NCBI GenBank assembly: GCA_015709495.1
Contig: CP054189.1
Location: forward strand, 1,426,001 to 1,490,000
DNA: 64,000 nt
DNA from: Chthonomonadaceae bacterium
Lineage (GTDB): Bacteria; Armatimonadota; Fimbriimonadia; Fimbriimonadales; Fimbriimonadaceae
Direction of reading: 5' to 3'
The position numbers and the translations under genes were made by a program. The first letter of the stretch is position 1. Each line of letters begins with the position of its first letter. The notes under the pieces are model-generated. The model did no database searches and was not told where the DNA came from. It saw only the letters and a list, made by a program, of their open reading frames with translations. Positions 1 to 64,000 of this stretch are shown piece after piece.

Positions 1-999
1 CCCTAGGAGCGCGGTGACGACTCCAACCGGTACTTCGCCTCCCGGCAGGCCCCATTGAGCCACCACATCGGCGCAGAGCAATAGGGACATCCCGATCAGA
101 GCTGATCCGGCCAGCGAGCGCCGCCAGTCCACGCCCACCACGCGCCGGGCGATGTGCGGAGCGACCAGCCCCAAGAAACCGATGATCCCAACGGAGCCCA
201 CGCAAACCGCCGTCATCGCCGTGCCCGTGACCAACACGGTCGGTTTGAGCTTGCGGGTATCGACGCCGAGGCGCTGGGCCGTGTGTTCGCCGAGAGAAAG
301 CGCGTTCAGCCTCTTCGATTGAAGGAGCAAGAGCGCGCCTCCAACCAGAAGCGCGACGGCCATGGCGTAGATCTTCGGCCAATACATCGGAGTCGCCGAT
401 CCGAGCAGCCACCGGAGCACCTGATTGGCGTCGAGCCCACCCGCCATCAACAGCAGCGCGAGCACCGCCGATAGCATCGCGCCGACCACCACCCCTGAGA
501 GGAGGAGCGTCTGCACGTCCACCGCTCCTTTGCGGGTCGCGAGGGAAAACACCAGGCCGAGCGAGAGCATCCCGCAGACGAATGAGGCCGCCAACAGCCC
601 CAAGCCCGCCGCCATGCCCGCAAAGCCCAAAAGGATCGCAAGCGCGCCGCCCACCGCCGACCCCGATGACACCCCCACGATGAACGGGTCAGCAAGAGGG
701 TTGCGGAAGAGCGATTGAAACGCCGAGCCCACCACCCCCAACAAGCCTCCTGCCAACAAACACCCGAGCGCGCGCGGCAGTCGGATGAGCCAGATGATGT
801 CGTTGCCGATCGTGGTGTCGGGTGCGCGGCCCCGAAATAACTCCGAAACCACCTCCCACGGCGTCAGGCGAAGTCCGAGTCCTCCCGAGGAACTGCCGAG
901 GCCCAGGTGCAATACGAAAGCGACGCCTACGAGCGCAAGAAGCAACGCGAGCGTGCCGAAAAGGCTGGGGGATCGGTCCGTAGCTCGAAGCGCCACCAC
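1..999 (-). CDS. FecCD/BtuC-family ABC transporter permease (3' end cut by window)
   Basis: Integral membrane permease of the iron-siderophore/hemin/cobalamin ABC importer family. Reading the minus strand from a GTG at 999 gives 333 codons with no stop before the window edge. The family is usually near 340 residues, so only about ten C-terminal residues are missing. Visible family features are many hydrophobic helices, the stretch RLPRALGCLLAGGLLG followed by FRNPLADPFIVGVSSG (about residues 70-112), a GVDTRKLKP segment, and GIIGFLGLVAPHIARRVVG near residue 280, which is the region that contacts the ATPase. Binding protein and ATPase would lie beyond base 1. The start is supported by a TATAAT box ending 7 bases upstream. 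Substrate cannot be told from sequence. Confidence 0.9.
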   Translation of the reverse strand, partial: MVALRATDRSPSLFGTLALLLALVGVAFVLHLGLGSSSGGLGLRLTPWEVVSELFRGRAPDTTIGNDIIWLIRLPRALGCLLAGGLLGVVGSAFQSLFRNPLADPFIVGVSSGSAVGGALAILLGFAGMAAGLGLLAASFVCGMLSLGLVFSLATRKGAVDVQTLLLSGVVVGAMLSAVLALLLMAGGLDANQVLRWLLGSATPMYWPKIYAMAVALLVGGALLLLQSKRLNALSLGEHTAQRLGVDTRKLKPTVLVTGTAMTAVCVGSVGIIGFLGLVAPHIARRVVGVDWRRSLAGSALIGMSLLLCADVVAQWGLPGGEVPVGVVTALLG

Positions 1000-1006
1000 A
1001 GGGGGG

Positions 1007-1026
1007 ATTATAGCCCTCGGTATACT
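1007..1026. promoter_or_regulatory. Back-to-back -10 boxes for the permease and the aminotransferase
   Basis: On the minus strand TATAAT occupies 1012-1007, 7 bases before the GTG at 999. On the plus strand TATACT occupies 1021-1026, 6 bases before the GTG at 1033. Both spacings put transcription start at or next to the start codon, so both mRNAs are predicted leaderless. No clear -35 box or Shine-Dalgarno sequence is visible. Confidence 0.6.
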
Positions 1027-1032
1027 CAGCGG

Positions 1033-2226
1033 GTGAAGTCGGTGAACCTATCGAGCCGAGCTTCCCAGATTGCGCCTTCACCGACTCTGGCGGTGGCTGC
1101 GCGGGCCCGCGAACTCAAAGCCCAAGGGATCGACGTGATCAGTCTGGCCGCTGGGGAACCGGATTTTGCCACGCCTGCCCCTGTCTGTGAGGCGGCGATC
1201 GCGGCGCTCAAGTCCGGGTACACGAAGTACACCCCAACCGCGGGCATCGGCGAACTCCGGGCGGCGATCGCGGAGAAGCTCCAACGCGACAACGGCGTGC
1301 CCTCGTCGCCGGGCCAAGTCGTGGTTTCGTGCGGGGCGAAACAAGCGGTCTTCGGCGCCCTGTTCTCGCTCCTCGACCCCGGGGACGAGGTGATCCTCTT
1401 TGCTCCCTACTGGCCGACGTACACCGAGCAGATTCGGCTTGCGGGCGGGATTCCGAGGGTGGTTCGGTGCTCCAGCGAAGCGGGGTTTCTGCCCGACCTC
1501 GACGTGGTATCCGAAGCGGTCAATGCCCGAACGAAAGCGATCCTGCTCAATTCGCCCTGCAACCCGACCGGCGCCGTCTTTCCTCGGCAGACCCTCGAAC
1601 GAATCGCGCTCCTTTCAGAGCAGCACGGCCTTTGGATCATCTCGGACGAGATCTATGAAAAGCTTTACTTCGGCGAGCGGCCGCTAAGCCCGGCGTCGTT
1701 GGGTGAGCAGGTCGCTGGGCGGACCGTCACCATCGGCGGGTGCAGCAAGTCGTATTCGATGACTGGATGGAGGATCGGATACTCTTCGAGCCCGCCCGCG
1801 GTCGCCCAAGCGATATGCGCTTTGCAGGATCAGGTGAACGGCAACGCGACGAGCTTCGCGCAGTACGGCGCGTTGGCGGCCCTCAACCTCCCGGAGGACG
1901 ATGTCGCCCTGATGCGCGAGGAGTTCCGCGTGAGGAGAGACTTCGCCCTCCTCGAAGTGGCCACGATCGACGGGATGTCGTGTCATCCTCCGAGCGGTGC
2001 TTTCTACCTCTTGATCGATGTGCGGAGCCTTCTCACGCCTCGATTCGATTCTGACGTAGCGTTCTGCGAGTGGTTGATCGAGGAGGCTCGGGTGGCCACC
2101 GTACCGGGCTCGGCCTTCGACGCCCCCGGGTTCTTGCGACTGAGCTTCGCCACGAGCCGCGAAGAACTCACTGAGGCCTTCGCCAGAATCCGCGACGCCG
2201 TAGCATCGCTCAAGGTCCCTCAATGA
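1033..2226 (+). CDS. Class I/II PLP-dependent aminotransferase, aspartate aminotransferase-like
   Basis: Fold-type I aminotransferase of 397 residues, the usual length for the bacterial aspartate aminotransferase Ib subgroup. It transfers an amino group between an amino acid (probably aspartate) and a 2-oxo acid in the cytosol. Landmarks: AAGEPDF near residue 40, YTPTAGIGELRAAIA near 60, NSPCNPTG near 173, SDEIYEKL near 205, and the PLP lysine at about K239 in GGCSKSYSMTGWRIGY. The GTG at 1033 was chosen because it lies 6 bases after a TATACT box and begins right at the conserved N-terminus; a second GTG at 1042 is possible. Its stop overlaps the RNase III start by 4 bases, indicating co-translation. 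Exact substrate is inferred. Confidence 0.9.
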   Translation: MKSVNLSSRASQIAPSPTLAVAARARELKAQGIDVISLAAGEPDFATPAPVCEAAIAALKSGYTKYTPTAGIGELRAAIAEKLQRDNGVPSSPGQVVVSCGAKQAVFGALFSLLDPGDEVILFAPYWPTYTEQIRLAGGIPRVVRCSSEAGFLPDLDVVSEAVNARTKAILLNSPCNPTGAVFPRQTLERIALLSEQHGLWIISDEIYEKLYFGERPLSPASLGEQVAGRTVTIGGCSKSYSMTGWRIGYSSSPPAVAQAICALQDQVNGNATSFAQYGALAALNLPEDDVALMREEFRVRRDFALLEVATIDGMSCHPPSGAFYLLIDVRSLLTPRFDSDVAFCEWLIEEARVATVPGSAFDAPGFLRLSFATSREELTEAFARIRDAVASLKVPQ

Positions 2227-2927
2227 TTCCTAGGTCGATTCCCCTGAAGGACCCCGAACTCTTCCGCCTTGCGATGAGGCACCGTTCCGCGGCGCAAAAC
2301 ACCGTCGCCGAGAGTTACGAGCGCTTGGAGTTCTTTGGCGACTCGGTGCTGGGCCTGGTCATCGCCGAGTACCTCTACGAAAACCATCCCGCCTGGGATC
2401 AGGGGATGCTGAGCAAGGCGAAGTCGAGCGTGGTCCAAGAAGGCCCGCTTGCAGAAACCGCGCTCCGGCTCGGCCTCGACCAGTTCATCGAACTCAGCGC
2501 CAGCGAGGACTCCCCCGACGGGCGACAGCGCCCTTCGATCCTCTCCGACGTGTTTGAGGCGTTGATCGGAGCCATTTACTTGGAGTCCGGCCTTCAGGTG
2601 GCGCGGTGGTTCATTCTCGAGCAGCTTCACGACCACCTGATGCAAGTCCGCACCGGGGACGTGAGCCCTCACGATTACAAGTCCAAGCTCCAAGAGGCCG
2701 CCCAAGCGATTTGGCACAAGACCCCGACGTATCGGGTCGTGCAAGAGTACGGCGCGTCGCACGAGCGGAAGTTCCGAGTTCAAGTTCTGTTCGATTCGGA
2801 GATCATGGGCGAGGGCGTGGGACGCTCGAAGAAGGAAGGCGAGCAGGCCGCGGCTCAAGACGCGCTCAACCTGATTCTGCGCGCACAGCAAGCCCGGCAG
2901 ATCGCTCTCGAAGATCGGGGGCTGTAG
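2223..2927 (+). CDS. rnc: Ribonuclease III
   Basis: Double-strand-specific endoribonuclease that processes rRNA precursors and structured mRNA. The 234-residue length is normal. The RNase III signature ERLEFFGDSVLG is at about residues 35-46, and a second acidic cluster DVFEALIGAIY near 105-115 completes the Mg-binding site. A double-stranded-RNA-binding domain follows (about 147-222), with YKSKLQEAAQ and GRSKKEGEQAAAQDAL. The ATG overlaps the preceding aminotransferase stop (ATGA), an unusual partner for rnc. About 150 bases of non-coding sequence separate it from the next gene. Confidence 0.96.
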   Translation: MIPRSIPLKDPELFRLAMRHRSAAQNTVAESYERLEFFGDSVLGLVIAEYLYENHPAWDQGMLSKAKSSVVQEGPLAETALRLGLDQFIELSASEDSPDGRQRPSILSDVFEALIGAIYLESGLQVARWFILEQLHDHLMQVRTGDVSPHDYKSKLQEAAQAIWHKTPTYRVVQEYGASHERKFRVQVLFDSEIMGEGVGRSKKEGEQAAAQDALNLILRAQQARQIALEDRGL

Positions 2928-3078
2928 GTCGCAGGTATTCTTGTTAGGATTCCACTTTGGTTCCGGCCTTGGCATTGGAACTGCTTTGATTGAATTGAAG
3001 TCTGAATACTTGATTGAAACGTAAATCGTGCGCGTTTCACTAGTGGTGTTCAGAAGGAGCAAGGATTTGCTGGTTCGC

Positions 3079-3846
3079 ATGAGTAGGTTGTTTGTTTGGG
3101 TTGGCCTCTTGGGGGCGGTGGCTATAGCGGCCGCTCAAGTGCCGCCGAATGCGTTTCTCAACAAGCCCGTAAAGACGCATCGCTCGCTTATGAATCAAGT
3201 GAGGTCGGATGCGGCCGTGCTCGATCGCTATGTGCGCCACTTCGCAATGACGCCTGCGGAGCTGTTTGCCTACTTTGAGGAACTCAAGATCACCCAGCTT
3301 AGAGAGACCGGGACGTACGACGTGTATGGGGTCCCCAGTTCGGGCGTCATCCGGGCGAAGAAGCGAGTTCTCAAGCGCGGAGAGTGGGTCGTGTCCGACC
3401 CCTCCGGGCAACCCGTTTTGCTGCTCGAATGCGGCAATCCCCTGACTCGCGGGCCCAAAGAGCCGTTCGTCATGACCAACGTGTCCGACATGCTGGTGGC
3501 TGCCAGGCCGGACCTCTTGCCTTTGGCTGTGGTGCCGAAGACCGAGACGGAGACGACGCTTCTGACGACGATGGTCATGCCTGACCTCTCTCCGATCCCG
3601 GTCGCGCCGGCTCCGCTCGAACCCACGCCGATGCCGCGCGAAGTCGCGACGCCTTCTTCTGAGGCCGAGGGCCAGTTCGGGCCGGTGAACGGGTTGGTCT
3701 CCCTCTTGCCGGCGGTCTACGTGATCGGCGCGGTCAACTTTGGCGACGGCGGGCAGCCGATCCCTGAGCCCGCCTCCTTGCTCGCGCTGGGATTGGGTTT
3801 CGGGACCTTGCTCAAATTGCAGAGAAGGCGTTCGACAAAGAGTTAG
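3079..3846 (+). CDS. Secreted PEP-CTERM sorting-domain protein of unknown function
   Basis: A protein of about 255 residues with an N-terminal signal peptide (RLFVWVGLLGAVAIAAAQ) and a C-terminal PEP-CTERM tripartite signal: IPEPASLL, a hydrophobic stretch, then the basic tail LQRRRS. Such tails are recognised by exosortases at the inner membrane. The middle contains no domain I recognise; residues about 165-215 are rich in Pro, Thr and Glu (linker-like). The ATG at 3079 was chosen to place the signal peptide at the N-terminus; in-frame GTG at 3028 and TTG at 3067 are possible. No exosortase is present in the window. The stop overlaps that of the convergent M24 peptidase. Confidence 0.75.
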   Translation: MSRLFVWVGLLGAVAIAAAQVPPNAFLNKPVKTHRSLMNQVRSDAAVLDRYVRHFAMTPAELFAYFEELKITQLRETGTYDVYGVPSSGVIRAKKRVLKRGEWVVSDPSGQPVLLLECGNPLTRGPKEPFVMTNVSDMLVAARPDLLPLAVVPKTETETTLLTTMVMPDLSPIPVAPAPLEPTPMPREVATPSSEAEGQFGPVNGLVSLLPAVYVIGAVNFGDGGQPIPEPASLLALGLGFGTLLKLQRRRSTKS

Positions 3847-4946
3847 GGACCGGTTTCGAGAATCGTGGGCGCAGGTTCCTCATTGAGGCTCCTGTGCCCT
3901 TCTTGGGTTACGGTGACGATGTTTTCGATCCTGACGCCGAACCTTCCCGGCAGGTAGATGCCCGGCTCAACGCTAAAACAGTTGCCCACCTCCAACGACC
4001 GATCGTTGCCCTCGACGATATTGGGTTCTTCGTGGACCCTTAGCCCGATTCCGTGGCCTGTTCGGTGGGTGAAATACGATCCGTACCCTGCCTCTTCGAT
4101 CACGGCTCGGGCGGCCCGATCTACGTCCTGTGCCGGGACTCCGGCCCGAATCGCCTCCCGCGCCTTAGCTTGAGAGCGGTACACGGTCTCGTACACTTCT
4201 CGGACCTCGTCGCCCGCACTTCCGCAGCAGACCGTCCTCGTGATGTCGCTTTGGTACCCGCCGACTTCGCAGCCAAAGTCCATCACCACGACGTCTCCCG
4301 TAGCAATGATCGTGTCGTCGCTCAAGTGGTGCGGTTCGGCTGCGTTGGCCCCTGCTGCGACGATACAGAACGTCGGATTGCCTCCGAGGTTCGCCATCGC
4401 CTCCGCAATCGTTCGGGCAACCTCCCGTTCGGAGGCTCCAGGCTGAACCGCCCCGATTCCAGCCTGAATTGCGCTGTCGGCGATGTGCGCCGCGCGGGTC
4501 ATGGATTCGAGTTCACCCTCGTCCTTGCGCCTCGTCAGCTCTGCGAGGGCGAAGCTTCCCGCTTTGAAGAGAGCGGCAGGCAACACGGACTGCATTTGGA
4601 GGAGCATCCTCGAAGGCATGTCGTCGTCGACGGCAAACACCGCAGAGCGAAGGCCCCAATCCGCAGCCAGCCTGCGAAACAGCTCCAGCGCGTCCTCGCC
4701 GTCCCCCCAGGAGTCGATGTCCGCGATCCCTGCCCGCCTTGCTTGGCTGACCGACAGGCGCGGACAGATGAGCCGCGATTCGCCGGTAGAACGGACCGCC
4801 AGCGCCATAAATCGCTCGCCCGCGCCCTCGAAGAACCCGTTGAGATAGCCCAAGGTTGGAGGGGCCCAGCCCAAGAACACGTCGAACCCTTCCTCACGCA
4901 GAACTTCTGCGAGCCTTTCCGAACGCGTAGTTGCCGTGGTCGCCAT
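3843..4946 (-). CDS. M24 metallopeptidase, Xaa-Pro aminopeptidase/dipeptidase type
   Basis: Cytosolic pita-bread-fold metalloprotease removing residues next to proline. The 367 residues comprise a creatinase-like N-terminal domain (about 1-140) and the catalytic domain. All five dimetal ligands are visible: about D223 (MDFGCEVGG), D234 (SDITRT), H298 (HRTGHGIG), E327 (FSVEPGIY) and E341 (VRIENIV). The ATG at 4946 is preceded by CATAAT and a 6-base spacer, so it is probably leaderless and monocistronic. Whether it is an aminopeptidase P or prolidase is not decided by sequence alone. Confidence 0.92.
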   Translation of the reverse strand: MATTATTRSERLAEVLREEGFDVFLGWAPPTLGYLNGFFEGAGERFMALAVRSTGESRLICPRLSVSQARRAGIADIDSWGDGEDALELFRRLAADWGLRSAVFAVDDDMPSRMLLQMQSVLPAALFKAGSFALAELTRRKDEGELESMTRAAHIADSAIQAGIGAVQPGASEREVARTIAEAMANLGGNPTFCIVAAGANAAEPHHLSDDTIIATGDVVVMDFGCEVGGYQSDITRTVCCGSAGDEVREVYETVYRSQAKAREAIRAGVPAQDVDRAARAVIEEAGYGSYFTHRTGHGIGLRVHEEPNIVEGNDRSLEVGNCFSVEPGIYLPGRFGVRIENIVTVTQEGHRSLNEEPAPTILETGP

Positions 4947-4952
4947 GGGTCG

Positions 4953-4958
4953 ATTATG
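4953..4958 (-). promoter_or_regulatory. Leaderless -10 box of the M24 peptidase
   Basis: CATAAT on the minus strand followed by CGACCC and the ATG at 4946. This matches the extended box plus CG pattern seen before several genes in this window. Confidence 0.5.
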
Positions 4959-5009
4959 CCCAACCCTCTATTGGGGCGAGTTCGTCGAAGGGTAAAATCA
5001 GACCTTCGT

Positions 5010-5083
5010 TGGCGGATCGTCTAATGGCAGGACAGCGGTTTTTGGTGCCGTCAGTCTAGGTTCGAATCCTAGTCCGCCAGCCA
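5010..5083 (+). tRNA. tRNA-Gln (UUG)
   Basis: A 74-base cloverleaf with acceptor TGGCGGA/TCCGCCA, discriminator G and encoded CCA. The anticodon loop TTTTGGT reads TTG. The T arm contains GGTTCGAATCC. A TAAAAT box at 4993-4998 can serve as its -10. Confidence 0.96.
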
Positions 5084-5101
5084 CATTTCACTAGAAGAAA
5101 A

Positions 5102-5178
5102 TGGTCGGGATGGGGAGATTTGAACTCCCGACCTCTGCGTCCCGAACGCAGCGCTCTACCAAGCTGAGCCACATCCCG
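5102..5178 (-). tRNA. tRNA-Pro (CGG)
   Basis: On the minus strand a 77-base cloverleaf with acceptor CGGGATG/CATCCCG, D arm GCTCAGCTTGGTAGAGC, anticodon loop TTCGGGA (anticodon CGG) and encoded CCA. It is convergent with tRNA-Gln, 18 bases away. Confidence 0.96.
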
Positions 5179-5219
5179 ACCCGGGAGCGCATTTTACCCG
5201 TTGCAGCAGGCGGCCGAGA

Positions 5220-6116
5220 TCAGACCTTATGCAGCAGGTAGACCCGCAACGCGGCGTTCTCGGGCGGAGGGTTCAAGAGGAGGCCTTGCTGCCGCCGGGT
5301 TTCGGCGATTCGCTCGCGTACGTATTTCACCTCGGGAGCATCTTCGAGGTATCGCTCCAGGAGCTTTCGCTCTTCCTTCAGTAGCTCATAGAGTCCGTCG
5401 CGGAAGGGGCGCTCGATCCGATCTCGCCGCTCGCCCGGAGGTCCGGTCCACCGCTCGGTCACGGAGGATGTCCCCGCCTTCAGGACCTTGGCGAGCGTCG
5501 CTTCGAGCGCGGATTCGGGCAGCGCGAGCAACACCCCTTCTCTGCCGGGAATCTCACCGACGGGCGCCTCACTGAAGGCCATCGCCTTGCCTTGGGAGTC
5601 CTTGGCTAGCGTCAGGAACTGGGATTTCACGGCTTCGAGTTCGGCCTGGGGGACAAACACGACCGCTTCGATCAGTTGGCACTTGACGCTGTTTTCGATG
5701 CCTTCACCGGGCCCGATGACGATCGGGTTTACTGGCCCAACGGGAACGGTTCCGCCGATCTGCGAGGTCGGGCTCGTGGAGCCAGGGATCGGGTCGGCGT
5801 TCGTTGGCGAAGGTTGCTCCTCGGGCGCCTCGTCGGGGGTTGTCGGCTCTCCCGAAGTGGGGCTGAGGGTTTCCGACGCAGGGCCCTCGTTCGCGTCCGG
5901 CGCTCCCGCCTGCGAAACCGCTTCTTGCTTGAGAGGCGGCGGCGAGTCTTGAGTGGGGGCGTTGAAGGGATACACCCCCGTGAGCCGAAGGATTCCGAAG
6001 GTGAGAACGATCCCACCGATCACCCCCACGATTCCCCATGCCACAGGGTGAATCCGCTCGGAGGGTTCGGCGGGCGTCTCGGCTGGGCTGCTCTTTTCTG
6101 GGTGATGATCGGTCAC
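5220..6116 (-). CDS. Single-pass membrane protein with Pro/Ser/Thr-rich linker, unknown function
   Basis: 298 residues. A short acidic cytosolic tail is followed by one membrane helix (about residues 25-47, VAWGIVGVIGGIVLTFGIL). A low-complexity linker of about 85 residues, rich in Pro, Ser, Thr, Glu and Gly, leads to a compact domain (about 145-298) beginning near CQLIEAVVFVPQAELEAV and ending in a charged coiled-coil-like segment. The domain outline recalls envelope proteins that read two near-repeat segments, but I cannot assign a family. It sits alone between tRNA-Pro and tRNA-Thr. The ATG at 6116 is the first start and there is no obvious Shine-Dalgarno. Confidence 0.7.
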   Translation of the reverse strand: MTDHHPEKSSPAETPAEPSERIHPVAWGIVGVIGGIVLTFGILRLTGVYPFNAPTQDSPPPLKQEAVSQAGAPDANEGPASETLSPTSGEPTTPDEAPEEQPSPTNADPIPGSTSPTSQIGGTVPVGPVNPIVIGPGEGIENSVKCQLIEAVVFVPQAELEAVKSQFLTLAKDSQGKAMAFSEAPVGEIPGREGVLLALPESALEATLAKVLKAGTSSVTERWTGPPGERRDRIERPFRDGLYELLKEERKLLERYLEDAPEVKYVRERIAETRRQQGLLLNPPPENAALRVYLLHKV

Positions 6117-6143
6117 GGTCTTGCTCGGATCGAATCGCTAACC

Positions 6144-6218
6144 TGGAGCCTTCGACGAGATTCGAACTCGTGACCTTCCCCTTACCAAGGGGATGCTCTA
6201 CCCCTGAGCTACGAAGGC
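6144..6218 (-). tRNA. tRNA-Thr (GGU)
   Basis: Minus-strand cloverleaf with acceptor GCCTTCG/CGAAGGC, D arm GCTCAGGGGTAGAGC, anticodon loop TTGGTAA (anticodon GGT), T arm GAGTTCGAATCTC and encoded CCA. Seven bases separate it from tRNA-Tyr, so the two are probably one transcript. Confidence 0.96.
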
Positions 6219-6225
6219 TTGATCC

Positions 6226-6311
6226 TGGTGGCGGGTGTAGGATTCGAACCTACGAAGGCATTCGCCGGCAGATTTACAGTCTGCTCCCATTGGCCACTCG
6301 GGCAACCCGCC
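6226..6311 (-). tRNA. tRNA-Tyr (GUA)
   Basis: Minus-strand 86-base class II tRNA with acceptor GGCGGGT/ACCCGCC, a long variable arm and encoded CCA. The anticodon stem-loop CAGACTGTAAATCTG gives anticodon GTA. Confidence 0.96.
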
Positions 6312-6350
6312 AGTGAAGGGAAGTTGTACCTCAAATCGGGGCCGATTCGG

Positions 6351-6388
6351 CAAAAAGCGGGGCCCTCCGCGCGCGAAGAGCCCCGCTG
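6351..6388 (-). terminator. Rho-independent terminator after the LTXXQ-like gene
   Basis: On the minus strand the arms AGCGGGGC (6387-6380) and GCCCCGCT (6363-6356) form an 8-bp stem around a GC-rich loop, followed directly by TTTTTG. It lies 21 bases past the stop at 6409. Confidence 0.75.
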
Positions 6389-6408
6389 TGTCCTTGGAGG
6401 TAACCAAC

Positions 6409-7113
6409 CTAACGAGGAGGATCGAACTTGAACGCCTTGCCGAGAAGCGCGTTCCACTTGGCCTTCTGGCCATCGTTGAGGAGAGCGAGGACCTGCTTGT
6501 CGATGCTGTCGCGCACCTTTCGCATGTTCTCTTGCATCGCGGTTCGGTCACCGCCCGCACCGCCTCCCCCTTGGAATTGGCCGCGGATCTTCTCCATTTC
6601 GGCTCGCTGGATGTCGCGAATCTTGGTCTGCTGATCGGGGGTGATGCCGACCTGCTTGCCAACGTCCTCACGGGCCAGCGCCGAAGGTCCCGCCCACTGA
6701 AGCTCGAGCTCGGTGTAGCGCTTGTATTGCGTGTCGTTGAGGACCGACTTGATGGCCTCGTTCATCTGCTGAGCCATTTGGCCCGCGCCTTGGCCGCCGC
6801 CCTGGCCACGACCTCCGCCCGCTCCAGCGCCGCCACCTGCGCCACCGCCGCCGCCTCTAGCGCCGCCTGCCATTGCGCCCATCTTCTCTCGAAGCGCGGT
6901 CTTCTGCTGGTCGGTGAGCTTCAGTTCGGTTTGAACATCCGCCCGCATGAGCAGCGCCGCGCCGCCGCCCCGCATTCCAAACTGGCGGCCACCGATACCT
7001 TGGCGGCCCTGGCCTTGCGCGCCCTGTCCGCCTTGGCGAACGCCCGCGCCTTGGGCAACAACCATCGGGGCCACCAGGACCGCGACGGCAATGATCATAG
7101 CGAATCGTTTCAT
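6409..7113 (-). CDS. Secreted Gly/Gln/Arg-rich LTXXQ/Spy-like protein
   Basis: About 234 residues with a signal peptide (KRFAMIIAVAVLVAPMVVAQ) followed by a Gly/Gln/Arg-rich tract. Two or three helical repeats carry the LTXXQ-type phrase: ELKLTDQQKTALREKM near residue 75, VGITPDQQTKIRDIQRAEM near 165, and LLNDGQKAKWNALLGKAF near the C-terminus. Glycine-only linkers separate them. LTXXQ proteins such as Spy and CpxP are periplasmic chaperones or stress sensors; that role here is inference. The ATG at 7113 has GAGAGG upstream and puts the signal peptide first. A strong terminator follows, so it is a single-gene unit. Confidence 0.72.
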   Translation of the reverse strand: MKRFAMIIAVAVLVAPMVVAQGAGVRQGGQGAQGQGRQGIGGRQFGMRGGGAALLMRADVQTELKLTDQQKTALREKMGAMAGGARGGGGGAGGGAGAGGGRGQGGGQGAGQMAQQMNEAIKSVLNDTQYKRYTELELQWAGPSALAREDVGKQVGITPDQQTKIRDIQRAEMEKIRGQFQGGGGAGGDRTAMQENMRKVRDSIDKQVLALLNDGQKAKWNALLGKAFKFDPPR

Positions 7114-7235
7114 GTTTTTCCTCTCTAAGTGGAATCCTGCTGATGGGATTACGTAGGGCAAAAACGCGTCTGTTCCCGAAATGTTCACCAGGTCCTACAA
7201 CAAGCCTAAGAGCGAGCAACCCGCGGGCTCGACCA

Positions 7236-7285
7236 GGGAAAAGCAAAGCGCCCTCGCGCCCCGAATCGAGTGGGCGCAAGGGCGC
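7236..7285 (-). terminator. Strong rho-independent terminator after the thioredoxin lipoprotein gene
   Basis: Arms at 7285-7272 and 7261-7248 form a 14-bp stem with one mismatch around a 10-base loop, followed on the minus strand by TTTGCTTTT. It starts 27 bases after the stop of the gene ending at 7312. Confidence 0.8.
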
Positions 7286-7311
7286 GTTGCCTGAGGTTTC
7301 CGCGTCGGCGA

Positions 7312-7851
7312 TTAGCTCTTGGCGTTCTTGGACATCATCGCAAGGAGGGGGTCCGAGCCGCCAAAGCCCACGAGTTGATCGACCACATCGCCCTTAGCAT
7401 CCAGAACTCGGATGTCGGGAATCCCTTCGATCTTGTATCGACTCGCGACCTCGGGCTGGTTATCCACGTTGATCATCACGAGGATATAGTCCTCGGCCGC
7501 CTTCTTGAACTCAGCGGTGGGAAACACATCGCTCTTATACTGCTTGCAGGGGCCGCACCAATCGGCGTAAAAGTCGACGAGCATCGGCTTGCCGTCGCGC
7601 TTGGCGGCGATCATGCCTTGTTCCAGCGAGGTGAGCCACTTGGACTCGCCACCCGCCGCGCTCGTCCCGCCTGAATCGCCCGACGCTGAATCATCGATGA
7701 TGACGGGCTTGTCGAGGGATGCGTTCGAGGCGCCCTCACCCTTCGTGGCCCCTACCGGGGCGGAATCCGCCTTTGCCGTGGGCTCCGAGGCGCATCCCAA
7801 AAGGAGCAGCGCGAGGCCGGCGAGGGATAAGACGATCGTCGTTGTCTTCAT
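7312..7851 (-). CDS. Thioredoxin-domain lipoprotein
   Basis: 179 residues. A lipoprotein signal ends in LLLLGC with lipidated Cys20, followed by a flexible Ser/Gly-rich linker (about 21-70) and a thioredoxin domain with the redox motif WCGPCK at residues 98-103. Further fold landmarks are MLVDFYADW, INVDNQPEVASRYKI and the cis-proline loop EGIPDIRVLD. It probably reduces or isomerises disulfides of exported proteins at a membrane surface. Ser follows the lipidated region rather than Asp at +2 (CASEP), which favours outer-membrane delivery if E. coli rules apply. Upstream GGAGAAAA is a plausible ribosome-binding site. It lies 51 bases downstream of the two-component genes. Confidence 0.88.
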   Translation of the reverse strand: MKTTTIVLSLAGLALLLLGCASEPTAKADSAPVGATKGEGASNASLDKPVIIDDSASGDSGGTSAAGGESKWLTSLEQGMIAAKRDGKPMLVDFYADWCGPCKQYKSDVFPTAEFKKAAEDYILVMINVDNQPEVASRYKIEGIPDIRVLDAKGDVVDQLVGFGGSDPLLAMMSKNAKS

Positions 7852-7902
7852 TGGTTTTCTCCGTGGTACTCGTGTCTCGAATTCGAATCTTCCTGTTCGT
7901 AG

Positions 7903-9081
7903 TTACGCTGCCTCTTGCAGGTGCGTCGGCAACATTTTCGGCAAGAACTCGCGGGCGTCGCGCGGCGAGAGCACGACCCCACGTTCGATGACGTTCTCCA
8001 ATTCTCGGACGTTTCCGGGCCAGTGATACGCGAGGAGCAACCGCTTCACCTCCGGCGTCAGTTCCATGAGGTCGCGTTCGTTTTCCGTGCAATACCGTTG
8101 CAGGAACAGTTTCGCGAGTGGCTCGATGTCGGCCTTGCGCTCCCGAAGAGGGGGGATTCGCAACTCGACGACTTGGAGCCGATAAAGCAGATCGAGGCGA
8201 AACTCTCCTTCCTGGACGGCTTCATTGAGGTCGCGGTTGGTCGCGGCAAGGAGCCGAACGTCCACTCGGGTCGGCTTCGAACTGCCGAGCCTCTCGAACT
8301 CGCGCTCTTGAAGCACCCGCAGGAGTTTGACTTGGATCGCGGGCGGAACGTCGCCGATCTCGTCGAGGAACAGCGTGCCTTTGTCGGCAAGCTCGAATCG
8401 ACCTTGCTTGGAGTCTTGCGCGCCGGTAAACGCGCCCTTCTCGTAGCCGAACAGCTCGCTTTCGAGAAGCGTTTCAGGGAGGGCGGCGCAGCTTACGGCG
8501 ACGAACGGCTGGTCGCGGCGCGTCGAGAGCCGGTGAATCGTCTTGGCGACGACCTCTTTTCCGGTGCCGCTCTCGCCCGTAATGAGGACCGTGGCCTTTG
8601 AGTCCGCGGCGAGCTTCATCGTTTCCAGAAGCTCCCTCATCTCGGGAGATTCTGCGATGAATTCGACCTCGGGGCGGGACCCCTTTTTCGATCGCCTCTT
8701 TTTGGGCGCAGCCTCGTCCGTCATGGCGTTGCGAAGAATGCGCTTGAGGGCGTCGAGGTCGAACGGCTTGGTCACGTATTCAAACGCGCCTTCCCGAATG
8801 GCCTGCACAGCCGAGGGAATCGCCCCATACGCTGTCATCAGCACGACCGGGAGCTCCGGGCGGAGGGAGAGCGCGCTCCGAAGGAGTTCGTGGCCGTTCA
8901 TTCCCGGCATGGTGATGTCGGAGAGCATACAATCGAACGGGGCCTCCTTCAGAAGCACCAAGGCATCCTCGCCGCATTCTGCAAGGCTCACGCTGTAGCC
9001 GTCCTTTTCGAAAGCGGCCTGGAGAACCCTCCGGATGTGGGGTTCGTCGTCGACGATCAAGAGTCGCTTGTTTTCCGACAT
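7903..9081 (-). CDS. Sigma-54-type response regulator lacking a DNA-binding domain
   Basis: 392-residue NtrC-family regulator. The receiver domain (1-120) carries phospho-acceptor D55 (MLSDITMPG), DD at 11-12 and K105 (TKPFD). The AAA+ sigma-54-interaction domain (about 140-375) has Walker A GESGTGKE at 169-176, an intact GAFTGA loop at 216-221, Walker B FLDEIG and the arginine-finger region RLDLLYRL. The protein ends about 15 residues after VIERGVVLS, so the Fis-type helix-turn-helix normally present is absent. Only 51 bases separate the stop from the next gene, leaving no room for a frameshifted remnant. It could activate sigma-54 polymerase from solution, as FlgR-type proteins do. Cotranscribed with the kinase next door. 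Confidence 0.93.
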
Positions 9082-9082
9082 G

Positions 9083-10615
9083 TCAGTCCTTCTTCAACCT
9101 CACCCGAAACGTGCTGCCCTTGCCTAGTTCGGACTCGACTTCGACCGTCCCGCCGTGAGCGTCGACGATCTTCCGCACGTTGCTCAGCCCCAACCCCGTT
9201 CCCTTTGCCTTGGTCGTGAAGAACGGCATGAAGAGCTTGCCCACGGTCTCTGGGCTCATCCCTGCGCCGGTGTCTCTCACTTCGAAGCCCCACTCGGCCA
9301 ACTCCACTTCGACGCTGTCTCCGGGCTGGCAGGCGTCGATCGCGTTCAGGACGAGGTTGCGTAGAACCTGCTCGACGCGCAAGGGGTCCGCGAGAATCTT
9401 GGGGGACTTTCCTTCTGAAATCAGCGCCAGCTTCACCCCCGCCTCGACCGAACGGGGAAGTTCGGACTGGATCACCTGATGAGCGAGCTTCAAGAGATCG
9501 ACGCGAGAGACTTCGAGGCGAAGCGACTTGGAGAACTCGAGAAAGTCGCCGCACAGCCGATCGAGCTTCCGAACTTCGGTTTCGATGACAGAAGCGAACT
9601 CGGCTGAAGCCTCTGAGACGTCGCGAATGACCTGCGCCGAGGCGAGAATGCTCGTCAGGGGGTTTCGAATCTCGTGCGCGATCGCCGCCGCCATTTGGCC
9701 GATCTCGGCCATGCGCTTTGTGCGCTCGGAATCTTGGCGCCCGAGTTCGATTTCGGTCGTGTCGTGGACGACGATCACCGCTCCCCGGTTGGGCACTGCC
9801 GAGGCGGTTAGCGACCAATACCGCGACTCTTGCCCGTCGTGGACGGTGGTGCGCGCCGAGGTCCCTTGGAGCGCGGCCCGCCGAGCCAAGGTAAGCGCGT
9901 GCTTCCAGTAGAGAGGGAGCTTTCGCAAGAGCCCGCGCCAAGTCGCGGGGGCTGGTCCCGTCCAACGAAGCATCGAAAGCACTGCGGGGTTCAACTCCAC
10001 CTTCTCCGTTCCTTCGAGGGCGATCAGCCCAGCCTCAAGGCTTTCGAAAAGGATGTCTCGCGAGGCCCGAAGCGACTCGGCGTCGGCAAGGGCCGAGGAG
10101 ATCCGGTCGACGAGCGCGGCGTTGTTGACCGCAAGCGCCAGGTGCTGGGCGACGGCCCGAGCCTTTCTCAAGGCATTTCGGTCGAAGCTGGGTTTTTGGG
10201 GGGCACGAGCGATATTCAGGACGCCGATGCAGACTCCACTCAGGAGCAGGGGAACGACCATCGAACTCCCGACGTTGCCCCGCCCTTTGGCTCGACGCGT
10301 GGAAAGGGTTGGATGCAGCTCCGGATCGTCGACGATCATCGGCTCGCCCTCTTCGGCGGCCGCTCCCGCGATGCCCTCGCCCAGGTCGAAGGACGCTTGC
10401 GCGGGGACGACGGCTTGGGGCCCCTGAACCGCAGCCAGTTCAAAGTGGCTCGAATTGGGCTCGCGAATGAATACGGTCGCATGATGGGCTTCGAACAGAT
10501 CGACGACTCCGCGTAAGGCGTTCGCCAAGTAACCCCCCAGTCCGTCAGGACTCGGAGAGAGTTCGAGGATGTCTGCAAGCGGGTCGCGCGCGTTCGTCCT
10601 TCGCGGGACCGTCAT
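9083..10615 (-). CDS. Soluble GAF-PAS sensor histidine kinase
   Basis: About 510 residues with no membrane segment. A GAF domain (about 29-165) is followed by a PAS-like region (185-290) and the HisKA domain with phospho-acceptor H314 in AAAIAHEIRNPL. The HATPase domain has N box NLVLNAIDAC, G1 DTGAGM and G2 GTGLGLSN. The one-base gap to the response regulator marks a cognate pair. The ligand sensed by the GAF domain is unknown. The start is uncertain: ATG 10615 was chosen as it precedes the conserved part; ATG 10639 and TTG 10669 are in frame. Confidence 0.9.
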   Translation of the reverse strand: MTVPRRTNARDPLADILELSPSPDGLGGYLANALRGVVDLFEAHHATVFIREPNSSHFELAAVQGPQAVVPAQASFDLGEGIAGAAAEEGEPMIVDDPELHPTLSTRRAKGRGNVGSSMVVPLLLSGVCIGVLNIARAPQKPSFDRNALRKARAVAQHLALAVNNAALVDRISSALADAESLRASRDILFESLEAGLIALEGTEKVELNPAVLSMLRWTGPAPATWRGLLRKLPLYWKHALTLARRAALQGTSARTTVHDGQESRYWSLTASAVPNRGAVIVVHDTTEIELGRQDSERTKRMAEIGQMAAAIAHEIRNPLTSILASAQVIRDVSEASAEFASVIETEVRKLDRLCGDFLEFSKSLRLEVSRVDLLKLAHQVIQSELPRSVEAGVKLALISEGKSPKILADPLRVEQVLRNLVLNAIDACQPGDSVEVELAEWGFEVRDTGAGMSPETVGKLFMPFFTTKAKGTGLGLSNVRKIVDAHGGTVEVESELGKGSTFRVRLKKD

Positions 10616-10780
10616 CTCAGTTGAAGTGCATTCGTACATCGCCAGCCAGAGGGGTGCTTTCGCCGCCAATCCCTATGGAGATCATCGGCTACGGACACTT
10701 CCCGCCTTAGCCGCGCGTCCCGAAAGGCTTCAGGCCGCTTGGAGTTAACGTCTTAGCTCCGATGGGGCGAGCGGACAAAG

Positions 10781-11737
10781 TTATCCGTTTTCGACTGCGC
10801 CCCGGTGAATGGTCTCGATCCTTCGGATCGTGCCGTTGGAAGACTCCATTACGATCGACTGCGTGATGATGTCGTCACGTCGGAACCGGACGCCGCGCAT
10901 GAAGTCGCCGGTGGTGATTCCGGTTGCGACGAACGTCACATTCCCTCGTGCGAGTTCGTCGGGCATGAACACGCGATCCAAATCGCCGCCGACCATCCTT
11001 TCGGCCCTTTCCCGCTGGCCGTCTTTGGGGAAGTGCAGTTTGGCTTGCATGTCGCCGCCCCAACAACGCACTGCCGCCGCGGTGATCACGCCCTCCGGCG
11101 CGCCTCCGATTCCCATCAAGCCATCGAGCCCGGATTCGGGGTCGAGCGCCGCGAGCGCGATCGTGATGTCGCCGTCGGATACGAGGTGTACCCTGCACCC
11201 CACGTCGCGGAGTTCGGCGATGAGAGGTTCGTGCCGGGGCCGATCCAGCACCCCGATGATCATCTCATCCACTTCCTTCCCGAGAGCCTTGGCCATTTGC
11301 CGAACGTTGATCCGAGGGGGGACGGTGATGTCGATAATGCCCTTGCACTCCTTGCCGACTACGATCTTGTCCATATAGCAGTCGGGCGCGTGCATGAGAA
11401 ACCCCTCGCCTTCGACGCAGGCAGCGAGGACCGCGATCGCGTTGGGGAGTCCGTTGGCGCAGAGGTTCGTGCCTTCGAGGGGATCGACGGCGATTTGGAC
11501 GGAGGGCCCCGTTCCTTCGCCTACCTCTTCGCCGATATAGAGCATAGGCGCTTCATCTCGCTCGCCCTCACCGATGACGATCATTCCTCTCATCGGAATC
11601 TCGTTCATCGTCGACCTCATCCCTTCGCAGGCGGCTTGATCGGCGCAGTTCCGGTCGCCTCTTCCCACCCACTTGGAGGCTGCGATCGCCGCCGCTTCGG
11701 TCACGCGCAGGAAGTCGATGTGCTGTCGGCTGTTCAT
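10781..11737 (-). CDS. glpX: Fructose-1,6-bisphosphatase class II
   Basis: 318-residue lithium-sensitive-fold phosphatase converting fructose 1,6-bisphosphate (in some lineages also sedoheptulose 1,7-bisphosphate) in gluconeogenesis. Family landmarks: GRGDRNCADQAACEGMR (residues 26-41), GEGERDEAPMLYIGEEVG (57-73), metal-binding DPLEGT at 85-90, and GIGGAPEGVITAAAVRCWGG in the C-terminal half. The ATG at 11737 follows an AGGAAGGGG tract, and a CATAAT box lies about 20 bases upstream, so this message has a short leader unlike many neighbours. It would supply hexose from the dihydroxyacetone phosphate produced by the deoxy-sugar operon further along, which is an inference. Confidence 0.95.
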   Translation of the reverse strand: MNSRQHIDFLRVTEAAAIAASKWVGRGDRNCADQAACEGMRSTMNEIPMRGMIVIGEGERDEAPMLYIGEEVGEGTGPSVQIAVDPLEGTNLCANGLPNAIAVLAACVEGEGFLMHAPDCYMDKIVVGKECKGIIDITVPPRINVRQMAKALGKEVDEMIIGVLDRPRHEPLIAELRDVGCRVHLVSDGDITIALAALDPESGLDGLMGIGGAPEGVITAAAVRCWGGDMQAKLHFPKDGQRERAERMVGGDLDRVFMPDELARGNVTFVATGITTGDFMRGVRFRRDDIITQSIVMESSNGTIRRIETIHRGAVENG

Positions 11738-11798
11738 GAGAGGTCCCCTTCCTCCCTATTATGGGTCCCCCACGGAAGGACGCGCAGGTGGCGCAGGC

Positions 11799-12854
11799 TT
11801 AGGATTTGTTGCGGATGACGAGCAGTTCGCCGTCTTGGACGAGGTATTCCTTGCCTTCGAGGCGCATTCTGCCCGCCTTGTGCGCCGCCGAAAGCGAGCC
11901 GTGCTCGGCCCAATCCTCATAAGAAACGACTTCGGCGCGAATGAACCCCTTGGCGATTTCGTTGTGGATCGTGGCGGCTGCCTTCAGGGCGTTCGATCCG
12001 CGCCGGAGGGGCCAAGCTTTCGTCTCGTTCTCGCCCGCGGTGTAGAAGGTGATCAACCCCATCGCGTCGTAGGCCGTGCGAATGACCTTAGAACTCGCTG
12101 GCTCTTGGAGTCCGAGCGACTCAAGGAACTCGGATTGGTCGGACTCCTCAAGCTCGGCGATCTCCTGTTCGAGCGTCGCGCAAACCGCAAACGCGGGTAC
12201 TCCCGACTCGCGGAGCCGTCCCATCTGTTCTTGCAGGGCGCCATCGACAGACGCTGCATTGGCTTCGTCCACGTTGTAGGCCACGATCAGCGGCTTCTGG
12301 CTGAGAAACTGGAAGTTTCGCAGGATCGCTTCTTCCTCTTCGCTCAGTTGGAGCAACCGCAGGGGCGTGCCTTCGCCCAAGGGCCCCACGATTCGCCGCA
12401 GCACCTCGCGCTCGGTGTATTCGGCCGAACCTGGGCTCTGGGCTTGGACGGACTTGGTGAGCCTCTCGATCCTCGACTCTACGATCTGGAGGTCCGTGAG
12501 AACGAGCTCATCCTCGATGGCGGCCTGATCCCGCATGGGGTTGACTTCGCGGGCGAACGGCGCCATCGGCGAATCGAAGGAGCGAACGACGTGCAAAAGC
12601 AGGTCCATGCGCCGAGCCGCATCGAGGAACCGCTGGGAGAACGCCTTCTTTTCCGTACCGATATCGTCGAGGTCGTCGTGGAGCAGGACCGTAGCGGGGC
12701 TCGCCTTCTTGGGCTTTACGGCTTCAACGATCCTCTCGAAACGTTCGTCGGGCACAGGCACAGCGGTGATGTCGCCCTTGGCCTGACCTCGGGCCGCTGC
12801 GTGGTACAGCGTGGTCTTGCCGACGCCCGCATAGCCGATCAGGCCGACCTTCAT
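11799..12854 (-). CDS. Divergent YchF/Obg-family ATPase
   Basis: 351 residues, slightly short for YchF (about 363). The P-loop is GYAGVGKTT at residues 6-14 instead of the usual GLPNVGKST. The nucleotide-specifying motif is NVDE (YchF proteins bind ATP through this variation of NKxD). The C-terminal TGS-like domain is clear: FYTAGENETKAWPLRRGSNALKAAATIHNEIAKGFIRAEV and the ending EGKEYLVQDGELLVIR. The switch region is odd: where YchF has DIAGLVKGA this protein has DDLDDIG. It is thus a YchF homologue with altered catalytic motifs, perhaps a paralogue. Starts by 4-base overlap with the small membrane protein upstream. Confidence 0.82.
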   Translation of the reverse strand: MKVGLIGYAGVGKTTLYHAAARGQAKGDITAVPVPDERFERIVEAVKPKKASPATVLLHDDLDDIGTEKKAFSQRFLDAARRMDLLLHVVRSFDSPMAPFAREVNPMRDQAAIEDELVLTDLQIVESRIERLTKSVQAQSPGSAEYTEREVLRRIVGPLGEGTPLRLLQLSEEEEAILRNFQFLSQKPLIVAYNVDEANAASVDGALQEQMGRLRESGVPAFAVCATLEQEIAELEESDQSEFLESLGLQEPASSKVIRTAYDAMGLITFYTAGENETKAWPLRRGSNALKAAATIHNEIAKGFIRAEVVSYEDWAEHGSLSAAHKAGRMRLEGKEYLVQDGELLVIRNKS

Positions 12855-13042
12855 CGGGCCTCGTTTGCCCCCTGCGGCCGGGATTCCTCCGAGCGGTCGA
12901 ACGTGACGGAGACGTCGCTCGGCGGGCTTTGCTGAGGCAGAATCCAGAACACATACACGCTAGCAAGCAAGAGAGCGAGCCCCAGCCACGGAAATGCAAC
13001 GCGAGGTGGGGAGGTCTTCTTCGGGGGTTCTGGGGACGCCAT
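12851..13042 (-). CDS. Small single-pass membrane protein, unknown
   Basis: 63 residues: a Pro/Lys-rich N-terminus, one membrane helix (about 17-37, FPWLGLALLLASVYVFWIL) and a polar C-terminal tail. I cannot assign it to a family. It fills the gap between lnt and the ychF-like gene, its stop overlaps the next start as ATGA, and a TATAAT box sits 8 bases before its ATG. These make it credible as the first gene of a two-gene unit. Confidence 0.65.
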   Translation of the reverse strand: MASPEPPKKTSPPRVAFPWLGLALLLASVYVFWILPQQSPPSDVSVTFDRSEESRPQGANEAR

Positions 13043-13050
13043 CGCCTGCG

Positions 13051-13056
13051 ATTATA
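13051..13056 (-). promoter_or_regulatory. Leaderless -10 box overlapping the lnt stop
   Basis: Minus-strand TATAAT followed by CGCAGGCG and the ATG at 13042. It overlaps the last codons of lnt, so the small membrane protein has its own promoter inside the upstream gene's end. Confidence 0.5.
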
Positions 13057-14524
13057 CGCGGTCAGGAGAGCCCGTCTTTGTGCGGGGAAGCGGCATGGTC
13101 GCCGCGCCGAGCAGGAAGATCGCGAGCGCGATTGGAACGACTTCGATTCCAGGGAACCTTTCCGCTTGCCTTGGTAGGATAAGGTTGGCCCTCAAAGGAT
13201 AGGTGACTCCGAACGGCGCCCGTGCGACGATGTTTCCGCGAGCGTCGACGGCGATCGAGTGGCCGAGCGAGGCCGATCTTGCTACGGGCAAGCCGGTTTC
13301 CACTGCCCGCCACACCGAAGCGCTCATGAGTTGCTCGGGCGCGCCGGTTCCCACATACCAATCGTCGATCGACATAACAGCCAGAAGCTGAGCCCCGTTT
13401 TTTGCTTGGTCGGCCGCCACGTCGTAGAACAGTCCCTCAAAGCACAGCATGGGGCCGACGATCATCCCTGCGACCTGAATCGCGCTCGTTCGGTCAGCGG
13501 GGCGAAGATCGCCAGTGGGGAGTTCGAACGCGTCCAAGAACGGAAGAGTCCCTCGGAGAGGAACGTACTCGCCGAACACGACGAGACGCCTTTTGTCGGC
13601 GTACTTCCATTCCCCATCGAACGCGAAGGCGGATTGGTAGCTCGGTTGGGGGCCGCGCGAGCCTCCGAAAAGGATCGGCAGCCCAGGGGTGAGGTCGAAC
13701 GGCACATCAGGCGGAACCTCGGTGCCTCCCATCGCCATGCCTTCGGGCAGGATCAAGAGTCGGGCCCTTTGGGCAAGGGCGGATTCGGAGAGTTCGGCCA
13801 CCGCGACGCCCACCTTGCGGGCCTCTTCTTCGGGATCGCTGAACGCCGCATCGACCCCTGGCTGGCCGATGGTCACCGTTACGGGCTCGCCCACCTCGGG
13901 GGCGGTGTAGCGTGCGATCGAGAGCCCAAGCAGCCCCAAAAAGACTAGCGCGTGGTAGCGCAGTTGGTTCCAGCCGGCCCCGGAGAACAGCAGCACGATC
14001 CCGACGCTCGCCGCGACCACCCAGGCGGAAACAAGGTATTGCGTTCCGTAGTTAGCGAGTTGTATGAGGGGCGGATAGCGATAGAGCGGGGTCGAAATCA
14101 GTCCCCAAGGGAAGGCGAGGATCGGCACGAAGGAACGAACGACCTCGAGGCCCGACCAAGCGACGGGGATCAGCCACTCCCGCTTCGACTTCAAGCACCG
14201 GTGCAGCACGAATCCGAGAAACGCGAAGTACATTGCCCCCAGCAAGCACGCGCTGAACCAGGGAATCAGGCTGAGGAGGACGTTGCCCGTCCACTTGGCA
14301 ACGAGTGGCTGGACGAATTGCATCTGGTGCAGCCAGAATAGAAGCCCAAACACATAGCCGGACTTGATGGCTTGCTTGGAGTCAAGTTCGCGGAGACTCA
14401 GAAGCCAAGGTACGAGAGCGACGAACACGAGCAGCCCCAGGTTCAAGGGCGGAAACGCGAGCGCGATGAGAACGACGCTCGCGGCTGCCGGACCGTACGG
14501 GCGCAGCCTATCGCGCAGCGCCAT
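13052..14524 (-). CDS. lnt: Apolipoprotein N-acyltransferase
   Basis: 490-residue inner-membrane enzyme that N-acylates lipoproteins, the last step of their maturation. The N-terminal half has about six hydrophobic helices. The C-terminal half is a carbon-nitrogen-hydrolase domain with the expected Glu-Lys-Cys triad: E261 in LILPEGMAMGG, K311 in YADKRRLVVFGEYVP and C361 in GPMLCFEGLFYD. A final hydrophobic helix closes the protein. GGAGGG precedes the ATG. Its first 17 bases overlap the end of the phosphatase gene upstream, so the two are cotranscribed. Presence of lnt supports a diderm envelope. Confidence 0.94.
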   Translation of the reverse strand: MALRDRLRPYGPAAASVVLIALAFPPLNLGLLVFVALVPWLLSLRELDSKQAIKSGYVFGLLFWLHQMQFVQPLVAKWTGNVLLSLIPWFSACLLGAMYFAFLGFVLHRCLKSKREWLIPVAWSGLEVVRSFVPILAFPWGLISTPLYRYPPLIQLANYGTQYLVSAWVVAASVGIVLLFSGAGWNQLRYHALVFLGLLGLSIARYTAPEVGEPVTVTIGQPGVDAAFSDPEEEARKVGVAVAELSESALAQRARLLILPEGMAMGGTEVPPDVPFDLTPGLPILFGGSRGPQPSYQSAFAFDGEWKYADKRRLVVFGEYVPLRGTLPFLDAFELPTGDLRPADRTSAIQVAGMIVGPMLCFEGLFYDVAADQAKNGAQLLAVMSIDDWYVGTGAPEQLMSASVWRAVETGLPVARSASLGHSIAVDARGNIVARAPFGVTYPLRANLILPRQAERFPGIEVVPIALAIFLLGAATMPLPRTKTGSPDRV

Positions 14525-15149
14525 CGAGCCCTCCCGCCTTGACCTGAAGCCCGTTCAAGTGCTCGATGCAGGCATACCGAACGAGGGTCCAGAGGCCATC
14601 GGGCCTGCGTTCCAACTCGGAAACGCCGGCGTTCGGGAACCGAAAGCTCCTCGCCGACTCGATGTTTCCTCGGAGCAACCGTGCGAGGATCATCCCCCCT
14701 GCGCCGCCGTGGGTGACGACCGCAGTAGGCTCGTTCCAGTCGGAGGCCTCCCGTTCGATCCATTCGAGACGGTTCCAAAGGTCGCGAGGCGACTCGCCCT
14801 GCGGCGGGCGGATATCCAGGTAAAACGGGTCACTTGGGTCCGCACGAAGCCGCCGAAGCCGCTGAATCTCCTCGAAGGGAAAGCCCTCCCACTCTCCCAG
14901 GTGGGTCTCGCGCAGCAAGGGATCGACGCAAACCCTCGCGCCGCATACGGCCGCGATGGGCTCGGCGGTTGAGACGCTGCGGGTGAGGTCGGACGTGTGT
15001 ACCGTAGCGAGCGCGACTCCCCGGAACCTCTCCGCGAGCCGTTCAGCCTGAAGCCGCCCCATTTCGTCGAGCGGAATGTCGGTGTGCCCTTGGGCCCTTT
15101 CGCTCAAGTTCCAAGCCGTTTGAGCGTGCCGGACCAAATACAGGCGCAT
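14508..15149 (-). CDS. Histidine phosphatase family protein (phosphoglycerate-mutase-like)
   Basis: 213 residues. The catalytic RHG-type motif LYLVRHAQTAWN at residues 3-14 contains the phospho-accepting His, with the second Arg/Glu set in HTSDLTRSVSTAEPI and the later His in VVTHGGAGG. Members include alpha-ribazole phosphatase CobC and broad-specificity phosphatases such as GpmB; the sequence does not distinguish them. The ATG at 15149 was chosen because the motif begins there and TATAAA plus CGCAGA precede it exactly. First gene of a unit with lnt. Confidence 0.88.
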   Translation of the reverse strand: MRLYLVRHAQTAWNLSERAQGHTDIPLDEMGRLQAERLAERFRGVALATVHTSDLTRSVSTAEPIAAVCGARVCVDPLLRETHLGEWEGFPFEEIQRLRRLRADPSDPFYLDIRPPQGESPRDLWNRLEWIEREASDWNEPTAVVTHGGAGGMILARLLRGNIESARSFRFPNAGVSELERRPDGLWTLVRYACIEHLNGLQVKAGGLDGAAR

Positions 15150-15155
15150 TCTGCG

Positions 15156-15161
15156 TTTATA
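15156..15161 (-). promoter_or_regulatory. Leaderless -10 box of the phosphatase-lnt unit
   Basis: Minus-strand TATAAA followed by CGCAGA and the ATG at 15149. Confidence 0.5.
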
Positions 15162-15172
15162 CCCATCCACCC

Positions 15173-16090
15173 CTACAGCGACCAACTGGGGGCTTCCCCA
15201 AGTTCCTGAGCCTCGTCGCCGATGCGTAAGCCGCCGATGCGCAGGAGGTCGACGATCGCCGGAGAGACCGCAGGGCTCAGAATCCGAAACGCTCCCGTGT
15301 GGAAATTCGCTTCGCGGATGACCCCTAACGCAAAGTCCTCGCCGTCGAACCTGGCGAACGAGCAGACGACATCGTGATAGGCCGAAGGCAAGACCGACTG
15401 CGCGCGGTCGCAGCCGGCATAATCGAGCGCCCGGGCGATGGTCTCCGCGTCAAAGGTCTCATCCCCTACGATCCAGAGCTTGCCCCCTTGAATCTCGGCG
15501 CGCAACGCGCGGGAGAGTCCGGCCTGTTCGAGTTCGACCGCATTGAGCCCCCGCCCCGAACCCAGCCGAACCCCTTCCAGGGTCACCTGAAGCATCGAAA
15601 TCGAATGAACTTCGCACTCTGAGAACCACTGCCGCCACCGAGCCCGCCGCTTGGACGCCGCCACTGCTCCGGGGAGCGCAGGCTCGCATTCGACTTCTTC
15701 GACAGGAGCGGGCCAAGGGCTGAGCGGAAGCGGAGTTCCTGAGGCCATCAGGATGCGCGTGGGGCGCGCCAATTCGATGACGCAACGCGCCAACTGTTGA
15801 ATCAGCGGCGAGGCGGAAACGGGAAACAACTGAACGACCCCCTCCTCTCGGATTTCGGGCAGGAGGGTTGCGGCTGCCCGAACGAGGATGTGAGGGGACC
15901 GGCGGGGCGATAAACCGCCATAGAACCGCCAAGCGACGACGGTATCTCCGCGAATGAGGGCCAGCCTGCCGGGCGGCCCGTGCGACGTGTCTGCGGGATC
16001 GAGGCACAGCCGATCTCGGCCGTCCAACTCCTCCTGCAGCCAGAGGTTCCAATTGGAGTTTGTGCCGCCGACGAGCAGCGTCAGTCCCAT
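15173..16090 (-). CDS. Unknown protein, about 305 residues
   Basis: I do not recognise this protein. It starts MGLTLLVGGTNSNWNLW, contains a hydrophobic beta-alpha pattern (RIRGDTVVAW-like, then ILVRAAATLLPEI and RILMASGTPLPLSPW), and has a regular C-terminal half with LWIVGDETFDAETIARALDYAG. The alternation looks like a globular soluble alpha/beta protein, possibly actin-like or synthase-like, but no catalytic motif is convincing. No signal peptide or membrane helix. The ATG is chosen because CATACT plus CGCATC precedes it exactly. It is 23 bases upstream of the phosphatase gene, same strand. Confidence 0.6.
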   Translation of the reverse strand: MGLTLLVGGTNSNWNLWLQEELDGRDRLCLDPADTSHGPPGRLALIRGDTVVAWRFYGGLSPRRSPHILVRAAATLLPEIREEGVVQLFPVSASPLIQQLARCVIELARPTRILMASGTPLPLSPWPAPVEEVECEPALPGAVAASKRRARWRQWFSECEVHSISMLQVTLEGVRLGSGRGLNAVELEQAGLSRALRAEIQGGKLWIVGDETFDAETIARALDYAGCDRAQSVLPSAYHDVVCSFARFDGEDFALGVIREANFHTGAFRILSPAVSPAIVDLLRIGGLRIGDEAQELGEAPSWSL

Positions 16091-16096
16091 GATGCG

Positions 16097-16102
16097 AGTA
16101 TG
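16097..16102 (-). promoter_or_regulatory. Leaderless -10 box of the unknown gene at 15173-16090
   Basis: Minus-strand CATACT followed by CGCATC and the ATG at 16090, the same arrangement as at 26972-26977. Confidence 0.5.
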
Positions 16103-16253
16103 TACCGCCGGGGGTCTTGAAGCAAGCGAAGAGAGGAGAAAGTAAGGGAGGGAGCTTCCGTGCTCCAGACCTCCGTTTCCACCTTGTCCGTGGTGTCTCC
16201 GCGGGTAATGATACCTCTCTGACGCGCCACGGTCAACCCGGTATCGACCGGTC

Positions 16254-17111
16254 CTAGGGGAATCGCTCCTCGATCCTGGCGTTCTTGCGGAGTTCGTCGA
16301 GAGTTTGGGTCCGCGCCGTTTGCATGTACTGGTTGCGGAGGTCTTCGAGCACCTGACCCTCTGCGGAATCCCCCCTTCGGTCGAGCCGGAAGATCTGAAA
16401 GCCGTTGGACGTTCGAGCGGGGCGAGTGATTCCTCCCGGAGCGATCTTGGCGAGCTCTGCGGAGGCGGATGCGGGAAAAGCGGAGATCTGCCGCCAACCG
16501 ATGTGCCCGTGCGACTGCAAAATGCGCTCGTCGGACTGAAAACGCTTGAGCACAAGGTCCCACGAGTTGCCGGCTACGAGGTCCTGATAGGCCCCTTCAG
16601 CGAGTTTCCGAGCCTCCTCCACGTCCTCCGGCCGCGAGCCCGCTAGCGGAACGATGATCGACGAAACGTCAACGAAGGCCTTTCGGTCGAATTTGGAGAG
16701 CGCGATCTGGTCGAGCAAGAGCTGACTCTTGATTCTCAAGTAGAGCCTTGACTTGGGGAAACCTTGCTCCAGCAAGGCTCGGTCGGTCGAGGTCGCTTGA
16801 GGGTTCTGGGCCTTCATTCGTGCGATCTGCGCTTCGATCTCTTGCTCGACCTGCTCTTCGGAGACGCTCATGCCCATCGACTTCGCCCGTTGCGTGACGA
16901 GCCGAAAGGTAATCAGGTCTTGCAGGGCCTCGAACGCCCTCCAGTCCCACGTCAAAGACTCGACGTCCCCCGCCCGGATCGGAACGCCGTCGATCAAGGC
17001 AAGGATCTCCGACGATCCGGGCCTCTTGGCGAGGTATCGGGCCGGGACGTCGCCGGCAGTCTGCGGGATCGCCGCCGCCATCAGAAGGATCGCCAGGAGC
17101 ATCGCTTTCAA
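16254..17111 (-). CDS. Exported PpiC/SurA-like peptidyl-prolyl isomerase
   Basis: 285 residues: a signal peptide (AMLLAILLMAAAIPQTAG), a helical N-terminal SurA-like domain (about 35-145) with the charged repeat EEQVEQEIEAQIARMKAQ, and a parvulin domain (about 150-260) with HGHIGWRQISAFP and RTSNGFQIFRLDRR. Such proteins assist folding of outer-membrane or secreted proteins in the periplasm. The start overlaps the glycosyltransferase stop by 4 bases. Distal gene of the MoxR-glycosyltransferase-PpiC unit. Confidence 0.85.
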   Translation of the reverse strand: MKAMLLAILLMAAAIPQTAGDVPARYLAKRPGSSEILALIDGVPIRAGDVESLTWDWRAFEALQDLITFRLVTQRAKSMGMSVSEEQVEQEIEAQIARMKAQNPQATSTDRALLEQGFPKSRLYLRIKSQLLLDQIALSKFDRKAFVDVSSIIVPLAGSRPEDVEEARKLAEGAYQDLVAGNSWDLVLKRFQSDERILQSHGHIGWRQISAFPASASAELAKIAPGGITRPARTSNGFQIFRLDRRGDSAEGQVLEDLRNQYMQTARTQTLDELRKNARIEERFP

Positions 17112-18121
17112 TCTTCCAGTACGCTACGGTAAGTGTCCACGATCCGGTCCGCGCATTGGTCGATGTGGTAGCGGTCGAGAACTCGGATTCGTGCCGCCGC
17201 CCCCACCGTTTCCAGGGTGATGGGCAGGCCTAGGAGTTCGACGATTCGGGAGCCCAGGAGTTCGTCGGAGGCGAACAGGAAACCCGAAATCTCGGGGTCG
17301 ACCATTTCAGGGAGGCCCCCGCCGTGTCGAAGCAGAACGGCCCGCGAAAGCGCCATGGCCTCGCACGCGACCCTGCTGAAGCCGGACCGGGACTCGGGAA
17401 CAATGACGAGGTCGGAGGCCGACAGCAGCGTAAGGGGGTCAGCGACGCAACCGAGGATTCGAACGCGCTCGGTATCGACGGACTTGGCCCTGGACGCGAG
17501 TTCGCCGGCCAACGGTCCTTCTCCGGCGATCGCGAGGAGCACGTCGGGGTGTTCGGCCGCAACCTGAGGAAGGGCGTCGATCAGCGCGGATAGCCCGCTT
17601 TCAGAGACCCAGCGGCTCATCCCCACAAGGAGCTTGGCGCCTTCGGGAATGTCGAACTGGGCGCGAGCCTCGGCCTTCGTTGGGGGCGGCGAGGGAGGAT
17701 CAGGGACCCCCGGCGGGATCATCACGAGATCGAGCGCCATCGCTTCGTCGAGTACCTTTCGCACGGCGTACGAACTGCAGATTCCGAATTGGGCGCAGTT
17801 GAGCTTGTCGATCAAAAGGCGGTGCGTCGTCTTCGGCATGTCGATGGCCGAATACACCCATGCCTCTCCGTACCCGATCGCTACGCCGCAAGCCCACGCG
17901 CACCGGTAGCCGAAGGCATGAACCAAGTCGTAAGGCTCGCACAGCTTCTTGAGCCTTTCTGATACTGCCTTGTCGGTCTTGCGGCCGGTCGGCAACGGCA
18001 TCCATTCGGTGGCATCCACGATGTCGGCGTCGTACCCGCGTTGTTTTAGGGCCTCTTGGAGGTCGCGAACATGCGCGGCGATCGCTCCGAACGACTGTCG
18101 ATGCAGCAAGAGGACCTTCAT
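17108..18121 (-). CDS. Glycosyltransferase family 4 (GT-B fold)
   Basis: 337 residues. The N-terminal domain starts KVLLLHRQSFGAIAAHV, a typical GT4 opening with a Gly/Ala-rich acceptor loop. The C-terminal Rossmann domain has LLVGMSRWVSESGLSALIDALP (about 170) and the nucleotide-sugar binding segment VIVPESRSGFSRVACEAMALSRAVL (about 262), with the usual ESRSGFS in place of EGFG. Transfers a sugar from a nucleotide donor to an unknown acceptor, most likely in envelope polysaccharide or glycolipid synthesis. ATGA overlaps on both sides place it in the MoxR operon. Confidence 0.88.
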   Translation of the reverse strand: MKVLLLHRQSFGAIAAHVRDLQEALKQRGYDADIVDATEWMPLPTGRKTDKAVSERLKKLCEPYDLVHAFGYRCAWACGVAIGYGEAWVYSAIDMPKTTHRLLIDKLNCAQFGICSSYAVRKVLDEAMALDLVMIPPGVPDPPSPPPTKAEARAQFDIPEGAKLLVGMSRWVSESGLSALIDALPQVAAEHPDVLLAIAGEGPLAGELASRAKSVDTERVRILGCVADPLTLLSASDLVIVPESRSGFSRVACEAMALSRAVLLRHGGGLPEMVDPEISGFLFASDELLGSRIVELLGLPITLETVGAAARIRVLDRYHIDQCADRIVDTYRSVLED

Positions 18122-19065
18122 CTCGGAACGACTTGGGCTTCGATCAGGCTTTGGAGGACTCGGTTGGCGGTCAGCCCTTCGACTTCAGCCTCCGGCCGCA
18201 GGATCACCCTATGCCGCAAAATGGGTAGCGCGACGTCCTTGATGTCGTCGGGGATCACGAATTCGCGACCCCGAATGGCTGCAAGAGCTTTACCGCAATT
18301 GAGCATCGCGATCCCCGCGCGAGGAGAGGCGCCCACGAGGATGTCTGTGGCCCTTCGAGTCGAAGCCACAGTCTGCTGAATGTAACCCAGAATCTTTTCT
18401 TCGACGCCGATCTCGCGGACCCGCGATTGCATGGCGAGGAGCTCTTCTCGCGCGACGACCTGCTGAAGGTTGGCCGAGTCGAGGTTTTCAGGTCGGAAAC
18501 CCGAGTGGTGTCGCCGCAAGATGTCGACTTCGACTTCGTTCGGCGGGTACTCGATGACGACCTTGAGCAGGAATCGGTCGAGCTGGGCTTCGGGCAGAGG
18601 GTAGGTTCCCTCGAACTCGATGGGGTTCTGAGTGGCGAAAACGATAAACGGAGGCCCCAGGGTGTGGCGCTCGCCGTCAATGGTGACCCCTCTCTCTTCC
18701 ATGGCCTCCAAGAGAGCGGCTTGGGTTTTGGGCGGAGTGCGGTTGATCTCATCGGCCAGCAGAATTTGGGTAAACACCGGGCCGAACCTGAGCTTGAAGT
18801 CCCCGGACTTCGCGTCGAAGATGTTAGTGCCGAGCACGTCGCTCGGCATGAGATCGGGAGTGAACTGAATGCGGCCGTATTCAAGCCCCAAGGTTCGAGC
18901 GATCGCGCGGACGAGCAGGGATTTGCCGATCCCCGGAACGCCCTCGAGGAGCACGTGCCCGTTGGCGAGCAGGGCGACGATGCAGTGCTCGACCGCGGCC
19001 TCTTGCCCCACGATCGCCTTTCCGATCTCCTTCTTGAGTTCGACTACGACAGCTTCGACGTTCAT
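18118..19065 (-). CDS. MoxR-family AAA+ ATPase
   Basis: 315 residues with Walker A GVPGIGKS at 42-49, Walker B ILLADEINR near 107, sensor 1 FATQNPIEFEGTYPLPEAQLDRFL and the MoxR lid PRAGIAMLNCGKALAAIRGREFVIPDDI. MoxR proteins act as chaperones with von Willebrand/DUF58 partners, but no DUF58 gene follows here: the next genes are a glycosyltransferase and a PpiC chaperone. GGAG precedes the ATG. The gene begins 49 bases after the fucI-like stop, so it may be read through from the deoxy-sugar operon. Confidence 0.92.
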   Translation of the reverse strand: MNVEAVVVELKKEIGKAIVGQEAAVEHCIVALLANGHVLLEGVPGIGKSLLVRAIARTLGLEYGRIQFTPDLMPSDVLGTNIFDAKSGDFKLRFGPVFTQILLADEINRTPPKTQAALLEAMEERGVTIDGERHTLGPPFIVFATQNPIEFEGTYPLPEAQLDRFLLKVVIEYPPNEVEVDILRRHHSGFRPENLDSANLQQVVAREELLAMQSRVREIGVEEKILGYIQQTVASTRRATDILVGASPRAGIAMLNCGKALAAIRGREFVIPDDIKDVALPILRHRVILRPEAEVEGLTANRVLQSLIEAQVVPR

Positions 19066-19113
19066 TGCGGTCTCCGAATGCGCGGGAGCTTGGATCGTAC
19101 CCCGCCCGTTCGT

Positions 19114-20910
19114 TTATCCATACAAGGGTCCGAAGTGGGCGCAAGCGCGGAAGTCCGCGCCGCAAGGATCGAGAGTCGCGCCCAACCGCGACCAGACCGC
19201 TGGCTGAAACACGCGATCTTGGGGAACGTTGTGCATATCGACGGGAATGCGGAGCATCGATGCCAGCGTGAGGAGGTCTCCGCCCACGTGTCCGACGCAG
19301 ATCGCTCCGTGATTCGCGCCCCAGTGGTTCATCACGTTGTAGGGATCATCGAACGGGTAGCTCCCGGTCAGGTTGGGCACGAACCAAGTGGTCGGCCAAG
19401 TGGGGTTCGTTCGCCGATCGAGCGCGTCGTGAACGAGCGGGGGCAATTCGACCGTCCAGCCTTCCGCGATTTGGAGGACCGGCCCAAAGCCTCCGACGAG
19501 GTTGATTCGGCACATCGTACAGGGAATATCGCCGCGAGTCGTGAAGTCCGTCGACCACCCCCCGCCAGGAAAGTAGCCGGTGTCGCTGGCCCTCCAGAGG
19601 GTCGCCCCCAAGTACTTGGCGACGTCGTCTTCAGCCACGTTCCACCACGGCAGGATCGTGTGGCTTCCGTTCTCGGCCGATTCGCCCGTCCAATCGAGCG
19701 CCGAAGGGCCTGAGTTGATCAGGTGCAAGATTCCGAGTTCCGCGCGCCCCTGCAACCTATGGTTCGCGACGCGCTGAACCGCCTCCGGACTCCAGAACGT
19801 ACGGACGTCGGAAAAAAGCTGGGCTGTTCCGGTCAAGAGGTGTCCAAGAAGCATCGAGGCGGCGTTTAGGGCGTCGTTCTCGGTGGCGAAGACATAAGGT
19901 TGACGGACGCCGTTCCAATCGAAACTCGAACACAGGATTGCTTCCATGAAGTCGCCGTTGGAGAAGTGGTCGGTCCATTGCCTTTGGCCCTGAAACCCTC
20001 CGGCTAGGGCGTTGTGTCCGCGTGATTCTTCGACGAATCCCATTTCGGCGAGCTTGGGGTTGCCGCACATGAGGTCGCGAGCGATGAGAGTCATCTTGAC
20101 GCTGGTGTCCCAATCCGAGTCTTTCTGCGCGCGGGTGCGCTGTTTGCGCGGCGGGTTGGGGTCGTCGCCCTCGAAGCAGTTCGAGGCGGTCCAAGCCCTT
20201 GCGGCCGCGTACTCTTCAGGATCGAAAATGCCTCGTTCCATCCGCCGGACGAACTCGGTCATATCGACGGATTCGACCCTCATGCAGAGATAGCGCTCGA
20301 AAAACGAAGGTTCGACGATCGAGCCACCGATTCCCATCGAAACTCCTCCGAGAGCGAGGTATGAGGAGCCTCGCATCGTCGCAACCGCAAGCCCCGCTTT
20401 CACGAAGGCGAGGATTTTGTCTTCGACGTCTTGAGGGATCGCGGTGTCGCCCAGGTCTTGGACGTGGCGTCCGTAGATTCCAAACGCTGGCAGGCCCTTC
20501 TGGGCGTGAGAAGCGAGGGTCGCCGCGAGGTAAACCGCTCCGGGCCGCTCCGTTCCATTGAACCCCCAAATCGCCTTCGGGCGGAGCGGGTCCATGTCCA
20601 TCGTTTCGGAACCGTAACACCAGCAAGGGGTGACGGTAAGCGAAGCCCCGACGCCTTCGCGCTCGAACTTCGCCGCGCACTGAGCCGCTTCTGCCACGCC
20701 GCCGATGCAGGAGTCCGCGATTACGACTTCAATCGGTAGGCCGTTGGCATGACGGAGCCTAGAGGTCACGAGGTCGGCCACGGCTCTTGCCATGGCGAGG
20801 GTCGGACCTTCGAGCGACTCGCGCACTCCGCCGTACCTGCCATCGATCGTGGGGCGGATGCCGAGTTTCGGAGGAGGAGCGGCGAGTCGATTGAGCGCTT
20901 TGGGGTGCAT
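19114..20910 (-). CDS. L-fucose isomerase-family sugar isomerase
   Basis: 598 residues, matching the length of FucI (about 591). Opening [20 protein letters not shown], the block [16 protein letters not shown], the middle [18 protein letters not shown] and [15 protein letters not shown], and the C-terminal [40 protein letters not shown] region all follow FucI. It interconverts an aldose and ketose, L-fucose to L-fuculose in known members, using Mn. Here it ends an operon whose kinase and aldolase are of the rhamnose type, so the substrate may be rhamnose or both sugars (inference). GAAGGA lies upstream of the ATG at 20910. Confidence 0.9.
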
Positions 20911-20945
20911 GGTTGTTTCCTTCGACGGGGAGATGGGGATTGCCT

Positions 20946-21488
20946 TCAGGATTCGAGCAGTAGGGCCAGGACCTCGCGCGGGCCGTGGACGCCGTGGATG
21001 AGGATGCCCTCGATATCCGCCGTCCGGCTTGGTCCGGAAATCAGGACGGAAGTGCGTCCCCGCGATCTCTCGAGGGCCTCCGCAAGGCTCCCGCAGAGCG
21101 CGAGAGGAGGAATCAACACAAGGTGCGAATTCGGGGTTAGAGAGGCGAGGCGCCTGCGGCCGGGTCCGGCCTTGAGCAAAAGGCTCCCCGTCGAGGCCAC
21201 CGCCGCGTCGCAGAGAGTCACCCCTAGTTTCGCCTGCCAGGGGTCGTCCGTTCGATGCGGCAACACTCCCGCAGGGAGCAACGGTAGAACGTCGCCGTCG
21301 ACGAGGACGGGTCCGTCCACCCAGTCGGCGAGGTCCTCCCAATTCACCACCCTACCACCAAGCTCCTCGAATCTCGCCCGAAACTCCGCCCACGAGGCGG
21401 GCGATTGGGGAAGCCGCTCCCCATTCCTGCGGGCAGGTCGGGGGCTCTCGCTGGGAAGTGCCCCAAGGATGCGGTCACGAGCGCTCAT
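20946..21488 (-). CDS. lutC: L-lactate oxidation complex subunit LutC
   Basis: 180 residues of the LUD domain family. LutC works with LutA and LutB to oxidise L-lactate to pyruvate. Visible features are [10 protein letters not shown] at the start, [23 protein letters not shown] in the core and [23 protein letters not shown] at the end, the last being a LUD hallmark. The ATG at 21488 gives a normal-length protein and overlaps the lutB end by 14 bases. It reads 35 bases upstream of the isomerase. Confidence 0.9.
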
Positions 21489-22833
21489 TCCACCACCTTC
21501 TGAACTCCCGTCCTTCGGCTTCGGGCGCGCGGTGGGATTTCGTCCAGCCGGAACGCCCGAAGGCCAGTCCAGGCGCCCATCGCAGCAGCGCGAGCGCCGA
21601 TTTCCAAATCCACAGGCGCTTGCAGGCAACGACGAAGGGCCTCCAATCCAGATTCTTCGTCAGCTTCCGATCGGTACCCTGCCTTCGGAGTTCGAGCAGC
21701 ATCGAGGGAATGGGAATGGCAACGGGGCAAACCGACTCGCATCTACCGCAAAGGGTCGAAGCCCTCGCGAGTTGGCCGTAGGTCTCGACTCCCCCGAGCA
21801 TCGGGGCCATGATTGCGCCCAAGGGACCGCTGTAAACGTGCCCGTACGCGTGTCCCGATCCCTCCCGGTAAACGGGGCAGGCGTTGAGGCAGGCTCCGCA
21901 CCGGATGCAGCGCAGAATCGACCTCAGGGGGGAGTTCAAGGTGGCAGTGCGACCGTTATCGAGCAATACGACGTGGACTTCTTGCGGGCCGTCGGTCTCG
22001 TCGTTCCGTCTAGGGCCCTGAATGAAGTGAACATAAGTTGTGAGAGTTTGGCCGACTCCCGACCCCGCGAGGAGGTGAAGAAACTCCGGCAGCGACTCTT
22101 CGTCGGGAAGCAGCTTCTCGATCCCCATCAGGGCGATATGAACGTCGGGCGCGGTCGTCGAAAGTCGGTTGTTGCCCTCGTTCTCGACGATCACGAGCCG
22201 CCCCGTGTCGGCGATCGCAAAGTTCACCCCGCTGATTCCGACCTTCGCCGAACGGAACTTCTCCCGTAAATGATTTCGCGCTTGGAGGGTCAATTCTTCG
22301 GGGGATTCGGTGTAGTTCCCCAAGCCCTCGCGTTCAAACGCGGCCGCCACCTCAAAGCGGGTCTTGTGAATGATCGGAGTCACGATATGGCTGGGAGTGT
22401 CGTCTGTGATTTGCACGACGAACTCGCCCAAGTCGGTCTCGACGACCTGATAGCCAAGGCCCGCAAGGTGTTCGTTGAGGCCGATTTCTTCGGTCGCCAT
22501 CGACTTGCCCTTGACGATCACGTCGCCAAAGCCGCAACGCCGGGCGACGATTTCCGAGACGATCTGCCTCGCCTCCGCCGCGTCGAATGCCCAATGAACC
22601 CTCGTCCCAGAGGCTTCGCAGGCGCCCTCGAACCGCAAGAGCAACGTCTTCAGGTTCGCAAGAACGTCCTCCTTGAGCGAGGCAGCCGCTTGGCGCGTTT
22701 CTTCAAGGCGATCACCGAACACCTCGCCCAGCGCCCTCGCCCGGCCTTGGGTGCGGAGGATCGACGCCAGGCGTACCGAGTCCTTGGTCGCCTGTGGAAG
22801 TCGCTCGACAAACCTGTCGAAGTCCCTCCTCAC
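21475..22833 (-). CDS. lutB: L-lactate oxidation iron-sulfur subunit LutB
   Basis: 452 residues, close to the usual length. The N-terminal LUD domain (about 50-290) has GDVIVKGKSMATEEIGLNEHL and SGVNFAIADTGRLVIVENEG. Two 4Fe-4S motifs follow: CIRCGACLNACPVYR (about 310) and CGRCESVCPVAIP (about 360), then the conserved C-terminal W-rich tail. It passes electrons from lactate to an unidentified acceptor. Its ATG overlaps the lutA stop by 4 bases. Confidence 0.95.
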   Translation of the reverse strand: MRRDFDRFVERLPQATKDSVRLASILRTQGRARALGEVFGDRLEETRQAAASLKEDVLANLKTLLLRFEGACEASGTRVHWAFDAAEARQIVSEIVARRCGFGDVIVKGKSMATEEIGLNEHLAGLGYQVVETDLGEFVVQITDDTPSHIVTPIIHKTRFEVAAAFEREGLGNYTESPEELTLQARNHLREKFRSAKVGISGVNFAIADTGRLVIVENEGNNRLSTTAPDVHIALMGIEKLLPDEESLPEFLHLLAGSGVGQTLTTYVHFIQGPRRNDETDGPQEVHVVLLDNGRTATLNSPLRSILRCIRCGACLNACPVYREGSGHAYGHVYSGPLGAIMAPMLGGVETYGQLARASTLCGRCESVCPVAIPIPSMLLELRRQGTDRKLTKNLDWRPFVVACKRLWIWKSALALLRWAPGLAFGRSGWTKSHRAPEAEGREFRRWWNERS

Positions 22834-23537
22834 CGGTCGATCACCTCGGCAAGGAGCTGCGCATAGTGCAGGAACCGCAACGAGGGGCCGTCTTGCGCTT
22901 GAAGGGTCATTAGGTGGAGGGCGCAGCCCATGTCGGTGGTGACGACGAGGTCGGGCTTTGCGGCATTCAGCGACTCCAGCTTATGGAGTCCCATGCCTCG
23001 GGACGTGGCGGGATGTTCTGCGGAGAAGACGCCCCCGAACCCGCAGCAGGTTTCCGATTCCGAAAACTGCGCCCACTCGACGCCGGGGATCATGCTGACA
23101 AGGCGTTGGGGTCCGTCGCCGAGCCCCAACTCGCGGCCGTGGCAGGCGACGTGAAACGCAACTCGTCGCCTCGGGGCCACCCGCGAGCCTTCTTGCGGCC
23201 AGCGCTTCACGCCGAGGTGGTGCAGCAGGTATTCGGACAACTCCAAACAGCGGGGGGCGTCGACCCCGAGCGCTGCCCACCCCTTTCGCGCCATCGCCGC
23301 GCAGGAGGCGCTCGGAGTCACGACCGGCAGGTCGGGCCGGAAGACCTGGGCCGCCCGCCGAGCGACTTCTTTCGCAGCATCCCAGTCGCCCGAATTATAA
23401 GGGGGCTGTCCGCAACACGTCTGACCCTCAGGAAACACTACCCGGCAACCGGCGTGTTCGAGGACCTTCACCGTGGCGATCCCGACCTCTCCGAAGAAAG
23501 CGTCGCATAGGCACGTGAGCATCAGTTGCGCTTGCAT
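22830..23537 (-). CDS. lutA: L-lactate oxidation subunit LutA (CCG-domain)
   Basis: 235 residues of the CCG cysteine-rich family. It opens with LMLTCLCDAFFGEVGIATVKVLEHAG and holds two cysteine-rich motifs, EGQTCCGQPPYNSG (about 40) and SETCCGFGGVFS (about 160). The intervening ACHGRELGLG and the final TTDMGCALHL are also conserved. Such domains bind non-cubane Fe-S clusters in heterodisulfide reductase relatives. Four bases separate it from the kinase gene upstream. Confidence 0.94.
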   Translation of the reverse strand: MQAQLMLTCLCDAFFGEVGIATVKVLEHAGCRVVFPEGQTCCGQPPYNSGDWDAAKEVARRAAQVFRPDLPVVTPSASCAAMARKGWAALGVDAPRCLELSEYLLHHLGVKRWPQEGSRVAPRRRVAFHVACHGRELGLGDGPQRLVSMIPGVEWAQFSESETCCGFGGVFSAEHPATSRGMGLHKLESLNAAKPDLVVTTDMGCALHLMTLQAQDGPSLRFLHYAQLLAEVIDR

Positions 23538-23541
23538 GACC

Positions 23542-24909
23542 TCACGAAGGACGGAACGTCTTGAACGGGATGCTCCGGTCGAGGAGCCTGGCGAGTTCTG
23601 CGAAGTCGGCGACGTGCCCTTGAGCGAGGAACTGAACGCCGAGGTTCCCCAGAACGGTCGCTTCCTGGGGGCCTGCGATCACGGGCCTTCGAGTCGCGTC
23701 CGCAAGGGCTTGGCACAATTGCGTACTGGCCGATCCACCTCCGGCGATCCGGACCTCATCGATCTCCCGTCCAGTCACCGACGTCAGCTTGTCCAAATGA
23801 CCGGCGAGCGTACGGACGAGGCTATGAAGCGCGAGACTCGCCCACTCCTCCGAGTTCGCCATCTGGAAGCCCTGCATCCGCGCGGCTTCGATCATGGATT
23901 GCGGGCTGAAAAGCGTGGGGTCGAAGAGGTCGAGCGACTCCCCTGAGTCGGGCGCCGCAGTCGCGAGCCAAGACGGGACGTCCTCGCGAATTCCGAGTTC
24001 TTGGTGCAGCCGGTTGATCACGTAGAAACCGGGGATGTTGGCGAGAAACCGAACTCGGCCATCGGCCGCCCGTTCGTTGGTGAAGTTCGCGTCTTCTGAC
24101 TTCGTGTCGGCCAGCGGAGCGTCGAGCAGGAGTCCCAGAATCGACCACGTGCCGACGTTGAGAAACGCTTGGCGCTGCCCCAACGACCCCAATCCCATCA
24201 CCGCCGAAGCCGTATCGTGGCCCGCGACGCGAACGATCTCCGTGCCACGTGCGGACTTCCCGACGACGTTTCCGGGGGGTTGAGGCCCGTTCGCGGGAGG
24301 CTCGGCGTCGATCCATCGAAAGCAGTCGGCGCACCAACTTCCGTCCAAGCCGAGGAGTTGGGTCGTGGACGCTTGGGTCAGTTCGTGCCCTGCCGGAGCG
24401 CCCAAGAGGTGCGCCATCAGCTCGGGGAGGATCAGCCACCGGACGGAAGGGCTGTTCAACTCGAACTGTTCGGAGTATCGGGCCGCCAACTGGTAAACCG
24501 TGTTGAACGGTTGATGCTGGATGCCCGTTCGGAGGTACATCTCGTGCCTCAGGTGGGCCAGCCGATCAAACGCTTCGACGTGCGATGGGTCGCGGTAGCA
24601 AACGGGCGGTTGGAGAAGGTCGCCTCCCGGGCCCACGAACCCGTGATCGACTCCCCAAGCGTCGATTCCAAGCGTCGCGCCCTTCGCAATCGCAAGCTCT
24701 TCGGCCCTTCGGCAAGCCCCAAGAAGTGCGTCGACGTTCCATACGGTGTGGGAGCCTTGCTGCAGAGGCTCGTGAGGAGTCTGCTCGACGATTTCAAAGC
24801 GAATCGAATCGCCCACAAGCTCTCCGAGGGCGAACCGCACCGAGGTCGCCCCCATGTCGATCGCGATGGCGCAGGGATTAGCGGAGGAACCCCTCACGCA
24901 CGCCTCCAT
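23542..24909 (-). CDS. rhaB: Rhamnulokinase-like FGGY sugar kinase
   Basis: 455 residues. FGGY-type phosphate loop IAIDMGATSVRFALG near residue 13, then GIDAWGVDHGFVG, YQLAARYSEQF, ATVRVAGHDTASAVMG-like segment (VRVAGHDTASAV), VGTWSILG and the adenosine motif RIAGGGSASTQLCQALAD near 395. Order and wording follow RhaB rather than fuculokinase. It phosphorylates L-rhamnulose at O1. It overlaps the aldolase end by 32 bases if started at ATG 24909; GTG at 24897 is a shorter option. Confidence 0.9.
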   Translation of the reverse strand: MEACVRGSSANPCAIAIDMGATSVRFALGELVGDSIRFEIVEQTPHEPLQQGSHTVWNVDALLGACRRAEELAIAKGATLGIDAWGVDHGFVGPGGDLLQPPVCYRDPSHVEAFDRLAHLRHEMYLRTGIQHQPFNTVYQLAARYSEQFELNSPSVRWLILPELMAHLLGAPAGHELTQASTTQLLGLDGSWCADCFRWIDAEPPANGPQPPGNVVGKSARGTEIVRVAGHDTASAVMGLGSLGQRQAFLNVGTWSILGLLLDAPLADTKSEDANFTNERAADGRVRFLANIPGFYVINRLHQELGIREDVPSWLATAAPDSGESLDLFDPTLFSPQSMIEAARMQGFQMANSEEWASLALHSLVRTLAGHLDKLTSVTGREIDEVRIAGGGSASTQLCQALADATRRPVIAGPQEATVLGNLGVQFLAQGHVADFAELARLLDRSIPFKTFRPS

Positions 24910-26965
24910 CCACCGGGATCACACAGCCCGTCGTCTTGCCGCTCCGCCGCTCGCTCGCTAGCCAAGCGATGGCTTCGGCGACGTCGCGAGTGCTGACTTC
25001 GACGCCCAGCATCGAGCGCTTTCGATAGTATTCGGGCAACTCGCTTGGGTCAATGTTGAGCAGCTTCGCGGTTTCTTCGCGCCAACGGTCGTTCCAGATC
25101 GAGGAGCCTTGAAGCACAGCGTCCGGGTTGACCGCGTTGCATCGGATTCCGTACTTGGCGAGATCGGCGGCAGCGGTCCGCATGAGGTGAAGTTCGAAGG
25201 ACTTGGCCGCAGAATAAATCGCCGCGTTCGAACCGACCGCCACTCCGTTTTTCGATCCCACCGTGACCATCCACCCGCCCAGGCCCTGCCGAATGAGAAG
25301 GCGGGCGGCCTCCCGGGTCGCCAGGAAGTAGCCCTTCATGAGCAGGTCGCTAAGGAACTGAAAGTCGGCGTCGGAGGTCTCGGCAACTGAGCCTCGGCGG
25401 GCGTTGCCTGCGGAGATCACCACCCCATCGATCCCACCAAACTTGAGAACGACCTCTTCAAACCCGCGCTGTACGGAAGCTGGGTCCGTTACATCGCAGC
25501 GCACGGCGAGCGTCGAACCTGGGGACGCCGAAGTAGACTCCACGAGCGTCTGCGCCCGTTCCAGCGCCGACTCGTCGATGTCGAACAGCGCGACACACGC
25601 ACCGGCGCTTGCGAGCAGTTCGGCTGTGGCGAGTCCGATTCCGTTCGCACCTCCTGTGATCACGGCGACCTGCCCGGCAAACTCTTTCGGGGGAGGCATT
25701 CGGCGCAGTTTGGCCTCCTCGAGCTGCCAATACTCGATGTCGAAGGCCTCCTGTTCGGGCAGAGCCGTGTACTCGCTGACGGCCTCCGCGCCCTTCATGA
25801 CCTCGATCGCGTTGCGGTAGAAGCTGGCTGTGATTCGAGCCTCCGAGGGCGATTTTGCCCAGGCGATCATCCCCAGGCCGCGAACCAGCATCACGCTCGG
25901 ATTGGGGTTTCGCATCGGGGGCGAGTCGCTCCGCTTGCACCGCCCGTAATAGGCTGCGTACTCCTCGCGGAACCCTGAAAGCGCTTTGTCGAGCCAGTCG
26001 CCGACCTCGGCCGTGGGCGGCGCATCGAGCACGAGCGGGCGGATCTTCGTTCGGAGAAAATGGTCCGGGCAACTCGTTCCCAACTTTGCGAGCCGTTCGA
26101 ACTTCTCAGAGCCGAGGAACTCCTGGACCTCCGGCCCCGCGTCCACATGGGCGACCCAGAGCTGGCCCACATGCGCGACCTTCCCTCTGATTTCGGGGAG
26201 CACGCGAAGGGCTGCGCCTCGAACGGCTTCCTCGGTTGGGGGGGCAGATAGCATGGCTCCGAAGGGCTGACCGTGGCCCCCTGCAAGAAACGCTTCGGCC
26301 TCGCGAATCAATTCAAGAGAAAGGTCGTAGCACTCGTGCCAGTCGCCCGCCCAACAGATGTAGCCGTGCGATCCCATCAACGCGCCTCGCAGGCCGGGGT
26401 TGGCGCGAATCAAATCCCTCAACATCAACCCCAACTCGAATCCGGGACGCTTCCAAGGCAAGAAGCCGAGTTTGCCTCCCCAAACCTCTTGAGTGAGTCT
26501 TTCGGCGTCTCGGCTGGCCGCGATCGCGATCACGGCGTCGGCGTGGAGGTGCGAAACGCAGGGGTCCGGCACAAACGCATGAAGCGGGGTGTCGATGCTG
26601 CACGGGGTGGGATTGAGGTTGAACGTGCAATGGGAATACAAAGGTACGAGATCGTCCTCGGGGGTTCCCGATGCAAACTTCTGCTCGAGCGCGAGTACCT
26701 TGTTCGAGTAAAGAGATGCGAAGTTTGAGGCCTTGGCCGAACCCAAGTCCCCTCCGGAGCCTTTGACCCACAGCACATCGACCTCTTCTCCCGTCAGGGG
26801 GTCGATCTCCGTTCGCTTCAGGCTGGTGTTCCCCCCTCCAAAGTTGGTGACTCGAAGGTCGGAACCCAGCAAATTGGAGGCATAAACGAGCTGGTCGAAG
26901 CTGTCTTTGGGTGCGCGCTTGGGGTCCCATAGGTTTGGCACGCTTGGCTCGCGAAGGGTCGCCAT
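24878..26965 (-). CDS. rhaEW: Bifunctional rhamnulose-1-phosphate aldolase / lactaldehyde dehydrogenase
   Basis: 695-residue fusion. The first about 400 residues are a class II zinc aldolase: VTNFGGGNTSLK, VSHLHADAVIAIA with the metal histidines, and MGSHGYICW. The C-terminal about 265 residues are a short-chain dehydrogenase with TGGANGIGLATAELLA and active-site IYSAAKSFELH. It splits L-rhamnulose 1-phosphate into dihydroxyacetone phosphate and L-lactaldehyde and then oxidises the latter to L-lactate. That lactate is the substrate of the LutABC enzyme encoded next. First gene of the operon, predicted leaderless from CATACT six bases upstream. Confidence 0.93.
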   Translation of the reverse strand: MATLREPSVPNLWDPKRAPKDSFDQLVYASNLLGSDLRVTNFGGGNTSLKRTEIDPLTGEEVDVLWVKGSGGDLGSAKASNFASLYSNKVLALEQKFASGTPEDDLVPLYSHCTFNLNPTPCSIDTPLHAFVPDPCVSHLHADAVIAIAASRDAERLTQEVWGGKLGFLPWKRPGFELGLMLRDLIRANPGLRGALMGSHGYICWAGDWHECYDLSLELIREAEAFLAGGHGQPFGAMLSAPPTEEAVRGAALRVLPEIRGKVAHVGQLWVAHVDAGPEVQEFLGSEKFERLAKLGTSCPDHFLRTKIRPLVLDAPPTAEVGDWLDKALSGFREEYAAYYGRCKRSDSPPMRNPNPSVMLVRGLGMIAWAKSPSEARITASFYRNAIEVMKGAEAVSEYTALPEQEAFDIEYWQLEEAKLRRMPPPKEFAGQVAVITGGANGIGLATAELLASAGACVALFDIDESALERAQTLVESTSASPGSTLAVRCDVTDPASVQRGFEEVVLKFGGIDGVVISAGNARRGSVAETSDADFQFLSDLLMKGYFLATREAARLLIRQGLGGWMVTVGSKNGVAVGSNAAIYSAAKSFELHLMRTAAADLAKYGIRCNAVNPDAVLQGSSIWNDRWREETAKLLNIDPSELPEYYRKRSMLGVEVSTRDVAEAIAWLASERRSGKTTGCVIPVDGGVREGFLR

Positions 26966-26966
26966 G

Positions 26967-27024
26967 CTTCGAGTATGAAGTCAAAGGCCCTGCCCGCGCG
27001 AGGCTTTGTGCGCGATACTCGAAG
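26967..27024. promoter_or_regulatory. Divergent leaderless promoters with a 10-bp inverted repeat
   Basis: CTTCGAGTAT (26967-26976) and ATACTCGAAG (27015-27024) are perfect inverted copies 38 bases apart. The left copy contains CATACT-CGAAGC before the rhaEW ATG at 26965, the right copy GATACT-CGAAGG before the csaA ATG at 27026. The repeat may only reflect two matching promoters, or may be an operator. Confidence 0.5.
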
Positions 27025-27025
27025 G

Positions 27026-27361
27026 ATGACGCAGATCGAATGGGCGGACTTCGAAAAGGTAGAGCTTCGCGTCGGCACGGTCGTATCCGCCGAGTCCTTG
27101 GAAGGCGCGCGGAAGCCCGCTTATCGGCTCAAAGTGGACTTCGGGGAGCTTGGGGTGAAGTCGTCGAGCGCGCAAATCACCGCGCATTACCGTCCTGAGC
27201 AACTCGTGGGCAGGCAAGTAGTGGCCGTCCTGAACTTCCCTCCCAAGAGGATCGCGGGGTTTCTGTCGGAAGTGCTCGTTACCGGGTTCGCCGACGAGAA
27301 CGGAGAGGTCGTACTGGCCGTGCCCGAAAGAAAGGTTCCCAACGGCTCCAAGCTATTCTGA
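27026..27361 (+). CDS. csaA: CsaA-type tRNA-binding-domain protein
   Basis: 111 residues consisting of one OB-fold tRNA-binding domain. CsaA hallmarks: DFEKVELRVGTVVSAE, YRLKVDFGELGVKSSSAQIT, VVAVLNFPPKRIAGFLSEVLVTGF and the end VLAVPERKVPNGSKLF. CsaA is a small chaperone-like dimer that binds unfolded proteins and tRNA in Bacillus. The ATG at 27026 is preceded exactly by GATACT-CGAAGG. Monocistronic; its stop overlaps the convergent HesB gene by 9 bases. Confidence 0.93.
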   Translation: MTQIEWADFEKVELRVGTVVSAESLEGARKPAYRLKVDFGELGVKSSSAQITAHYRPEQLVGRQVVAVLNFPPKRIAGFLSEVLVTGFADENGEVVLAVPERKVPNGSKLF

Positions 27362-27712
27362 GAGGGGTTGCTTGAGCGAGAAACTGGTCCCGCAACCGCA
27401 ACTACGTTCGGCGTTGGGGTTGTCGAAGACGAAGCCGTTGCCGATCAGGTTGCCGGAGAACCGCAGAACCGAACCTTGAAGCACCTTGGCAGAGCGGGGA
27501 TCGCAGACGATCTCGAGGTCGCCCTCCTTCTGCACGAGGTCGTCGGCCCGGCGTCGGTCGTCGGGAAAAATCACGTATTCGAGGCCCGAGCAGCCTCCGC
27601 CCTTGACGCCGACCCGCAAGAACGCGTCAGGGTTTCCCGCTCGTGCCAACAAGCGATGCGCTTGCGCGATCGCTTCGGGGGTCAGCGTTACGGGAAACCC
27701 TACTTCGTTCAT
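27353..27712 (-). CDS. HesB/IscA-family Fe-S carrier (A-type, SufA/ErpA-like)
   Basis: 119 residues with the three A-type cysteines: C41 in VKGGGCSGLEY, C105 and C107 in ERSCGCGTSF. These proteins carry newly made clusters from the scaffold to target enzymes. It starts by 4-base overlap with rrf2, so the regulator and the carrier are cotranslated. Naming among SufA, ErpA and IscA would need phylogeny. Confidence 0.93.
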   Translation of the reverse strand: MNEVGFPVTLTPEAIAQAHRLLARAGNPDAFLRVGVKGGGCSGLEYVIFPDDRRRADDLVQKEGDLEIVCDPRSAKVLQGSVLRFSGNLIGNGFVFDNPNAERSCGCGTSFSLKQPLSE

Positions 27713-28197
27713 GTTCCGGCCATGCGTTTCTGAAACTTTTCCATCCGCTGAACGCGCTCCACCATCTTGAGCTTCGATCGGTTGCTGACGTCGAGCACGT
27801 TCGCGAGGGTCTTATTTTGTAATACGCGATCGACGGCTTCTTGGACTTCAGCGAACACGAATTGAACGGCGCAATCGCCTTCGTGGATGCACCTATGAGA
27901 CAGTCCGCTGTGGCGAGCGCAGAAGTTGGGCTCGATGAGCCTGCCGCCCAAAGCCTCAAAGACGTCTCCCAGAATGATGGCCTTCGGCTCCATGGCGAGA
28001 TAGTAACCCCCGGCATGGCCTCGAACGCTCTTGATGAACCCAGACTTCCTGAGCAGCATCAGCAACTTCGCCACATGGGGATGGCTCAACTGTTCTTCTT
28101 TGGCAATCTGAGGGATGGTCTTGCTTTGTCCGGGCTCGCATTGGGCGATGGACAAGAGACACCGCAGACCGTATTCTTCCTGTGTGCTGAACTTCAT
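27709..28197 (-). CDS. Rrf2-family Fe-S cluster regulator
   Basis: 162 residues. The winged-helix N-terminus has KFSTQEEYGLRCLLSIAQ and PHVAKLLMLLRKSGFIKSVRGHAGGYYLA. Three cysteines, C93, C103 and C109, in FCARHSGLSHRCIHEGDC are spaced like cluster-binding Rrf2 proteins (IscR, SufR, NsrR). It probably senses Fe-S or redox status and controls the suf genes. AGGAGA lies before the ATG at 28197. A perfect inverted repeat at 28214-28230 sits right at the predicted transcription start, suggesting autoregulation. Confidence 0.9.
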   Translation of the reverse strand: MKFSTQEEYGLRCLLSIAQCEPGQSKTIPQIAKEEQLSHPHVAKLLMLLRKSGFIKSVRGHAGGYYLAMEPKAIILGDVFEALGGRLIEPNFCARHSGLSHRCIHEGDCAVQFVFAEVQEAVDRVLQNKTLANVLDVSNRSKLKMVERVQRMEKFQKRMAGT

Positions 28198-28213
28198 TTT
28201 CGAGAGGTCTCCT

Positions 28214-28245
28214 AGTTCGGCGACCGAACTTTTAGTCAAAGAATA
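28214..28245 (-). promoter_or_regulatory. rrf2-hesB promoter with putative Rrf2 operator
   Basis: TATTCT at 28245-28240 is a candidate -10. The perfect 7-bp inverted repeat AGTTCGGCGACCGAACT (28214-28230) lies just after it, between the transcription start and the Shine-Dalgarno. A regulator bound there would block initiation. Confidence 0.5.
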
Positions 28246-28292
28246 CGCACGCAGTCAGATTGACTCTATGACGGCGGTCAGGTTTGCGAAAA

Positions 28293-28670
28293 TTACAGCA
28301 AACCCAGCAGGAGCTTGACCTCGTCGGACATTCGATCGATGGAGAACGGCGGGTCCCAGGTGAGCTCGACCGTAACGTTCTTGAGTGAGGGGATCAACCT
28401 CACCTTCTCTTCGACCTCCAGCGGCAACTCTTCTGCGACCGGGCACATGGGCGAGGTCAGTGTCATGACGATGCGCGCGTCGGCGCTTTCATCGACGGCC
28501 ACCTCGTAAATGAGGCCGAGGTCGTAGATGTTGACGGGAATCTCGGGGTCGTAGATGCACCGGAGAACGTCAACGACCTCGCCTTCGAGGACGGTGCGTT
28601 CGATGGAGTTGAGCCCCGATCTTCGAACGGGCTCTACGTCGGTCTCTTGCTTGCGAATCGGTTCGGGCAT
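28293..28670 (-). CDS. sufT: SufT-like MIP18/DUF59-family Fe-S assembly protein
   Basis: About 125 residues with a DUF59/MIP18 domain: VVDVLRCIYDPEIPVNIYDLGLIYEVAV, MTLTSPMCPVAEELP with the conserved Cys, and VELTWDPPFSIDRMSDE. SufT-type proteins help mature Fe-S proteins in bacteria with SufBCD. The ATG at 28670 lies 4 bases after the sufU stop, so they are coupled. A 95-base gap with its own promoter separates it from rrf2. Confidence 0.9.
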   Translation of the reverse strand: MPEPIRKQETDVEPVRRSGLNSIERTVLEGEVVDVLRCIYDPEIPVNIYDLGLIYEVAVDESADARIVMTLTSPMCPVAEELPLEVEEKVRLIPSLKNVTVELTWDPPFSIDRMSDEVKLLLGLL

Positions 28671-28674
28671 GGAC

Positions 28675-29124
28675 CTATTCCGTCGTGGCGAGTTCCTCTC
28701 CCTCGAGCGCCGCAATGACCGTGTGCCAAGGGAGCGTCGCGCATTTGACCCTTGCTGGGTAGTCCTTCACGCCTTCGAGGGCTTGGATTTCTGGGTAGAT
28801 CTCGGCCACTTCGTTTAGGCTACCGTCTGCTGAGAGCGCGGCGTGGACTTTCTCGAACAAAGCCCGTACGTCGGCCAGTGACTTTCCCCGGATGCACTCG
28901 GTCATCATGCTGGCGGAAGCGGTCGAAATGGCGCACCCGATCCCATCGAACCGGACGTTGGACACCACGCCGTCCGAGATCGTCAGGTCAAGGCTGATCT
29001 GATCCCCGCAAAGCGGGTTGTGCCCTTCGGCGTGGCTCGAAGGCGCGTCGATTCGCCCCCGGTTTCGGGGCCTGCGGTTGTGGTCGAGGATCACCTCTTG
29101 ATACAGGTCGCTGACTTCAGACAT
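28675..29124 (-). CDS. sufU: SufU, zinc-dependent sulfur acceptor for SufS
   Basis: 149 residues of the IscU/SufU fold with the zinc ligands C39 and D41 (LCGDQ), C64 (GIGCAIS) and C128 (VKCATLPW), and the 18-residue SufU-specific insertion between the second and third cysteine. In Bacillus and relatives SufU takes persulfide from SufS. The ATG at 29124 overlaps the sufS end by 8 bases. Confidence 0.95.
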   Translation of the reverse strand: MSEVSDLYQEVILDHNRRPRNRGRIDAPSSHAEGHNPLCGDQISLDLTISDGVVSNVRFDGIGCAISTASASMMTECIRGKSLADVRALFEKVHAALSADGSLNEVAEIYPEIQALEGVKDYPARVKCATLPWHTVIAALEGEELATTE

Positions 29125-30409
29125 GCGCGCCTCCACGAAAGAGCCTCTGGGCGAGTTCGAGAGCCCTGCAAAGCCGCTCAATCTCGCTGGCAGTATTGTA
29201 AAAGGCGAACGACGCTCGCACGGTCGCAGGAACCTGAAGGCGCTGCATCAAGGGCATGGCGCAGTGGTGGCCCGCGCGCACCGCAACCCCCTCTGAATCG
29301 AGCAACGTTCCGACGTCATGGGGGTGGATTCCCTCGACGACGATAGAGAGCGGCCCGCAGGATGGGTTCGTAGGACATAACACCCGGATCCCTTCGAGTT
29401 GGGTCAGCGCATTGGCCGCTTCCTGCGCGAGCGCAACTTCGTACGCCTCGATTCGTTCCAGCGAGGTTTCGAGGTCGCCGTCCCCGAGGCTCTTCAAGTA
29501 ATTGAGAGTCGCCGCCCAACCCACCGCGCCCGCGATGTTGGGAGTCCCGGCTTCGAACTTAGCCGGTGGGGGAGCGTAGGTCGATCCGGATTCGGTGACC
29601 TTGAGGATCATGTCTCCCCCGCCTTGGTAGGGCTCCATCTCATCGAGGAGGGCCCTGCGCCCGTAAAGCGCGCCGATTCCGGTGGGGCCGTAAGCCTTGT
29701 GCGCGGAAATCGCATAGAAGTCGACGCCTAAGCGTTGTACGTCGATCGACCTGTGGGGCGCGGCCTGCGCGCCGTCAACGACTACGAACGCCCCGGCTTC
29801 GCGCGCGGCCTGCGCCATCCGCTCCACAGGGTTGGCGATTCCCAAAACGTTGCTCGCGTGAGTGAAGGCGCAAAGGAACGGCTTTTCCTCCAACGCGCGT
29901 TCGAAGGCAACGAGGTCGAGTTCGCCCGAATCGAGGATAGGAACGAACCGGATCGTTGCGCCCGTTTGCTTCGCCACCAACTGCCAAGGAACGATGTTGG
30001 AGTGGTGTTCGAGTTGGGTGAGAACGATGAGATCGCCGGGGCGAAGTCTCGGCCGAGCGAAGGCCTGGGCCACCAGGTTGAGGGACTCGGTGCAGCCCCT
30101 CGTGAACACGATCTCGCTCGCATCCTCGGCGCGGACGAGTTCCCGGACGGCCTCGCGGGCGTTTTCGTAGAGTTCGGTCGCCCGAACGCTGAGCGAGTGA
30201 ACCCCGCGGTGGACGTTCGCGTTCGATTCCTCGTAGTACGACCGGACCGCTTCGATCATGGCCCGCGGCTTTTGGGTGGTCGCGGCGTTGTCCAGGTAAG
30301 TCAAGGGCTTGCCGTTGGCCGTCGTTTGCAGGATCGGGAAGTCCGCCCGAACTGCCTCGACGTCCCATCGCGTCGAGTTGGGTTCGAATCGGGGCTGCGG
30401 CGCGGACAT
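29117..30409 (-). CDS. sufS: Cysteine desulfurase SufS
   Basis: 430 residues. PLP lysine K238 in ISAHKAYGPTGIG, the catalytic cysteine C383 in VRAGHHCAMPLMQ (group II desulfurase motif), and N-terminal TYLDNAATTQKP all match. It removes sulfur from cysteine and hands it to SufU. AAGGAGG lies upstream of the ATG. A 119-base gap before it contains no convincing gene. Confidence 0.96.
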   Translation of the reverse strand: MSAPQPRFEPNSTRWDVEAVRADFPILQTTANGKPLTYLDNAATTQKPRAMIEAVRSYYEESNANVHRGVHSLSVRATELYENAREAVRELVRAEDASEIVFTRGCTESLNLVAQAFARPRLRPGDLIVLTQLEHHSNIVPWQLVAKQTGATIRFVPILDSGELDLVAFERALEEKPFLCAFTHASNVLGIANPVERMAQAAREAGAFVVVDGAQAAPHRSIDVQRLGVDFYAISAHKAYGPTGIGALYGRRALLDEMEPYQGGGDMILKVTESGSTYAPPPAKFEAGTPNIAGAVGWAATLNYLKSLGDGDLETSLERIEAYEVALAQEAANALTQLEGIRVLCPTNPSCGPLSIVVEGIHPHDVGTLLDSEGVAVRAGHHCAMPLMQRLQVPATVRASFAFYNTASEIERLCRALELAQRLFRGGAHV

Positions 30410-30528
30410 GTTTCTTATTTCCCCTCCTTGCCCTGAACTTGGGCGGCCGCACCGACTCTGCCAGGCTCCCGGGGCACTTGGGGGAGGTGGAACGTCGAGT
30501 GGGCGAGAGTGGGCTTCATTGGGGACCC

Positions 30529-31863
30529 TCAGTGGCCGGACTCGGCGAGCTTTTGGTACAGCCTTGCCTCCAGCGCTTCTCGGGTCGCCTGATCCTCAAT
30601 TCGCTCGAGCACTTCCGCTGCGAACGCATAAATCAGCAGGTTGCGAGCCTCGACGAAGGGGATTCCCCGCGAGCGAAGGTAGAACATCGCGTTGGCGGGA
30701 AGCTGGCCGACCGTGGCCCCGTGCGTACACTTGACGTCGTCGGCGAAAATCTCGAGTTGAGGCTTCGTGTTGATCGTGGCCGTGGGCGAGAGCAAGAGCG
30801 CCTGGTTGGTCTGCTTGGCGTCCGTCTTCTGCGCGTCCTCATAGACGAAAATCTTCCCGTTGAAGACCCCCGTCGCAGACCCGTCGAGAATCCCCTTGTA
30901 CGCCTCAAAGGAGTGACAATGCGGCTCGGCGTGGTCGATTCGAGTGTGATGGGCCAGGTGCTGGCGCTCAACGCCTACATACACCCCGTCGAGACGGGTT
31001 TCCGTGAGCGATCCCGCAAGCCAGACGTTGACGTCGAGTCGCGAGATTTGGCAGCCGAACGTGGCCGCGATCGAGGTGAAGTTCGACTCTGCTTCCTGGC
31101 GCGCAAAAACGGACGAAACGTTTCGCGAGGTAAGAGACTCGTCTTGAAATCGAACGTGGGTGAATTCGGCCCTTTGCGCCAGTTCGACCTCGGCCACTCC
31201 CAGCGCCAGCGAGTTCTCCGCGTCACCGACGTGCGCCTCGATCAGGGTGCCTTTCGAGTCTTCCTCAGCGAGAACCAATACCCTCGGGAAAGAAACCGTC
31301 GGGGCCGCGCCGGAGGTAACGAACACCACGCTCAGCGGGGCGTCGAGTCGGACACCTCGCGAAAGGCGAACTAGGGCTCCATCTGCCAGGTTGGCCGAGT
31401 TGTACTTGACGACTCGCTCATCGTTCGTCGATCCCAACTTCCCCGAGAACGTGGCGTGGCGCCCCAGCGCCGAGAGGTCCTCGGAAGAACATTCTGAAAA
31501 CGGGCTCACGATGACGCCTGCCGGCAACTCAGAAAGGCGGGAAAGGGCCGGTGAGAAGACGCCGTTGACGAACACAAGAGACGGGCCGCTCCCGCTCAAG
31601 GCAGGCCAGCGGTCCAGCGATACCGCCTCCGGGCGCCCGTCTCGAACGGGTACGAACTCAATGTCCCGGATCGACTGGAGCGAAGTGTATTTCCACTCTT
31701 CGTGTTTGTCTGAAGACGGGGCGGGCTCAGCCTCGATCGATCGGGCCGCTGCCACGCGAATCGAGTCCCAATGCGCTCCGGCCGAAAACTTCGGTTCGAG
31801 CCCGAAGTTGCGCCACCACAAAGGACCTCGCGCGGTCTGCGAGATCGTGGAAGAACCGGCCAT
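30529..31863 (-). CDS. sufD: Fe-S scaffold subunit SufD
   Basis: 444 residues. SufD rather than SufB: it has the N-terminal EEWKYTSLQSI motif and the C-terminal DDVKCTHGATVGQL followed by AMFYLRSRGIPFVEARNLL. SufD forms the scaffold with SufB and SufC. No SufB was found in this window, the operon going directly from sufC to sufD to sufS. Start ATG at 31863 follows the sufC stop by 2 bases. Confidence 0.94.
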   Translation of the reverse strand: MAGSSTISQTARGPLWWRNFGLEPKFSAGAHWDSIRVAAARSIEAEPAPSSDKHEEWKYTSLQSIRDIEFVPVRDGRPEAVSLDRWPALSGSGPSLVFVNGVFSPALSRLSELPAGVIVSPFSECSSEDLSALGRHATFSGKLGSTNDERVVKYNSANLADGALVRLSRGVRLDAPLSVVFVTSGAAPTVSFPRVLVLAEEDSKGTLIEAHVGDAENSLALGVAEVELAQRAEFTHVRFQDESLTSRNVSSVFARQEAESNFTSIAATFGCQISRLDVNVWLAGSLTETRLDGVYVGVERQHLAHHTRIDHAEPHCHSFEAYKGILDGSATGVFNGKIFVYEDAQKTDAKQTNQALLLSPTATINTKPQLEIFADDVKCTHGATVGQLPANAMFYLRSRGIPFVEARNLLIYAFAAEVLERIEDQATREALEARLYQKLAESGH

Positions 31864-31865
31864 CG

Positions 31866-32624
<759 letters not shown>

Positions 32625-32708
32625 AGTCGCAATGTCCTGATTCTAGCCGTTTTGCGGCTTCTCATGGGCGGCGAGCCAGCCCCTCAAGGCCGACTGTCCC
32701 GTGTCTTT

Positions 32709-33146
32709 CTACGCGGCTTCGCGCTTAGAGTTGACAGCCGGGTCCAGATTGCTTACTTCGAGGCGCGAGCGGGAACGGTGAATCAGGAATGCGGGAAGAA
32801 ACGCGGCGCACCACAGGACCGGCAGGGCCAGGACGCTGGCGACGATGGCATCGGTGCCTGAGAAGCCGCTATGGGACTCCTCATGAATCGTGGCGCTGAT
32901 GTCCTTGAGCTCGCGGTCTGCGGCCTCGCGCTCTGCGGGCGTAGCGGCGGGGTTCTTGAAGGCCGCCTCAAGCTTCTCGGCAGCCTCATGGAACCTGTGG
33001 TCCAGGGCCACCTGCTTGGCCTTGTATTGCGCCCCGACCTCTGCGGTCCAAAACGAGGTCCCGACGAGGTACAGAGCGGTTCCGAGCAGGGCCCACTTGA
33101 CGAACCGAATCCCAAACCGGTTTCCTGACTGCGTGCGAGGTGCCAT
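32709..33146 (-). CDS. Two-pass membrane protein, unknown
   Basis: 145 residues with two membrane helices, VKWALLGTALYLVGTSFW (about 15-33) and IVASVLALPVLWCAAFLPAFLI (about 105-126). Between them a charged helical stretch (about 50-90) reads KLEAAFKNPAATPAEREAADRELKDIS. I cannot assign a family. The ATG at 33146 was chosen because hydrophobic segments begin soon after; longer forms have no support. Same strand as sufC, 84 bases away, but probably separate. Confidence 0.6.
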   Translation of the reverse strand: MAPRTQSGNRFGIRFVKWALLGTALYLVGTSFWTAEVGAQYKAKQVALDHRFHEAAEKLEAAFKNPAATPAEREAADRELKDISATIHEESHSGFSGTDAIVASVLALPVLWCAAFLPAFLIHRSRSRLEVSNLDPAVNSKREAA

Positions 33147-33324
33147 CGTGCTTGATTCTCGGTCGAAGACGCTGGATTCGATAGGCGTGGGGAAGCCGCG
33201 CGGGACGTTGGGGTGGGTCTTCCTCGGCTCGCGGATGAGCGCTCGGCTTGGCGGGACTTGAGACCCCGGCCCTATTCTCCAGGCCCGTCCCAGCCGATTA
33301 CGTAGGGTAGAATCGGGTCCGCGT

Positions 33325-33400
33325 TGCCGCATAGCTCAGTCGGTAGAGCAGCTGACTGTTAATCAGCGGGTCGTAGGTTCGAGTCCTACTGCGGCAGCCA
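33325..33400 (+). tRNA. tRNA-Asn (GUU)
   Basis: A 76-base cloverleaf with acceptor TGCCGCA/TGCGGCA, D arm GCTCAGTCGGTAGAGC, anticodon stem-loop GCTGACTGTTAATCAGC (anticodon GTT) and encoded CCA. A TAGAAT box at 33308-33313 is in place. The region downstream looks disturbed. Confidence 0.97.
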
Positions 33401-33562
33401 CTCACTCCTTTGTCCCTACCGGTCAATCAACTCAGCATTGCCCAAGTTGGGCTGGCTGCACTTGCCGATGACGTGCCAGAACGCGCTCGCGAGTTGCCGG
33501 AAATCCGTTTTCACTGGGCGCGGGAGAAACCAACCCTCAGGTACAACCTTTCTGTTGTGCTG

Positions 33563-34270
33563 ATGCCTTTGCTCCTATGCCTAGCCCTTCAGGGCGAGAT
33601 TGCGACGGCTGGGTCGCTCCGGGAGACCCTGCGAGAAGGGAAGGTCGAAGTTCGCTTGGCGCTCGCTCCTTTGAACTCCCAACCCCACCTTTACGCCCTC
33701 GGTCCAGTAACCGGCTTGCGAGGCGAGATTACGGTCGTCGACGGGGTCATTCACGTGGGGACTGTGGTTGGCGGCCGGCCGTTGGCCACGGTGGAACGCG
33801 AGGCGCAGGCCGTGTTTCTGGCTTACACCTATGTCGCGTCGTGGTCGGAGGTGGCGTCAGGCGATGCCGGGGGGCTTGCCGAGATCGCCTCGGCCCTCTC
33901 CCGGACGAAGCGGGAGCGGACTCCCTTTCATGTGACTGGCCGGGTGAAGCGGGCCGACTACCATATCATGGATTATCGGCCCGACGGGGGGCCTTGGTCG
34001 ATGGACAAGCACGACCAGGCAAAGGCTAAGTTCGCGCTCCAGGAGCAAGACGTCACATTGTTTGGGTTCTACACCGAGCGGGAAGAAGATGCGGGGTTGT
34101 TCGTCCATCACGGCGAGCGGATTCACGCCCATGTGGTCGCTCAAGGCGCGACCGGCCACCTCGACGCGATCACCCTCGAGCCCGGGTGGAAGTTGCTCCT
34201 TCCCTCAGGCACGGCCAGTCCGAGGGAGGGGCTGGCGACGCGCACCCCCATTTCGGTCTTGTCGCTGTAA
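33563..34270 (+). CDS. Secreted acetolactate-decarboxylase-like protein
   Basis: 235 residues with a short signal peptide (PLLLCLALQGEIATAG). The body resembles alpha-acetolactate decarboxylase: HLYALGPVTGLRGEITVVDGV near the start and VTLFGFYTERE. A metal-ligand pattern follows in HAHVVAQGATGHLDAITLEPG, with His-x-His then His, but with a shorter gap than BudA. The reaction may differ and export is unusual, so function is tentative. The ATG at 33563 gives a signal peptide; an in-frame GTG at 33557 and a longer ORF from 33410 are possible. Its last about 130 bases overlap a broken gene on the other strand. Confidence 0.55.
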   Translation: MPLLLCLALQGEIATAGSLRETLREGKVEVRLALAPLNSQPHLYALGPVTGLRGEITVVDGVIHVGTVVGGRPLATVEREAQAVFLAYTYVASWSEVASGDAGGLAEIASALSRTKRERTPFHVTGRVKRADYHIMDYRPDGGPWSMDKHDQAKAKFALQEQDVTLFGFYTEREEDAGLFVHHGERIHAHVVAQGATGHLDAITLEPGWKLLLPSGTASPREGLATRTPISVLSL

Positions 34271-34830
34271 CCCTCGACCAGTTCGCGGACGGTGATGTTC
34301 TTGAGGTCGATCTTCATTGGCAGAGAGGTCTTACCCCGAAGCCTTGCTTCGACGTCGCGAATCTTCTCCCAAGGTTCTGAGTTTCTTGACTCAATGTCGT
34401 CGATTATCCGCTCCTTCTCGTCGATCCACCCCTGAACCTGATCTGCGAAGTCGTCTGACGTTGCGTCGGTTTTCAGATCTTCGCAGTGATCGATCTGGCC
34501 CTTGAGCCTCTCAATCATGTCCTCACCCTTGTCAATCTGGGCGTGCCACCTATCCAGGTGTTCGCGGTTGCGCTCGACCCATTCCTCATGCTTCTGTTCT
34601 TGCATCTCGCGGACCCACTCGCAGACGCGCTGGAAGTCTTCCCAAAGCTCTTCCCGGTCGGATCGCCGCATTGGCTTCGTCTCCCGAAACGTCTCGCTGA
34701 CCTCCTTCGCGTCGGCCCAGAACTCCTTTAGGTCTGCACCCCTAAGGAAGTTTCCGACGTAGTCGAGATCGTGGGCGTGCTTCAGATGATTCACTGCGTT
34801 CCACACTCGATCTCGATTCTCGTTTAGCAA
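34141..34830 (-). pseudogene. Broken coiled-coil gene fused to a DUF262 N-terminal fragment
   Basis: Open reading frame of 229 codons without a credible beginning or end. The first about 170 residues are an acidic coiled coil rich in Glu, Arg, Asp and Trp (KHEEWVERNREHLDRW). The reading frame opens at a TAG near 34931 inside the repeat flank and has no good start codon (TTG at 34830). Then MKIDLKNITVRELVEGYSD appears, which is how DUF262 (ParB/Sulfiredoxin-fold) proteins of restriction and defence loci begin, but homology stops within about 25 residues, near position 34235. Beyond that the frame runs through the opposite-strand gene. I read it as the leftover of a deletion or insertion event. 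Confidence 0.5.
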
Positions 34831-34967
34831 TTGCTCTCTGCGTTCGCGCTGGCTGTGCTGCCGCTCCTTGACGGAAGCCCTTCCAGGGTTGGCGACGGGG
34901 TGGCGAGGGTGAGCGCCCTGGCGCTACGCCCTTGGGATACCTTGGATCCGACCTCCTCCAAGCACCC

Positions 34968-35360
34968 TTGACACGCGAGACGCGTGCGCTCCCAGTGGAC
35001 GCTCCTAGTGGACGCTCTTACGCGAAGGAAATTGACACGCGAGACTCGTGCGCTCCCGGGGGGCGCTCTCACGCGAAGGGTCTTGACACGCGAGAAGCGT
35101 GCGCTCCCGGGGGCGCTCCTAGTGGACGCTCTCACGCGAAGGAAATTGACACGCGAGACGCGTGCGCTCCCGGGGGCGCTCCTAGTGGACGCTCTCACGC
35201 GGAGGGACTTGACACGCGAGACGCGTGCGCTCCCAGTGGGCGCTCTTACGCGGAGGGTCTTGACACGCGAGACGCATGCGCTCCCAGGGGCCGCTCTCAC
35301 GCGAAGGGTCTTGACACGCGAGACGCGTGCGCTCCCGGGGGCGCTCCCGGGGGCAGAGAG
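34968..35360 (+). repeat. Seven-unit GC-rich tandem repeat
   Basis: Units begin TTGACACGCGAGACGCGTGC at 34968, 35032, 35083, 35146, 35209, 35260 and 35311. Complete units are 51, 63 or 64 bases; the long ones carry an extra block ending CTAGTGGACG. Each unit contains an ACGCG-AGA-CGCGT inverted repeat and a TTGACA hexamer. All reading frames on both strands are nearly open because unit lengths are mostly multiples of three; the resulting peptides are repetitive and should not be taken as genes. The stretch 34831-34967 holds nothing else I can identify. Confidence 0.92.
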
Positions 35361-35366
35361 TATTCT
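35361..35366 (+). promoter_or_regulatory. Leaderless -10 box of the GAF-domain gene
   Basis: TATTCT directly after the last repeat unit, followed by CGCATT and GTG at 35373. The nearest TTGACA (35311) is 44 bases away, too far to be its -35. Confidence 0.5.
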
Positions 35367-35372
35367 CGCATT

Positions 35373-35825
35373 GTGATCGAGGATCGTCTTTGGCAAGCAG
35401 TGTTGGGCAGGATCGCGGGGTTGACCGAGCGGGGGTTCGAGCTGCGCGCGCGGGCGATGGCCGAACTCGCGCAGATCGAGGGATACGATTGGTGCGGGGT
35501 GTATCGGCTCGAAGGGGAGGACTTAGCTCTCGATGCCTTCGTGGGTGAACCTACCGAGCACACGCGGATTCCGGTCGGCATTGGGGTTTGCGGGACCGCG
35601 GTGGCGAAGGACTCGAACCAGGTGGTGCGGGACGTTCGCGAACTTGAAAACTACCTTTCGTGCTCGGTTCAGACGCGCTCGGAGATCGTGGTGTTGATCA
35701 AGGACTCCGAAGGGCGAACGCTGGGGCAAATCGACATCGACGGGCATCGCGTCGGCTCGTTCGATTCGAGTGACGAGGCCTTTCTGGCTGAACTGGGACG
35801 ACTGCTCGCCGAAAGGTGGGAGTGA
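35373..35825 (+). CDS. GAF-domain free-methionine-(R)-sulfoxide-reductase-like protein
   Basis: 150 residues, a single GAF domain of the fRMsr (YebR/MsrC) type: DWCGVYRLEGEDLALDAF, RIPVGIGVCGTAV with C73, SCSVQTRSEIVVLI with C97 and the end GQIDIDGHRVGSFDSSDEAFL. In E. coli three cysteines take part; the first position is replaced by H63 here (EHTRI). C73 and C97 remain, so activity is possible but altered. The GTG at 35373 follows TATTCT-CGCATT exactly; the frame continues upstream through the repeat but that part is not coding. Confidence 0.82.
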   Translation: MIEDRLWQAVLGRIAGLTERGFELRARAMAELAQIEGYDWCGVYRLEGEDLALDAFVGEPTEHTRIPVGIGVCGTAVAKDSNQVVRDVRELENYLSCSVQTRSEIVVLIKDSEGRTLGQIDIDGHRVGSFDSSDEAFLAELGRLLAERWE

Positions 35826-35853
35826 GTTCGCGTCCTTCGTCCATCAAAAACCC

Positions 35854-37587
35854 TCAAGGCGTTGGCTCGTTCGGAGGCGCAGAATCGGCGTTTAGCTCGG
35901 ACACGGTTCCCTCCGAGAGCATTCGGGCTCGAACGACGGCAGCTTCGATGTCGGGCTGGACGTTCTCTTCGCCGATCAGATTCGCGAAGGCGAATCGCTT
36001 GATCAGGTTGGCTGGTTGGCCCCTGAGCCCGCACAGAATCAGGACTCGGCCCGTCGATTTCAGGTGCTCGTACAAGCTTTCCATCGCATGAAGCCCGGTC
36101 GAATCCAGCGCGGTCATGTTCCTGAGCCGCAAGATCACGATTCGAGGCAACGTCGGCAGTTCGTCTTCGACGATCTCCAGCTTATCGGTCGAGCCAAAGA
36201 GAAACGGCCCGTGGATTCGGTAGATGGCGACGTCGTCGGGCAGTCCGGTGAGCTGCAAGCTGTGTCGGAGCCCGTCTTGAATGTACTCAGGGGTCACCCG
36301 CGCAACGGTCGTGGTCGTCGTCACTCGTCGAATGTAGAGCAGCGCGGCAAGCACCATGCCGGCCTCGACCGCGACCGTCAGATCGGCGAACACGGTGAGC
36401 ACGAAGGTGATCGCCCATACCGCGGCGTCCGCCTTAGTTTGTCGCAAGATGTCGGGGATTTCCGACCATTCGCCCATGTTGTAGGCGACCACCAAGAGGA
36501 TCGCTGCGAGCACGGCGAGCGGGATGCGCTCGGCGAGGCTGGTCCCGATCGCGAGGATTCCCAGCAACGTCAGCGCGTGGATCATGCCCGCCACAGGCGT
36601 CTTTGCGCCGGATCGGATGTTCGTGGCGGTCCGGGCGATCGCGCCGGTCGCGGGAAGCCCTCCGAACAGCGGCGAGGTGAGGTTGGCTACCCCCTGGGCG
36701 ACCAACTCGACGTTGGGGTTGTGCTTGTCCTTCGACATCCGGTCGGCGACGACGGCGGAAAGCAGCGACTCGATCGCGCCGAGCATTGCGACGGTCATCG
36801 CTGGAGACAGCAAAGGCAGGAGCAACGCGACTCGAAACGTCGGGATTTCCAGCTTCGGCAATCCGGACGGGATCTCTCCGAACCGGCTTGCGATGGTATC
36901 GGTCGGAATCGCGAACGCGGCGACGGCCGCTGTTCCCAGCACCATCACGAGGATCGGGCCAGGGACCTTTTTGAGCCACTTAGCGGCCACGAGCAGAATC
37001 ACCAGAGAACCGACGGCGACGGAGGTCGTGGCTGCGTCCAGGGTGTGCCAATGGGTAGCGACGGCCCACATCCTATCCGCGAACTCTCCCGGAACGCGCT
37101 CGATTTCGAGGCCGAAGAAGTCCTTGATCTGCGTGCTGGCGATCAGAACGGCGATGCCGTTGGTAAAACCGATGACGACGGGTCGTGGAAAGTACTTGAC
37201 CGCGGTGCCCAAGCCCGTCGCACCCAGCAGCACGAGTATTACGCCCGCCATCAAGGTACACATGAACAGACCGTCCATGCCGTGCTTTTGGACGATCCCC
37301 GACACGACAACCACGAACGCGCCGGTGGGGCCCCCGATCTGAGTGGTGGACCCTCCGAGGGCCGAGATCAGGAACCCCGCGACCACCGCGCAATAGATTC
37401 CTGATTGGGGAGTGACGCCCGACGCGATCCCAAACGCCATTGCCAGCGGCAGGGCGACCAGGCCAACGGTCACTCCTGCAATGAGGTCCGAAACGAACTT
37501 GCTCCAACTGTACTCGCGAAGGGCCGTGACGGACTTCGGCAGCCGACTCGTGAGCGCTTCGGCCAGGTCCAGCGAAGGTTTGCTCAA
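35854..37587 (-). CDS. SulP-family anion transporter with STAS domain
   Basis: 577 residues. A membrane domain (about 25-420) of ten or more helices holds the SulP signature region SGVTPQSGIYCAVVAGFLISALGGSTTQIGGPTGAF-like segment (split here as SGVTPQSGIYCAVV and TQIGGPTGAFVVVV) and NPNVELVAQGVANLTSPLFGGLPATGAIARTATN-like motif near residue 290-325. A C-terminal STAS domain (about 460-560) carries VILRLRNMTALDSTGLHAMESLY. Members move sulfate, bicarbonate or dicarboxylates. Start overlaps the ArsR stop by 4 bases, so the regulator and transporter are coupled. Confidence 0.92.
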   Translation of the reverse strand: MSKPSLDLAEALTSRLPKSVTALREYSWSKFVSDLIAGVTVGLVALPLAMAFGIASGVTPQSGIYCAVVAGFLISALGGSTTQIGGPTGAFVVVVSGIVQKHGMDGLFMCTLMAGVILVLLGATGLGTAVKYFPRPVVIGFTNGIAVLIASTQIKDFFGLEIERVPGEFADRMWAVATHWHTLDAATTSVAVGSLVILLVAAKWLKKVPGPILVMVLGTAAVAAFAIPTDTIASRFGEIPSGLPKLEIPTFRVALLLPLLSPAMTVAMLGAIESLLSAVVADRMSKDKHNPNVELVAQGVANLTSPLFGGLPATGAIARTATNIRSGAKTPVAGMIHALTLLGILAIGTSLAERIPLAVLAAILLVVAYNMGEWSEIPDILRQTKADAAVWAITFVLTVFADLTVAVEAGMVLAALLYIRRVTTTTTVARVTPEYIQDGLRHSLQLTGLPDDVAIYRIHGPFLFGSTDKLEIVEDELPTLPRIVILRLRNMTALDSTGLHAMESLYEHLKSTGRVLILCGLRGQPANLIKRFAFANLIGEENVQPDIEAAVVRARMLSEGTVSELNADSAPPNEPTP

Positions 37588-37955
37588 CCTAAGGATTCCT
37601 CGCGATCCGCTTCGCTTTGCAGCAAGGTGAGCGCGCCCTGTACATGAGTGGCGAAGTACTTTCGCATCGAGTCGAGGACCTCGCCCAGCGCAGGATCGCT
37701 TAGCTGGTACAGGGACTGGCCGCCTTCGCGCCTGCTTTGCACGAGCCCCCTCGCCCGGAGAAGGCTCAGGTGCTGCGAGAGGTTGGCTGGGCCAACTCCG
37801 ATTTGGCTGATGAGCGAACTGACCGGTTGCTCGCCAACTCGGAGTTGCTCGAGGATATGGATTCTCGTAGGGTGCGCGAGGAGCTTGAAAATCTCAGCCT
37901 TGAACGCGCGCAGTTGCTCCGCGGGCGAAGGCTCAGAACCCTGGGGAGAGGTCAT
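37584..37955 (-). CDS. ArsR-family winged-helix regulator without a metal-binding cysteine
   Basis: 123 residues. DNA-binding core LAHPTRIHILEQLRVGEQPVSSLISQIGVGPANLSQHLSLLRARGLVQSRREG is followed by a C-terminal helix. The ELCVGDL-type motif of metal sensors is replaced (ELRVGEQ becomes QLRVGEQ) and the protein has no Cys, so metal sensing through thiolates is excluded. It probably represses its own operon with the SulP transporter. The ATG at 37955 is chosen because TATAAT plus a 6-base spacer precedes it; a longer start at 38003 is possible. Confidence 0.88.
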   Translation of the reverse strand: MTSPQGSEPSPAEQLRAFKAEIFKLLAHPTRIHILEQLRVGEQPVSSLISQIGVGPANLSQHLSLLRARGLVQSRREGGQSLYQLSDPALGEVLDSMRKYFATHVQGALTLLQSEADREESLG

Positions 37956-37961
37956 CGACTT

Positions 37962-37990
37962 ATTATATTCGCAATTGCGTAATTTCGAAA
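37962..37990 (-). promoter_or_regulatory. arsR-sulP promoter with palindromic operator candidates
   Basis: TATAAT at 37967-37962 is followed by AAGTCG and the ATG at 37955 (leaderless). Directly upstream lie the 10-bp perfect palindrome CGCAATTGCG (37970-37979) and TTTCGAAA (37983-37990), a plausible ArsR dimer site that would cover the -10/-35 region. Confidence 0.5.
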
Positions 37991-38063
37991 ATAAGTCAGC
38001 CATCGACCTAGGACGTGAGGTCGGCGAAGGGCGGTTGACCGGAGACGAGCGAGACTGCGCCGG

Positions 38064-38069
38064 TACACT
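38064..38069 (+). promoter_or_regulatory. Leaderless -10 box of mnmG
   Basis: TACACT within GGTACACT, followed by an 8-base spacer and GTG at 38078. Confidence 0.45.
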
Positions 38070-38077
38070 GCGGCCTC

Positions 38078-40024
38078 GTGACGCAGTTCGATGTGGTAGT
38101 GGTTGGCGCGGGCCATGCGGGAATCGAAGCGGCCTCGGCCGCAGCCCGCATGGGGCTTCGCGTCGCCTGCGTGACGTTGCGTCTCGACCGGATCGGACAC
38201 CTTCCCTGTAACTGCTCGGTCGGGGGACCGGCCAAGGGCCACATCGCGCGGGAAGTCGACGCTCTCGATGGGTGGATGGGCGTTGCGACCGACCACACTC
38301 TCACCCACATTCGAAAGGTCGGGACTCGAAAGGGACCTGCTGTGCAGACGCTCCGAGCCCACGTATGCAAGGCGGGGTATCCCAAGTGGATGCGGCGCGC
38401 GCTCGAATCCCAACCGAGCCTAACCCTGATCGAGGGGCAGGTCGAGACGGTGCTCCATTCGGGGGGCAAAGTCACCGGCGTCCGAGTCTTGAGGGGAAGC
38501 TCGCCAGTCGAGGACCTGCGGTGTCGGGCGGTGGTGCTGACCACAGGGACGTTCCTCAACGGGCTGTGCCATGAGGGTTCGAAAAAGACGATCGCGGCCC
38601 GGCACGGCGACCCCGCAGTCGAGGGGCTGTCCCGCTTCCTTGTCGAAATCGGCGTTCGGCTTAGAAGGTTCAAGACGGGAACGACGCCGAGGGTGAAACT
38701 GAGTTCGTTGCGTCTCGGCGGGCTGGAGGTCTTGCCGTCCGAACCGGAAGCGGGCGCGCTCAGCTTCTTGCACGAGGTTCCGCTGGCCGAACGGCCCCTT
38801 TACCCCTGTTGGCAGACCCGAACGAGCGCAGCGACTCACGACCTGCTGCGCGAGAGTCTGCACGAGAGCGCCCTGTTCTCGGGGCAGATCGAGGGGATCG
38901 GCCCGAGGTACTGCCCCAGCATCGAAGACAAGATCGTTCGCTTTGGGGAGAAGGACTCGCACCCGATTTTCTTGGAGATTGAGGAGTGGGACGGCGAATC
39001 GGTGTACGTTCAGGGCTTCAGCACTTCGCTGCCCTCGGAAACTCAAACTCGGGCCCTGAGGACGATTCCAGGGCTCGAGGCGGCAGAGGTTCTCCGACCT
39101 GGATACGCCGTGGAATACGACATGGCGGACCCCTTGCAGCTTCGGCCGAGTTTGATGTCGAAGCAACTCGACGGGCTGTTCTTGGCGGGGCAACTCAACG
39201 GAACGAGCGGGTACGAGGAGGCGGCGGGCCAAGGCATCGTCGCGGGGATCAATGCGGGGCTCTACGTTCGGGGTGAAGAGGAGCGTCTCTTCACTCGTGA
39301 TTCGAGCTTTCTCGGCGTAATGATCGACGACCTCGTCACCAAAGGAGTCGAGGATCCCTACCGGATGCTCACCGCCCGAGCGGAGCACCGGCTGCTGCTT
39401 CGGCACGATAACGCCGACCTCCGTTTGACGCCGATCGCGAGGGAACTCGGTGTGTGCGGGGACGCCCGTTGGGAACGGCTCGAGCGAAAGCGCGACGCGA
39501 TCGACCGCGGAATCTCAGCGCTTCGGGGCGCCCAATTCGGCTCGCGTCATAACGACTTGTTGCTCGCCGAAGGACTTCCCGCCTGCGATCAAGCGGTGTC
39601 GGCGTTCGAGATGATTCGCAGGCCGGAAGCGTCGCTGTCCAAGGTGCTCGACGTTTGCGGACGAGCGGGCTTCGAGGTTCCTCTCAACCCCCCTTCAGGA
39701 CCGCGCTCGCTTGAGAATGAGGTCTTCGAGGGGATCGAACTGGCGGCGAAGTACGACGGGTATTTGCGCCAGCAGGCGAGGGTGGCCGAGCGGATGAAGC
39801 AGCTCGAGGAGATGAGGATTCCCCGCGATCTCGATTTCGCCGGCATGAAGGGACTGAGCTACGAGACGGTAGAGAAGTTGAGCCGGGTGCGGCCGGCGAC
39901 TGTGGGGCAGGCCTCGCGCGTGCCCGGTGTGCGTCCGGCCGACATCGCCCTACTGATCGGCAACCTGCGCGCGGGCAAGGTCCCTCTTCGGGACTCAAAT
40001 GCGTCAGGCGTCTCCGGCGATTGA
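38078..40024 (+). CDS. mnmG: tRNA uridine-5-carboxymethylaminomethyl modification protein MnmG
   Basis: 648 residues, normal for MnmG (GidA). FAD-binding VVVVGAGHAGIEAASAAARMG near residue 6, then CNCSVGGPAKGHIAREVDALDGWMG, the second motif LAGQLNGTSGYEEAAGQGIVAGINAG near 373 and the C-terminal helical domain binding MnmE and tRNA. It acts with MnmE to modify the wobble U of several tRNAs. GTG at 38078 is the first start and follows GGTACACT with an 8-base spacer. Its end overlaps the convergent PP2C gene by 21 bases. Confidence 0.95.
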   Translation: MTQFDVVVVGAGHAGIEAASAAARMGLRVACVTLRLDRIGHLPCNCSVGGPAKGHIAREVDALDGWMGVATDHTLTHIRKVGTRKGPAVQTLRAHVCKAGYPKWMRRALESQPSLTLIEGQVETVLHSGGKVTGVRVLRGSSPVEDLRCRAVVLTTGTFLNGLCHEGSKKTIAARHGDPAVEGLSRFLVEIGVRLRRFKTGTTPRVKLSSLRLGGLEVLPSEPEAGALSFLHEVPLAERPLYPCWQTRTSAATHDLLRESLHESALFSGQIEGIGPRYCPSIEDKIVRFGEKDSHPIFLEIEEWDGESVYVQGFSTSLPSETQTRALRTIPGLEAAEVLRPGYAVEYDMADPLQLRPSLMSKQLDGLFLAGQLNGTSGYEEAAGQGIVAGINAGLYVRGEEERLFTRDSSFLGVMIDDLVTKGVEDPYRMLTARAEHRLLLRHDNADLRLTPIARELGVCGDARWERLERKRDAIDRGISALRGAQFGSRHNDLLLAEGLPACDQAVSAFEMIRRPEASLSKVLDVCGRAGFEVPLNPPSGPRSLENEVFEGIELAAKYDGYLRQQARVAERMKQLEEMRIPRDLDFAGMKGLSYETVEKLSRVRPATVGQASRVPGVRPADIALLIGNLRAGKVPLRDSNASGVSGD

Positions 40025-40837
40025 TTCCAGGCTGTCCACGCGGACAACGAGCGCCGTCGCGTTGTCGCTGCCTCCACCGGCGAGCGCTTGCTGGATAAGG
40101 CTTGCGCACGCATCGGAAACGCCCTCCAACCCGAGCCTTTCGGCGATCACGTTCTCGGGCACGTGGTTGGTGAGTCCGTCGGAGCAGAGCAAAAAGACGT
40201 CGCCGGGAAGGAGATCAAACTCGAAGACATCAGGCTCGACGTTGCGGTCGGTCCCGATCGCCCGAGTGAGCATGTGACGGTAAGGGTGAGCCTCCGCCTC
40301 TCCTTGCGTCATCGCGCCCGAGTCGACGGTCTCTTGCACCCAGGTGTGGTCGATCGTCAGGGCTTCGAGTTCGCCCTCGCGCAACCTGTAGACCCGCGAA
40401 TCGCCGACTTGCGCCACCCAAGCGGACCGCTGAACGAGTGCGAGCGCGCTCAAGGTGGTCCCCATTCCCCGCCGGGAAGGGATCGCGGTCGCCACGTCGT
40501 GGACGATGCGGTTCGCGCTTTTTACGGCGTCCCTCAGTGCCACCGCCGCCGAAGGAGACGCGTTGGACATGTAGCCTTCGATGAACCTCTTGGAGGCGAG
40601 TTCGCTCGCGATTTGGCCGGCTTCATGGCCCCCCATGCCGTCGCAAACGACGAAGAGCAGGCCACGGGCCGCCAGCCGAGCGGAGTCCTCAGGCAAGAAA
40701 TACTCGAACTTGTCTTCGTTGTTTTCCCGGACGAGCCCGAGGTCGGTTTTGCAGGCGATCGTGACCTTGGGGACGACTTGCAGCGCCGGCCATTCAAGGG
40801 TAGCCTCAATGCCATAAACGGGCGTTACTTCACTCAT
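40004..40837 (-). CDS. PP2C-family serine/threonine phosphatase
   Basis: 277 residues with the PPM motifs in order: DLGLVRENNEDKFEYF (about 38-53), FVVCDGMGGHEAG with the metal Asp (about 70-82), GMGTTLSALAL, WVAQVGDSRVYRLREGELE, FLLCSDGLTNHV and GGSDNATALVV. It dephosphorylates Ser/Thr phosphoproteins in the cytosol. The ATG at 40837 overlaps the FHA gene end by 8 bases, so the phosphatase is coupled to a phosphothreonine-reading protein. No kinase is in this window. Confidence 0.92.
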   Translation of the reverse strand: MSEVTPVYGIEATLEWPALQVVPKVTIACKTDLGLVRENNEDKFEYFLPEDSARLAARGLLFVVCDGMGGHEAGQIASELASKRFIEGYMSNASPSAAVALRDAVKSANRIVHDVATAIPSRRGMGTTLSALALVQRSAWVAQVGDSRVYRLREGELEALTIDHTWVQETVDSGAMTQGEAEAHPYRHMLTRAIGTDRNVEPDVFEFDLLPGDVFLLCSDGLTNHVPENVIAERLGLEGVSDACASLIQQALAGGGSDNATALVVRVDSLESIAGDA

Positions 40838-41720
40838 CGTAGCCGTCCGTAATTCCTGCGCGTTCGAATCGGATTTCGATGCTCCCGATTTTGAGAATCG
40901 AGCCCTCCTGCCAAGCAGTTCGGCTGTGGGGAGCGAGCGGTTCGCCGTCGAGAACCGTGCCGTTCGTACTTCCGAGGTCGGTGACGAACACTCCGCCGCT
41001 TTCCACCTCGATCTGTCCATGGGAGCCTGAGACGTAAGGGTCCGCGACCACGATGTCGTTGCCTTCACGACGCCCAAACGTGTACGTTCCCTCAGGTAGC
41101 GGACGCGAGTCGTCCCCGACGAACAGAGCGATGGCGGCTTCGAGTTCTGTTGAGGGGCCGGCGGCGGGTTCTGGTTGGGAGGATTGGATTGCTTGAGGGG
41201 TCATCGCGGCGGTCGCGCCCATCTTCCCCGGTACGCTGAGGGTCAATTCGAAGCCGCCGAACGCGACGCAGTCGCCCTGCTGCATCGACCTCGATTCTCC
41301 GGGTGGAAGCTTCTCGCCATTGACCGTCGTGCCGTTCGTACTTCCCAGGTCTTCGAGGGTGATTTCACCTTCTCCGAGAACGATGCGGGCGTGCTTCCGG
41401 CTGACCTTGGAATCTGCGAGCATCACATCGGCCTCGCGCCCAACGATGTTCTCGCCCAGGCGGAGCGTGTGTTCCCGCCCACCGCCTTCGACCAGCACAG
41501 GCAGCCTCACGACGGGAGCTCCGAACGCGTCGTCGGGAAGGGCCCTGTCGAAGATCAGGCCGCACTCGACGCAGAACATCACGCCTGCGGGATTGTGCGA
41601 CTTGCAGATCGGGCATTGAATGGGTTTGATGGTCTGGGTGGCGTTCAGCGTGGGCGCGACGCCCATCATCGTGCGGTTGGGGTCCGCTGCCAGGCTTTGC
41701 GTCTTGCCGAGTTCGCTCAC
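40830..41720 (-). CDS. Zinc-ribbon protein with two FHA domains
   Basis: 296 residues. A C4 zinc ribbon CPICKSHNPAGVMFCVECG (about 36-55) is followed by two FHA domains, each ending in LGSTNGT: the first (about 90-165) with READVMLADSKVSRKHARIVLG and the second (about 210-290) with RREGNDIVVADPYVSGSHGQIEV. FHA domains bind phosphothreonine peptides. It is likely an adapter in Ser/Thr signalling with the PP2C encoded next. No membrane segment. Confidence 0.9.
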   Translation of the reverse strand: MSELGKTQSLAADPNRTMMGVAPTLNATQTIKPIQCPICKSHNPAGVMFCVECGLIFDRALPDDAFGAPVVRLPVLVEGGGREHTLRLGENIVGREADVMLADSKVSRKHARIVLGEGEITLEDLGSTNGTTVNGEKLPPGESRSMQQGDCVAFGGFELTLSVPGKMGATAAMTPQAIQSSQPEPAAGPSTELEAAIALFVGDDSRPLPEGTYTFGRREGNDIVVADPYVSGSHGQIEVESGGVFVTDLGSTNGTVLDGEPLAPHSRTAWQEGSILKIGSIEIRFERAGITDGYDE

Positions 41721-42001
41721 TTGCCCTTCTCCCTTTCAGAGGAACCCTGGAGCGCCGAAATCGCCTGTTCGAGGCTCAGGCCCTCGACGGCTAGCGTCTT
41801 CGTCTTCCACACATGGCCGCGGACGATCTCAACACGGGAGGGCGCGACGCCCAGGCGATCGGCGACCAAGCGGACCACGGCCCGGTTGGCTTGGCCCTCC
41901 ACCGGTGGTGCGGTCACCCAGACTTTGATTCCCGCCTCCGTCGCCTCGAGTTTGTTGGCCGACGACTTGGGCACGACTTTGACATCGAATTCGCACTTCA
42001 T
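41717..42001 (-). CDS. YggU/DUF167-family small protein
   Basis: 94 residues of the DUF167 family: KCEFDVKVVPKSSANKLEA, VWVTAPPVEGQANRAVVRLVADRLGVAPSRVEIVRG-like core (split as VWVTAPPVEGQANRAVV and LVADRLGVAPSRVEIVRG) and KTKTLAVEG. DUF167 proteins have no established biochemical role; their sites next to DivIVA and yggT genes are common. It lies between the DivIVA-like protein and the FHA protein in the operon, 4 bases from each. Confidence 0.85.
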   Translation of the reverse strand: MKCEFDVKVVPKSSANKLEATEAGIKVWVTAPPVEGQANRAVVRLVADRLGVAPSRVEIVRGHVWKTKTLAVEGLSLEQAISALQGSSEREKGK

Positions 42002-42005
42002 GGGG

Positions 42006-42536
42006 TCATACGCCTTGTTCGCTCGGGGTCGAAGAGGGTTGGGAAGGTCCTTCGGCTTTCTCGACTTCGACAGCGGCCGAATCTGGCAGGGATTGGGTGT
42101 CGCCGAGAGCCTGGAGTTGCTGTTCGAGCAAGGAGCGGAACTGCCTTAAGAACTTCTTCTTATCGATTTCGAGCCGTTCGAGCTCCCATCGCAGGTCGTT
42201 GATCCTCGAGCGCATCTCTTGCTGAACTTCCGCCGCCTGTTGCCTGGCCGATTCGAGAATCAGTTCGGCCTCCTTGTGAGCGGCGGCACGGGTTTCGTCG
42301 GCGGTCCTCTGCGCGAGCACGAGCGCGTCCTTGAGCGTCGACTCCTGCGTTTCAAAGCCCGCAAGCCGTTGTCTCATGCGCTCGCACTCGTTCTCAAGCT
42401 CCTGCTGCCGCCTAAGCAGGGTTTCGATCTCGGTTCCGGCTCGGCGAAGCGTCTGGAGAACCGCCTCCTTTTCGAATCCCCTGAACGAGGTCGGCAAGGC
42501 GAGGTTTTCGAGATCGATCGGCTTCAGTCGTTCCAT
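42006..42536 (-). CDS. DivIVA-like coiled-coil protein
   Basis: 176 residues. The N-terminus RLKPIDLENLALPTSFRGFEKEAVLQTLRRAGTEIE corresponds to the DivIVA membrane-binding head (PxDIxNKxFxxxxRGY), followed by a long coiled coil (about 35-145) with heptad-like KEAELILESARQQAAEVQQEM and a Ser/Pro/Glu-rich tail. DivIVA proteins mark curved membranes and recruit division or cell-wall machinery. Coupling to an FHA adapter and a PP2C suggests phospho-regulation, which is inference. The ATG at 42536 gives the head domain; longer forms lack support. Confidence 0.82.
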   Translation of the reverse strand: MERLKPIDLENLALPTSFRGFEKEAVLQTLRRAGTEIETLLRRQQELENECERMRQRLAGFETQESTLKDALVLAQRTADETRAAAHKEAELILESARQQAAEVQQEMRSRINDLRWELERLEIDKKKFLRQFRSLLEQQLQALGDTQSLPDSAAVEVEKAEGPSQPSSTPSEQGV

Positions 42537-42544
42537 TCGCTTGT

Positions 42545-43147
42545 TCACCGTTTGGGCGGGTCCAGTTCTCCCTTGATCTTTCGAAGAACCCGTTGCAGGT
42601 TCGCTTTCGCGGCCTCGTCTTCCGGGGTGAGTTTGATGAGTTGTTCCCACACCCGCTTCGAGTCCGCAAGGAGCCCCAGACGCTCGTACGCGTGGGCCAA
42701 GCGCCGAAACGTGTTGGGGTGGGGCTTGAGGGCCATGTGAATCACCGGCTCCAGCAAGGGCGGTACTAGAGCGTAGGCCCGCTTCATGAAGTAGTAGTTC
42801 GCCTCGGGAAACGGCGCCTCGGGGTCGGCGGGGTTCTCCAATCGGAAGCGAACGTAGACCGCCAGAGCCTCGGCGTCTTGGTCCGTGCTTTCGAGCAGCC
42901 AGCCCAGACTGCTCGCGACGTCATAATCGGTCGGGTAAATCTCGTGCAGCACCCGGAGGCTCTGAATGCACCTGGGATAGTCGCCGATCTCGAACCACTG
43001 ATCGTTCTGATGGTTGACCCTATTGAGCACGCCCACCAAGATCGCCTGCATCCGGTCCGGATCCGGTTCGGACTTCTCCTGCGAAATCGCGCTCGCAAGC
43101 AGCAACGTCATCGCCCCAAGGGCCGAGAGAAAGCGGAACACCCTCAT
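42545..43147 (-). CDS. Secreted TPR-like protein
   Basis: 200 residues with an N-terminal signal peptide ([21 protein letters not shown]) and helical tetratricopeptide-like pairs: [42 protein letters not shown] and [38 protein letters not shown] proteins act as periplasmic assembly scaffolds; a specific role is unknown. The ATG overlaps the gatB stop (ATGA), and the gene lies 8 bases before the DivIVA-like gene. Confidence 0.78.
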
Positions 43148-44589
43148 AGTTTCGCCAGCACCTCTTTCAGTACTTCTTGTACGAGAGCGGGGTTCGCACG
43201 TCCTTCGCTCTTTTTCATCACTTGACCCACAAAGAAGCCCGCCACGCTCTCCTGTCCGGACCTGTATTTCGCAAGCACCTGGGGGTTTTCTGCTACGGAC
43301 TGCTCGCACCATGCCACCACCTGGTCCCGGTCGGAAATCTGAGTGCGTCCGCCTTCGCTCACGATTTCGGAAGGCATTCGCCCCGAATCGAAGGACTCTT
43401 CGAACACGTCCTTGGCTATTTTGCCGCTGATCGCCCCGGATTCGATCAGCCGTGACAGGTCCACAAGGTGCGCGGGCGTCACTTTCGATTGACGGACCGG
43501 CAGGCCCCGGTTGTTCAGGAGCCGGGCAAAGTCGGCGTTCATCCAGTTGCAGACCGACTTCGGTTGGCCCCCTAACGCAACGGCATTTTCAAAGAACTCC
43601 GCCCAGTCCAATTCGGCTACGAGGAGGGTTGCGTCGTAGGCGCTCAGGCCGAAGTCCCTCTCATAGCGCAGGCTCCGAGAGAGCGGCAACTCTGGGATCG
43701 TGTCCGCCAGCCCTTCGATGTAGGGCTCGTCGAAGGTCATCGGCGGGATGTCGGGTTCGGGGAAGTAGCGGTAATCGTTCTCAAACTCCTTGATGCGCAT
43801 GGCGAAACTGGATTCGGTGCCTTCGTTCCACCCCCGCGTCTCCTGCAGCACCGTGCCGCCCGACTCTTGAAGCTCGCGCTGGCGCCGAACTTCGAATTCG
43901 ATCCCCAGTTGCACGCTGCGGAAGGAGTTGAGGTTCTTGAGTTCGGTCTTGGTGCCGTACTCCGCGCCTCCTCGAGGGCGGATCGAAATGTTGGGCTCGC
44001 AACGCAGAGAGCCCTCCTCCATTTTCCCGTCGCACACGTCGAGGTACAGGAGCACTTGCCGCAATTGGACAAGATACTCCTTGGCTTCCTCGGCGGTCTC
44101 GATGTCGGGTGGGAAATCCGTGACGATCTCCATGAGGGGAACGCCGGACCGATTGAAGTCGATGCCCGAGTCTCCCCCAGGGAGGTGGAAGAGCTTACCG
44201 GTGTCCTCCTCCAGATGGACTCGCCGAATCCGCACGGTCTTGATCCCGTTCGAAGTGCGGATGTCGAGGCTCCCGTGATAGCCGATCGGGTTCGTTTCGC
44301 CGTACTGGCTGATCTGATACCCTTTCGGCAGATCGGGATAGAAGTAGTTTTTGCGGTGGAAGACCGAATGTCGGGCGATCGTGCAATGGAGAGCGAGAGC
44401 CGTTCGCGCCACTCGTTCGATCGCAGCCCTGTTGGGCACGGGCAACGCCCCCGGCAGACCCAAGCACACGGGGCAAACGCGCGAGTTCGGCGAGCCTCCA
44501 AACGCCACGGGGCAGCGGCAAAACATCTTCGACGCCGTATTGAGCTCGGCGTGAACCTCCATCCCGATGCTGGCCACCCACTCCGCCAT
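43144..44589 (-). CDS. gatB: Aspartyl/glutamyl-tRNA amidotransferase subunit B
   Basis: 481 residues of the GatB (PET112) family: [95 protein letters not shown] and a C-terminal YqeY-like tail helix domain (about 400-481). It converts misacylated Glu-tRNA-Gln or Asp-tRNA-Asn to the amidated form with GatA and GatC, which are not in the window. A tRNA-Gln and a tRNA-Asn are. The ATG at 44589 was chosen because TACAAT lies 7 bases upstream; an ATG at 44598 overlaps that box. Confidence 0.96.
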
Positions 44590-44596
44590 GACCCGC

Positions 44597-44602
44597 ATTG
44601 TA
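44597..44602 (-). promoter_or_regulatory. Leaderless -10 box of the gatB operon
   Basis: Minus-strand TACAAT within GGTACAAT, spacer GCGGGTC, then the ATG at 44589. Confidence 0.45.
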
Positions 44603-44629
44603 CCGACTCAGCCGCCTCGGAACGGCTCC

Positions 44630-44672
44630 CCAAAAATGCGAGCGGCCCAAACTTAGGGTTCAGGCCGCTCGG
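44630..44672 (-). terminator. Rho-independent terminator of the subtilase gene
   Basis: On the minus strand GAGCGGCC (44670-44663), a 15-base loop and GGCCGCTC (44647-44640) form an 8-bp stem followed by GCATTTTTGG. It lies between the stop of the protease gene (44689) and the gatB promoter. Confidence 0.72.
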
Positions 44673-44688
44673 GCTTTAGGGAGGGCGA

Positions 44689-46314
44689 TCAGTTGCTGAT
44701 CGGTTGTCGAATCATCAGCCTCACCCGGTCGGTGCGGAACAAGTACTGGTTCACGAACCCCCTTCTCGGGCTGATGGTTCGAAGCGCGATTCGGATCTGC
44801 CCGCCCGACACGTACCTGCTGTAAGGTTGCGGTACCGTGGTGCGGAGCGTGCTGGACATCGAGCTCGAGACCGGGAATGCCCTGAGGAACTCCCAGTCGT
44901 TCGTGTTGTAGTTCCAAATGTGAACGAACGAGGTCGCGTTGGCCATCCCTGCTACGTTCATTTCCACCTGGATTCGCTGAATGTCGCTCAACGGCGTCGT
45001 CGTGGAGAAGTCCGCTCGAATCGCAGCCACGTCACCGAGGCTGCGGACGTTGATGCTCGTCACGTTGTAGGTATTGCCATCGACGTTGTGAAGCGAGTTC
45101 ACATCGCCACCGCCGTAGAACCCCTGAATCGTCTGAACGTCGCCCGCGACGTGGGGCACGTCAGTGAACGTGGGGATCGGCACGAGAGACTTGAAGACGT
45201 TGACCCTGCCCTTGCGGAGCCACGAGCCCACCGGGTCCGTGTTCTCCTCGATGGCGAGGCGAACCGCCGCAGGAGGGGTCGCGATTCCCATGTGGGAAAA
45301 GACCAGGCCCGCTTGGCCCGCAACGATCGGGCACGCGAACGAGGTGCCGCTACCGGAGCTATAGGCGCCACCGATGTTCGTGCTGACGACGCTCGAACCT
45401 GGCGCGGCGACATCGACCCAGTTGCCCCAGTTGCTGAAGCTCGACTTCTGGTCGGACTGGGTCGTCGAGCCGACGGCCAAACAGTTGGCGTAAGCGGCAG
45501 GATAGAACAGATTGGAAACATTGTCGTTTCCTGCCGCTCCGACAACGAGGGTTCCAAGGCTTGTTGCTTGGTCCACAGCATTCTGTAAGGTCTGCGACTG
45601 ACCATAGCTGCCCAGGGAAAGGTTGGCGACTTTCGCGCCGTTCTGGGCCGCGAACAGGATGCCGTTGGCAACGGAAGTGTCAGAGCCGCCCCCTCCTCCG
45701 CTCAGGACCTTGACGGGCATGAGCCAGCAGTTGAAGCCGACTCCGGCTACTCCCACGTTGTTGTCGGTTTGGGCGGCGGCAAGACCCGCGCAGAACGTCC
45801 CGTGGCCGTTGTCGTCCGTGGCGTCGTCGTCGTTGTTGATGAAGTCATAGCCGGCGACGATCTTCCCCGCGAGATCCGGATGCGTCATGTTGATGCCGGT
45901 ATCGCAGATCGCGACGATGATGCTCGCGTCGCCGCGATTCACGTCCCACCCTTGCAGCGCCTGAATGAGGTTGTGGTGCCACTGCTGGCTGAGAAGCGGA
46001 TCGTTGGGTGTGTATACGGCGCGATAGAGGTTGTTCCGATGGGCGTACTCGACGTAAGGAAGTTGCGAGTAGTACTTGACCGCCGTCACTTCGCTGAATC
46101 CCGGCCGAAGTTGAACCTCTTGGACGTTGAGCACACGCACCATGTCGCTCACGCGGGAGCCAAGGGAAGAGTGAACCCACTGGCTCACCGCTTCATACCC
46201 AGGCTTGAACTTCACCATGATCGAGCCTGGAACGTATTCGACGCGGGGCGCCCCAAATCCGAAAACGGCGAGCGCCAGCGTCAACGCCGACAGTAAGAAC
46301 CTACGAAGCCTCAT
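44689..46314 (-). CDS. Secreted subtilisin-family (S8) serine protease
   Basis: 541 residues. A signal peptide (RRFLLSALTLALAVFGFG) leads into an inhibitor-I9-like propeptide (about 25-105). The catalytic triad is D138 (VAICDTGINMTHPD), H171 (DDNGHGTFCAG) and S325 (SGSGTSFACPIVAG), with the oxyanion Asn in GAAGNDNVSNLFYP. A C-terminal extension of about 150 residues beyond the catalytic domain is beta-rich and ends in a positively charged tail. The ATG at 46314 has AAGG upstream; a TACAAT box lies about 45 bases upstream, so this mRNA has a leader. The protein is probably exported and autoprocessed. Confidence 0.93.
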   Translation of the reverse strand: MRLRRFLLSALTLALAVFGFGAPRVEYVPGSIMVKFKPGYEAVSQWVHSSLGSRVSDMVRVLNVQEVQLRPGFSEVTAVKYYSQLPYVEYAHRNNLYRAVYTPNDPLLSQQWHHNLIQALQGWDVNRGDASIIVAICDTGINMTHPDLAGKIVAGYDFINNDDDATDDNGHGTFCAGLAAAQTDNNVGVAGVGFNCWLMPVKVLSGGGGGSDTSVANGILFAAQNGAKVANLSLGSYGQSQTLQNAVDQATSLGTLVVGAAGNDNVSNLFYPAAYANCLAVGSTTQSDQKSSFSNWGNWVDVAAPGSSVVSTNIGGAYSSGSGTSFACPIVAGQAGLVFSHMGIATPPAAVRLAIEENTDPVGSWLRKGRVNVFKSLVPIPTFTDVPHVAGDVQTIQGFYGGGDVNSLHNVDGNTYNVTSINVRSLGDVAAIRADFSTTTPLSDIQRIQVEMNVAGMANATSFVHIWNYNTNDWEFLRAFPVSSSMSSTLRTTVPQPYSRYVSGGQIRIALRTISPRRGFVNQYLFRTDRVRLMIRQPISN

Positions 46315-46429
46315 AATTGCACCTTGCCCGCGGTTTGAGCCGCGCGGCTTCCCTTATTGTACATAAAGTTGACGCAAATTGAGGCAGAGATCGCTCACGG
46401 GAGTTCGACGAAATCGAAACCTGGGCCGT

Positions 46430-47836
46430 CTATTTGGGTTCAGCCGGCGTCGCAACGCGCAGCGGACTGAGCGACGTTCGCGTGCGCCGGGAACGGCTGG
46501 GAAGGCTCGCGCGGGCGTAAAGGTCATAAGGTTCGGCGGCGACCACTTGAACCTGGGCGAACTGCCCCAAGGGAAGCTCGCCCTCCACGAAAACGAGGCC
46601 ATCGATCTCAGGAGCGTCCCGGAAGGAACGTCCCACCGACCATCCATCGGTGTGGGACTCGATCAGAACGTCCAGCGGTTTTCCCATCCAAGAAGCGTTG
46701 ATCTTGTGGCTGATCGACTGCTGGAGGGTCATCAAGCGATCAAACCGCTGCTGCTTGATCGCGCTGGGGACTTGGTCGGGTAATTCGTGGGCAGGCGTTC
46801 CAGGTTCTGGGGAGAACTGGAACGCTCCGACCCGGTCGAGTTCGGCATCATTCAGGAAGTCGAGAAGGGACTGGAAGTGGCGCTCCCCCTCGCCGGGGAA
46901 CCCCACGATGAACGTTGTGCGGATCGCAACGCTGGGGATCGCCTTCCGGACCTTTTCGAATAGGCGCAAATACCTTTCGCCGTCCCACGGCCGCTTCATC
47001 GCCCGAAGGATCTCCTTGTCCACGTGCTGGAGAGGAACGTCGATGTACGGCAGCACCTTGGGCAGGGTGGCCATCGCCTCGATTACGTCGTCGGTCAGAC
47101 GGTTCGGATAGAAGTAGAGCAGCCGAACCCACTTGAGGCCCTCGACCTCGTTCAACTCCTTGAGGAGACGCGGGAGGGTGAACTCGCCGTAGAGGTCATA
47201 GCCGTACTGCGTGACGTCTTGCGCGATGAGGTTCAGTTCGAGTGCGCCGCGGCGAACCAGCAACCGGGCTTCTTCGACGATGCGTTCGAGCGGCTTGCTC
47301 TTGTGGGGACCTCGAAACGAAGGGATCGTGCAGAACGTACACCTGTGGCTACAGCCTTCGCTCAGCTTGAGATACGCCGAAGCCGGTGCGCCGGATCGGG
47401 CGCGCGTGCCAACGTCGGCCCAAAGGTGTTGGGGCGGCGCTACCTCAAGCCGGGGCTGTCCGCCCTTGAGGGTTCCTTGGACGATGTCGGCGAAGCGTGA
47501 CATCTGGCCGACGCCCACATAAGCGTCCGCGCCCGGAGCCAGTTGGATCAGTTCGGCGCCGAGTCGCTGGCTCAGGCATCCAGCGACGATCACTCGTTGC
47601 AGTCGGCCGGCTTTCTTCCTTCGAACGGCGTCGCGGATCGCGCCCACCGACTCCTCTTTGGCCGCTTCCAAGAACCCGCACGTGTTGATGACCTCGATGT
47701 CCGCGGAAGGTTCGCCCACGATCGAATATCCAGCGGCCAGCAAAACGCCCGCGATCTCTTCGGAATCGACGTCGTTCTTGGCGCATCCGAGCGTCACCAC
47801 TCGAACCGACACGCCGGAGCGCGCGGGATCGGTCAT
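46430..47836 (-). CDS. rimO: Ribosomal protein S12 methylthiotransferase RimO
   Basis: 468 residues. A UPF0004 domain (about 10-130) with VVTLGCAKNDVDSEEIAG and the ends NTCGFLEAAKEESV and VAGCLSQRLG supplies three cysteines for one cluster. The radical-SAM domain has CSHRCTFCTIPSFRGPHKS (CxxxCxxC), and a C-terminal TRAM domain follows. The SEGCSHRCTFC wording and DVPLQHVD are typical of RimO, which methylthiolates S12 Asp88. The ATG at 47836 follows CATAAT-CGAGGG exactly. Confidence 0.94.
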   Translation of the reverse strand: MTDPARSGVSVRVVTLGCAKNDVDSEEIAGVLLAAGYSIVGEPSADIEVINTCGFLEAAKEESVGAIRDAVRRKKAGRLQRVIVAGCLSQRLGAELIQLAPGADAYVGVGQMSRFADIVQGTLKGGQPRLEVAPPQHLWADVGTRARSGAPASAYLKLSEGCSHRCTFCTIPSFRGPHKSKPLERIVEEARLLVRRGALELNLIAQDVTQYGYDLYGEFTLPRLLKELNEVEGLKWVRLLYFYPNRLTDDVIEAMATLPKVLPYIDVPLQHVDKEILRAMKRPWDGERYLRLFEKVRKAIPSVAIRTTFIVGFPGEGERHFQSLLDFLNDAELDRVGAFQFSPEPGTPAHELPDQVPSAIKQQRFDRLMTLQQSISHKINASWMGKPLDVLIESHTDGWSVGRSFRDAPEIDGLVFVEGELPLGQFAQVQVVAAEPYDLYARASLPSRSRRTRTSLSPLRVATPAEPK

Positions 47837-47842
47837 CCCTCG

Positions 47843-47848
47843 ATTATG
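47843..47848 (-). promoter_or_regulatory. Leaderless -10 box of rimO
   Basis: Minus-strand CATAAT, spacer CGAGGG, ATG at 47836. Located just past the end of the second subtilase gene (stop at 47880). Confidence 0.55.
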
Positions 47849-47879
47849 TCCGCCGAGCGGGTGGGACCGCCGAGCCGAA

Positions 47880-50039
47880 CTACCCGACTCCTACCGACGA
47901 GCGGCCGATTCCCGTAAACGTCTCGCCGTACGAGTTGCTGTTGACGGTCACGGTAACGATCAACTCGCCCGAGTTGCGCGGCATGCGCACGGTCCAAGTC
48001 GCAAGCGCGGATTCGCCCGCTGGGATCGAGCCGAGGTTGACTGTCTGGGGACCCGAGGCGATCTCTAGGGCATGGAGCGTCGCCTGGACGTTGTGGGCGG
48101 GGGCGTCTCCAGTGTTCTTGACGTACACCCGGTAGCTCACGACCGCCCCCGGCACAAAGTCAGCCTCTTCGGTGAACTGCACGAGAAACGCAGGGCCTGC
48201 GGCTTCGCTGAAGTTCTCTTCCGTCGCCAGCGCATAGGATTCCGAGGTCACAGCGGGATCGAAGTTCCCCCGTGTCCAGGTCTTGAGGACCACGTTTTCG
48301 GTTCCGCTGACGCTGATCTGCTCGACGTTGTCGATCAGCGATGCGCTCTGCATGAGCAACGCGTTGTTCGATTGGCGGAAGCAATCGAGGTTCAGGTCAG
48401 AGAGCGCCCGGACGACGGATGGATACTGCGCGCCTGCGTACGTGACGTGCCGATTCCAGACGAGGGTGGCTTTTTCCCCGGCGAACATCGTTCCCTTGAA
48501 CAGCTTGTATCGCCTTTGGGCGGAGACGGGAGCGGGGAACGACCGCACGAACACGTCGGTCGCGTGCAGAAACGCTCGTGAGAGGTTCAGGTAACCCCAC
48601 CCATAGGTTTTGTTCCAATGGGAGCCCGAGACCCAAGTGTCGTCTGAGGTCGAGGACGTGTTCGCGTCGTCGATAGCGTCCGTGTTGTTGAGCAGGATCG
48701 CCTTGGTTGCAAAGGTGTCCATCGTCCCCCGAGCGTTCAGCAGCAGGATGGATGCGCCGGTGTGGGGGCTTGCAGGGCTCGTCCCCGTGATGCTCGTGTA
48801 GCCGCCCGTCCGATTGGGGGCATTGATGTTGGTTCCCGGCGCAGTGATGTCGGGCTTCTTTCGGCCGCCGAGCGTGGGACCTCGGCTACTGGACGAGTTG
48901 ATGCGGTCGTCCGCGCGGTTGACGGTGTTGAAGTCGTTCATGTTGGCGGACGCGAGGAGGTTGAAAGCGGGCGCGGGGTGCGTGATGGTGGTGGTCCCCC
49001 AGCCTCCGTTGCCGGTCGACTTCGAAACCATGTACCGGAACGTGTCGATGACCCCGTCGAAGAACTTGTCGAGGTTCCCGTAATCGGTGTCATTCGCCCG
49101 ACCATTGCCGAAGCTGTAGTTGACGTTTTCGGGCTTCTCGACGGTGCCGGTGGCGATGTAGTTCATCCCGTTCATCGAGGTGGAATCGGCGCCAGCGATC
49201 GCGACGCAGATCGTATCGAGTCCGAAGGCGATTCCGCGCAGCGTGGCGTGGGTGCCCGCCATGATCCCCGCCATCGCCGTGCCGTGGCCGTTCGAGTCCG
49301 TCGTGCCTGCGTTCGATTCAAATCTGTGGCTCGAAAGGTCGGGGTGGGCTTGATACACTCCGGTATCGAGGACTCCGCAATCGAAGGGATTCCCTGTTGC
49401 CCCGGCTCCCCAAAAGCTGGCCGCGCCGAGGGTGGGGCCGCTGACATCGAGTTCGGGGCTTCCGGGCATGTCGAGGTCGATCGACAGGACTCTCGCATCG
49501 TTTGCCAGGGCCCACACGGACCTTGAGGGCAAGGTGCCAAAGACCGCGTTGACCGCTGAGGTCGCGCCCGAAAGCGATCCGCCGAGCCTTGCGAATTGGG
49601 CGCGCATGGCGTCGTGGCCGGGGGCGGTTTCGAGGGCAGCGCGGGCGGCCACGTTATGTCGAACGGAGTCGATGATCTCATCCAGTTCTCGGAGGATCGC
49701 GATCTCCATGGGATCGAGCACGAACGTCTTGCCCTGGAGCCATCTCATTTCTTCGGCTGGGGGCAGGCTGACGCTCGGCGACTTCATCTTATGGAGAACC
49801 GCCATCTGCGCGGAGAGCCGCTTCAGAGAGGGCTCATAGACGGGCCACATTTCGTTCGCGATCTGAGTTGCCGGCTGGCTTTTCAGCAGAACTGTGACCT
49901 TCACCACCGAGCTTTTGCCCGCGTTCGAGATCGCGCGGCTCAGCCTTGAAGAAACCACTTCGTCGCCTGAAATCCGCTGTGCGAAAGCCGAACATGAGAT
50001 TGCCGCTACAGCGGCCGTTCCAAGAACCCACTTATTCAT
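47880..50039 (-). CDS. Secreted S8-family protease with C-terminal CARDB-like domain
   Basis: 719 residues. Signal peptide NKWVLGTAAVAAISCSAFAQ. The catalytic triad can be read as D225 (CGVLDTGVYQAHPD), H252 (SNGHGTAMAG) and S421 (SITGTSPASPHTGAS). The serine motif GTSPASPH departs from the usual GTSMAxPH only at the third residue. N-terminal to the triad is a long helical region (about 25-185) of unknown type. The last about 120 residues are a CARDB/APHP-like beta domain (SYRVYVKNTGDAPAHNVQATL, SALATWTVRMP). Upstream GAGGAAACG may be the ribosome-binding site. Confidence 0.88.
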   Translation of the reverse strand: MNKWVLGTAAVAAISCSAFAQRISGDEVVSSRLSRAISNAGKSSVVKVTVLLKSQPATQIANEMWPVYEPSLKRLSAQMAVLHKMKSPSVSLPPAEEMRWLQGKTFVLDPMEIAILRELDEIIDSVRHNVAARAALETAPGHDAMRAQFARLGGSLSGATSAVNAVFGTLPSRSVWALANDARVLSIDLDMPGSPELDVSGPTLGAASFWGAGATGNPFDCGVLDTGVYQAHPDLSSHRFESNAGTTDSNGHGTAMAGIMAGTHATLRGIAFGLDTICVAIAGADSTSMNGMNYIATGTVEKPENVNYSFGNGRANDTDYGNLDKFFDGVIDTFRYMVSKSTGNGGWGTTTITHPAPAFNLLASANMNDFNTVNRADDRINSSSSRGPTLGGRKKPDITAPGTNINAPNRTGGYTSITGTSPASPHTGASILLLNARGTMDTFATKAILLNNTDAIDDANTSSTSDDTWVSGSHWNKTYGWGYLNLSRAFLHATDVFVRSFPAPVSAQRRYKLFKGTMFAGEKATLVWNRHVTYAGAQYPSVVRALSDLNLDCFRQSNNALLMQSASLIDNVEQISVSGTENVVLKTWTRGNFDPAVTSESYALATEENFSEAAGPAFLVQFTEEADFVPGAVVSYRVYVKNTGDAPAHNVQATLHALEIASGPQTVNLGSIPAGESALATWTVRMPRNSGELIVTVTVNSNSYGETFTGIGRSSVGVG

Positions 50040-50136
50040 CGGTCGTTTCCTCGTCGGCAAGAGCGCCGATTACAGTGTAGTATCAACCTGATTCTGAATC
50101 CCCCAAAACAAGGGTGAACCCCGCAATTTTTCCTGG

Positions 50137-50550
50137 TCATTCGCCGAGGGTGCGCTCCGCGAGAATGAGGGCGACGAAGTCGTCCACGGGCTCCGGCGGA
50201 ACCGACATCGTCGAGGGCAGAAATCGCTTCAGGCCTCTGCGAGGGTGGTGCTCCCAATAGCGCTCGCGCGCCTGAAGGGTCGTGTCGCGCTCATCGATCA
50301 CGAGCACTCCGATGCTGGGCAGAGCCTCGCGAATCCGATGGACGATGGCTTGGGAGCGCGTCCCCGAACCTACGACGATGAGGTTGAAGTCTCGGACCTG
50401 TTTCGCTTCGAAGACCCGCTCTTCGAGCTGATCTGTCGGGCACACGCTCCGCCAAAGAAGTTCAAGTTCTCCGGAAGCGTGGCGATGCACGAGCGCCATT
50501 CCGCACTTGGAACTGCCTGGGTCGATGGCGAGAACGGTGCGGGCTTCCAT
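50137..50550 (-). CDS. RuvX/YqgF-like RNase H-fold protein
   Basis: 137 residues with the RuvX fold: VLAIDPGSSKCGMALVHR has the first acidic metal ligand, LIVVGSGTRS the second strand, IDERDTTLQARERYWEHHPRRGL the DER-TT-A motif and PVDDFVALILAER the last acidic position. Canonical RuvX (YqgF) is a Holliday-junction-resolvase-like protein needed for 16S rRNA maturation. Here it is the last gene of the Lpt cluster, 22 bases from the DUF3084 gene, and diverges enough that it may be a paralogue. Confidence 0.72.
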   Translation of the reverse strand: MEARTVLAIDPGSSKCGMALVHRHASGELELLWRSVCPTDQLEERVFEAKQVRDFNLIVVGSGTRSQAIVHRIREALPSIGVLVIDERDTTLQARERYWEHHPRRGLKRFLPSTMSVPPEPVDDFVALILAERTLGE

Positions 50551-50572
50551 GTCGAGTGGGGTCTGAAGTCGT

Positions 50573-52081
50573 CTATCGGAGTCGAAACTCGAGTTTGAGG
50601 GGATCGCCGGCGTAGGTTTCTTGAGTGGCGATCGCTTGCACTCTCACCCTCCGCCCTGCCGACTTTACCAACTCTACGAGGTCGAGAATCTGGGCGTTGC
50701 TTACTGCGCCGTACGTTTCGTTCGGACCCAGAAGCGGGATCATTCCCCGGAGTTTGGCCTGACGTCGAACTTCCTCGCTTAAGAGTTGCATGACGCCCTC
50801 CAGCACCACTTGGTTGCTGCCGGAGCCGTCGATTCGGGATTCCGCCACCACTTCGCCCGCGTTGAAGACCAGCCGATTGGGGAACCAATGAACGTCGAGC
50901 GACACCGGCTCGCCGCGAAAGGCGTTGATGCTGGACGTGGCGACGATCACCATCCCTTGATTGACGCCTGCGAGTCGGGCGATGATGCGGTTCTCCATCT
51001 CCTGGCTGCTCACCCGAACCCCTTCGATCTCGCGTTCGAAAATCCCCGCGGACGGAATGCGAACGGTCCCCCTCGCTCCGCGGGCCTCGGCCTCAAACCT
51101 CGAGGAGCGCAGCAATCTGGAAAGCTCGCTGCGCGCGGCGGCAACTGTGAGGTCCGGTTCGATGAGGATTCGGGCGACCTCCTCGCCCGCCGCAAAGATC
51201 ATGGGTTGGCTCCGGCTGGTGCCAAACATCCCGCTGACGACCTCGAGCTGGTTCTCCAACTCGGCAAGTTGGGTCAGTCTGCGGTTGATTTGGATCTCCG
51301 CTTCATCCAGTTCCTTCTGCTTCGCGCTCAGTTCTTGGGCATGGCGAGCCTGCGCGCTTTCGAACTCCGACTGCAACTTGGCAAGCTGGTTCCCGCGCTC
51401 GGTGATGTCGGCCCGCATGAGGGCGATATCCGATTCGAGCTTCGCCTTCTCTTGCTCCAATTGCCGGAACTCGCGATCGACTTCGATGCTCCTTTCGATC
51501 AGGTCCTGATGCTGGAGGTAAAGCTGGCTATGCGAGGTCTCAAGCTCTTCGCGCTTTTGCCGGATGTCCGCGTACAGGGTTTGCAGTTCGCTGTAGTCCT
51601 TCTGAAGCCCCTCGTACTTCGCCGAGAGCGAGTTGACTCGTGACGTGAGTTGGCTCGCCTCCAGCGTCAGACCCTCGACCTTTGAGGTCAATCGAAGGGA
51701 TTCCTCCTGGGAGGTGCGGAGCTGCGCTTGGGTGGCCTTGAGGTCGGTTTCGGTCTGTTTGAGGATCGAGCGCTGCGTTTCGACATCCCTGCTGAGGCCC
51801 TCGCGTTGTTGCCGAAGGTCTCGGACTTCTTGGATCGCCCTCCGCCCTTCGACGATCCACTGACGGACGTCGCTGCTCGCCACCATAACGATCGCGACCG
51901 TGACGAGCGGGATCAGGACGCCCGCGGTGACGGTGATCAATTCCGCGGTGCGGCGGGGCCTAAGGCCGAAAAGGCTCAGGCGTTTCCGTCCGAGGGTGCG
52001 GCCCAGCCGATCGGCGAAGAAGGCGATCACGCCGCCAAGCGCGATGACCAAAAGCAGAAAGGCGAGGCTCAATACGTCCAT
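50573..52081 (-). CDS. DUF3084-family membrane coiled-coil protein
   Basis: 502 residues. Two N-terminal membrane helices (SLAFLLLVIALGGVIAFFAD, then ITVTAGVLIPLVTVAIVMVAS) precede a coiled coil of about 215 residues (about 80-290), with motifs such as EGLSRDVETQRSILKQTETDL and KAKLESDIALMRADITERG. The C-terminal domain (about 300-502) carries RIPSAGIFEREIEGVRVSSQEMENRI and ends QETYAGDPLKLEFRLR. DUF3084 proteins are known from cyanobacteria and other lineages without an assigned function. Cotranscribed with lptF/G (19-base gap). Confidence 0.85.
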   Translation of the reverse strand: MDVLSLAFLLLVIALGGVIAFFADRLGRTLGRKRLSLFGLRPRRTAELITVTAGVLIPLVTVAIVMVASSDVRQWIVEGRRAIQEVRDLRQQREGLSRDVETQRSILKQTETDLKATQAQLRTSQEESLRLTSKVEGLTLEASQLTSRVNSLSAKYEGLQKDYSELQTLYADIRQKREELETSHSQLYLQHQDLIERSIEVDREFRQLEQEKAKLESDIALMRADITERGNQLAKLQSEFESAQARHAQELSAKQKELDEAEIQINRRLTQLAELENQLEVVSGMFGTSRSQPMIFAAGEEVARILIEPDLTVAAARSELSRLLRSSRFEAEARGARGTVRIPSAGIFEREIEGVRVSSQEMENRIIARLAGVNQGMVIVATSSINAFRGEPVSLDVHWFPNRLVFNAGEVVAESRIDGSGSNQVVLEGVMQLLSEEVRRQAKLRGMIPLLGPNETYGAVSNAQILDLVELVKSAGRRVRVQAIATQETYAGDPLKLEFRLR

Positions 52082-52100
52082 GTCTCAAGTCCCATCCTGT

Positions 52101-53213
52101 TCAAACGTTTTTCTTGGCCATTGCAGCGCCCACCGCGACGATTCCGACGAAAAGTGGGAAAAAACTCGCCACGAACGGCGAGATCGCGCCCGACTTCGCG
52201 TAAACCGCGAGCCAGTTTACGACGATGAGGTAACCGAAGCTCAGCCCGATGGAGATCGCAAAACCCGTCCCGACTCCCGAGCGTTGGTTTCGAATTCCCA
52301 GTGGGGCGCCCAACAGCGCGAAGATCACCGACCCGAGCGGAAGCGCGAACTTGTTGTACATTCCGAATTCGAGGTTGGCGAGTTTTCGCTTATCGGCATA
52401 GGGGTCGGCCCGCATGACGCGAATCTCTTCGAGGATTTGGCTCAGGCTGAAGGCGTCGAGATCGTCCGCGAATCCGGCGAGGAGGTTTCGGGGCGTGAAT
52501 TTTGGGGGCTCGATCACCTTCGGCCACGCGCCTCCGTGAACGGTGGTCACCTGCGATCCGTCGGCGTCGATAAGCCGCGCGGACCCCGAGATTCGCCAGT
52601 CCTGCGGCCCTGTATAGGCCAGTTCGTCGGCGATCAAAATGTACGTCGTTCGCCCCTCGGGCCCCAAAACGGAGATGACGACGTCCTTGAGCGTCTGCTC
52701 CACGGTGTTGAAGTCGCGGGCCATGATGAGCGCGGTTGCCCCGTTCTCCCCGGGCACGGCATAAAACACCGATCTCTCTCGCTTGCCCCCGTCGAGTTCC
52801 TTCTTGATCTCCACCGTGAGCGTTTGAGCGCGATACGAAGCCTCCGGGACGACGAATTCGTTGATGCAAAACGTAAGCAGCGCCACCGCAATGCTGAAGA
52901 GAAGGACAGGCCGCAGGATCCGCGTCAGGCTCGCCCCGGCAGCTCGGAGGGCGGTGATTTCGCTGTCGTTACTGAGTCTTCCAAAGGAAAGCAACGCCGC
53001 CAGGAGCAGGGCCATAGCAAGCGTCTTGACGGCGATGCCAGGAAGGAGGAGGAGGATCACGTGAAAGATCGTCCCCGGTGAAATCCCCCGCGTCACCCAC
53101 TCCGTAATCCGGACGAGCAGGACCGAGGTGAAGACGAGCGCCGTGAACATGGCAACCCCGAAGAGCCACGGCCCGACCATTTCGCCGAAGATCAACCGGT
53201 CGATCCGTTTCAC
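52101..53213 (-). CDS. LptF/LptG-family permease of lipopolysaccharide export
   Basis: 370 residues: two transmembrane helices near the N-terminus, further helices around 50-125, a periplasmic beta-jellyroll-like region (about 130-265) and about three C-terminal helices (280-370). Opening KRIDRLIFGEMVGPWLFGVAMFTALVFTSVLL-type wording (split as KRIDRLIFGEMVGPWLF and TALVFTSVLLVRITEW) and LLSFGRLSNDSEITALRAAG match YjgP/YjgQ. It forms a complex with LptB, moving LPS to the bridge. Only one copy is seen here, unlike the usual F plus G pair. Its start overlaps the lptB stop by 4 bases. Confidence 0.93.
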   Translation of the reverse strand: MKRIDRLIFGEMVGPWLFGVAMFTALVFTSVLLVRITEWVTRGISPGTIFHVILLLLPGIAVKTLAMALLLAALLSFGRLSNDSEITALRAAGASLTRILRPVLLFSIAVALLTFCINEFVVPEASYRAQTLTVEIKKELDGGKRERSVFYAVPGENGATALIMARDFNTVEQTLKDVVISVLGPEGRTTYILIADELAYTGPQDWRISGSARLIDADGSQVTTVHGGAWPKVIEPPKFTPRNLLAGFADDLDAFSLSQILEEIRVMRADPYADKRKLANLEFGMYNKFALPLGSVIFALLGAPLGIRNQRSGVGTGFAISIGLSFGYLIVVNWLAVYAKSGAISPFVASFFPLFVGIVAVGAAMAKKNV

Positions 53214-53950
53214 GGAGACGACTCCGAAGGGCCAGGGTCGAATTGAGTCCCCAAATAGAACTTGCGGACGTGCTCGTTGGAGGAGATTTGGTCTGCGTCG
53301 CCTTCGGCGATGATCTTCCCCGAGATGAGGATGTAGTTACGGTCGGTGATGCGAAAGGTCGCCGAGACGTTGTGGTCGGTGATGAGAATCCCGATGCCTT
53401 GTTTGCGGAGGCCCGCGATGATGCCCTGAATCTCCTCGATCGTTACGGGGTCGATCCCCGTGAATGGCTCGTCAAGGAGAATGAACCTGGGTTGGGTCGC
53501 CAGCGCTCGCGCAATTTCGACCCGGCGGCGCTCGCCGCCCGATAGCACCCCTGTGATCTGGTCGAGGAGGTCCGCGATGTGGAACTCCTCAGCCAGCATC
53601 GCGGTCGTTTCTTCAATCTGTTTCTTGCCCGCGCCTGCGAGTTCCATCACGAGCTTGATGTTGTCGCGCACGGTCAACTTGCGAAAGACGCTCGCTTCCT
53701 GTGGCAAGTACCCGACTCCTGCGCGCGCTCGCTTGTACATGGGCCAGCGTGTGACCTCCTGATCGTCGAAGAGGACCTTCCCGCCGTTCGGCCGGACGAT
53801 GCCGGTCACCATGTAGAAGGTCGTGGTTTTTCCCGCGCCGTTGGGGCCCAGCAGGCCTACGATTTCCCCTTGGTCGAGGTGAAACGACACCCCGTCCACG
53901 ACCCTTCGCCCCCGATACTGCTTGACGAGGTCTTGGGCCACGATCTTCAT
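53210..53950 (-). CDS. lptB: LPS export ABC ATPase LptB
   Basis: 246 residues. Walker A GPNGAGKTT near residue 37, Q loop VGYLPQEASVFRKLTVRDN (the LptB-type PQEASIF), signature VLSGGERRRVEIARAL near 140, Walker B FILLDEPFTGIDPVTI and His-loop ITDHNVSATF. It powers extraction of LPS with LptF/G. Its start overlaps the LptA-like stop by 4 bases. Confidence 0.96.
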   Translation of the reverse strand: MKIVAQDLVKQYRGRRVVDGVSFHLDQGEIVGLLGPNGAGKTTTFYMVTGIVRPNGGKVLFDDQEVTRWPMYKRARAGVGYLPQEASVFRKLTVRDNIKLVMELAGAGKKQIEETTAMLAEEFHIADLLDQITGVLSGGERRRVEIARALATQPRFILLDEPFTGIDPVTIEEIQGIIAGLRKQGIGILITDHNVSATFRITDRNYILISGKIIAEGDADQISSNEHVRKFYLGTQFDPGPSESSP

Positions 53951-54843
53951 GAGAATCTGCCCCCGCGAGCCGCCGTGCCAAGCGCCGCTCCGAATCCAAG
54001 AAGAAGCGCCGCCATCGCGACGCGAGCTTGCTTTCCAGGGGGAGGCTTGAGCACCGTCTTTCCGGGGCTTCCTTCGAACTCGATCTTCGTCACGTTGCCT
54101 TCCGCGTCCAGAGTGAGCGTGGCCACGCTGGCGCTGACCGCCCCCAGCAACGCGGGCGAATCGCCGTCGAGAGACACGTTTCCTCGTAATGTGAGGGTTC
54201 CTTTAGCGTTCTCAAACAAGAGGTGATCGGTCGAACCCTTGAGCGTCGAGGTCAGAGCCAGACCCTCTTTGACCTCCTTTCGGGTCCACTGGAACGTGAC
54301 GCCGCCCTTCAGTTCGAATTGAGTCATTCCGAACCTCGGAGGCTTGGCTGCGTTGGGCGCGGCGAGCGCGGCGCTTCCTGAATTGCCCTTGGCCGAAAAC
54401 GAAACCCCCGCTGCCGGGTCGGACTGCCTGAGCGCGACCGCGGACTTAAGTGTCCAGGTAAACGACTGGGCGAGGTACGTCGCCGATCCTGCTTCGACCT
54501 CCACGGATTGGACCGCCGACGCGCCCTGCGCGCTTGGGAGCTTCTGACGGGCCCACACAGCGCCCTGGAGGTCGGCGGAAATCAAGGTCAGGAGTCCCTC
54601 TGCCTGAACGGAGGCGCTCCCCGACAGCGAGTTCGTCCGGAGTTCGATCCGCTGGCCGGCCCATTCGGCCTGCAGCGGCTTGCCTTCGCCCTTAAACTCG
54701 ACGAGCGAATCGCTCACCCGGTGAATCACGAAGCTCGTCCAGTTCTTGACGGACATGTTGTTGCGCTTATCGACGAAAACGCCGTCTTGGGCGAGCGTGG
54801 TGGCAGCCAGCAGCACGATCCCCAACCCTATAGCCAGCCTCAA
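53947..54843 (-). CDS. LptA/OstA-like periplasmic protein with C-terminal membrane anchor
   Basis: 298 residues with a signal peptide (RLAIGLGIVLLAATTLAQ). The body is a series of short beta strands of the OstA/LptA type, such as VEFKGEGKPLQAEWAGQRIEL, FELKGGVTFQWTRKEVKEG and ATLTLDAEGNVTKIEFEG. A hydrophobic C-terminal helix (RVAMAALLLGFGAALGTA) and basic ending are unusual and would tether it. Start taken as TTG 54843, which overlaps the stop of the LptC-like gene (TTGA). Assignment rests on position between lptB and an LptC-like gene and on repeat pattern. Confidence 0.7.
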   Translation of the reverse strand: MRLAIGLGIVLLAATTLAQDGVFVDKRNNMSVKNWTSFVIHRVSDSLVEFKGEGKPLQAEWAGQRIELRTNSLSGSASVQAEGLLTLISADLQGAVWARQKLPSAQGASAVQSVEVEAGSATYLAQSFTWTLKSAVALRQSDPAAGVSFSAKGNSGSAALAAPNAAKPPRFGMTQFELKGGVTFQWTRKEVKEGLALTSTLKGSTDHLLFENAKGTLTLRGNVSLDGDSPALLGAVSASVATLTLDAEGNVTKIEFEGSPGKTVLKPPPGKQARVAMAALLLGFGAALGTAARGGRFS

Positions 54844-55457
54844 CCCTTCACCTCGCGGGACTTCGCAAAAAGGTCGGGCGTTCCTGCGCGGCGAAGGTCC
54901 GGCGAGCACCATAAGGTCTCGATCGGTCCTAACTTGTAGTCGCGAGACTCGAGCCTGACTCCTCCGGAGGCTTGGATGACCTCAGAATCGGCGAGCCATT
55001 TCACTTCGCTGCAATACACGGTCCCGTTGGGGTTCAGCGCCTCGACCCAAACGTGCCCCCGCAGGATCAGCGTGTCGGACGCCTTGTCCGCATACGCCGA
55101 ATCGGCTCGAAACTCCGCCACGGGCTCGTTCTTGGCGTAAAGCGCTCCGCTGACGTGGTCCATTTTCATGCTGAACTCCTCTGCTTCCGAATACTCCAAG
55201 TCCGCGGTTTGCCATCGAACCGACCAAAGCTTGGGACGGTCCTCCCCCTTGCCGTAGCGAACCAGTTCGGCGGTTCCCGTCGAGACGGTGCTGACGGTCC
55301 GCGCCCCCTCGGGTTCGCTCGATGTGTCTTTGGGGATGCTGGGCGAGCCGCACCCCGCGCCGATTCCTATGGCGGCGATCAGGCTGAGACGGGCAAACCT
55401 GATGATTTCGACCTCCTTGCGAACCGACCCTGATGCTCTCCTGCCAGTTGCCCACAA
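54840..55457 (-). CDS. LptC-like lipoprotein
   Basis: About 188-205 residues. A lipoprotein signal ends LIAAIGIGAGC, followed by a low-complexity linker and a beta-rich domain: ADLEYSEAEEFSMKMDHVSGALY, FRADSAYADKASDTLILRGHVWV and VIQASGGVRLESRDY, typical of LptC/OstA repeats that hand LPS to LptA. The start is unusual: in the right frame only TTG at 55457 is a standard start, deep inside rlmN, while a strong AAGGAGGT (55418-55411) is followed by two ATC codons at 55406 and 55403. An AUC start would put the signal peptide at the proper distance. Confidence 0.72.
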   Translation of the reverse strand: MWATGRRASGSVRKEVEIIRFARLSLIAAIGIGAGCGSPSIPKDTSSEPEGARTVSTVSTGTAELVRYGKGEDRPKLWSVRWQTADLEYSEAEEFSMKMDHVSGALYAKNEPVAEFRADSAYADKASDTLILRGHVWVEALNPNGTVYCSEVKWLADSEVIQASGGVRLESRDYKLGPIETLWCSPDLRRAGTPDLFAKSREVKG

Positions 55458-56455
55458 GCCGCGGCGACGTCGTGCCCGCGCTCCACTCGCTGCGTCACCT
55501 GGACTTGGCGGGACTCCAAGACCCTTCGAAACTTGCGGATCGCCTCGGGCTTTGGGCGCGCGAAACCCTCATCTGTGGAAACGGCGTTGTAGGGAATCAG
55601 ATTGACCACGTGCGGCACGCCCCGGAACAAGCTGGCGAGCCGTTCGGCCTGTTCCTCGGTGTCCGTCACCCCCGCGATCAGCAAGTACTCGACCGTGATC
55701 TTGCGGCCGGTTCGCGCTTGATAGTCCTTCATCGCCTGCACAACTTCACTTACGGGCCATCGCTTATTGACGGGCATGAGGGTGTCGCGGATACGGTCGA
55801 TCGGGGAATGCAGCGAGAGCGCCAAGTGAATCGGAAGCTCCAACTCCGCAAGTTCGCGAATCTTGGGCACGATGCCCACGGTCGAAAGGGTCATTCGACG
55901 GTAGCTGATCCCTGCGTGTTCGTGAAGGAATCGGAGCGCCTCGACGACATGAGCGAGGTTCAAAAGCGGCTCCCCCATCCCCATCATCACGAGGTGGCTG
56001 ATCCTTCGATCCGTGAGCCTCTGGAGTAAGACGAACTGGCTGACGATCTCTTGGGGCGTCAGGTCACGGTCGTATCCGCCGAGCCCGGTCGCGCAGAACT
56101 TGCATCCCATCGGGCAGCCGACTTGCGAGCTGAGACAACAACTCACCCTGTCTTCGAACGGCAATAGCACGCACTCGAACGACTGCTCATCGCCGCCGTG
56201 GGCCAAGAGCTTGTGAACCCCGTCTCGGCTGACGACGTGACGTCCGATCGAGAGGGGGTCGATGCGGAATTGGGTCGAGAGTTCGGCTCGCAAGTCCGCT
56301 GGGAGGTCGGTCATCTCCTCGAAGCTGCCGGCTCGTTTTTGGTAGATCCATCGAAAGATTTGCCGGGCGCGCATCGAGGCATCGGATCGAGGCGCAAGCC
56401 AAGTCTGAACCTCGCTCAGTCCTTGCCCGACCATCGCCCGACGCTCCGCATCCAC
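55379..56455 (-). CDS. rlmN: Dual-specificity 23S rRNA/tRNA (adenine-C2) methyltransferase RlmN
   Basis: About 358 residues. Radical-SAM motif SQVGCPMGCKFCATG, N-terminal RARQIFRWIYQKRAGSFEEMTDLP, the GMGEPLLNLAHVVEAL block, HLALSLHSPIDRIRDTLMP, and the C-terminal QVTQRVERGHDVAAACGQL containing the methyl-accepting Cys. It methylates A2503 of 23S rRNA. The GTG at 56455 was chosen because TACACT plus 7 bases precedes it; ATG at 56434 is 7 codons inside. Its last 79 bases overlap the LptC-like reading frame. Confidence 0.93.
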   Translation of the reverse strand: MDAERRAMVGQGLSEVQTWLAPRSDASMRARQIFRWIYQKRAGSFEEMTDLPADLRAELSTQFRIDPLSIGRHVVSRDGVHKLLAHGGDEQSFECVLLPFEDRVSCCLSSQVGCPMGCKFCATGLGGYDRDLTPQEIVSQFVLLQRLTDRRISHLVMMGMGEPLLNLAHVVEALRFLHEHAGISYRRMTLSTVGIVPKIRELAELELPIHLALSLHSPIDRIRDTLMPVNKRWPVSEVVQAMKDYQARTGRKITVEYLLIAGVTDTEEQAERLASLFRGVPHVVNLIPYNAVSTDEGFARPKPEAIRKFRRVLESRQVQVTQRVERGHDVAAACGQLAGEHQGRFARRSKSSGLPVSA

Positions 56456-56462
56456 GGGCTGG

Positions 56463-56468
56463 AGTGTA
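56463..56468 (-). promoter_or_regulatory. Leaderless -10 box of rlmN (GGTACACT type)
   Basis: Minus-strand TACACT with spacer CCAGCCC to the GTG at 56455. The surrounding 17 bases CCTCAAAGGTACACTCC are repeated exactly at 62235-62251 before the SRPBCC gene. Confidence 0.5.
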
Positions 56469-56569
56469 CCTTTGAGGGCTTGGCTGCTCGGGAACGCCCG
56501 CCCGCTCGTTTCGAGTTCGTGCTTAAGAAGGTGATTCGCAGGGCAACGGACCTGGGTATCGTTGAAAAC

Positions 56570-57709
56570 GTGTCGAAGAGCAGACCTTCTTGGCTCCTCA
56601 TGGCCGGTCTTGCGCTCGCGGTGTTCGTAGGCGTGCTTGCCGCGCTTCGAACCAGCCATTGGCTCGACCGCAATGGGACAGACGAACTCATGCCCCTGCT
56701 GAGGCTGGAAGACGGCATGGAGGTCCAAGAGAACGGCTCGGTCGCCGCGCCCGCGGACTTTCGCGCGGCCGTCGAGAAGGTCCTTCCTGCGGTGGTGAGC
56801 GTCGATCGCCTGAGTCGGATGTACGATTTTTTCGACGATGAAGTGCGGATCGCGCCTTCGGGCTCAGGCTCGGGGGTCGTCATCAGTTCCGACGGCTACA
56901 TCGTCACCAATAACCACGTGGTCAGGGGCGGGGATACCATTGCCGTCCGCTTCAAAGATGGAAGGACTTTGGTGGCGGAGATTGTGGGTGCGGACCCGCG
57001 CTCCGACCTCGCGCTTCTCAAGGTCGAGGGGAAAGACCTGACTGCGGCTAGGGTGGGCGATAGTTCCAAGCTGAGGATTGGGGAGTGGGCCATCGCTTTC
57101 GGCAACCCGCTCGGATATAGCCACACCGTGAGCGTCGGGGTCATCAGCAGCCTCAATCGGACGATGGAGACTCCGGGCGGGGTGCTCGTCGATGCGATCC
57201 AAACCGACGCCGCGATCAATCAGGGCAATTCAGGCGGGCCGCTCACCAACGCGCAAGGCGAGGTAATTGGGATCAACTCAGTCATCGTGAGCAATTCCGG
57301 CGGCAGCATCGGACTTGGGTTTTCGATTCCCTCCAACCGAGTCGCACGGGTGGTCAACGACTTGCGGAAGCATGGGCGAGTTCGGTATGGCTATTTCGGC
57401 GCGGAGACGTATTCGGATAGCGCCGTTCTGCAAAACGACCGCAACCGCGCCGTCCTCAAAGGCGAGCTTGGAGTCGACCCTCCGCGTGAGGGGCTCTTGG
57501 TGCGGTCGGTGTACCGCGACAGTCCCGCCCAATCCGCAGGGATTCAGCGATGGGACGTAATTCAGCAATTGAACGGCAAGCCGGTCCGAAGTACGATGGA
57601 CTTGTATTTGGTTCTCCTCGACCTCCGCGCCGGAGACGTCTTGAAGGTGAGGCTCTGGTCGAAAGGCGCGGCCAAGACGCTCGACGTGCGACTGGTCGAA
57701 GCGCTGTAG
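56570..57709 (+). CDS. HtrA/DegP-family membrane-anchored serine protease
   Basis: 379 residues. One membrane helix (about 8-27, WLLMAGLALAVFVGVLAAL), trypsin-like domain with H116 (VTNNHVV), D146 (DPRSDLALLK) and S221 (NQGNSGGPL), then a PDZ domain (about 285-379) with SVYRDSPAQSAGIQRWDVIQQLNGKPVRST-type wording. It degrades misfolded envelope proteins. The GTG at 56570 follows TATCGT with a 7-base spacer; an ATG at 56600 is a shorter alternative. It is divergent from rlmN. Confidence 0.93.
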   Translation: MSKSRPSWLLMAGLALAVFVGVLAALRTSHWLDRNGTDELMPLLRLEDGMEVQENGSVAAPADFRAAVEKVLPAVVSVDRLSRMYDFFDDEVRIAPSGSGSGVVISSDGYIVTNNHVVRGGDTIAVRFKDGRTLVAEIVGADPRSDLALLKVEGKDLTAARVGDSSKLRIGEWAIAFGNPLGYSHTVSVGVISSLNRTMETPGGVLVDAIQTDAAINQGNSGGPLTNAQGEVIGINSVIVSNSGGSIGLGFSIPSNRVARVVNDLRKHGRVRYGYFGAETYSDSAVLQNDRNRAVLKGELGVDPPREGLLVRSVYRDSPAQSAGIQRWDVIQQLNGKPVRSTMDLYLVLLDLRAGDVLKVRLWSKGAAKTLDVRLVEAL

Positions 57710-57863
57710 GCCCGCGCACGGTGGGTCCGAGGGCTTGTTTTTGGGGCGCCCGATGAGGCTCGCTGGTACGCTTTTGCCTTGCAACAAGCAAGAACACCGG
57801 GTGCGGAAGCTCCGGTCTTTTCGTTGTTCTAGTAGGACCTTTTCGCTTTGCGATTGAACTGAA

Positions 57864-59483
57864 ATGTCTTTGGAAACTGACGGGATCAGGGAGTTCTTGG
57901 CCATATTGCCGGCCACGATCCGGGAGCGCTTGGAGACGGGTGAGGACCTCGGCGACCTCATCGAGGTGGTCTTGGACTATGGCCGTCCGGCGGAGGCGAG
58001 GTACCGTGAGCGCACGCTTCGGTGGCCGGACCTTTTCGTGTCCGAACACGATATCGACTTCGTGACCCGTTCGATTGGCGAGTTCGGAGAGGACAATCGA
58101 GCCGGAATCGAGCGAACCCTGCATCGCATCTCCTGCATCCGAAACCGCCACGGGAAGATCGTCGGACTGACCTGCCGTGTGGGGAGGGCGCTCGAAGGCA
58201 CGATCGACATCATCGACGACATCGTGCGGTCGGGAGCGTCGATCCTGTTGCTCGGAAAGCCGGGGGTGGGCAAGACGACGAAGTTGCGCGAGGTCGCGCG
58301 GGTGCTCGCCGACGAGGTCGAAAAGCGGGTCGTCATCGTCGACACCTCGAATGAGATCGCGGGCGACGGCGACGTGCCTCATCCTGGGATCGGGACCGCA
58401 CGGAGAATGCAGGTGCGAATCCCCTCCGAGCAGCATCAAGTGATGATCGAAGCGGTCGAGAACCACATGCCCGAAGTGATCGTGATCGACGAGATTTCGA
58501 CGGAGGCCGAGGCCAACGCCGCGAGGACCATCGCCGAGCGCGGGGTGCAACTCGTCGCTACCGCGCACGGGCAAACACTCGAGAACCTGATGCTCAACCC
58601 CTCGCTGGCCGACCTGATCGGCGGGATTCAGGCGGTCACGCTCTCCGACGACGAAGCCAGGCGACGAGGAACCCAGAAGACGGTTCTCGAACGGAAGGCG
58701 CCGCCTACGTTCGACGTTGTGGTGGAACTCGTGGACTTCGACCGGCTTGCGGTTCATCACAACGTCCAGAAGACGGTCGATCTGATTCTGCGAGGGGTGC
58801 CTTCGAGACCCGAAGTTCGAGTGCGGCTCGAAGGCGGCGAGGTCGAGGTCGTGCAAAGGGAAGAAACCGTAGATATCGAAGAACCTGGTTTCAACAAGAG
58901 GTTTCCGGCCCTCGTTCGCGCGCCGCAAAGCGAGCCTAAGCGCAAGCGGCAGCCCCCTGTTCCAGCCGCGCCGATCCCGCCCAAACTGGAGCCGATGGGG
59001 AACGGGCAGAAGACCGGCCTGATCCGTGTGTTCCCTTATGGCGTCGCGCGGACCCGGCTCGAACGGGCGATACGCGAAAGGCGCGCGCCGGTATATGTGA
59101 CGACGGACATCCAGCAAGCCGACGCCGTGATCGCTATGCGCTCGACCTACCAGACTCGTCCCAAGAAGCTCCGCGAGATTGCAGGGCGGGACGTGCCGAC
59201 GATAGTCGTCAAGTCGAACACTTACGCCCAGATCGCCGCGGCTCTGGACGAGGTTCTTGCGGCAAGCGGCGTCAGCAGCGAATCGGAGTCTCGGGCGCTC
59301 GATGAGGTGCTGGGAGCCATCGACATGGCCTTCCAAACCGGGAAACCGTTCGATCTTGCCCCCCAGCCTGCGCCGGTGAGAAAGAAGCAACACCTCCTCG
59401 CGGAGTCGAAAAAGGTCGCCAGCGAGAGCATCGGAGACGAGCCGCAACGACGCCTTCGCATCCTGCCGATCCGTCTGGCCTGA
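57864..59483 (+). CDS. SpoIIIAA/Ycf45-like AAA+ ATPase with R3H domain
   Basis: 539 residues. The ATPase core has Walker [15 protein letters not shown] near 131 and Walker [14 protein letters not shown], with [18 protein letters not shown] and [28 protein letters not shown] (split) between and after. A charged linker (about 365-390) leads to a C-terminal part with [27 protein letters not shown] and an R3H-like end [10 protein letters not shown]. Homologues occur in cyanobacteria, Deinococcus and plastids; SpoIIIAA is its sporulation relative. Role in nucleic acid transactions is inferred. Upstream 57710-57863 holds no gene. Confidence 0.85.
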
Positions 59484-59485
59484 AC

Positions 59486-61738
59486 CTAGAACTTCTGTTT
59501 GCCCGGAGGCTGCTCCTCGTCGCGCCCGCGCCAGCACAATCGGTAGGGTACGGGACTGTCGACCGTTAGCGCGCCGTCCTCGAACCCAACCCGGAGTTCG
59601 CCGTCCGGGTGCGCGATTTGAGCCTCGAATCTCCTGAGCGAGCCCGGTCGGGGCATGATTTTGGCTTTCTTCCACCCCGGCGCGATGCTGGTAACGCCTG
59701 CGACGATCTGAAGGAACCCGAGGATCGGATGCGCGCTCCAAGCATGGCAGTCGGACCGCGTAGGCTCTGGCGCTTCAGCGAACGTGGTGAGGCCGGATTC
59801 GATCATCTCCTTCCAAGGCTGGAGTTCGGCGAGGTAGTCGTAGGGGTTGTCCTCACGAGCGAACATGGCGAGGTGCTTGTAGTAGCTGAAGTAATGGGAG
59901 CTGCGGGCGGCATCGGCCTGAGCGAGGGCATCCGCCGGCCAGGGGTGGGGCGTTCGTTCAAACATGAGAAGATGGCAGATTTGCAGCGCCTCGGCGTGTT
60001 CAGCGGGGGTGTTGTCGATCCCTTTCTTCCTGCTGGCAGCGAGCGCACCCCTAGGGCCGCTATCGGCCGTCCACTCGCGACTCGTCTGTGCCCAATCCTG
60101 CCAGAACTTTACGCCTCGACGCTCGGCCTCGCTCACCTCCAGGAACCCCTTGATCCTCTCGGCCACCGTGGTCGCGATTTCGAGAGTGAGTTGGTGCATC
60201 AGGGAGTTGAGCCTGCCCGGTGGGACGCCCCAACGCCAACCTGGAACCCAATCTCCGAACGGCCAGAACTGCTCAGACTCACGTTGAAGCTTGCGGAACC
60301 GGCCGAGGATTCGGCTGAGAGTCTGGAACGATACGAAATCGGGCATCGCCGAAGGGTCGTCGTAGAGCAACTGATCCCCCACCATCATCACCCACCACAA
60401 ACTGAACGGCGGGATGACCTGGCATTGGCGGCTGGGATAGCGCGATTGAGTCAGACCGTTTTCCATCAGCGACCAGCCCAGCGTTTCGACCGCGTTGCGT
60501 TGCAGCGCTCGATCCCGGCCCAAGTAATAGCCGAGGAGAGCCTGAATCCTCGTGTCGCCAGCGTACTGGAGTTGCTCGTAATAGGGACAATCGAAGTAGG
60601 TCTCTCCGGCGCAGCGCTCTGCCGTTCGGACGCCCACCTGCCAAATCCGGTCCACCCACGGGTCTTCGGCGGTGAAACGGGAATCGACGCTCAGGGGGTA
60701 TCCAGTCTCGACGGCCTCGATATCGAGCAGTTCGGCCGGCCGGTCCGACTCGAGGGTCAGAAAGCGAAACGTACGCCACCAAAGGGGCTCGAATTCAAAG
60801 GGTTCGTCCGTCGCATCGAAGCGGTCTTGATACCCTCTTGCATGCTTGCCGCGAACTTCATTTCGGTTCCCTTTGACGCCATCTGGGCTCCAAAGCGCCT
60901 CGTCGTAAGTGATCCTGAGGCTGGCGCCTTCCGCCGAACACACCTTGAGTCTCGGATAGGCGCACACGAGCTCGCCGAAGTCGAGAACCACCTTCGATCC
61001 TGAAGGTAGCTTGAGCGGAAGTGTGGGCCGAGCGCCGTCCTCCCCCCCGCACGTGTCCCCCTCGAAACCATGCCGCCGCTTGATTCTGCCTCCAAACGGC
61101 CGAAGCAGCATCGCCGGAAGTGATCGGGGGACCAGCATCCACGGGGTTCCGCCGCTGCAAGCGCCCCGAAGCTCGGCGGCGCAGATTTCATGCGGGGGCG
61201 CCCAGTTCCATCCATCTAAGGCGCTCTGGCCGGGGGAATGAAGCCCCGCGAGTCTGGGGTCGGCGCGGACGATCTCTCCGGGGCCGACGTCGATGTAGAA
61301 CTCCCCCACGCCGGAGTGCATCATCTCGAAGCTCCATTCGGAAACCCGCGCGACCTCCCATTGCCCAGGTGTATCGAGGTCGAACTGAGGGTCGCTCGAC
61401 CAAGCTACGAAGCCGGTTCGCGCGCTGATCTGCGCCATCGGCGCCCACCGGCCAAAGTTCCAAACGAGCGCGACGAGCGAGTTCGAACCGGGCTTAAGGA
61501 ACGGCGCGAGATCGTAAGTGTCGAAAAACCAGTGCTGCAGGTCGCCCCGCTGGGGCCCGAAGCCGATCAGCTTGCCGTTCAAAAAGAGCTTATAGCGCTG
61601 GTCGGCGGAGACGGCGAACTCCAGCGACTTTGGTATTTCGGCCAGTTCGAGCCTTCTTCGGAATGCAAAGACCCCAAGGTCCTCTTGAGGATGGGGGGCG
61701 AGGGAAATCCACCTAGTGGTCAGGTTGGGAGTCAGCAC
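59486..61738 (-). CDS. Alpha-L-rhamnosidase-like glycoside hydrolase (GH78)
   Basis: 750 residues. N-terminal beta domains (about 1-330) include AVSADQRYKLFLNGKLIGFGP and VVLDFGELVCAYPRLKV. An alpha/alpha-barrel (about 340-660) carries the GH78 core ETYFDCPYYEQLQYAGDTRIQALLGYY, and a C-terminal beta domain ends at the C-terminus. GH78 enzymes release L-rhamnose from polysaccharides and plant glycosides. No signal peptide is visible, so it is probably cytosolic and acts on imported oligosaccharides. It links logically to the rhamnose operon at 20-27 kb. GTG start at 61738, 45 bases after the SRPBCC gene. Confidence 0.85.
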   Translation of the reverse strand: MLTPNLTTRWISLAPHPQEDLGVFAFRRRLELAEIPKSLEFAVSADQRYKLFLNGKLIGFGPQRGDLQHWFFDTYDLAPFLKPGSNSLVALVWNFGRWAPMAQISARTGFVAWSSDPQFDLDTPGQWEVARVSEWSFEMMHSGVGEFYIDVGPGEIVRADPRLAGLHSPGQSALDGWNWAPPHEICAAELRGACSGGTPWMLVPRSLPAMLLRPFGGRIKRRHGFEGDTCGGEDGARPTLPLKLPSGSKVVLDFGELVCAYPRLKVCSAEGASLRITYDEALWSPDGVKGNRNEVRGKHARGYQDRFDATDEPFEFEPLWWRTFRFLTLESDRPAELLDIEAVETGYPLSVDSRFTAEDPWVDRIWQVGVRTAERCAGETYFDCPYYEQLQYAGDTRIQALLGYYLGRDRALQRNAVETLGWSLMENGLTQSRYPSRQCQVIPPFSLWWVMMVGDQLLYDDPSAMPDFVSFQTLSRILGRFRKLQRESEQFWPFGDWVPGWRWGVPPGRLNSLMHQLTLEIATTVAERIKGFLEVSEAERRGVKFWQDWAQTSREWTADSGPRGALAASRKKGIDNTPAEHAEALQICHLLMFERTPHPWPADALAQADAARSSHYFSYYKHLAMFAREDNPYDYLAELQPWKEMIESGLTTFAEAPEPTRSDCHAWSAHPILGFLQIVAGVTSIAPGWKKAKIMPRPGSLRRFEAQIAHPDGELRVGFEDGALTVDSPVPYRLCWRGRDEEQPPGKQKF

Positions 61739-61783
61739 ACTTGCTTCTTCGACGCTGCCGCGCCCCAGCCCTTGCGAACTTCT

Positions 61784-62230
61784 CTACGCGGTCTGCTCGG
61801 CCCGCTTCTTGATCGCTCCCAAGACGTTGTCCATGTTCTTGACGACGATGGAATGAACGACCTTGCGAACGAGGGGTCCGAGCGTCGGCACGTTATACTC
61901 ATACTCGACCACGCTGTCGAACCTCGTGCCGCCGTTCTCCTCGCCGAACGACCACGAACCCTCCAACTGGTCATAATCTCCGGAGAGTTGTCGAAACTTG
62001 CAGACATGCGCCTCGTCGTCCCAGATGTCCTCTTGACGCCACCTCACCTTGAGGAGGAACTGCGGGACGATTCCCACCCAATCGCTGACGACGCGGCTGC
62101 CTTCGGTTTCGACGATTTCAAGCGATTTCACGTCGCTCATGAACTCGGGGAATGACGCGTTGTCTTTGGCGATCTCGTAGACCCGGGCGAGCGGGGCATC
62201 GATCCAAACGCTGGTTTCGACGGTGGGCAT
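61784..62230 (-). CDS. SRPBCC/START-like coenzyme-Q-binding-type protein
   Basis: 148 residues, one SRPBCC ligand-binding domain: ETSVWIDAPLARVYEIAKDNASFPEFMSDVKSLEIVE at the start, GRWRQEDIWDDEAHVC-type middle (VRWRQEDIWDDEAH) and GGTRFDSVVEYEYNVPTLGPLVRKVV. Homologues bind hydrophobic ligands or act as cyclase/dehydratase or coenzyme Q chaperones. The ATG at 62230 gives the full domain; TACACT lies 10 bases upstream. Just upstream of the GH78 gene, so the pair may be cotranscribed. Confidence 0.82.
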   Translation of the reverse strand: MPTVETSVWIDAPLARVYEIAKDNASFPEFMSDVKSLEIVETEGSRVVSDWVGIVPQFLLKVRWRQEDIWDDEAHVCKFRQLSGDYDQLEGSWSFGEENGGTRFDSVVEYEYNVPTLGPLVRKVVHSIVVKNMDNVLGAIKKRAEQTA

Positions 62231-62240
62231 GGGCGGGTGG

Positions 62241-62246
62241 AGTGTA
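62241..62246 (-). promoter_or_regulatory. -10 box of the SRPBCC gene (GGTACACT type)
   Basis: Minus-strand TACACT with a 10-base spacer to the ATG at 62230, so a leader of about 3 bases. Flanked by the same 17-base sequence as the rlmN promoter. Confidence 0.45.
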
Positions 62247-62381
62247 CCTTTGAGGCGCGCTTGGCCCTGTGGGTCGAACGGCGCCTGGTGGGAACTGGCG
62301 CGGGCGGAGCGCGTCGTAAGAGGGGAATGCGGGACCAACCGCGAATGCGGATAGGCTCTTGGTTCGTCAAACTATAGGAAA

Positions 62382-63593
62382 ATGTTAGCTTTAGGACTGG
62401 CTCTGGCAATGGCTATGGAAGGCGGCTCGCCCGTGTTGCCGTGCGCCGAGTTGAGTCCGAAGGTCCATGCGATTGTCGAGGCCGCATGGCAAGAAGCCGG
62501 CCAGCAGGCTCAATCCCAACTCGATCCCAAACACCAAGCCGATCTCAAGGCCGACCGTGAACTGGGGGCAGAATACGCTGCGATGGTCGAGAAAGAGGAG
62601 AAGGTCTCGACGAATCAAGCCTACATCGACCGCCTCCAAAGAATCGGAGGCGAGATCGCGCGGATCGCCAATTCGAATCAGGTGTCGGTTTCGTGGGGCG
62701 ACCCTCGGCTGAACCCCTTTGCCTATGAATTCAAGGTGCTCGAAGGCAAGGAGGTCAACGCCTTTTCGCTTCCGGGCGGTTACCTGTATTTTTATGAGGG
62801 TCTGATGGCGTACGCGGAGTCGGACGACGAGCTTGCGGGCGTCGTCGCGCATGAGATTTCGCACTCGAGCTTCCGGCATCTGGCGACTCTTTCGAAGGAG
62901 CAGAGCAAGTTCGATACGATGTCGATCCCGATGATCCTCGCCGCGCTGATCTTGAAGGGCGACGCGGGGATGGGGGTCTTAGTCTTGCGCGACTTGGTGG
63001 GCCTTTCCTCGAAGTCTGGGTGGAGCGTCAAGGCGGAGCTTGCAGCCGATTACGGGGCTTTTCAGTACATGAGAATGAGCCCCTACAACCCTGTGGGGAT
63101 GCTGACCTTCATGGAGCGGCTGGCCAAGGACCAGAGGGCGCTGGAAGCCATCGATTGGGGCATCTACCGCACCCACCCACCGTCGCGCGACCGAGCGGAT
63201 CGGCTCACGAAGTACCTCAAGGAAGCAAAAATCCCGATTCTGCGTAGCGAGGTTTCGAGTTCGTTCCGGGCGCAGGTCCGTCCGGCGGAGCCGGGCTTCG
63301 AAATTGTGTTCGGCGGGCGCCGCATCCACCTGTTCGGCGGAGCGCAGGCCAACGCTCGCGCCGTAGAAGCCCTGAAGCGGCTCAACACGTTCTTCGACGC
63401 GGTCCCCGACCTTTATGAGGTGCAAGCCGGGCCGGACGGAGTGGTTTTGGGTCGTCGCAAGGCGCTGTTCGTCGTCACACAAGAGGACGCCGAAGCGCTC
63501 GGCTTGATGCAAGAAGACGCAACGGAAGAGGCGGTGCGGTCGATCAAGCGCTCTCTTTACATGCTGGCGTACCGCATTTGGGACATCCGGTAG
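62382..63593 (+). CDS. M48-family zinc metallopeptidase (BepA-like)
   Basis: 403 residues with an N-terminal signal-like stretch (LALGLALAMAME), zinc motif HEISH at 157-161 and the third ligand in ELAADYGAFQYM. NAFSLPGGYLYFYEGLM and HPPSRDRADRL are typical of the LoiP/YcaL/BepA-type M48 proteases that degrade stalled outer-membrane proteins. Length is normal. Its 3' end overlaps the convergent ceramidase-like gene by 37 bases. Confidence 0.92.
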   Translation: MLALGLALAMAMEGGSPVLPCAELSPKVHAIVEAAWQEAGQQAQSQLDPKHQADLKADRELGAEYAAMVEKEEKVSTNQAYIDRLQRIGGEIARIANSNQVSVSWGDPRLNPFAYEFKVLEGKEVNAFSLPGGYLYFYEGLMAYAESDDELAGVVAHEISHSSFRHLATLSKEQSKFDTMSIPMILAALILKGDAGMGVLVLRDLVGLSSKSGWSVKAELAADYGAFQYMRMSPYNPVGMLTFMERLAKDQRALEAIDWGIYRTHPPSRDRADRLTKYLKEAKIPILRSEVSSSFRAQVRPAEPGFEIVFGGRRIHLFGGAQANARAVEALKRLNTFFDAVPDLYEVQAGPDGVVLGRRKALFVVTQEDAEALGLMQEDATEEAVRSIKRSLYMLAYRIWDIR

Positions 63594-64000
63594 CGCTCAG
63601 GGAAGGCGAGTTTTTCGAGGGCAAGTTTGGCGGCCTCGACGACGCGCGGACCGATCTCCCGCCCGTGGAACGCCAACGTGGCTTCGTAGCCTCCCCGGTC
63701 GTAGTCTTCAGGGGCAAGGATGTATCCCATCCACCCGCCGGCGTGGCTGACCACAAGAACGGAGCGGAATCCGATCCTGCGGCCCCAGTTCCTGATCTCG
63801 CTGCCCAGTTCGGAGGTCGGCTCTCCCGGAATCCCCACGATCGCGATCTTGCCCAGGCGGAACCCGATCACTTGGGCGTGAGGGGGAGCGAATCGCTTCA
63901 CGACCATCTGGGACAGCGCATCCGGCACTCCATAGGCCGTTGAGAACTCCGGATGAGGGGTGGGCTCAGGGAGTTCGATGGGCGCCTCCGCCCATCCCAG
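63557..64000 (-). CDS. Neutral/alkaline ceramidase-like hydrolase, C-terminal part (5' end beyond window)
   Basis: At least 147 residues; reading continues without a start past base 64000. The sequence matches the C-terminal half of the catalytic domain of neutral non-lysosomal ceramidase-like proteins: IAIVGIPGEPTSELGSEIR (the family has GEPF-like GEPTS), VLVVSHAGGWMGYILAPEDYDRGGYEATL and HGREIGPRVVEAAKLALEKL. These hydrolyse N-acyl linkages in sphingolipids, though many bacterial members act on other amides. Only this fragment is visible, so start, signal peptide and active-site serine cannot be judged. Confidence 0.75.
   Translation of the reverse strand: MGWAEAPIELPEPTPHPEFSTAYGVPDALSQMVVKRFAPPHAQVIGFRLGKIAIVGIPGEPTSELGSEIRNWGRRIGFRSVLVVSHAGGWMGYILAPEDYDRGGYEATLAFHGREIGPRVVEAAKLALEKLAFPERYRMSQMRYASM

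What the first reader, a model, noticed from the sequence alone, without database searches (positions are those of the whole stretch)
34968..35360. Seven-unit repeat with TTGACA in each unit
Unit lengths 51, 63 or 64 bases, internal ACGCG-AGA-CGCGT dyads and almost unbroken reading frames in several directions. Each unit exposes a perfect -35 hexamer and a short hairpin, so the array could be a regulator binding cluster, a recombination hotspot or a genome-wide interspersed family.
Basis: seen in the sequence. Interest (0 to 1): 0.5.

Follow-up and report, generated by a model that had tools for sequence, protein, structure and literature searches.

The report
REP hairpin array near a GAF gene
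This is a tandem cluster of small DNA hairpins from a repeat family that also flanks a "REP transposase" gene elsewhere in the same chromosome, so it is most likely a nest of miniature hitch-hiking DNA elements rather than a promoter or regulator-binding array.

Summary
The array is real: seven head-to-tail units (64, 51, 63, 63, 51, 51 bp and a partial 44). That core, a CAYGCG-RGA-CGCRTG hairpin followed by GCGYTCC, gives 35 hits (backwards control: 1), 34 of them in six arrays at five loci. Two of those arrays flank, facing outwards, a REP-associated tyrosine transposase (RAYT) gene whose stop codon abuts the first copy. TTGACA is absent from the other five arrays, and no sigma-70-like promoter was found at the window array. 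A same-species genome has 4 units here instead of 7, with the core kept and the spacers changed. Hairpins with different but paired stems and the same GYTCC tail flank part of the related RAYTs in other genera and two in Bacteroidota. Best reading: a REP array of a RAYT subtype whose REPs carry a GYTCC/GGARC tag rather than GTAG. Seeding by the RAYT, and growth by slippage or recombination, are inferred. New variant of a known kind.

The parts
34968..35354 (+). Array of seven head-to-tail REP units (64, 51, 63, 63, 51, 51 bp and a partial 44-bp last unit)
34972..34992 (+). REP core 1 (CACGCG-AGA-CGCGTG + CGCTCC tail), stem 6 of 6 pairs
35036..35056 (+). REP core 2, stem 5 of 6 pairs
35087..35107 (+). 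REP core 3, stem 5 of 6 pairs
35150..35170 (+). REP core 4, stem 6 of 6 pairs
35213..35233 (+). REP core 5, stem 6 of 6 pairs
35264..35284 (+). REP core 6, stem 5 of 6 pairs
35315..35335 (+). REP core 7, stem 6 of 6 pairs
35329..35354 (+). 12-bp tail sub-repeat at the end of the array (2.2 copies of GCGCTCCCGGGG); another tail sub-repeat (13 bp, 2.4 copies) is at 34987-35017
35373..35825 (+). Downstream neighbour: GAF-domain protein (150 aa, GTG start), about 18 bp after the array; its frame is open upstream through the array, but relatives align from about its own start onwards
34141..34830 (-). Upstream neighbour: divergent ORF without a Pfam match (229 aa); among 31 loci compared it has a relative only in the same-species genome

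Best explanation
The array is a cluster of REP elements (repetitive extragenic palindromes) of the family that belongs to the RAYT (TnpA-REP) gene at G000:C1:2159604-2160212 in the same chromosome. Each unit is a 6-bp stem with an RGA loop followed by GCGYTCC (on the other strand, GGARCGC 5' of the hairpin), plus a locus-specific spacer. Shown: the core recurs in six arrays at five loci, two of which flank the RAYT in outward orientation; array loci are shared between two same-species genomes while unit numbers and spacers differ; related RAYTs in other genomes often carry hairpins with other, still paired stems and the same tail. Inferred from work on E. coli, Stenotrophomonas and Marinomonas TnpA-REP enzymes: the RAYT binds the single-stranded hairpin and tag, cuts and rejoins, and so seeded a REP in this divergent intergenic region; the array then grew and was homogenised by replication slippage, unequal recombination or gene conversion, with the hairpin and tail kept. 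Any effect on the neighbouring GAF gene would be incidental.
For: 34 of 35 core hits in the genome lie in six arrays, against 1 control hit. The RAYT's TAG stop abuts a REP copy; seven copies lie downstream and four upstream, with tails pointing away from the gene. The gene product is called REP-associated tyrosine transposase by NCBIfam NF047646 (100.9 bits, cut-off 80), matches E. coli TnpA-REP 4er8 (E 3.5e-7) and has NHVH (107), WQ (155) and Tyr176. Hairpin+GYTCC lies within 350 bp of 11 of 21 close-RAYT loci against 5 of 49 other Y1/RAYT loci (Fisher p 3.0e-4; shuffles of the 21: mean 1.3, max 3 of 20 runs; the 21 loci come from 10 genomes, 7 loci from one). Without naming the tail beforehand, GCTCC is the commonest pentamer after hairpins at close-RAYT loci (9 of 24, against 1 of 49 others and 0.0 in shuffles; these 24 include the own locus and two loci found through the motif). 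Genomes with at least 2 core copies: 6 of 12 with a close RAYT (E <= 1e-40) against 4 of 101 without (p 6.3e-5); leaving out the own species, 4 of 10 against 4 of 101 (p 0.0020). Free stem positions pair in 110 of 153 cases over 51 distinct cores (shuffle mean 64.6, max 82 of 2000), with 10 different fully paired stem triplets. Core identity exceeds spacer identity in 12 of 12 arrays (six arrays in two genomes).
Against: No mobilisation was observed: both same-species genomes have arrays at the same five loci, and no empty site was found. Of 24 distant stretches with tandem cores, only 2 carry a relative of this RAYT in the fetched DNA of at most 8 kb. Two genomes of the order with many copies (G047 112, G055 21) have no close RAYT, and 10 of 21 close-RAYT loci lack the hairpin+GYTCC by my definition. 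RAYT divergence between the two genomes gives dN 0.017 and dS 0.015, that is no sign of purifying selection, on only 10 differences. Three of the seven hairpins here carry a mismatch and two of these barely fold as DNA. The thresholds for 'close RAYT' and for 'at least 2 copies' were set after seeing the lists.
Confidence: 0.8

Rival explanations
1. Neutral minisatellite (VNTR): a tandem repeat that grows and shrinks by slippage or unequal recombination, with no link to a transposase.
For: Unit number differs between two same-species genomes (7 against 4 here; 5 of 6 arrays differ) and spacers are homogenised within each genome. This is also part of the preferred reading for how the array grows.
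Against: It does not explain the same core at five loci with unrelated flanks, the outward pair around a RAYT, the kept hairpin and tail, or paired stem changes in other genomes.
Confidence: 0.12
2. Regulatory array: seven -35 boxes or operator sites that control the divergent genes.
For: It lies between divergent ORFs, about 18 bp before the GAF start; TTGACA is in 7 of 7 units and in 4 of 4 units of the same-species genome.
Against: No sigma-70-like pair in 34700-35500 (organisms with other promoter types are not covered). TTGACA is absent from the other five arrays. Unit number is not conserved. The same core lies at sites with other gene contexts, for example beside a tRNA-Gln.
Confidence: 0.04
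3. Coding repeat: the array is translated, as an N-terminal extension of the GAF protein or as an Arg-rich protein on the other strand.
For: Two of six frames are open through the array, one of them continuous with the GAF gene; most unit lengths are multiples of 3.
Against: The first unit is 64 bp and one unit of the same-species genome is 52 bp; the array of 68-bp units at the RAYT has stops in all six frames; relatives' GAF proteins align from about residue 1-34 of the short form; the minus-strand ORF has no Pfam match.
Confidence: 0.02
4. CRISPR-like array.
For: Regular direct repeats of about 25 bp with spacers of 26-39 bp.
Against: Spacers are copies of each other (mean identity 0.69). 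I did not search for cas genes.
Confidence: 0.01

Closest known systems
REP / REPtron of TnpA-REP (RAYT) subclass 2.6 = RAYT group 5 (PMC6006769, passages and section 12 seen; mapping to Bertels' groups as that paper states it)
   Same: RAYT with NHVH, WQ, YIH-NP and SS near the C-terminus; flanked by hairpins without GT[AG]G; copies elsewhere in the genome; relatives in Bacteroidota.
   Different: Here YIHMNP instead of YIH[QN]NP; the subclass was described as mostly Bacteroidetes; the tail motif is not in the passages I saw (the paper's Table S1 could not be opened and may hold it).
GTAG-tagged REPs and BIME/REPIN (E. coli, Pseudomonas, Stenotrophomonas; PMC3733652 and PMC8266576, passages seen)
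   Same: Short intergenic hairpins with a conserved unpaired tag on one side, flanking a RAYT gene; clusters.
   Different: Tag is GYTCC (GGARC on the other strand), not GTAG. Arrays here are head-to-tail (direct), not alternating.
CGTC-tagged REPs (PMC3733652, passages seen)
   Same: Short palindromes with an unpaired tag.
   Different: Those have stems of 8-9 bp, loops of 4-5, rare clusters and no associated transposase; here the stem is 6, the loop 3, clusters dominate and a RAYT is flanked.
Class 3 TnpA-Y1 with CnGA-foot structures (PMC6006769, passages seen)
   Same: Atypical structures in high copy, Planctomycetes among the hosts.
   Different: Class 3 proteins have a Y----Q motif; this one has YIHMNP.

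Membership tests
REP elements (RAYT-associated) | Short palindrome able to form a hairpin | tested here: met
   Perfect core folds at -7.1 kcal/mol as DNA (z -2.46), but two of the four window variants barely fold; paired stem changes across genomes.
REP elements (RAYT-associated) | Multiple intergenic copies in the genome | tested here: met
   35 core hits against 1 control; intergenic position judged from ORFs at some arrays only, so 'intergenic' is not tested for all.
REP elements (RAYT-associated) | Same repeat flanks a RAYT gene | tested here: met
Canonical GTAG REP | GTAG or GTGG at the foot of the hairpin | tested here: not met
   Every listed core ends in GYTCC (GGARC on the other strand); the core pattern itself requires this, but the sequence around the hairpin shows no GTAG foot.
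BIME / REPIN | Units in alternating or inverted orientation | tested here: not met
   Within each of the six arrays all units point one way; only the two arrays around the RAYT are inverted to each other.
RAYT subclass 2.6 (group 5) | NH[LIV]H, WQ, YIH[QN]NP, C-terminal SS | tested here: inconclusive
   NHVH, WQ and SS present; YIHMNP differs at one place (motif table seen). The paper's own profiles were not at hand.
[quoted passage not shown]
   No structure was predicted.
Active TnpA-REP | Cleaves and joins single-stranded REP | not testable with these tools
   Needs an enzyme assay.
Sigma-70 promoter array | -35 and -10 hexamers at 16-18 bp | tested here: not met
   0 found in 34700-35500.

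The most novel reading that the evidence does not exclude
A third large class of tagged REPs exists beside the GTAG and CGTC classes: hairpins with freely changing but paired stems, a short purine loop (RGA in the form searched) and an invariant GYTCC/GGARC tag, tied to a RAYT clade that spans several phyla (copies seen in Planctomycetota, Verrucomicrobiota, Chloroflexota, Bacteroidota, Acidimicrobiia and this order). The tag, not the stem, would be what the enzyme reads.
Probability: 0.4. Interest if true: 0.6.

Novelty: new variant of a known kind. Interest (0 to 1): 0.4.

Why it matters
REP elements are mostly defined by a GTAG tag. If a whole RAYT subclass uses GYTCC/GGARC, the rule by which these enzymes choose their DNA can be tested by comparing subclasses, and many unexplained GC-rich hairpin repeats in Planctomycetota, Verrucomicrobiota and others would get a name. 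The two same-species genomes also offer a small natural experiment: hairpin and tail kept, spacers and unit number changing.

Tried and rejected
Promoter array: rejected. Known RNA family: no Rfam match up to E 1 in 34000-36500. Coding repeat: rejected. CRISPR: rejected on spacer similarity. Spread on viruses or plasmids: no relative of the RAYT in viral contigs by the search for related loci (a close-relative search only); in plasmids 10 records, the best 29.6% identical, not followed. Empty site: I looked for CCCGCG-type copies of the same-species genome G094 in G000; the surroundings are themselves dispersed repeats, so no clean empty site came out. An empty site for the window array in other genera could not be read because the left neighbour has no relative in the loci compared. 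Purifying selection on the RAYT: not seen (dN 0.017, dS 0.015, 10 differences; the second method failed with a division by zero). Core patterns were written with the tail fixed, so counts with them cannot by themselves show that the tail is conserved; two searches were made for that, and the other tails tried (GYAG, CTRC, CCYCG, GGARC, CYTGG) showed no significant excess at close RAYTs (lowest p 0.06). RAYT tree: 48 RAYTs; the label 'hairpin+GYTCC' needs 10 changes against 15.2 in shuffles (0-1 of 500 as low); it includes two loci found through the motif, and near-copies add to the clustering.

Full report
1. The observation. Units are 64, 51, 63, 63, 51, 51 bp and a partial 44. Two frames of six are open. 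The array ends about 18 bp before the GTG start of a GAF-domain gene (35373-35825) and lies between that gene and a divergent ORF without a Pfam match.

2. Not unique, but not through the 20-mer. In the window's genome (one contig, 2,897,187 bases) the 20-mer with up to 2 mismatches occurs 7 times, all here. With the whole array as query, further arrays appear. The core CGNGACGCRYGCGYTCCY with up to 1 mismatch gives 35 hits against 1 for the backwards control. Of these, 34 lie in six arrays: A1 1214503-1214748 (5), A2 the window (7), A3 2159161-2159597 (7), A3' 2160321-2160552 (4), A4 2290936-2291181 (5), A5 2313802-2314106 (6). The 35th is single (505856). A1, A4 and A5 share a 57-bp type of unit, and the cross-matches between their surroundings were confined to the array (same-species copies of A4 and A5 compared with A1).

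3. A RAYT sits between A3 and A3'. L135:705-1313 on the minus strand (G000:C1:2159604-2160212) encodes 202 residues. Its TAG stop abuts the first A3 copy, and on both sides the GYTCC tails point away from the gene. NCBIfam calls it REP-associated tyrosine transposase (100.9 bits, cut-off 80), Pfam Y1_Tnp (32.3 bits, cut-off 23), and E. coli TnpA-REP 4er8 matches it (E 3.5e-7). NHVH starts at 107, WQ at 155, the presumed catalytic Tyr is 176. The genome has three other Y1_Tnp matches; the fetched surroundings of those three hold no core. A further RAYT-like match at 2478776 has no core hit near it.

4. Same species, different array. G094, labelled same species, has at the same place 4 units of 51, 52, 51 and a partial 44 bp, with flanks 95-97% identical. 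All four cores are identical to the commonest window core, while the spacer is GGGACGCTTCCACGCG-like in its three full units and CGCTCTCACGCG-like in the window. Array sizes G000/G094 by one script: A2 7/4, A1 5/6, A3 7/7, A3' 3/9, A4 4/7, A5 6/8; core identity exceeds spacer identity in 12 of 12 (with a looser pattern counts 4 and 5 for A3' and A4 of G000). The RAYT of the two genomes differs at 10 bases and 8 residues; dN 0.017, dS 0.015, so these data show no purifying selection.

5. The wider family. In 113 genomes of the order, the pattern CNNNCGRGACGNNNGCGYTCC occurs in 22, with at least 2 copies in 10; the backwards control never exceeds 1 copy in a genome. Genomes with a close relative of the RAYT (E <= 1e-40) number 12, of which 6 have at least 2 copies; of the other 101, 4 do. 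The four exceptions include G047 with 112 copies, many of the listed ones in inverted pairs 60-230 bp apart, and G055 with 21. Single copies elsewhere are near the control level. A tandem pattern scanned over genome contigs gave 24 stretches from 12 records' genomes by title: 10 stretches of Planctomycetota, 5 of Verrucomicrobiota, 4 of Chloroflexota, 4 of Bacteroidota and 1 of Acidimicrobiia (no control was run, and the pattern needs GAGA in its first copy). Stems there are GCAGGCG/CGCCTGC, GCGGGCG/CGCCCGC, GCAAGCG/CGCTTGC, GCGGTCG/CGACCGC and others. Over 51 distinct cores the three free stem positions pair in 110 of 153 cases (shuffle mean 64.6, max 82 of 2000). Two of the 24 stretches (Paludibacteraceae L120, Prevotellaceae L126) hold a RAYT about 47% identical to the window genome's, with cores next to it; 22 of 24 hold none in the fetched DNA.

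6. Is the tail tied to the RAYT? Around 74 RAYT or Y1 loci I looked for hairpins followed by GYTCC within 350 bp. Leaving out the own species and the two loci found through the motif, 11 of 21 close-RAYT loci have one against 5 of 49 others (p 3.0e-4; shuffles mean 1.3, max 3). The 21 loci come from 10 genomes, 7 of them from G079; by genome 6 of 10 have at least one. Five other tails tried gave no significant excess. With no tail named beforehand GCTCC leads (9 of 24). Of the ten close loci without it, L150 has the hairpin with TGCCCC instead and L151 has a hairpin ending GCGTTCCC that my rule missed, so the tail also varies. On a tree of 48 RAYTs the label is clustered (10 changes against 15.2).

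7. Comparison with what is printed. Passages of PMC3733652 describe GTAG and CGTC classes. PMC6006769 (passages, section 12) says subclass 2.6 genes, mostly in Bacteroidetes, are flanked by atypical structures without GT[AG]G, found by hand, with copies elsewhere in the genome; our RAYT fits that subclass's motifs but for one residue. PMC8266576 (passages) shows for other subclasses that tag and loop matter for cleavage. Six 16-base versions of the core occur in none of the 5.39 million held papers; supplements were not searchable, and Table S1 of PMC6006769 may show the motif. No paper on REPs in this lineage stood out in the 15 listed of 119; the lineage is not named by any search.

8. Verdict. 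The array is a REP cluster of a RAYT system, with the link to the RAYT shown by position and by co-distribution, and the mobilisation inferred. It is a variant in tag (GYTCC/GGARC) and in arrangement (direct arrays). It is not a promoter or regulator array on present evidence.

Noticed in passing
G000:C1:470459-471202 (L139): A second REP family: CGGTCTGCYCTNCGRGTCAGACCGGG with up to 3 mismatches occurs 26 times against 0 controls and flanks another RAYT (NF047646 97.4 bits), so this genome seems to hold two RAYTs each with its own REP family.
   Followed up: partly
L208:2322-2495 and L207:1088-1108 (G094): Another variant core (CCCGCG-AGA-CGCGGG-CGCTCC) lies inside larger dispersed repeats of the same-species genome, in L208 as a run of short tail repeats; the surroundings have many partial copies in G000.
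   Followed up: partly
G047 (112 core copies): A genome of another family of the order has 112 core copies, many of the listed ones as inverted pairs, yet no close relative of this RAYT; it has one Y1_Tnp match.
   Followed up: no
L136:873-1547: Beside array A4 an ORF starts with a stretch that looks to me like a UvrA fragment (recognised from memory, not tested).
   Followed up: no
L137:1084-1428 (G000:C1:1843083-1843427): An ordinary IS200/IS605-type transposase (NF033573 66.6 bits, cut-off 55), without the core near it.
   Followed up: no
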